A DNA stretch of 22,204 nucleotides from positions 1-22,204 of IMG/VR virus record IMGVR_UViG_3300017753_000126; one strand, given 5' to 3'. Below the pieces are notes generated by a model. That model was not told the DNA's origin. It made no database searches and worked only from the letters and a program-made list of their open reading frames with translations. The position numbers and the translations under genes are program-made. The DNA is from a virus. This document shows positions 1 through 22,204 of this stretch, piece after piece (positions within the stretch are counted from its first letter, which is position 1; each line of letters begins with the position of its first letter).

Positions 1-210
1 CAAGGAAAACAAGGTATAACAGGTAATCAAGGTACTCAAGGAAGACAAGGTACTCAAGGTAAACAAGGTACAATTGGTCTTAGTGTAACAGGTGCACAGG
101 GTATTCAAGGAAAACAAGGTATAACAGGTAATCAAGGTATTCAAGGAAGACAAGGTACTCAAGGTAAACAAGGTACAATTGGTCTTAGTGTAACAGGTGC
201 ACAGGGTACT
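1..210 (+). repeat. Two tandem 105-bp repeats inside the collagen-like fibre gene
   Basis: Positions 1-105 and 106-210 are direct repeats differing at only two bases that I can see. Each unit encodes 35 residues of Gly-X-Y sequence including the block GTIGLSVTGAQG. The array may extend upstream of the window. Confidence 0.9.
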
Positions 211-984
211 CAAGGTAAACAAGGTACTATAGGAGCATTAGGAGATACAGGTATTCAAGGTATTCAAGGTAAACAAGGTAAAATTGGTACAACAGGTACA
301 ACAGGTAATCAGGGTACTCAAGGTAAACAAGGTACTATTGGTACAACAGGTACAACAGGTAATCAGGGTACTCAAGGAAGACAAGGTACTATTGGTACAA
401 CAGGTACAACAGGTAACCAGGGTACTCAAGGTAGACAAGGTACTATTGGTACAACAGGTACAACAGGTAATCAAGGTACTCAAGGTACTATTGGCCCAGT
501 AGCAGGTTCAAATACTGAAGTTATTTTTAATAATAGTGGAGTTGCAGGAGCATCAGCTGAATTTACTTTTACTACGGGTACAGGATTAGTAACTGCTCAA
601 AGATTAAATGTTGGATCATCAGCTGGAACAAATGGTACAGATGGTTTAATTAGAGCTGCAAATGATGTAATTGCATTTGCAACTTCAGATAAAAGATTAA
701 AAACTAATATATTACCAATACCAAACGCTTTAGATAAAGTAATAATGATGAATGGTGTTGAATTTGATTGGTTAGAATTTGAAGCTAATAAAACACAAGC
801 TATACATGCTAATAAAGGACATGATGTAGGTGTTATAGCACAAGAAATAGAAGCTATATTTCCAGAATTAGTTGATACAAGAGCTAATGGTTATAAAGCG
901 GTTAGATACGATAGATTAGTAGCTGTATTAATTGAAGCTGTTAAAGAACTTAATATTAAAATTAAAAATTTAGAAAATAAATAG
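1..984 (+). CDS. Collagen-like tail fibre with C-terminal Peptidase_S74 chaperone (5' truncated)
   Basis: The frame is open from the first base of the window to TAG at 984 (327 visible residues), so the N-terminus lies upstream. Residues 1 to about 167 are uninterrupted Gly-X-Y triplets rich in Gln, Thr and Lys, predicted to form a collagen-like triple-helical shaft. A short beta-rich segment follows, with the fibre motif around NTEVIFNNSGVAG. The C-terminus from about residue 229 is an S74 intramolecular chaperone. It has the conserved S-D-K-R-L-K start (Ser229 and Lys234 as the likely self-cleavage dyad), then GVEFDW, GVIAQEIE and the helical tail YDRLVAVLIEAVKEL. In this family the domain trimerises the fibre and then cuts itself off just before the Ser. 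The protein is probably a distal tail fibre or receptor-binding shaft. The next gene starts 3 nt downstream, suggesting co-translation. The S74 call is firm; which fibre of the virion it belongs to is not known. Confidence 0.88.
   Translation, partial: QGKQGITGNQGTQGRQGTQGKQGTIGLSVTGAQGIQGKQGITGNQGIQGRQGTQGKQGTIGLSVTGAQGTQGKQGTIGALGDTGIQGIQGKQGKIGTTGTTGNQGTQGKQGTIGTTGTTGNQGTQGRQGTIGTTGTTGNQGTQGRQGTIGTTGTTGNQGTQGTIGPVAGSNTEVIFNNSGVAGASAEFTFTTGTGLVTAQRLNVGSSAGTNGTDGLIRAANDVIAFATSDKRLKTNILPIPNALDKVIMMNGVEFDWLEFEANKTQAIHANKGHDVGVIAQEIEAIFPELVDTRANGYKAVRYDRLVAVLIEAVKELNIKIKNLENK
265..480 (+). repeat. Four tandem 54-bp repeats inside the collagen-like fibre gene
   Basis: Units begin at 265, 319, 373 and 427, with a partial fifth at 481. 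Each encodes 18 residues (six Gly-X-Y triplets) around TIGTTGTTGNQGTQG. Copies differ at a few bases only (for example GGTAAA versus GGAAGA or GGTAGA, and AAT versus AAC). The 54-bp period keeps both the reading frame and the triplet register, so copy-number change would lengthen or shorten the shaft without breaking the protein. Confidence 0.9.
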
Positions 985-986
985 TT

Positions 987-2714
987 ATGGCTTCAACATC
1001 ATTAACTTCAGCTTCTTTAAGTTCTTTAATCTTAACTAGAGGTTCAGTTACCGTAGCTAATAATTATGGATTAGAAGATGTATTTAATACTATAGGGGCA
1101 CAAGCAGCCCTTCCAGGTATTGCTGTAACTGGTAATTATGACTTAGATGATTTAAATGGGTTAGATAATTCATATGCTGCAAATAATTTCGCTACAGGTC
1201 ATTTTAGAACTCTTCAATCTCCTGCAGGTCAAGATGCTAATAGTAATATTTATTTTTGCAGTTATAATGGAAATTATGTAGCTAGAAGTTTTAAAAGTGG
1301 TACAACTACAATTTATAAAAATGGTTCATCAGCTGGAACAATTACTTCAGCAAGAGGTACTTTATCATTAAATTCATTAGTAGTTGGAGATAGAATATCT
1401 GGTGATAAACCTTTTGTTTTTTATCATAGTACAAATCCAGGTGTTCAAGGAGCTTATGGAGGATATATGGGTTATCAATTTGCTACAAGAATAGATAGAC
1501 GAACTATAACTTTTCATATTTTTAATTTAGATAGTGTTAATAGTACTTCATATGTTATATTATATACATCTACATCCGATGCAAATGTTACTTCTATGAC
1601 TTCAGTATCTTCAGGAACTATAACTGCAGGATCTTATGCTTCATATGGACCAACAGCTACTCAAGGAAATTATTATATTTTAACAAGTGGTTTAACTTGT
1701 TGTGTTCGTGGAGATTATCCATCGTCTGATGTTGTTATGATGTATCCTATGTCACAAGAAAATTTATATGGTTGGTTTTCTTCAAATGGTCATACTTTTT
1801 CAGTAAATAACGCAGAATGTGCAAGATTAGATTCAGGGGGAGGTGATGATATATTAGGCCGAGATGTTGATAATCAATCTACAACAATCATAGGCTCCTT
1901 AGGCACGGGTAATGGAAATACTTTTACTTCTGATGGTGTTTCTACAATAACAGGAGGAAATTATTTTAGTGGAGAAGCATCTGTTGTGTATAATTCATCC
2001 TTTGCAGGAACTGTTAGAGCTGGAACTATATTTGCAGCTGAATCACAAGGTGATGGTAATGGAACAGAAATGACATCATTTACATCAGCAACTGCTCATG
2101 GTAGAATGTGTGTAAGTGGTGGAGGTGCAGCTTGGAATGCTTTTGTAAAAGTAGGTTGGTCTGCATCTGGAGGAACAACTGCCTTAGTATATCCTGATTA
2201 TGGTGATGTAATAATGAGATTTAATTCTGCAGGAACTTTTCAAGAAGCACTACCTTTTAGTGGTAACAATACAACAGAACCTTACTTATCTTCAGCTTAT
2301 TTTGGAAACGGTTCAGGAACAGGAACATCAGCCAATGCTGGTGATTTTTTCCTATGCAATGTAGCAGTTCAAGGTTACCAAGATACAGATGCAAGTGATA
2401 AAGATGAAGCAAATATGATAATGACTAATGATGTTGACTCTATTACAGCAAATACTTATGTAATTTATGCACATACTGAAGAATTAGAAGGAGTAAGTAG
2501 TGCAACAGATGCTTGTAATGAAATAGGAACATCATATTCTCATGAAGTATATTCACCTGGTTCATTCGCTGATGGAAATGTAATTTTTAATGATGATGTA
2601 TTTTTTGAACCTTTTGGGGGTGGTACTAATTATTTTATATATTACTCTGGTAGAAGTAAGTTTAGTTTTCAATGTAGTGGTGAAGGAATAATATCAAATC
2701 TCGCTAGTTGTTAA
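987..2714 (+). CDS. Gly/Ser/Thr-rich virion protein, probable fibre-associated or adhesin protein
   Basis: A 575-residue protein with no family I can name with certainty. It is rich in Gly, Ser, Thr, Asn and Tyr and poor in Lys, and looks all-beta with many short strands and Gly-rich turns (for example SGGGDDILGRD and GNGSGTGTSANAG). This composition is typical of phage fibre tips, adhesins and decoration proteins. It has no signal peptide or membrane segment. It starts 3 nt after the S74 fibre gene behind an A-rich leader, and its TAA stop overlaps the ATG of the methyltransferase (TAATG). The position directly after a collagen-like S74 fibre suggests it attaches to, caps or works with that fibre. 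This role is inferred from composition and context only. Confidence 0.6.
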   Translation: MASTSLTSASLSSLILTRGSVTVANNYGLEDVFNTIGAQAALPGIAVTGNYDLDDLNGLDNSYAANNFATGHFRTLQSPAGQDANSNIYFCSYNGNYVARSFKSGTTTIYKNGSSAGTITSARGTLSLNSLVVGDRISGDKPFVFYHSTNPGVQGAYGGYMGYQFATRIDRRTITFHIFNLDSVNSTSYVILYTSTSDANVTSMTSVSSGTITAGSYASYGPTATQGNYYILTSGLTCCVRGDYPSSDVVMMYPMSQENLYGWFSSNGHTFSVNNAECARLDSGGGDDILGRDVDNQSTTIIGSLGTGNGNTFTSDGVSTITGGNYFSGEASVVYNSSFAGTVRAGTIFAAESQGDGNGTEMTSFTSATAHGRMCVSGGGAAWNAFVKVGWSASGGTTALVYPDYGDVIMRFNSAGTFQEALPFSGNNTTEPYLSSAYFGNGSGTGTSANAGDFFLCNVAVQGYQDTDASDKDEANMIMTNDVDSITANTYVIYAHTEELEGVSSATDACNEIGTSYSHEVYSPGSFADGNVIFNDDVFFEPFGGGTNYFIYYSGRSKFSFQCSGEGIISNLASC

Positions 2715-3271
2715 TGTATACTTTTTTAAAAGACAAAATTCTAGATGAAAGAAATCATGAAGTAATGATGGATTGGGAAACTCCTATTATGAAAGAACAT
2801 GCTAGAGTTGTAACTAAAAATGGAGGAGATATATTAGAAATAGGATTTGGAATGGGGATATGCTCTAGTTTTATACAACAAGCTAATATTAAATCTCATA
2901 CTATAATTGAAATACATAATCAAGTTTTTGATAGATTATTAGAATGGGCTAAAGATAAACCTAATGTTATTCCTATAAAAGGTGATTGGTTTAATAGTAT
3001 TCCAAATAAAAAATATGATGGTATAATGCATGATACTTGGGAAGATAAAAACTATCATAATTTTATTCCTATAGCTAAAAATCATTTAAAATCTAAAGGA
3101 ATAATAACTTATTATACTCCAACCCCAAAACAGATAATTGAAAATCAATTTAAAGATACTAACAGTAAATTAACAGTTACAAAAATTAATGTTAATCCTC
3201 CTACTAAAAATATGAATTATAAATATTTTGATAGAAAAGATTATTATTGTATTGAAATTGTTGTTGATTAG
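2714..3271 (+). CDS. GAMT/RMT2-like SAM-dependent methyltransferase
   Basis: A 185-residue class I SAM methyltransferase. I start it at the ATG that overlaps the previous stop codon (TAATG), not at the TTG six bases upstream. Motif I is ILEIGFGMG (residues 40-48). An acidic residue ends strand 2 (Glu66 in TIIEIHN). Motif II resembles VIPIKGDWF, and the post-I region is YDGIMHDTW (101-109). From memory, human guanidinoacetate N-methyltransferase carries ERWETPYM, VLEVGFGM, the phrase GVFQRL with DWA, VIPLKG and FDGILYDTY in the same order and spacing. The two GAMT acids that hold the guanidino group correspond to Glu22 (WETP) and Asp107 (HDT), both kept here. The family is reliable. The substrate could be a guanidino metabolite or a protein arginine (as for RMT2), possibly on a virion protein. 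The gene is coupled to fibre and structural genes. Confidence 0.85.
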   Translation: MYTFLKDKILDERNHEVMMDWETPIMKEHARVVTKNGGDILEIGFGMGICSSFIQQANIKSHTIIEIHNQVFDRLLEWAKDKPNVIPIKGDWFNSIPNKKYDGIMHDTWEDKNYHNFIPIAKNHLKSKGIITYYTPTPKQIIENQFKDTNSKLTVTKINVNPPTKNMNYKYFDRKDYYCIEIVVD

Positions 3272-3282
3272 ACGACTTTTTT
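3260..3282 (+). terminator. Weak candidate intrinsic terminator after the methyltransferase gene
   Basis: GTTGT (3260-3264) can pair with ACGAC (3272-3276), including one G-U pair, across a 7-nt loop, followed by six T at 3277-3282. The stem overlaps the stop codon. It is short, so this is tentative, but a late-type element follows within 3 nt, which fits an end-of-unit signal. Confidence 0.4.
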
Positions 3283-3284
3283 CT

Positions 3285-3300
3285 ATATTTATAATAAAAT
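3285..3300 (+). promoter_or_regulatory. Candidate late promoter element, upstream of gp13-like gene
   Basis: ATATTTATAATAAAAT, identical to the elements at 6365 and 10391. It begins 23 nt before the ATG at 3308. It contains TATAAT on the + strand, and TATTTATA, the reverse complement of the T4 late consensus TATAAATA. Confidence 0.6.
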
Positions 3301-3307
3301 TATAATT

Positions 3308-4465
3308 ATGGCTGTAATCCCAATTTATCCTGGTTCATCATCTTTTTTTCCTGGAGATACACCTTTTGGATTTTATGATAATCAATATGATTTCCAAACA
3401 GATGCTGATAGAGTAGTAACATATGTTGCAAGAAGATTAGGTTATCCTATAATGGATGTTGAATTACAAGATTTAAATTTTTATGCTGCATTTGAAGATG
3501 CAGTTACAACTTATGGTAATGAATTATACGCTTATAAAGTAAGAGAAAACTATTTATCTATTGAAGGATCCCCAACAGCATCTAATTTAAACCATGAATT
3601 AATAACTCCTAATTTTGCTAGTGTAGTAAGATACTCAGAACAATATGGAGAAGAAGCAGGTACTGGAGGTACTACAACTTGGTATTCAGGATCTATTCCT
3701 GTTACGGCTGGTCAACAAGATTATAATTTAAAAACATGGGCATCAGCTTCTTTGGGATTAGATAATAAAGATTTTATTGAAGTAAAAAGAGTATTTTTTG
3801 AAGCAACCCCAGCAATTGTTAAATTCTTTGATCCTTATGCTGGTACAGGTACAGGAATAATGAATATGATGGATTCTTTTGGATGGGGAAATTATTCTCC
3901 TGCAACTAATTTTTTATTAATGCCTCTTAATTTTGACATTGCAAAAATTCAAGCAATAGAAATGAGTGATACAGTTAGAAGATCACAATTTTCATTCGAA
4001 TTAATTAATAATAATTTAAGAATATTTCCAATACCTCAAAATAGTGGACATTTAAACATACAATATATAAAATTATCAGAAAGAAATGATCCTATATCAA
4101 AATATCCTAGAGGACAATATAATGTAACTAATGTTTCAAATGTTAATTATTGTAATCCTGATTATTGTCAGATAAATTCTATAGGTAGAAGTTGGATATT
4201 TGATTACACATTAGCTGTATGTAAAGAAATATTAGGATATATTAGGGGTAAATATTCACAAGTACCAATTCCTGGAGCAGAAACAACATTAAACCAACAA
4301 GATTTATTATCAGCTGCCTCAGATGAAAAATTAGCATTAATTACAAGATTAAGAGAATATTTTGATGAAACATCAAGAAGTAATTTATTAGCAGTTAAAG
4401 CAGCAGAGGCAGAATCGTTACAAAAAATAGAAGCAGCAGTACCTTACCCAATTTATATAGGATAA
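3308..4465 (+). CDS. 13: T4 gp13-like neck protein
   Basis: A 385-residue neck (head-tail connector) protein, longer than T4 gp13 (309 residues). The N-terminal part has the family pattern VTYVARRLGYPIMDVEL, then a helix ending in AFEDAVTTYGNELY (residues about 37-74), matching gp13's RRLG-PI-VEL and LELYGEY. The C-terminal part has a conserved helix, WIFDYTLAVCKEILG, and a hydrophobic end (YPIYIG) like gp13's. A long Ala/Glu-rich helix (about 325-375) precedes it. In T4, gp13 and gp14 form the neck that joins the portal to the tail. The gene follows a late-type element and is separated by 1 nt from the gp14-like gene. The order gp13-gp14-gp15 matches T4, which supports the call. Confidence 0.75.
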   Translation: MAVIPIYPGSSSFFPGDTPFGFYDNQYDFQTDADRVVTYVARRLGYPIMDVELQDLNFYAAFEDAVTTYGNELYAYKVRENYLSIEGSPTASNLNHELITPNFASVVRYSEQYGEEAGTGGTTTWYSGSIPVTAGQQDYNLKTWASASLGLDNKDFIEVKRVFFEATPAIVKFFDPYAGTGTGIMNMMDSFGWGNYSPATNFLLMPLNFDIAKIQAIEMSDTVRRSQFSFELINNNLRIFPIPQNSGHLNIQYIKLSERNDPISKYPRGQYNVTNVSNVNYCNPDYCQINSIGRSWIFDYTLAVCKEILGYIRGKYSQVPIPGAETTLNQQDLLSAASDEKLALITRLREYFDETSRSNLLAVKAAEAESLQKIEAAVPYPIYIG

Positions 4466-4466
4466 T

Positions 4467-5042
4467 ATGGCATTATTTGGAGGAGCAAGAGACGTAAGTA
4501 TGTTTAGAGGAATTAGTAGAGAACTAATGTGGGATATTATTGTTCAAGAATGCGCTCTTTATAAATTTAGGTTAGAAGAAACTAATGTTAATATTTATGG
4601 TGAAGCTGCTGAAGAAAAATACTATGAAGCTCCAATGTTACTTAATGTATTAATTGATAGACAAGATCAAAATTTCCCTGAATCTGATTTAGGAGTTAAT
4701 TTTACAGGAGGACGTACATTTAGATTTTTAAGAGATGATTTAGCAGGAGTAAAAGGTAATAGAACAGGTAATATAGGAGTAATTGTTCCTGAAGTTGGTG
4801 ATATTATATGGTATGAAAATGGGTACTATGAAATATATAAATTAATAAACAACCAATTATTTGTAGGTAAAGACCCAGATTATCCTAACCAAGATGATAA
4901 TGGTAATAATCCATATGGTAATTATGATTTAGCTAGTTTTGGTTATGATGTATCTATAATAGCAGAAGCACATTATGTACCAGCAGATAGAGTAGGAATT
5001 TCACAAGAAAGATTAATATCAAGTATAAAACATGTCAAATAG
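4467..5042 (+). CDS. 14: T4 gp14-like neck protein
   Basis: A 191-residue soluble protein, shorter than T4 gp14 (256 residues). The N-terminal helix (ELMWDIIVQECALYKFRLEE) leads to a beta-rich body containing EVGDIIWYENGYYEIYKL, which resembles the region of gp14-type connector proteins where a protein-binding strand pair follows a GD-(I/L)-(I/V)-(W/Y) turn. It would form the neck ring with the gp13-like protein just upstream. The start codon follows the previous stop by 1 nt, and its 3' end overlaps the gp15-like gene by 11 nt, so the three are probably translationally coupled. Sequence similarity to T4 gp14 itself is weak; position carries much of the call. Confidence 0.65.
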   Translation: MALFGGARDVSMFRGISRELMWDIIVQECALYKFRLEETNVNIYGEAAEEKYYEAPMLLNVLIDRQDQNFPESDLGVNFTGGRTFRFLRDDLAGVKGNRTGNIGVIVPEVGDIIWYENGYYEIYKLINNQLFVGKDPDYPNQDDNGNNPYGNYDLASFGYDVSIIAEAHYVPADRVGISQERLISSIKHVK

Positions 5043-6021
5043 GGGAAGAAAAGTAATACCAAAAACTCAAAAAGAAATAAGTAAGGGGATGCATACCCCT
5101 TATTCTAAAGAAATAGGTAATCCTAATAACGCTTCATATCAAATTACTGATAGAAGTAATCAGGTTTCTTTTAAGGGAGACACTGTAAAACCTTTTACAG
5201 TTGGGTTATATGATATAGATGAAACTATACTTTATTATTTTAATAATGTAATTAAACCTACAGTTATTCAAAATGGTAAAAGAATAGAAGTTCCTGTAAT
5301 ATATGCTGATTCTGAAAGATGGAATCAAATTCAAAAAAATGGTTATTTTAGAGATAAAAAAGGAAGAATAATGATGCCTTTAATTACTTTTAAAAGAACT
5401 AATATAGAAAAAAATAGAACAGTTACTAATAAATTAGATGCTAATTTTCCTAATAATTATAGGGTATATGAAAAATCTTATAGCTCTAATAACACTTATG
5501 ATAAATTTAATATATTAAATAATAGAAGACCTACTAAAAATATGTATGCAGTTGTAGTTCCTGATTATGTAACATTAAATTATGATTGTATAATTTCAAC
5601 ATATTATATGGAACAAATGAATGGTATAGTAGAAGCTATCAATTATGCATCAGATTCTTATTGGGGAAATCCTGAAAGATATCAATTTAGAGCAAGAATA
5701 GATTCTGTTGCAACTAACATTGATATGCCTGCAGATAATGATAGATTAGTTAAAAGTACATTTAGTATAAAAATGTATGGTTATATAGTACCTAATATAC
5801 TTCAAAAAGATTTATCATCAATAAAAAAATATAATTCAAAAGCTAAAATTTCTTTTAACCCTGAGATGGTAAGTAATATAAATGAAGTAGAATCTTCTCC
5901 ACCTAATAGAACAAATATACCTCATGGGGATTATGTAGGGTTTGTTGATCCACCATCAACAAGAGAACCTTCTAATAGAATTAATACTAATAGAGTACCC
6001 CCATCTCCTCCACCAGAGTAA
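5032..6021 (+). CDS. 15: T4 gp15-like tail terminator / sheath stabiliser
   Basis: A 329-residue protein resembling T4 gp15 (272 residues), the hexamer that caps the tube and sheath and docks the tail to the neck. Shared features include an opening motif ETILYYFNNVIKPT and the strand VPVIYADSERWNQIQKNG (gp15: VPITYASKEHF). A central segment YDCIISTYYMEQMNGIVEAINY corresponds to the gp15 helix YELSIFTRYEDDMFQIVEQI. A late strand TFSIKMYGYIVP precedes a Pro-rich tail ending PPSPPPE, also a gp15 trait. The N-terminal 40 residues are extra and basic. It overlaps the gp14-like gene by 11 nt and completes the T4 gene order 13-14-15. Confidence 0.75.
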   Translation: MSNRGRKVIPKTQKEISKGMHTPYSKEIGNPNNASYQITDRSNQVSFKGDTVKPFTVGLYDIDETILYYFNNVIKPTVIQNGKRIEVPVIYADSERWNQIQKNGYFRDKKGRIMMPLITFKRTNIEKNRTVTNKLDANFPNNYRVYEKSYSSNNTYDKFNILNNRRPTKNMYAVVVPDYVTLNYDCIISTYYMEQMNGIVEAINYASDSYWGNPERYQFRARIDSVATNIDMPADNDRLVKSTFSIKMYGYIVPNILQKDLSSIKKYNSKAKISFNPEMVSNINEVESSPPNRTNIPHGDYVGFVDPPSTREPSNRINTNRVPPSPPPE

Positions 6022-6042
6022 TTAATTTTAAATAAAAACTTA

Positions 6043-6058
6043 ATATGTATAATTGATA
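6043..6058 (+). promoter_or_regulatory. Degenerate late promoter element upstream of small coiled-coil gene
   Basis: ATATGTATAATTGATA shares the core ATATKTATAAY with the other elements, but its A-rich 3' half is weaker. It begins 50 nt before the ATG at 6093, within the 71-nt gap after the gp15-like gene. Confidence 0.4.
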
Positions 6059-6092
6059 ATAAGTTTAAAATATTAATCTAAAAATAAAAGTA

Positions 6093-6347
6093 ATGTCAGA
6101 AGAAAAAGTTTTATCTCAAGAAGAAATTGATAATATAAAAAAGATAAGAGAAGATTTTCAAACTTTAGTAGAAAATGTAGGAGATGTAGAAGTAGCAATG
6201 ATGAATCTCAATATTAAAAAGAAAAATTATACAAAAGATTTAGAAAAAATTCAACAAAAAGAACAAAAAATAGCTGAAGAATTAGAAAAAAAATATGGTA
6301 AAGGAAATATTTCTTTAGAAACTGGAAAGTTTACCCCAATTGGGTAG
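6093..6347 (+). CDS. Small coiled-coil protein between gp15-like and sheath genes
   Basis: An 84-residue protein of unknown family. Residues 8 to about 68 are a nearly continuous charged helix with heptad-like spacing of Ile, Leu and Met (VLSQEEIDNIKKIREDF, then KKKNYTKDLEKIQQKEQKI), so a coiled coil is likely. A short non-helical tail follows (GNISLETGKFTPIG). It occupies the place where T4 carries the terminase genes 16 and 17, between 15 and 18. Its position in the tail block suggests a small assembly factor or chaperone; that is inference. It is preceded by a degenerate late element and followed by a candidate terminator. Confidence 0.7.
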   Translation: MSEEKVLSQEEIDNIKKIREDFQTLVENVGDVEVAMMNLNIKKKNYTKDLEKIQQKEQKIAEELEKKYGKGNISLETGKFTPIG

Positions 6348-6351
6348 TTTT
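6332..6351 (+). terminator. Candidate weak intrinsic terminator before the sheath gene
   Basis: TACCC (6332-6336) pairs with GGGTA (6342-6346) over a 5-nt loop, followed by four T at 6348-6351. The inner part is a perfect palindrome (CCCAATTGGG). It overlaps the stop codon of the coiled-coil gene, and a late element follows at 6365. The short T-tract makes this tentative. Confidence 0.4.
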
Positions 6352-6364
6352 AAGAAAAAATATA

Positions 6365-6380
6365 ATATTTATAATAAAAT
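6365..6380 (+). promoter_or_regulatory. Candidate late promoter element upstream of tail sheath gene
   Basis: ATATTTATAATAAAAT, beginning 30 nt before the sheath ATG at 6395. Identical in all 16 positions to the elements at 3285 and 10391. The leader after it is A-rich with no GGAG. Confidence 0.65.
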
Positions 6381-6394
6381 AAAATAACATAAAA

Positions 6395-8728
6395 ATGGCA
6401 GAAGTATTAATATCACCGGGTGTTTTAGCAAGAGAAAACGACCAATCACAAATAACATCACAACCAGTACAAGCTGGGGCTGCGATTATTGGACCAGCTG
6501 TAAAAGGTCAACAAAATATACCTAAATTAGTAACTAGTTATTCAGAATATCAAGCTAATTTTGGAACTACTTTTTTAAGTGGATCAAATCAGTATACTTA
6601 TTTTACTTCGATTTCTGCTTATAATTACTTTCAAAATGGAGGAACTTCATTATTAGTAACTAGAGTTACACCTGGAGCTTTTTCACCAGCTACTTCATCA
6701 ATAATTCAAAGTGCAGAAGAATCAGGTGTTGTTAATTTAAATACTAATTTATTTTCAAGTTGGAATTTAGGAACAGGAATTAGTGGATCATCTGCTACTT
6801 CTACAGCTGTAGCAACAACAGTTCTACCAGCAGGAGGAACTGGATTAACATTGAATGTTGTAACAACTAGTTCTGCTGGAAAATTAGATGGAACACTTAA
6901 CGCTATATTTCCTGAACAAACAACAGCAGGAGCAAATATGGTTGCAGCTACATATAATGATGTAATAGTAACTTCAAGTTTAGGTAATACAAGTGCTTTA
7001 GCAAGATGTGTAGTAGCTTCAGCAACAGCTTTTACTTCAATTCAATTTGTAGATAATGCAGGAGCATTTACAACAGGATCAGGATTTTTTAATGGTGAAG
7101 TACTAAGTTTTTCATCTCAATCTTTAGGAGCAACTGTTGCGGGGGGAACAAATCCTCAATTTACTATTGGGACTACTTCAACTGATAAAGGTTTATTTGT
7201 TGAACCAACAGCAATAACAGTTGATGGTGCTGGAACTGGATACGCAGTAGGAGATGTATTAACAGTAGCTAAAGCTAATCTTGGACCATCTGATAATGAT
7301 TTAACAATAAATTTAACAGCTGCTGATATAGTAAATTTTGAATCTTTTGTGTTAGAAACAATAGCTGATGGTAATATAATGAATAGTGCAGGAACTACAG
7401 GAGCTAATGGTACATTAACCAACGGAACATCTGATAATTTTAGATGGGAAATAACAAACCCAAGTACTTCATCAGGTGTATTCTCATTATTACTTAGACA
7501 GGGTAATGATACAGCAACAGCAAAACAAGTAGTTGAAACTTATTCAAATATTTCATTAGATCCTTTAGCACCTAATTATATTTCAAAAGTAATTGGTGAT
7601 CAAGTACAAACAGTAAGAGGATCAGGAACTGATGTTTATCTACAAACTTCTGGATCATATCCAAATGCTTCAAGATATATAAGAGTAAAAGAAGTAAATA
7701 AGAAAACTCCAAATTATTTTGATAATGCTGGAAGTCCTAAAGCAGAATTTACAGGTTCTATTCCAATTGCTAGTAATGGAACATTTGGAAATGGGATAGG
7801 TGATATAACAGGAAGTGGTGCACCTTCAAAATTCTACCAAGATATTGATAATGTTGATTCTCAAGGTTTAGTAGGATCAGATTATACTACAGCAATTAAC
7901 CTATTAGCTAATAGAGATGATTTTAGATATAACTTAATTACTTCACCAGGTTTAATACTAGCAAATAGTGTTACAGGAGATGGTTGGACAACAATTCAAT
8001 CAAATTGTGAAAATAGAGGAGATGCAATATTTGTGGGTGATTTAGTTAATTATAATGCTTCATTAACACAAGTAACAGGACAAGCAGCTTCAGTTGATTC
8101 TTCATATGTAGCTACATATTGGCCTTGGTTACAAGTAATAGACCCAGATTCAAGAGAATTAGTTTGGGTACCAGCATCTACAATGATACCAGGTGTTTAT
8201 GCTTATAATGATAGAGCAGGTGAACCATGGTTTGCTCCAGCAGGTATTAATAGAGGAGGATTAGGAGCAGTTAATCAAGCAGAAAGAAAATTAACTAATA
8301 CTAATAGAGATAATTTGTATACTGGAAAAGTAAATCCAATAGCAACATTCCCAGGACAAGGAATTGTAGTATTTGGACAGAAAACATTACAAACTAAAGC
8401 TAGTGCTTTAGATAGAGTAAATGTAAGAAGATTATTAATCACACTTAAAAATTATATTTCTCAAATCGCTGATACATTAGTATTTGAACAAAACACGGCA
8501 GCTACAAGAAATACATTCTTAAGTCAAGTTAATCCTTACTTAGAATCAGTACAACAAAGACAAGGTTTATATGCTTTTAAAGTTGTAATGGATAATTCAA
8601 ATAACACACCAGATGTAATTGATAGAAATGAATTAATTGGTGCAGTTTATTTACAACCAACTAAAACAGCAGAATTTATTTACCTAGACTTTAACATTTT
8701 ACCAACTGGAGCTACTTTCCCAGCATAA
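6395..8728 (+). CDS. 18: Contractile tail sheath protein (gp18-like)
   Basis: A 777-residue Phage_sheath family protein, longer than T4 gp18 (659 residues). The N-terminus is diagnostic: VLISPGVLARENDQSQ, then AAIIGPAVKG and a YSEYQANFG motif, ending near NYFQNGGTSLLVTRV (residues about 75-95). The C-terminal third holds the conserved core. It contains WPWLQVIDP and VPASTMIPGVYAYNDRAG, then APAGINRGGL, VNPIATFPGQGIVVFGQKTL, RVNVRRLLITLKNYI and LVFEQN, and ends with a long strand near GAVYLQPTKTAEFIYLDF. Residues about 110-400 are a Gly/Ala/Thr-rich, low-charge insertion, probably domains exposed on the sheath surface. The protein contracts on infection to drive the tube through the envelope. 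A late element precedes it and the tube gene follows, as in T4. Confidence 0.95.
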   Translation: MAEVLISPGVLARENDQSQITSQPVQAGAAIIGPAVKGQQNIPKLVTSYSEYQANFGTTFLSGSNQYTYFTSISAYNYFQNGGTSLLVTRVTPGAFSPATSSIIQSAEESGVVNLNTNLFSSWNLGTGISGSSATSTAVATTVLPAGGTGLTLNVVTTSSAGKLDGTLNAIFPEQTTAGANMVAATYNDVIVTSSLGNTSALARCVVASATAFTSIQFVDNAGAFTTGSGFFNGEVLSFSSQSLGATVAGGTNPQFTIGTTSTDKGLFVEPTAITVDGAGTGYAVGDVLTVAKANLGPSDNDLTINLTAADIVNFESFVLETIADGNIMNSAGTTGANGTLTNGTSDNFRWEITNPSTSSGVFSLLLRQGNDTATAKQVVETYSNISLDPLAPNYISKVIGDQVQTVRGSGTDVYLQTSGSYPNASRYIRVKEVNKKTPNYFDNAGSPKAEFTGSIPIASNGTFGNGIGDITGSGAPSKFYQDIDNVDSQGLVGSDYTTAINLLANRDDFRYNLITSPGLILANSVTGDGWTTIQSNCENRGDAIFVGDLVNYNASLTQVTGQAASVDSSYVATYWPWLQVIDPDSRELVWVPASTMIPGVYAYNDRAGEPWFAPAGINRGGLGAVNQAERKLTNTNRDNLYTGKVNPIATFPGQGIVVFGQKTLQTKASALDRVNVRRLLITLKNYISQIADTLVFEQNTAATRNTFLSQVNPYLESVQQRQGLYAFKVVMDNSNNTPDVIDRNELIGAVYLQPTKTAEFIYLDFNILPTGATFPA

Positions 8729-8743
8729 AAATGAAAAACAATA

Positions 8744-8759
8744 ATATTTATAACAAAAT
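8744..8759 (+). promoter_or_regulatory. Candidate late promoter element upstream of tail tube gene
   Basis: ATATTTATAACAAAAT, one base different from the consensus at the 11th position, beginning 29 nt before the ATG at 8773. It gives the abundant tube protein its own start signal, separate from the sheath gene. Confidence 0.6.
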
Positions 8760-8772
8760 AAAATAACAAAAA

Positions 8773-9261
8773 ATGGCAGTATTAGATCCTAACGAAATAT
8801 TTTTCACAGCTTTTGAACCAAAGGTAGCTAACCGATTTATATTGTATGTTGATGGTATACCATCGTATATAATTAAGGGAGTTAGTGGAATGGGGTTCGC
8901 GCAGGATGAAATAATATTAAATCATATAAACACTTATAGAAAAGTAAAAGGTAAATTAAGATGGAATGATTTAACAATGGAATTATTTGACCCTATTACA
9001 CCTTCAGGGGCTCAAGCAGTAATGGAATGGACAAGATTACACCATGAATCAGTTACTGGTAGAGATGGTTATTCTGATTTCTATAAAAAAGATTTAACAA
9101 TTGATGTATTGGGTCCTGTCGGAGATGTAGTTTCTGAATGGATTATTAAAGGTGCTTTTATTAAGGACGCATCATTTGGGGATATGAATTGGGATGATGA
9201 TACTACAGTAATGAATATTTCTTTAACATTAGGAATGGATTATTGCGTATTAAATTTCTAA
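8773..9261 (+). CDS. 19: Tail tube protein (gp19-like)
   Basis: A 162-residue protein, matching the usual length of T4 gp19 (163 residues). It carries the T4-like/P2-like tube fold: an N-terminal FEPKVANRFILYVDGIPSYI strand, GVSGMGFAQDEI, the YRKVKGKLRWNDLTMELFDP strand pair, then a helix region around AVMEWTRLHHE. A final beta segment covers WIIKGAFIKDASFGDMNWDD to the LTLGMDYCVL end. It polymerises in hexameric rings inside the sheath to form the channel for DNA. Its place straight after the sheath gene, with its own late element and a clear terminator behind it, fits a highly expressed major structural gene. Confidence 0.95.
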   Translation: MAVLDPNEIFFTAFEPKVANRFILYVDGIPSYIIKGVSGMGFAQDEIILNHINTYRKVKGKLRWNDLTMELFDPITPSGAQAVMEWTRLHHESVTGRDGYSDFYKKDLTIDVLGPVGDVVSEWIIKGAFIKDASFGDMNWDDDTTVMNISLTLGMDYCVLNF

Positions 9262-9286
9262 AAGAAAAACCATATATTTTACATTT

Positions 9287-9312
9287 AAGCTTGGCATACG
9301 TCAAGCTTTTTT
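9287..9312 (+). terminator. Intrinsic terminator after the tail tube gene
   Basis: A perfect 7-bp stem, AAGCTTG (9287-9293) with CAAGCTT (9302-9308), an 8-nt loop, and a run of six T at 9307-9312 that overlaps the end of the stem. This is the clearest terminator in the window and lies 25 nt after the tube stop codon. Confidence 0.8.
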
Positions 9313-9321
9313 GTATATTAC

Positions 9322-9337
9322 ATATGTATAACAAAAT
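9322..9337 (+). promoter_or_regulatory. Candidate late promoter element upstream of gp26-like gene
   Basis: ATATGTATAACAAAAT, one base different from the tube-gene element at 8744 (G for T at position 5). It starts 10 nt after the T-tract of the terminator and 39 nt before the ATG at 9361. Confidence 0.55.
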
Positions 9338-9360
9338 TAAGTTATTAACAAATAAGAATT

Positions 9361-10107
9361 ATGTCTGAAAATAAATTTAAATTCCCTACTGAAGAAGTAG
9401 AATTACCATCAAGAGGCTTATTATATCCTAAAGATCATCCATTAAAATCTGGAAAGGTTGAAATGAAATATATGACAGCTAAAGAAGAAGATATTTTAAC
9501 TAATCAGAATTATATATCTAAAGGAATTGTATTAGATAAATTATTACAATCTTTAATTGTTACTGATGTAAAACTTAAAGATATATTAATTGGTGATAAA
9601 AATGCTATTTTAATTGCTTCACGTATATTAGGGTATGGTAAAGATTATAAGATTAGGTATAAGGGTCAAGAACATACTGTAGATTTAAGTTTATTAGAAA
9701 ATAAAAAAATAGATGAAGATTTATTTAAAGGTGGAAAAAATGAATTTGATTGGGAACTACCACATTCTGGAACTAAATTAACATTTAGATTGTTAACTGA
9801 TGGTTTAGATAAAGAAATTGAAGCAGAAATTAAAGGTATTCAAAAAATTAATAAAGGAGCATCACCTGAAATTTCAACAAGAATGAAATATATAATTACT
9901 TCAGTAGAAGGAGACTCATCTGGTAAAACTATTAGAGATTTTGTTGATACTTATCTTTTAGCTCGAGATGCAAAAGCATTAAGAGATCATGTAATAAAAA
10001 TACAACCTGATATAGAATTAAAAGCCACAATTACTAATGAGTATGATGAGCTTGAAGAAATAGATGTACCAATTTCTTTAAATTTTTTTTTCCCTGACGC
10101 CAACTGA
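9361..10107 (+). CDS. gp26-like baseplate hub / tail assembly chaperone, short (unshifted) product
   Basis: A 248-residue protein. The N-terminal signature VELPSRGLLYP (residues 13-23), then GKVEMKYMTAKEEDILTNQNYISKG and the helix pair up to GDKNAILIASRILGYGKDY (about 78-96), match the T4 gp26-type baseplate hub assembly family as I recall it. A helical C-terminal half includes RDAKALRDHVIKIQPDIE. In T4, gene 26 is followed by 51 and, after 27 and 28, by the tape measure gene 29. Here the tape measure follows directly, as with lambda G/GT chaperones. The 3' end runs through nine T (10083-10091) and stops at TGA 10105. A second frame opens at 10082 and continues the protein (see the extension entry), so this ORF probably makes two products. 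The family assignment is moderate; the gene itself is certain. Confidence 0.7.
   Translation: MSENKFKFPTEEVELPSRGLLYPKDHPLKSGKVEMKYMTAKEEDILTNQNYISKGIVLDKLLQSLIVTDVKLKDILIGDKNAILIASRILGYGKDYKIRYKGQEHTVDLSLLENKKIDEDLFKGGKNEFDWELPHSGTKLTFRLLTDGLDKEIEAEIKGIQKINKGASPEISTRMKYIITSVEGDSSGKTIRDFVDTYLLARDAKALRDHVIKIQPDIELKATITNEYDELEEIDVPISLNFFFPDAN
10082..10096 (+). promoter_or_regulatory. Putative +1 recoding site (T9 run) in the gp26-like gene
   Basis: Frame 1 codons here are AAT TTT TTT TTC CCT GAC. A tRNA-Phe on TTT can slip forward one base to another TTT, moving reading into frame 2, which opens right after TAA 10079-10081. A nine-T run can equally cause RNA polymerase slippage, giving the same fusion. 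A homopolymer sequencing error cannot be excluded from sequence alone. Confidence 0.55.
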
Positions 10108-10381
10108 AGCAGCTCAATATAGAAGTAATATTTTTTCACAAATTCATGAAATAGTTTTTAATGGTAAGGGAGGCTATGATTGGGATACTGTGTATAATAT
10201 GCCCATATGGCTTCGTAATTTCACATTTAAAAAATTAGATGAATTTTATAAACAACAAGCAGAAGCTCGGAAACCTAAAAAGAATAATGATATAGATTTA
10301 TCTAATCCTAATAAATCAAAACTTCCCCCTAAAAGAACAGTTTCACCTCCTACTTATATTACAAAAGCATCGAGAAAATAG
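10082..10381 (+). CDS. Frameshift extension of the gp26-like protein (tail assembly chaperone GT-like)
   Basis: Frame 2 is open from 10082 to TAG at 10381 but has no ATG before the middle of a conserved-looking block; the only early starts are CTG 10094 and GTG 10190. The reading LTPTEAAQYRSNIFSQIHE, then a Gly-rich turn, YDWDTVYNMPIWLRNF and KKLDEFYKQQAEARK is a coherent helical protein. It has the MP-x-x-x-R-x-F pattern common in chaperone C-terminal domains. Joined to the upstream ORF by a +1 (or -2) shift it gives about 339 residues. The last 35 residues are Lys/Pro-rich and probably disordered. In lambda-type phages the shifted product (gpGT) bridges the tube protein and the tape measure; the tape measure gene begins 31 nt downstream here. 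Function is inferred from position and architecture. Confidence 0.6.
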   Translation: MFFSLTPTEAAQYRSNIFSQIHEIVFNGKGGYDWDTVYNMPIWLRNFTFKKLDEFYKQQAEARKPKKNNDIDLSNPNKSKLPPKRTVSPPTYITKASRK

Positions 10382-10390
10382 TATTTTTTA

Positions 10391-10406
10391 ATATTTATAA
10401 TAAAAT
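10391..10406 (+). promoter_or_regulatory. Candidate late promoter element upstream of tape measure gene
   Basis: ATATTTATAATAAAAT, identical to the elements at 3285 and 6365, beginning 22 nt before the ATG at 10413 and 9 nt after the stop of the frameshift extension. Confidence 0.6.
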
Positions 10407-10412
10407 ATCTCC

Positions 10413-12815
10413 ATGGTTAAAAAGAGTAAATCTCAAATAGAAGCAGAAAAAAATGCAAAAGAAACAGCTGTAGTTGTTGAGGATGCTTTAAGAAATATTG
10501 CTGATAAAGTAGGTGATATTTTTAAAGAAGCTCTTTCTTCAACTGATAATGTTTCTAAAGCAATTGCTAAAGATATTACAGGAACATTAAATTCACTAGC
10601 TAAAGTATCAAAAGATTTAGCAGATGCTAATATTAAAGCAGCTGAAGGAGCATTTAGACAAGCTGATGCTGCTAAACTTATCCAACAAAGACAAGCTAAA
10701 ATAAGAGCTATAAATTATCAAATTTTAGCTTTAGATGAAGAACAAGTTGATGCAAAAGCAGACTTATTAAAGGAATTAGCAAAAATAGAGAATTATAATG
10801 ATGAATTTGTAGCAGGCCTGCAAGAACAAGTAAGTTTATCCCAAAAGTTTAACAAACAAATGGGTCTTACGGGAGTTGCTTTAGGTGGTCTTAAGTCATT
10901 AGCAGGTAATTTAGGATTAGGAGCTTTAACTGATACTTTTGATAATGCTGAGGCAGCAGCAAAAGAGGTAGTAGATGTAACTGGAGGATTAGCTAATCAA
11001 TTTAAAGTATTAGGTGCTGGTTTAGCATCGTTAGGTAAAAGTTTTTTAAGTTTCCTTACTTCTCCTGTAGCAATGATAGGTCTTTTAGTTAAAGGTTTTC
11101 AATCATTATTATCATTAGGTCAGAAATTTAGTCAAAAAACAGCAGATATAGGAAAATCCTTTTTAGGGATGGGAAGTGGCAGTGCAACAGTTGTAAAAAA
11201 CTTAAAACTAATAGCTCAGGAAAATAATAATATGAATTTTGCTGAAGCTAAGAGAGCTATGGATGGTATAAATGCTGTAGCAGGTACATCTGTAATGGTA
11301 AGTAAAGAACAAGCTGATACTTACCAAGAATATGTAGATTTATTAGGTTTAAGTGAAGAAGCAACTCAAGGATTATTTAAAATTTCAGAATTAACAGGAA
11401 CAAGTTTTGGGGATATAGATGATACTATTAAAAATACTGTAATGGGTATTGATGGGGCATCAGAAGCATCAGTTAATTTAACAGATATAATGAATGAAGT
11501 AGCTATGGCATCATCTACTACATTAGCTAATGTAGGTTCCAGTCCAGAGGCATTAGCAAAAGCAGCATTTCAAGCTAAAAGATTAGGAATGACATTAGAT
11601 CAAATAGCTGCTGCAGGTGAAGCTTCTTTAGATTTTGAATCTTCTATTGCTAATGAAATGGAAGCTGAGTTATTGCTAGGTAAAAATCTTAATTTAGAAG
11701 CTCTTAGATCTGCATCTTTAAGAGGAGATGAAGAACAAGTAGCAAAGGAAATGAATAGAATTCTTTCTGAAAATTATGATGCAACTGAAGGTAATAAAAT
11801 TGCACAACAAGCTTTAGCAAAAACCTTAGGGGTAAGTGTGGATGAAATGCACAAAATGAATCAAACACGTTTACTTCAAAATCAACTAGCTAAAAAAGGT
11901 ATAACTGATCAAGATTTAGCACAAAAAACACTTGCTAGATTTAGAAAAGAAGGTTTAACTGAAGCAGAAGCAATGGCTAAGTTAAATGAAGAAGAACTTG
12001 AATTTACAAAACAAAAAGGAATAGATGCACAAGCAACAACAAGAACTTTAGAAAATGCTAAAGAACTTTTTATGAATTCATTAGCTCCTTTAGCTGAAAA
12101 AGTAGCAACAGCATTTAGTTCATTAGTTAATAATGAGGGTTTTAAGACTATGTTATCTTCAATAGCAGGTGTATTAAAAAGTATAGTAGGATTTGTAATG
12201 GATTTCCCAAAATCATCACTTGGAATAGGCCTTTCAGCTATTTTTGGTGGGTCATTGCTTAAAGCAGTTACAGGTGGAAAGTTAGGATCGTCTGGAAACC
12301 CAATGCATGTAACAATGTCCAAAGGTGGATTAATGAGTAGTTTACTAAGTAAAATTACAGGAGGAGGAGAAGGTGGAGGATTAGGTGGCATAAAATTTCC
12401 AAAAGGAAAAGGTATGCTAAAAGGAGCAGGTAAATTAGCAAAAGGAGTACTTGGTAAAGTAGCAGCACCCTTAGCAATTGGAATGGCTTTATTTGATGGT
12501 TTTAAAGGATTTAATGCAGATAAAAGTGCATCATTAGGAGATAAATTTAAAAATGCAGGATCTAGTGCTTTAAATGGTTTATCATTTGGTTTATTAGGAC
12601 AATCAGCAGATACAATCTCAGCAAATGCTGCCGTTAATGGTAGCAATGTTCCTTTACCTTCTAATATTGCAGCAACTACAACTGCCCCAACTGAAAATGA
12701 AGTTGTTACTTTATTAAAAGAATTAATAGTAGCAGTAAAAGATGGAGGTGATGTTTATATGGATGGGAATAAAGTAGGAAGATCGTTAGTACTTGCAACT
12801 TCTAATATGGGATAA
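10413..12815 (+). CDS. Tail tape measure protein
   Basis: An 800-residue Ala/Lys/Glu-rich protein. Residues 1-150 are almost wholly helical and coiled-coil-like (KSQIEAEKNAKETAVVVEDA, later DEEQVDAKADLLKELAKIEN). A hydrophobic stretch lies near residues 210-235 (FLSFLTSPVAMIGLLVKGF). A long helical rod follows to about 570. Two more hydrophobic, Gly-rich segments sit near 593-615 (GLSAIFGGSLL) and 679-700 (KVAAPLAIGMALFDGF). This layout is typical of tape measure proteins, which set tail length inside the tube and enter the host membrane during DNA injection. It is longer than T4 gp29 (590 residues), which would predict a somewhat longer tail. It follows the chaperone pair and precedes baseplate genes, as expected. 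Sequence identity to gp29 is not obvious to me. Confidence 0.8.
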   Translation: MVKKSKSQIEAEKNAKETAVVVEDALRNIADKVGDIFKEALSSTDNVSKAIAKDITGTLNSLAKVSKDLADANIKAAEGAFRQADAAKLIQQRQAKIRAINYQILALDEEQVDAKADLLKELAKIENYNDEFVAGLQEQVSLSQKFNKQMGLTGVALGGLKSLAGNLGLGALTDTFDNAEAAAKEVVDVTGGLANQFKVLGAGLASLGKSFLSFLTSPVAMIGLLVKGFQSLLSLGQKFSQKTADIGKSFLGMGSGSATVVKNLKLIAQENNNMNFAEAKRAMDGINAVAGTSVMVSKEQADTYQEYVDLLGLSEEATQGLFKISELTGTSFGDIDDTIKNTVMGIDGASEASVNLTDIMNEVAMASSTTLANVGSSPEALAKAAFQAKRLGMTLDQIAAAGEASLDFESSIANEMEAELLLGKNLNLEALRSASLRGDEEQVAKEMNRILSENYDATEGNKIAQQALAKTLGVSVDEMHKMNQTRLLQNQLAKKGITDQDLAQKTLARFRKEGLTEAEAMAKLNEEELEFTKQKGIDAQATTRTLENAKELFMNSLAPLAEKVATAFSSLVNNEGFKTMLSSIAGVLKSIVGFVMDFPKSSLGIGLSAIFGGSLLKAVTGGKLGSSGNPMHVTMSKGGLMSSLLSKITGGGEGGGLGGIKFPKGKGMLKGAGKLAKGVLGKVAAPLAIGMALFDGFKGFNADKSASLGDKFKNAGSSALNGLSFGLLGQSADTISANAAVNGSNVPLPSNIAATTTAPTENEVVTLLKELIVAVKDGGDVYMDGNKVGRSLVLATSNMG

Positions 12816-12830
12816 TATTTATAATAAACA
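12815..12830 (+). promoter_or_regulatory. Candidate late promoter element at the end of the tape measure gene
   Basis: ATATTTATAATAAACA, differing from the consensus only at the last two positions. It overlaps the final base of the tape measure stop codon and begins 39 nt before the ATG at 12854, so it would start the baseplate transcription unit. Confidence 0.55.
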
Positions 12831-12853
12831 ATAATTAATAAAAATAATACAAA

Positions 12854-13159
12854 ATGGCATCAGAAAATTCACTAAAAAATAGATTTGATACAAATGGTTC
12901 ATCTTTAGCTGTACCTATTTCTCCAAATCCAAACCCATCAACACCTGATAGTATAGGTGTTGTAGGTAATTCAACATTACATAATGAATACTCTAATATT
13001 GGTACACCAGAAAGTAATACAGCTCCCTATACTAATTTTGGGGCATCAGCAATAGCTTATTCAACTCCAAAAACATCACAATTAGGTGAACAAGCTTTTG
13101 GTCAACAAGAACAATCAAATAGGTATAAAAATAACCTACCTGCAGGGTCATCTTGTTAA
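12854..13159 (+). CDS. Small Pro/Ser/Asn-rich protein of unknown function
   Basis: A 101-residue protein I do not recognise. It is rich in Ser, Asn, Pro, Thr and Gly, has little hydrophobic core, and contains SPNPNPSTPDSIG, so it is probably largely disordered or extended. It ends in Gly-Ser-Ser-Cys, the only cysteine. It sits between the tape measure and the gp48/gp54-like gene, behind a good late-type element and with a typical A-rich leader (AATAATACAAAATG), which argues that it is expressed. A small linker or plug of the tube-baseplate junction would fit the position, but nothing in the sequence proves this. Confidence 0.6.
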   Translation: MASENSLKNRFDTNGSSLAVPISPNPNPSTPDSIGVVGNSTLHNEYSNIGTPESNTAPYTNFGASAIAYSTPKTSQLGEQAFGQQEQSNRYKNNLPAGSSC

Positions 13160-13170
13160 AATAATTTTAT

Positions 13171-15036
13171 ATGTCTGGTACTTTAACACCTGAATCTCGT
13201 GGTCGTCTAATTAATTTAAAGACAAATCTTAAAAGTTTAAATTATGGTGGGGATCGACCTGCTTCTGGTACCAGTAATCAACCCTATGAAGTAACTCCAA
13301 TACCTGAAGGAACAGAATATTTAAGAGATGGAATGCCTCTTCTATCAGGCCCAGATTTTATATTAAGAGGTGGTTTAACAGCTCCTTTTGCAGCTCTTAA
13401 AGATGTAAGTAGATTAGTTAAAATGTTTACTGATACTAAATCTCCAAGGGGTATATTTTTTACTTTAAAAGAAAATTTATTATCAAGAACAAGTGTTAAA
13501 ACTCAAGCTTCTTTTGGAGCCGGTTATTTAGGAGGTGTAATGAACCAAGGAGCTTATTTACCTATAGGTACTATACTTGATGCTGGTTTAGGTTGGGCGG
13601 GTATTCATTTAAATAAATTTGGTATAAATCCTGTAGGTTCATTAGGTGGTCCTCATGGTGCTAACAAAAATGCTAGAGGAGGTAATCTTGCTTTAAATCC
13701 TTATAGTGTAGTAGTACAAAATTCACAAATTGCAATAGATAACAGATTAGTTGATCTTTCTAAGGCTCTTACTAATGGGGAAGAAGATAATATTAGAGAA
13801 TTAAGGGGTTTACCAAGTTATAAATATAACCCTAAAGCAAATGAAGAAAATCCATTTACTCCTGTATTATATTCATATGGAGGAGGACCTGGTTCTATAT
13901 TAGGGGTTGGTAGAACAAGAATTTTTAAAAATTTACCTACATATAATGCAATAAGAAATTATGAGGGTTTATCAACTGATAGTCCTTTTTATAGTGGAAT
14001 TGGTAGTAATGATAAAAAAATCTCTCCTTTATTAGTAGGTAATATATTAAAAGGTTATATATCTACAAATAAAGATTTTAAACAAGGAGGAGGAGACCTT
14101 AGGAGTTTTAGTAATTACGTAATTGAAGGACGTACAACAGAATTAGAAGGTACAAATCCTTTTGCTGCTTCAAAAATAATTCATAAAGCCCCAAATTATA
14201 CAAGACAAAATAAAGCATTAAGAGTTGGTTTAGGAGACCCAGGTAGACATGCTACATACGCAGTTTCTGGATCTGTTACCCCAATAAGAACTGTATTCAA
14301 TTATGGTATTGATGCTTCCCAAATGTCAGCTTTAGATAAAATAACAGCATTAAAACCCTACGAAGGTGAAATAGTTAATGCTAATTTACCAGTTGATGAT
14401 TTATGTACCTTTAATATTGCAGTTATTAAAAATGGTGCTAGTGAAGGTAGAAATGCTGATTATCTTCATTTTAGAGCATATATAAATGGTTTTACAGATA
14501 ATTATGGAGCGACTTGGAATGATGTTCAATATGTTGGTAGGGGTAATAAATTTAAAAGTTACGGTGGTTTTACTAGGGATATATCAATGGGTTTTACTAT
14601 AGCAGCTACTTCAAAAGCAGAATTAACACCTATGTTTACTAAATTAAACTTCTTAGCATCTACATTAGCACCAGATTACACTTCAGCTGGATTTATGAGA
14701 GGAAATATAGTAAGAATGACTGTAGGAGGTTATTTACATGAAGTACCTGGAGTATTAACATCTTTAACTTACACTATACCAGATGATACAACATGGGAAA
14801 TAGGAATAGATACAGAAGGAAATTCAGATCCTTCAGTAAAAGAATTACCTCATAGAATAGAGGTTAGCTTAGCTTTTACTCCAATAGAAGATTTCTTACC
14901 TTCACGACAAACTTTAAGTTATGAAGATGGAGAATTAGTAGCTATGGGAGATCAAAGATTTATTAGTTTAAAAAATGGTGATGGAAATTTATATGAAGGT
15001 ATAGGAAATTACATAAATAAAGTTAGAGATGAATAG
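13171..15036 (+). CDS. Probable baseplate tube-initiator protein (gp48/gp54-like C-terminal domain)
   Basis: A 621-residue protein. The C-terminal region (residues about 405-610) has the pattern of tube-like initiator proteins at the baseplate-tube junction. It includes LHFRAYINGFTDNYGATWND, YVGRGNKFKSYGGFTRDIS and MGFTIAATSKAEL. A helix FTKLNFLASTLAPDY follows, then RMTVGGYLHEVPGVLTSLTY and TWEIGID. T4 gp48 and gp54 carry a comparable tube-like domain. The N-terminal about 400 residues are a Gly-rich region of unknown fold with a helical stretch (FAALKDVSRLVKMFTDTK), which I cannot assign and which is much longer than in T4. Its last 8 nt overlap the gp53-like gene (ATGAATAG). Placement between the tape measure and the wedge protein supports the call. 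Confidence 0.6.
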   Translation: MSGTLTPESRGRLINLKTNLKSLNYGGDRPASGTSNQPYEVTPIPEGTEYLRDGMPLLSGPDFILRGGLTAPFAALKDVSRLVKMFTDTKSPRGIFFTLKENLLSRTSVKTQASFGAGYLGGVMNQGAYLPIGTILDAGLGWAGIHLNKFGINPVGSLGGPHGANKNARGGNLALNPYSVVVQNSQIAIDNRLVDLSKALTNGEEDNIRELRGLPSYKYNPKANEENPFTPVLYSYGGGPGSILGVGRTRIFKNLPTYNAIRNYEGLSTDSPFYSGIGSNDKKISPLLVGNILKGYISTNKDFKQGGGDLRSFSNYVIEGRTTELEGTNPFAASKIIHKAPNYTRQNKALRVGLGDPGRHATYAVSGSVTPIRTVFNYGIDASQMSALDKITALKPYEGEIVNANLPVDDLCTFNIAVIKNGASEGRNADYLHFRAYINGFTDNYGATWNDVQYVGRGNKFKSYGGFTRDISMGFTIAATSKAELTPMFTKLNFLASTLAPDYTSAGFMRGNIVRMTVGGYLHEVPGVLTSLTYTIPDDTTWEIGIDTEGNSDPSVKELPHRIEVSLAFTPIEDFLPSRQTLSYEDGELVAMGDQRFISLKNGDGNLYEGIGNYINKVRDE

Positions 15037-15355
15037 ATACGCTACAGCACAGTTTTTACAATCTTATAGTAACAATACTATTGAAGGTAGAGGAATTCAA
15101 TATAAAAATGTGGTTAAATATCCCTCAATTCCCCAAAGTATTAATGATATATATGCTATAACAGAATTTGGAGATAGATATGATAATTTAGCTTTTCAAT
15201 TTTATGGTGATGTGACTTTATGGTGGATAATTTCTATTTCTAATCCTAACATAGTTAACTTTTCATCTATGTTTATTCCTATAGGTTCACAAATTAGAAT
15301 TCCCCAAAATATAGGGGCTATAATTAATAGTTATAAAGAATTAAATAGATTATGA
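15029..15355 (+). CDS. 53: Baseplate wedge protein, gp53-like (LysM-like fold)
   Basis: A 108-residue protein. Residues 48-92 carry the signature FGDRYDNLAFQFYGDVTLWW, followed by ISISNPNIVNF and PIGSQIRIP. This is the LysM-like gp53 motif (G-D-R-x-D-N-L-A, Y-G-D-x-T-L-W-W-I, P-x-G-x-x-(I/L)-R-I-P). T4 gp53 is 196 residues; this is close to a core-only version. In the baseplate, gp53 clamps adjacent wedges around the hub. Both ends overlap neighbours (8 nt upstream, 4 nt downstream), so it is translated as part of a coupled baseplate cluster. Confidence 0.85.
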   Translation: MNRYATAQFLQSYSNNTIEGRGIQYKNVVKYPSIPQSINDIYAITEFGDRYDNLAFQFYGDVTLWWIISISNPNIVNFSSMFIPIGSQIRIPQNIGAIINSYKELNRL

Positions 15356-18300
15356 GTAATATCATAGGCAATCCCTTTGAGGAGTGGGTAAAAGGTCAAG
15401 TAGATATTAGACAAACTGCTTTAGGTCAATATTCAAATATTAACTCTAGTGCTTTAAAATATTATTCTTCTAAAACCCCTTGGCTAAGATTAGCAAGTTC
15501 AGTTAATATTACAGGTAAGGTAATTAATGGAGTACCTGATGATAGTGTTTATTGGAAATTAATACAAGCTGGTTTTATAAAAGAACAAATATTAAATGAT
15601 AATTTAGCTAAAAATTTTATACTTTTTGGAGGAGCAGCATCAGTTTCTGATGATTCCTTTACAATAGATAAAGAAAAATACACTACAGCAGTATATGATG
15701 GTGCTAAAGCTGGATTAAATTATTCATCAGGGGTAAATCGTTCTTTTGGTAATAATGGAAAACAATTATTTGAAGGTGCTTATGGTTGGGGGGGTATTAG
15801 TGAAAGAGGTTATGTTCCTATGCCTGGGATTGAATCTGCTACAACTACATATTACAATAATGGAGCTTTAAGTAAAGCAACAATAAATATAAAATGTTTT
15901 AGTAAATCCCAATTTTCATTATTAGATGTTTTATATTTAAGACCTGGATATACTCTTTTATTAGAATTTGGTTGGACTGCTTATTTAAATAATTTAGGTC
16001 AAATTGAAAATTGGCCTAATTTTACTACAACACCCTTAGATTTTTTACTAAATCCTGATAGTTTTCCTGGAGAAAAAAATCAATATGAGATGTATAGAAA
16101 AATTAGTGAAGAAAGAAAACTATATCAGGGTAATTACGAAGCAGTTTATGGAAAAGTATCTAATTTTAAATGGTCTTTTGATTCAGATGGTACATATAAC
16201 ATTTCAGTAGATTTAATAGGAATGGGTAATATTATGGATTCCTTAAAACTAAATGTAACAGATCCTGATAAAGGTAAAGGTGATAGTAATAAATCTCCCT
16301 CAGAAACTCCTATAAGTATAGAAGAATTTGCTAAAGAGTTATTTGGTATAGCAGCAGGAGTAGCAATATATTCTCAATATCAAAATGCATATCATTATCC
16401 TGAAAAAGCAAAACAAGAAATAAGAGCTTATAGAGAAGGAGGAAAACAAATATTTGATCCTTATAATACAAAAACTACAACACCTGCAAAATTAAAAGCC
16501 TATTGTCAAGAAAAATATGATTTAAGAATAGCAGATGAACAAAATGCTAATAATGTTGGACAACAAAATGCTGATATGAATCCCTTATTAGCTAATAAAA
16601 ATGATACTAAATTAAATAAAGAATTTTTTAAAATATATCAACAATTTGTATCTTTAAATGTAAATGCTTCTGTTGAAGAAGCAAAAATCATTCCTAGAGT
16701 AAATGGTGTAAAAAATGGGGGATGTTATATAAATAAAACTTATAATGGTGAAAGAGACATAGAAGGAGGAGGTTTAGCTTTAAAAAGTGGTTATATTAAA
16801 TTTGCGGCGTTATTAAAAATAATTGAAGATAATTGTAATTTATTTTCAAAAAAGGGAAAAGGTAATAACCCTAGAACTAAAATGATTAAATTTGATTTTA
16901 AATATGGTGATGGTGTAACATCCGATACAAATTATATGTTAATAGTTCCTCCAGGTTTTTCAACAAACCCTCAAATATGTATAGTACCTTGGACCTCAGC
17001 GGATATAAAAGGAGTTATTCAATTTAAAACTACAGAATATAATAGTGACCAATCTAATTCTATTAATGAAATGTTAACAAATTCAACAAACTTTTTTGTT
17101 AAAGATAATCCTTTTGTAGGAAGATTAGCTAATGTAATGATAAATTTAAGATTTGCAGCTGGAGCACTAGCATCAACCCCTAAAAATGAAGAAGGAGCAA
17201 TATCTGTTATATCGTATTTAAATACTATATTACAAGGAGTAAATGAATCTATGGGTAGTATTAATAATTTTAGAGTTATACATGATGAAGATACAGGTAT
17301 TATAAAAATATATGATGAGTCTCCAATGCCTGGACTTGTACAAGTTGATGATAAATCATTTACTACATTTAATGTTTTTGGTGTAAAACGAGGAGCTGAA
17401 ATCCCTTCAGAAAATGGTGTAACTGCTTTTAAACAACAAAACACTACTGGATCATTTATTACTAATATTGGGTTAGATGCTGAAATACCTTCAAACTTTG
17501 CAACATTAATTTCTATTGGATCCCAAGCTTCTGGAACTAATCTTCAAGGAAATGGAACATCTTTTTCTAATTATAATAAAGGTTTAATAGATAGAATTAT
17601 ACCTGAAAAAATAGATGCTGTTGAATCCTCAGATAATAATGAAAAACCTACACCTATCCAAAAAGCAAAAACAATATGGAAAGAAAAAATATCTTATGCA
17701 GCTTCTGTTGGGGGTAGTGAGGGTTATGGTCCATATCAAGAGGTTTATACAGCATATGGTAATGATGGGAGTGGGGGAAATATGTTTAATTTCCATCCAG
17801 ATACAACAAGAAATTTAACAGAAAATTATACAAGTTATATTAAAATAGTACATGGGGTATCTGCTGAAAGATTAATATGTCCTCAACCATTTTTCCTTCC
17901 TTTTAATTTAAATTTATCAATGGATGGACTTTCAGGAATGAAATTATTTGAAAAATTTAGAATAACAGATGATATACTCCCTCCCTCTTATGAAGAAAAT
18001 AGTGTTGATATTATAGTTAAAGGTATTAATCATGAAGTTAATGTAAATACATGGTCAACAACATTAGATACTTTATCTGTTCCAAGATTTAAAACAAAAG
18101 CAGAAGTTAAAGAAGAAACAATTGCAAAATTACCTAAAGAAAAACAAAAACAATTAGAAGAAGCAGCAAAAGATCAAGATATAAATAATGCTTTTAGAGA
18201 ATATGTAACAGCAACACCATGGAGTGCAGCTTTTATTAGTTATGTTATAAAAGAAGCAGGAGTAAATTTCCCATATGGAGGAAACCATGCTATTTATTCA

Positions 18301-18780
18301 CAAAAAATCAGAGAAGGAGGTTCAGGTAATCCTTATCCTTGGATAGCCAAAAATCCAAAAACAACAAGAATACGTCCAGGAGATATTGTTGTAGAAAATA
18401 GAACTGGAGGTCCATATAAAACTTGGAATACTAATCCATGGACAGGATCTAGCCATGGGGATATAGTAATAGATGTAAATTATGATAAGGGATACATTAC
18501 AGTGGTAGGAGGAAATGTTGGTAATACAGTTAAAACAAAAACAAGACCTATCTATGGAGGAAAAGGAACAAGAAATAGAGGAAGGATGAAAAGTCCCCAA
18601 AATTATTTTGTTGTACTAACACCAAAAAATAGTTTTAGAGATCAAATTGTATCTGCTGCTAAAAAAGAAAATTTAAATTTTGATTTAAGAGATGAACTTG
18701 ATAGAAGTGTTGAAAACCAATTATATGCTTATTATCAAGTAGCTCAATTAGATGCACCTCCACCAAACTCACAAGCATAA
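15352..18780 (+). CDS. Large baseplate hub protein with C-terminal DUF2272/NlpC-like hydrolase domain
   Basis: A 1142-residue protein. Residues about 150-300 resemble a hub (gp27-type) barrel. They contain STATINIKCFSKSQ-like strands (read here as KATINIKCFSKSQFSLLDVL), LLLEFGWTAYL, and YGKVSNFKWSFDSDGTYNIS, the usual GKI-x-F-x-W-DGxY hub pattern. A second set of hub-like strands covers about 860-910 (DIIVKGINHEVN). A Lys/Glu-rich helix (about 920-945) links to residues 950-1090, which look like DUF2272, an NlpC/P60-CHAP-type fold: TPWSAAFISYVIKEAGVNF, RPGDIVVENR, SSHGDIVIDV and VVGGNVGNTV. The catalytic-like His is His1035; the usual Cys position is Ser958. In T4 the hub carries gp5 lysozyme; here a different hydrolase-like domain is fused to it, presumably to open peptidoglycan at infection. 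The first ATG overlaps the gp53 stop codon. Confidence 0.75.
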   Translation: MSNIIGNPFEEWVKGQVDIRQTALGQYSNINSSALKYYSSKTPWLRLASSVNITGKVINGVPDDSVYWKLIQAGFIKEQILNDNLAKNFILFGGAASVSDDSFTIDKEKYTTAVYDGAKAGLNYSSGVNRSFGNNGKQLFEGAYGWGGISERGYVPMPGIESATTTYYNNGALSKATINIKCFSKSQFSLLDVLYLRPGYTLLLEFGWTAYLNNLGQIENWPNFTTTPLDFLLNPDSFPGEKNQYEMYRKISEERKLYQGNYEAVYGKVSNFKWSFDSDGTYNISVDLIGMGNIMDSLKLNVTDPDKGKGDSNKSPSETPISIEEFAKELFGIAAGVAIYSQYQNAYHYPEKAKQEIRAYREGGKQIFDPYNTKTTTPAKLKAYCQEKYDLRIADEQNANNVGQQNADMNPLLANKNDTKLNKEFFKIYQQFVSLNVNASVEEAKIIPRVNGVKNGGCYINKTYNGERDIEGGGLALKSGYIKFAALLKIIEDNCNLFSKKGKGNNPRTKMIKFDFKYGDGVTSDTNYMLIVPPGFSTNPQICIVPWTSADIKGVIQFKTTEYNSDQSNSINEMLTNSTNFFVKDNPFVGRLANVMINLRFAAGALASTPKNEEGAISVISYLNTILQGVNESMGSINNFRVIHDEDTGIIKIYDESPMPGLVQVDDKSFTTFNVFGVKRGAEIPSENGVTAFKQQNTTGSFITNIGLDAEIPSNFATLISIGSQASGTNLQGNGTSFSNYNKGLIDRIIPEKIDAVESSDNNEKPTPIQKAKTIWKEKISYAASVGGSEGYGPYQEVYTAYGNDGSGGNMFNFHPDTTRNLTENYTSYIKIVHGVSAERLICPQPFFLPFNLNLSMDGLSGMKLFEKFRITDDILPPSYEENSVDIIVKGINHEVNVNTWSTTLDTLSVPRFKTKAEVKEETIAKLPKEKQKQLEEAAKDQDINNAFREYVTATPWSAAFISYVIKEAGVNFPYGGNHAIYSQKIREGGSGNPYPWIAKNPKTTRIRPGDIVVENRTGGPYKTWNTNPWTGSSHGDIVIDVNYDKGYITVVGGNVGNTVKTKTRPIYGGKGTRNRGRMKSPQNYFVVLTPKNSFRDQIVSAAKKENLNFDLRDELDRSVENQLYAYYQVAQLDAPPPNSQA

Positions 18781-19724
18781 TGTATATACCTAAATCACAA
18801 ATAAAAGATAATTTATTTACCCCTGGGGGTGAATGGTATTATGTTAGTTCTAATTCTCCTTATACTGGGTTTTACTATCAATTATCTAATGGTAAAGCCT
18901 ATACGGGTAAAGATCAAAATGATCCCCCAAATGAAGAAATATATCAATCAATTCCTTTAGTTTCATCTGAAACAACTACTAATTCTGTAGAAGTATCAAA
19001 TAAAATAGTAGAATATAATCAAGATTGGGAGGGAAGTAAAGATCTTAAAATATACGGAATATTAAGTGATACAGACTATAATTTATTAAAATTAATACCT
19101 CAATATTATCAAGAATTTCCAACTCCTGAAGATTATAAAAATGGTATGTTTATAAGATATTTTCTTTGCAAAATAAATCAATTAGAGTATTTAGAAGTTA
19201 ATAAACAAACCTATGATAATGTTGATACTAAAAATAATGCATGGGTATGGGAAAATTATATACCTTTTACTTTAGATTGGTATATAAAAGGAGATATTGA
19301 TAGAGTATTTAATAATAATAAAGGATCTATATTTATTAAAGAAAAAGAAATAAACAAAAAAGGTTTAGGAAATTATTTAGGAAAAAAATATTTAGAATAT
19401 TTTAAATATCCTAAATCTAGCAATCTTACTACTACAGGAGGAGAACTAATAACTTTATCAGGTCAAGATTATGTAGGATCTTATCATATCCATGAAAATC
19501 AAGGTCCTATGGAAGGGGCTATTCACATACAAGGGGCTCATAATAGATTATTTTACAAAAGATTTTATCAAAATGAATTAGTTGATGTTTTAAATCAAGA
19601 AGGAGTTATTAAAACAGGAGAGTCACAACAGGTTGAATTTGTAAGGGATTTAACTATAGAATATGATATACCTAATCAAATTCAAACAAGTAATAATAAT
19701 TCTTCAACTGGAGGTGGATATTAG
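18780..19724 (+). CDS. Virion-associated protein of unknown function with YHIH-x-x-x-GPMEGA motif
   Basis: A 314-residue protein whose ATG overlaps the hub stop codon (TAATG), so it is probably coupled to the hub. Near the N-terminus it has GEWYYVSSNSPYTGFYYQLS followed by NGKAYTGKDQND. Near residues 237-255 it has VGSYHIHENQGPMEGAIHIQ. The pattern (Y-x-G-x-Y-H-x-H, G-x-M-x-G-x-x-H) recurs, as I recall, in unassigned structural proteins of marine T4-like phages. The three close His could bind a metal, but this is a guess. The middle is mixed helix-strand with many Tyr and Trp (AWVWENYIPFTLDWYIKGD). A Ser/Asn-rich tail ends in GGGY. It may complete the hub or central spike; function is not established. 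Confidence 0.6.
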   Translation: MYIPKSQIKDNLFTPGGEWYYVSSNSPYTGFYYQLSNGKAYTGKDQNDPPNEEIYQSIPLVSSETTTNSVEVSNKIVEYNQDWEGSKDLKIYGILSDTDYNLLKLIPQYYQEFPTPEDYKNGMFIRYFLCKINQLEYLEVNKQTYDNVDTKNNAWVWENYIPFTLDWYIKGDIDRVFNNNKGSIFIKEKEINKKGLGNYLGKKYLEYFKYPKSSNLTTTGGELITLSGQDYVGSYHIHENQGPMEGAIHIQGAHNRLFYKRFYQNELVDVLNQEGVIKTGESQQVEFVRDLTIEYDIPNQIQTSNNNSSTGGGY

Positions 19725-19725
19725 A

Positions 19726-19742
19726 TAAATTTTTCATATATT
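19726..19742 (+). promoter_or_regulatory. Candidate promoter element upstream of the DNA polymerase gene
   Basis: TAAATTTTTCATATATT matches 15 of 17 positions of the element at 21478 upstream of the gp32-like gene. It ends 14 nt before the ATG at 19757. It lacks the late-type ATATTTATAA core, so it may serve earlier expression. Confidence 0.4.
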
Positions 19743-19756
19743 GAAATAAAAAAGTT

Positions 19757-21016
19757 ATGTTTTGGTTAGTTGAAAGTAAAGTTCAATTTGAACAGTTTAC
19801 AAATGCTAATTGGGAAGAAGTTTTTATAGAAGTAATTCCAAATAGTTATTTAATACATCCTGCACAAAATAATATTTGCGCTTTGTATATTAGACCATTA
19901 TTATCAACTAAAGGATTTATTGTCCCACTATCACATAGTGAAACTTTAAATATAAATATAACGGAAATAAACACGATGTTACATAAATTTAGTAGCATAT
20001 ATGTGCGTGATAAGAAGGAATTTTTACATTATTTACCACTAAAAGGCCTCTTTGACATAAACCAACAAAACCCTCCGTATATACCAGAATTAACCCAAAC
20101 ACATCACATTTTTAATAGGAGATATCCTAATAAAAAAGACATAAATAGAATTATACCTATAGTTAAACATTATGAATATTGTGAAAAAATATATAATAAC
20201 CTTAAAGATAAAATAAATGAACAAATCAATGAATTCTACAATAATAAATCTTCAGTGGTTTTCAACGCCATTGAAAGAAATGGTATACGAGTTAATAGAG
20301 AAAAATTTGAATCGTACTTTCATGTTATCGACGGAGATTACGTCTACACGCAGTACAACTTTAAAACTCTTACAGGAAGACCAAGTAATAAATTTAAAGG
20401 AGTAAATTATGCCGCAATTAATAAAGAAAACAATAGTCGAGAAAGTTTTATACCCCGTAATGACATTTTTGTTGAGTTTGATATTGGGGCTTATCATCCT
20501 ACTTTGTTATCTAAGTTGGTTGACTTTGATTTTGGTAATGAGGATATTCATACTGCCTTTGCGAAAATGTATGGGGTTGAATATAAAAAAGCCAAAGAAT
20601 TAACATTTAAACAATTATATGGAGGAGTATTTGATCAATATAAAGATCTAGAATTTTTTAAAAAAGTTCAAGTATATACTGATAATTTATGGGAAGAGTT
20701 TAAAGAAAAGGGCTGGATTGAATGTCCTATTTCAAAACATAGGTTTATTAAAGAAAAAATAGGTGAAATGAAGCCTCAAAAATTATTAAATTATTTACTA
20801 CAAAACTTGGAAACCGCAATGAATGTTCATATATTGTGGGAAATAATTAAGTTATTAAGAAATAAAAAAACAAAAATAGTTTTATATACTTATGATTCGT
20901 TTTTATTTGATTTAGATAAAGAAGAAGAAGATGTGTTGGAAGAAATAAAAGAGCTATTTAATAAATATAAACTACAAATAAAAATATGCTATGGAAACGA
21001 TTACAATTTTAAATAA
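19757..21016 (+). CDS. Small family A DNA polymerase with degenerate exonuclease-like N-terminus
   Basis: A 419-residue protein with pol I-type motifs in order. TLTGRPSNKFKGVNYAAIN (205-223) corresponds to TGRLSS/PNLQNIP. FDIGAYHPTLLS (241-252) is motif A with Asp242. KKAKELTFKQLYGG (277-290) is motif B with Lys280, Phe284, Tyr288 and Gly289. NYLLQNLETAMN follows, then motif C YTYDSF with Asp380. Both metal-binding Asp are kept, but motif C is Y-D-S rather than H-D-E, and the motif B Arg position (four before Lys280) is Tyr276. Residues 1-130 resemble an RNase H-like 3'-5' exonuclease (HPAQNNICALYIRP, GFIVPLSH) but lack the D-x-E pair (IEVI instead). It is smaller than E. coli Klenow (about 600 residues). 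T4 itself uses a family B polymerase. A gp32-like gene lies nearby, consistent with a replication module. Confidence 0.8.
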   Translation: MFWLVESKVQFEQFTNANWEEVFIEVIPNSYLIHPAQNNICALYIRPLLSTKGFIVPLSHSETLNINITEINTMLHKFSSIYVRDKKEFLHYLPLKGLFDINQQNPPYIPELTQTHHIFNRRYPNKKDINRIIPIVKHYEYCEKIYNNLKDKINEQINEFYNNKSSVVFNAIERNGIRVNREKFESYFHVIDGDYVYTQYNFKTLTGRPSNKFKGVNYAAINKENNSRESFIPRNDIFVEFDIGAYHPTLLSKLVDFDFGNEDIHTAFAKMYGVEYKKAKELTFKQLYGGVFDQYKDLEFFKKVQVYTDNLWEEFKEKGWIECPISKHRFIKEKIGEMKPQKLLNYLLQNLETAMNVHILWEIIKLLRNKKTKIVLYTYDSFLFDLDKEEEDVLEEIKELFNKYKLQIKICYGNDYNFK

Positions 21017-21464
21017 AACTCCTAATATGTATACAGTGGACGATTTTTCGGACATTACTAATCAAAATTTAGGAGATTTGAACAATAAACTATTTTGCAC
21101 ATTTACTACCCTAGATAATTTAGAATTACTTCTAAGTTCTATTACAGACAAATATAATATAATGTATAATAAAATATTTGTTTTGTATGTTAAAGAAAAT
21201 GATGAGTATGTTTGTACCTACAACATTGACCAAGGCAATATCTCAGACTTACCTGATAATACAATTTTAGTTCATAGAAAAAAAGAAACAAATACACTTT
21301 ATACTATTAATGCTTTAAATGAATTAATTAAAAAATTAAATGGTGGTGTAGTTGATACTAAGTTCCCTATAACTTGGGAACATTATAAAAATTCAGTACT
21401 TTTAACTCAACATGATGAGTTAAAACAATTGAAAACAAAAATTCATAAAATAATTGAACTATAG
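20991..21464 (+). CDS. Unknown protein between polymerase and ssDNA-binding protein genes
   Basis: A 157-residue protein I do not recognise. It overlaps the polymerase gene by 26 nt if it starts at ATG 20991. A second in-frame ATG at 21027 (residue 13) lies just after the polymerase stop and gives MYTVDDFSDITNQN, which looks like an equally good start. The body alternates strands and helices (NKIFVLYVKENDEYVCTYNI, then TILVHRKKETNTLYTINALN) and ends in a charged helix (HDELKQLKTKIHKIIEL). It has two Cys, no recognisable catalytic motif and no membrane segment. Its place between two replication genes suggests a polymerase accessory factor, by context only. Confidence 0.65.
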   Translation: METITILNKTPNMYTVDDFSDITNQNLGDLNNKLFCTFTTLDNLELLLSSITDKYNIMYNKIFVLYVKENDEYVCTYNIDQGNISDLPDNTILVHRKKETNTLYTINALNELIKKLNGGVVDTKFPITWEHYKNSVLLTQHDELKQLKTKIHKIIEL

Positions 21465-21485
21465 TTTGGTTGTTTTATAAATTTG
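21454..21485 (+). promoter_or_regulatory. Bacteroidota-type promoter upstream of the gp32-like gene
   Basis: TAAATTTG at 21478-21485 fits the Bacteroidota -7 consensus TAnnTTTG, and TTG at 21454-21456 lies 21 nt upstream, where the -33 element is expected. This suggests transcription by the unmodified host RNA polymerase, in keeping with an early or middle gene. Confidence 0.5.
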
Positions 21486-21503
21486 TCGTATATTAATCAC
21501 AGT

Positions 21504-21511
21504 TATAAATA
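21504..21511 (+). promoter_or_regulatory. T4-type late consensus octamer upstream of the gp32-like gene
   Basis: TATAAATA, an exact match to the T4 late -10 consensus on the + strand, 17 nt before the ATG at 21528. In DNA this AT-rich a chance match is likely, so support is limited. Confidence 0.25.
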
Positions 21512-21527
21512 AATAAAAAAAGTTATT

Positions 21528-22204
21528 ATGGATTTAAACCAAATAAAAAAGAAGTTAGAGTCACTTCAGTCACAATCAAACTCAAACAAATCAAGTGGAA
21601 AATCAATATTTTGGAAACCTACAGTAGGTAAACAACAAGTTAGAATTGTTCCTAATAAGTATAATAAATCATTCCCATTTACTGAAATGCAATTCTATTA
21701 TGGAATAGGTCAAAGAGTAATGGCTTCTCCTATGAATTGGGGAGAAAAAGATCCAATTCAAGAATTTACAAAACAATTGCGTTCTAGTGGAGATAAAGAA
21801 AATTGGTATTTAGCAAAAAAATTAGATGCCAAAACTCGTATTTTTGCCCCAGTAATTGTAAGAGGTGAGGAAGAAGAAGGTGTTAAATTATGGCAGTTTG
21901 GAAAAGAAGTTTATCAAGCATTTTTAAATTTAGCAGCTGATGCTGAGGTTGGTGATTATACTGATGTATCAGGAGGAAGAGATATTAAATTAACAACTGT
22001 AGGACCTGAAGTAACAGGAACTCCTTATAATAAAACTACTATTTCCCCATCAATGAAACAATCACCTATTAGTGATAATACTAACATAGTTGAAAGAGCT
22101 TTAGATACTCAACCAAATCCTATAGATGTGTTTAAAAGACTTACTTTTGATGAGGTTAAAGCTAATTTAGAAACTTTTTTAAAACCTGAAGGTGGAGAAG
22201 AAGG
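21528..22204 (+). CDS. 32: gp32-like single-stranded DNA-binding protein (3' truncated)
   Basis: The ATG at 21528 opens a frame that runs to the window end without a stop (225 codons visible). The Lys/Ser/Asn-rich N-terminal arm (MDLNQIKKKLESLQSQSNSN) leads to a core with IFWKPTVGKQQVRIVPNKYN, FPFTEMQFYYG, NWYLAKKLDAKTRIFAPVIV and LWQFGKEVYQAFLNLA. This is the OB-fold pattern of T4 gp32-like proteins, which coat ssDNA during replication, recombination and repair. From about residue 140 come DVSGGRDIKLTTVGPEV and a flexible, Pro/Asn-rich segment, and the visible end turns acidic (PEGGEE). T4 gp32 holds a zinc ion through three Cys and one His; no Cys is present in the visible part here. The leader is A-rich with no Shine-Dalgarno sequence. 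Confidence 0.8.
   Translation, partial: MDLNQIKKKLESLQSQSNSNKSSGKSIFWKPTVGKQQVRIVPNKYNKSFPFTEMQFYYGIGQRVMASPMNWGEKDPIQEFTKQLRSSGDKENWYLAKKLDAKTRIFAPVIVRGEEEEGVKLWQFGKEVYQAFLNLAADAEVGDYTDVSGGRDIKLTTVGPEVTGTPYNKTTISPSMKQSPISDNTNIVERALDTQPNPIDVFKRLTFDEVKANLETFLKPEGGEE

Follow-up and report, generated by a model that had tools for sequence, protein, structure and literature searches.

The window, by which we mean the whole 22,204-nucleotide stretch of virus record IMGVR_UViG_3300017753_000126 that was analysed, encodes a 185-aa methyltransferase of the guanidinoacetate N-methyltransferase (GAMT)/RMT2 type, and we propose, at a probability of roughly 0.6, that this enzyme methylates an arginine on the virion protein encoded by the adjacent gene. 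The product would then be a phage-encoded protein-arginine methyltransferase that uses the GAMT/RMT2 fold and is co-translated with its substrate. The proposal draws on the family of the enzyme and its conserved acids, on gene order, and on the way in which particular arginines of the neighbouring proteins vary with the enzyme gene. The features concerned are listed in Table 1.

Table 1. Positions in the window of the methyltransferase gene, its neighbours and the residues discussed in the text.
Feature	Position	Strand	Basis
Collagen-like fibre, incomplete at the window start, with an S74 chaperone domain at its C-terminus	1..984	+	Pfam Collagen 2e-22, Peptidase_S74 2.8e-16
575-aa fibre-like protein, proposed substrate	987..2714	+	Next to the enzyme in 24/25 homologous loci
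C-terminal domain (residues 491-575), best-predicted part of the 575-aa protein	2457..2711	+	Block mean pLDDT 78-91
Codon of Arg556, the proposed target, in a hairpin turn that mostly reads G-R-[ST]	2652..2654	+	R in 21/21 enzyme-linked homologs
TAATG stop/start overlap (one base) of the fibre-like and enzyme genes	2712..2716	+	Sequence
Class I methyltransferase of GAMT/RMT2 type, 185 aa, ATG start	2714..3271	+	ORF, sequence and fold matches
Glu22 codon (= rat GAMT Glu45)	2777..2779	+	phmmer alignment; Glu in 125/128 relatives
Asp107 codon (= rat GAMT Asp134)	3032..3034	+	phmmer alignment; Asp in 131/131 relatives
Neck / head-tail adaptor protein, 36 bp past the enzyme	3308..4465	+	PHROG 211, E 6.5e-11

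Membership of the enzyme in the GAMT/RMT2-type superfamily was confirmed by sequence and by fold in comparisons that covered GAMT. A phmmer search of PDB chains placed GAMT at ranks 1-4 (rat 5.3e-24 to 6.8e-24, human 2.1e-22), with rat GAMT 1xcj as the top relative (E 5e-24) and the first non-GAMT match only at E 0.011; a 29-sequence profile of the enzyme (A1) matched GAMT at 7.8e-31 and the next family at 3.1e-5. The AlphaFold model, built with the 29-sequence alignment (pLDDT 94.8, pTM 0.90), retrieved GAMT chains at Foldseek ranks 1-5 (best 7e-15, next 2.3e-8). In VIA-align it superimposed on human GAMT with Z 23.8 and rmsd 2.0 over 181/185 residues, followed by spermidine synthase at Z 16.0. 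Searches of Pfam and NCBIfam gave generic methyltransferase matches only, all sub-threshold, and a PHROGs search with the enzyme gave none. What the phage enzyme shares with GAMT (PDB 1xcj, 1khh, 3orh) is therefore sequence, fold, the S-adenosylmethionine motif LE(I/V)GFGM and the equivalents of Glu45 and Asp134. The preliminary description had read a GAMT-pattern methyltransferase at this position, with Glu22 and Asp107 kept as in GAMT; the family, the coordinates and the motifs (WETP, LEIGFGM, VFDRLLEWA, VIPIKG and DGIMHDT, all found in the protein) hold, no unrelated methyltransferase family displaces GAMT by sequence or by fold, the model overlays on GAMT as described above, and both acids are borne out by the aligned pairs and by their conservation in virus relatives.

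In GAMT, the segment before about residue 23 helps to close the active site; this N-terminal segment is absent from the phage enzyme, whose model aligns its residue 1 at GAMT chain residue 23-24. Classical protein arginine methyltransferases (types I-III) combine a Rossmann domain with a beta-barrel and a dimerisation arm, and there is no room for such a barrel here, the GAMT domain spanning the 185-aa model end to end. RMT2 carries a GAMT-like catalytic domain that acts on protein arginine, together with an ankyrin-type N-terminal part, and has a ribosomal substrate. Unlike RMT2, to which it is likened by description and not by sequence, the phage enzyme consists only of a catalytic domain, and its 185 aa include no RMT2-type ankyrin region.

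GAMT uses Glu45 to bind the guanidino group. Counted in the phmmer alignment, Glu22 of the phage enzyme pairs with this residue and Asp107 with Asp134, the proton acceptor of GAMT according to the available text of PMC12471008. Conservation was scored over 131 unique virus relatives with at least 100 aligned residues, identical and shorter-aligned sequences being left out; apart from the counts in Table 1, residue 22 is Asp in 3/128, and 3 further rows are gapped there. Both positions lie outside the search patterns of the two IMG/VR profile scans, and Asp107 lies inside MHDTWEDK, a peptide that was among the six used in the first scan, which started from a single sequence; EWAKDKPN and LExGFGM were themselves search patterns, and their conservation is not counted as evidence. 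Tandem enzymes occur at four loci (L058, L060, L062, L063), where one copy has Asp at position 22, and these count among the points against the proposal.

After the fifth strand the window's enzyme reads TYYTPTP against TYCNLTS in rat GAMT, the GAMT-like Asn being kept by 116/131 virus relatives. This difference, together with a glycosyltransferase two genes 3′ of the enzyme at one locus (L249), with related genes in its cluster of 6 and others found by eye, would fit an enzyme that methylates a non-guanidino group (a sugar, a lysine or a peptide C-terminus) on the fibre or its glycan, the acids being inherited and used differently. We consider this very unlikely: Asp107 is invariant and Glu22 nearly so, and it is specifically arginine that varies in the partner proteins.

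The nearness to GAMT, with both guanidino-binding acids kept, speaks more directly for a true GAMT, that is, an auxiliary metabolic gene whose product makes creatine, or methylates some other small guanidino compound, in the host cell during infection. PF02274 (ADI), which we take to cover amidinotransferases and hence the creatine-pathway partner, matched none of 79 virus records (50 + 29, including records of 634, 232, 195 and 138 kb), whereas its control was positive in 3/14 genomes; the records are possibly fragments, and the host could supply the activity. A creatine-kinase-type profile (PF00217) matched none of 50 virus records, a result that is uninformative as its control also matched nowhere. 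The phage enzyme further differs from GAMT in the missing N-terminal segment and in lying mostly behind fibre-type genes, and a metabolite role does not predict the loss of arginine from a neighbouring protein. For these reasons a creatine role, or a small guanidino substrate more generally, appears unlikely. The two substrates offered in the preliminary description have accordingly fared differently, in that arginine of a virion protein gains from the covariation with the neighbour and a small guanidino metabolite of the host gains no support.

The creatine reading is nevertheless already in print. In the available text of PMC11360552 (2024), GAMT (K00542) is listed as a virus gene and is 85.4-fold enriched over microbial homologs in ocean viruses, the top enrichment seen; nine virus populations carry it, all of them Arctic, and a supply of creatine in low oxygen is proposed. 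That text reads the gene as creatine synthesis, without a link to a virion partner protein. The ocean-virus enzymes probably belong to the same family as the window's, as probably does A0A8D9CBY1, a 'putative guanidinoacetate methyltransferase' of an uncultured marine phage that was recovered as a fold match to our enzyme model and is likened to it by fold only.

Gene order connects the enzyme with particle genes. The one-base overlap joins it to the fibre-like gene, and no Shine-Dalgarno-like stretch was seen by eye just 5′ of its ATG; because of this overlap and of the lack of a visible ribosome site of its own, the enzyme would be made in step with its substrate. Translational coupling between fibre/virion and neck genes had been noted in the preliminary description, and the operon position is as stated there.

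To place this arrangement in a wider context, IMG/VR relatives of the enzyme were collected, of which 110 were confirmed by the single-sequence scan and 504 and 484 by the two profile scans; locus counts rest on the best 80 loci per scan. The sample comprises 127 unique virus loci, of which 8 are cut upstream. At the other 119 the upstream gene could be read; it falls into one of five fibre or fibre-adjacent clusters in 95 cases, elsewhere in 22 and on the opposite strand in 2. The gap to the enzyme is at most 15 bp in 107/117 same-strand pairs. Fibres of the FNPDNTW/S74 type precede 44 enzyme loci (L219 matches tail-fibre PHROGs at 1.7e-29; L237, L227 and L213 have weak matches or none). A further 22 loci follow relatives of the 575-aa protein, and 18, 7 and 4 follow three clusters of proteins that are either small or ~200 aa long and carry a Gly-Arg tail. 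The three Gly-Arg-tail clusters matched no known family; they are regarded as fibre-associated on position only, since S74-type fibre genes precede them wherever this was read.

The largest group, in which fibre cluster 0 is combined with a ~230-aa downstream protein, accounts for 38/127 loci. No enzyme-less homologs were found for it, and the absence of a contrast in this group counts against methylation of the neighbouring virion protein. All 48 unique copies of the ~230-aa protein adjoin an enzyme, so there is no control for its GRGG motif; a narrower scan for this protein gave 7 loci, all on contigs already sampled. As a side observation, the R and G of that motif are invariant in a 19-sequence alignment, and a literal RGG occurs in 31/44 copies.

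The 22/119 upstream genes outside the five clusters, several of which adjoin replication-type genes by eye (L127 and L214 clamp-loader-like, L077 near a gp32-like gene), and the 2 on the opposite strand also weigh against the proposal, and fibre cassettes can in addition carry cargo genes without a fibre role. The target could be a protein other than the neighbour, whether elsewhere in the virion or in the host (a surface or translation protein), with the fibre linkage reflecting co-transferred host-range cassettes. The enzyme copies beside replication-type genes would suit this explanation, as would the glycosyltransferases and 2OG oxygenases carried by some enzyme cassettes and the lysine and arginine methylation of phage and host proteins during infection (PMC13288928). 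In the available text of that study, 84 methylation events on 33 phage proteins are reported from infected cells, and in free virions the modified residues include dimethyl-Arg23 and Arg580 of a putative tail fibre; none of the phages is known to encode methyltransferases, yet a table names one product as a DNA methylase. We regard a target other than the neighbour as distinctly unlikely, since it leaves unexplained that the arginine of the neighbour covaries with the enzyme in two protein families.

Beyond IMG/VR, a relative of the enzyme was detected at E 0.01 in 1/50,697 phage records, namely LR745206 (634 kb, uncultured), where it lies directly 3′ of a fibre-like gene by eye. GTDB genomes yielded 51 loci with enzyme relatives, one of which (L154) resembles a phage contig, its enzyme lying behind a collagen-like fibre. 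The bacterial methyltransferases of peptide-synthetase-type clusters (most of L158-L203, many from Flavobacteriaceae) belong to the same superfamily, with ~31-46% identity over the matched part. They differ from the phage enzymes at the Asp107 position, which in the 49 GTDB loci with a called enzyme ORF is His in 41, Asp in 6 and a pattern misfit in 2 (L154, with MDT there, and L204, whose 23-bit match is spurious), and the His-bearing enzymes lie mostly amid large synthetase-like genes, as judged by eye among the matches listed.

The type of partner follows the clades of the enzyme. A tree was built from 118 virus and 10 cellular sequences, loci cut upstream and enzymes shorter than 150 aa being left out. 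In it the virus enzymes group together as a single clade (support 0.825), and partner type requires 10 changes compared with at least 64 in each of 500 shuffles. The enzymes linked to Gly-Arg-tailed proteins form a single clade with support 0.965 (29 of its 30 members), and those of the window's type another with support 0.976 (23 members, including L111, which was assigned to this clade by hand for labelling).

Partner proteins that also occur away from the enzyme allow the two states to be compared, and the small Gly-Arg-tailed proteins are one such family. The upstream proteins of one enzyme clade, from three clusters, end in a Gly-rich stretch and Arg (GGGPGR, GGGFGGGR, SGGGGR). An IMG/VR search with the ~105-aa Gly-tailed cluster alone gave 77 loci, and its query alignment (A3) was without the terminal Arg column, so that the scan could not favour Arg. 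Tails were counted in 61 unique proteins whose downstream DNA extends over at least 150 bases; identical proteins and those with less DNA downstream were left out, and L306 had no ORF. All 23 enzyme-linked proteins end in Arg, whereas the 38 enzyme-less ones divide into 18 with Gln, 13 with Arg, 4 Hint-fused and 3 without the tail (Fisher test of Arg/Gln against enzyme presence, p 3.3e-6). Thinning within classes gives p 0.001 at 90% identity (13:0 vs 7:10) and 0.015 at 80% (8:0 vs 5:7). Among 1802 tree simulations of independent evolution that ended with about as many Arg tips, 1 reached 23/23 Arg. Fourteen core columns that are invariant in the enzyme-linked set, some of them inside search patterns and hence kept by design, are retained at 76-100% without the enzyme, compared with 13/38 for the terminal Arg. 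A search of the enzyme-less records for an enzyme elsewhere gave a match in 0/45, whereas 5/5 positive controls matched. The 13 enzyme-less proteins that retain the terminal Arg, and the p of 0.015 left at 80% thinning, are nonetheless points against the neighbour as substrate. The second cluster (95-100 aa) has both tail and enzyme at 9/9 loci and offers no contrast.

An origin of the Gly-Arg tail as a start-site artefact, through a Shine-Dalgarno sequence or an ATGA overlap, was considered and rejected, because in enzyme-linked copies the Arg codon is AGA or CGA, the Gln codon CAA would equally permit the ATGA overlap, and the tail persists where a spacer separates the genes.

The window's own partner belongs to a different family. 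A virion role for the 575-aa protein is suggested by its position and its S74-bearing relatives, among them L099, which has a sub-threshold S74 match and matches a virion structural PHROG at 1.5e-10. A fold search with its model (mean pLDDT 51) gave no match at E 0.001 or better, and searches of phage records with the partner proteins (E limits 1, 0.01, 0.1 and 0.1) gave none either. In the model, strands 548-554 and 557-563 flank the turn that contains Arg556. A search with the protein and 12 relatives returned 26 loci, some near-identical, 25 of which have downstream DNA. The enzyme is the next gene in all of these except L383, where the fibre-like gene is followed 47 bases on by the neck gene, so that the order is kept and the enzyme is absent.

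Arg556 is conserved in every unique enzyme-linked homolog (21, equivalent to 17 at 90% identity and 10 at 70%; the cut L388 and identical sequences were left out). The partial, enzyme-less L383 keeps 23 of the 24 columns that are invariant in these homologs and covered by it, six of which lie inside the search pattern ESQ[GA]DG[ND]G and are kept by design, and the sole change is Arg556 to Glu. With one deviation allowed, L383 keeps 37/40 columns; of its other arginines, R411 (20/21) and R280 (18/20) are kept and R292 (17/20) is changed. Arg556 was invariant in alignment A7 before L383 was read, and no prediction was stated beforehand. A scan that started from L383 turned up no further copy lacking the enzyme, and the contrast at Arg556 is one of n=1 from a partial sequence, which tells against methylation of the neighbour in this family. 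The 123-aa upstream protein of L111 is otherwise unlike the 575-aa protein and has a similar end domain (GGRSG...SVTSC; weak profile match, E 0.0036), followed by the enzyme. The C-terminal Cys of the 575-aa protein was dropped as a feature, members of the S74 type in the same clade being without it. Taken together, Arg556 as the specific target in the window is a tentative assignment, to which we give somewhat less than even chances.

For methylation of the neighbouring protein, the following mechanism is envisaged. GAMT methylates the substituted guanidino nitrogen. Because it does so, and because RMT2, the yeast type IV protein arginine methyltransferase, methylates the delta nitrogen of arginine according to the available text of PMC9017121 and PMC4860837, delta-N-methylarginine would be the expected product, the methylated atom being by analogy the inner (delta) nitrogen. 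S-adenosylmethionine would serve as the methyl donor, the Glu22/Asp107 pair would grip the guanidino group, and Asp107 may take the proton as Asp134 does in GAMT. The target in the window's clade would most likely be Arg556, which the upstream protein carries at a hairpin turn of its C-terminal domain, and in the sister clade the C-terminal Arg of the small protein with the Gly-rich tail. It is plausible that the methyl mark masks charge on a receptor-facing tip or shields the protein from proteases, and an effect on adsorption or particle stability may follow.

More broadly, marine phages may encode protein-arginine methyltransferases of which each serves one virion protein of its phage. Enzyme and substrate would move between genomes as a translationally coupled pair, the several enzyme clades would modify different exposed arginines (the hairpin Arg in the window's clade, the C-terminal Arg of the Gly tail in another), and loss of the enzyme would often be accompanied by loss of the arginine. 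To this generalisation we assign about even odds. No phage-encoded arginine methyltransferase acting on virion proteins was found in the open-licence PMC literature, in so far as its text was available, and if the proposal is true, this would be, within that literature, the first case in which a phage is seen to encode a protein-arginine methyltransferase and candidate target residues can be named for it, the prediction being made at residue level. It would also provide a phage-encoded counterpart to the virion arginine methylation described in 2026 in the available text of PMC13288928, and the virus gene ranked as most enriched in that of PMC11360552 would move from creatine metabolism to particle building.

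The GAMT-like methyltransferase (the enzyme) is duplicated as tandem paralogs in four of the loci collected from the IMG/VR scans (L058, L060, L062 and L063), and in all four the first copy carries Asp in place of Glu22, the residue aligned with rat GAMT Glu45. Upstream of the L062 pair lies a gene that appears clamp-loader-like by eye. Among the 49 cellular loci from GTDB genomes, 41 have His at the catalytic Asp position; in most of L158–L203 the GAMT-like gene with this His lies inside peptide-synthetase-like clusters, many of them from Flavobacteriaceae.

Directly 3' of the enzyme, a conserved protein of ~230 aa was found in 44 loci; its R-G motif is invariant in a 19-sequence alignment, and a search of the 50,697 phage records with this protein returned no match. 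In four loci (L297, L313, L314 and L316), the small Gly-tailed phage protein, a partner family of ~105 aa, runs on into a Hint (intein-like) domain, which is preceded by a Gly-rich stretch and G-Q-L-C and ends in NVLVHSE, without the final Asn. The L314 fusion matches Pfam PT-HINT (1.2e-6). Self-cleavage by the Hint domain could generate nearly the same Gly-Gln C-terminus as that of the copies ending there by a stop codon.

Coordinates of features in the window and the collected loci
Feature	Location	Match or basis
Tandem methyltransferases	L060:670-1323 and 1299-1907	
Tandem methyltransferases	L062:4316-5023 and 5001-5621	
Hint-fused small Gly-tailed protein	about 2995-3783 in each of L297, L313, L314, L316	
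~230-aa protein (example)	L241:6556-7239	
ORF, 419 aa	window 19757-21016	DNA polymerase family A, weak, sub-threshold (E 9e-4)
2OG-Fe(II) oxygenase	L065:4391-5008	4.6e-12
Glycosyltransferase	L249:1666-4353	2.3e-10
SET-domain lysine methyltransferase look-alike, 124 aa	L076:3893-4267	by eye

The 419-aa ORF of the window is positioned behind the structural genes. Two genes 5' of the GAMT-like gene of L076, a putative SET-domain gene encodes a product that looks, by eye, like a lysine methyltransferase. The 2OG-Fe(II) oxygenase cluster represented in L065 occupies 19 neighbour slots, and the presence of oxygenase and glycosyltransferase genes in such cassettes suggests that fibres may be enzymatically decorated more widely.
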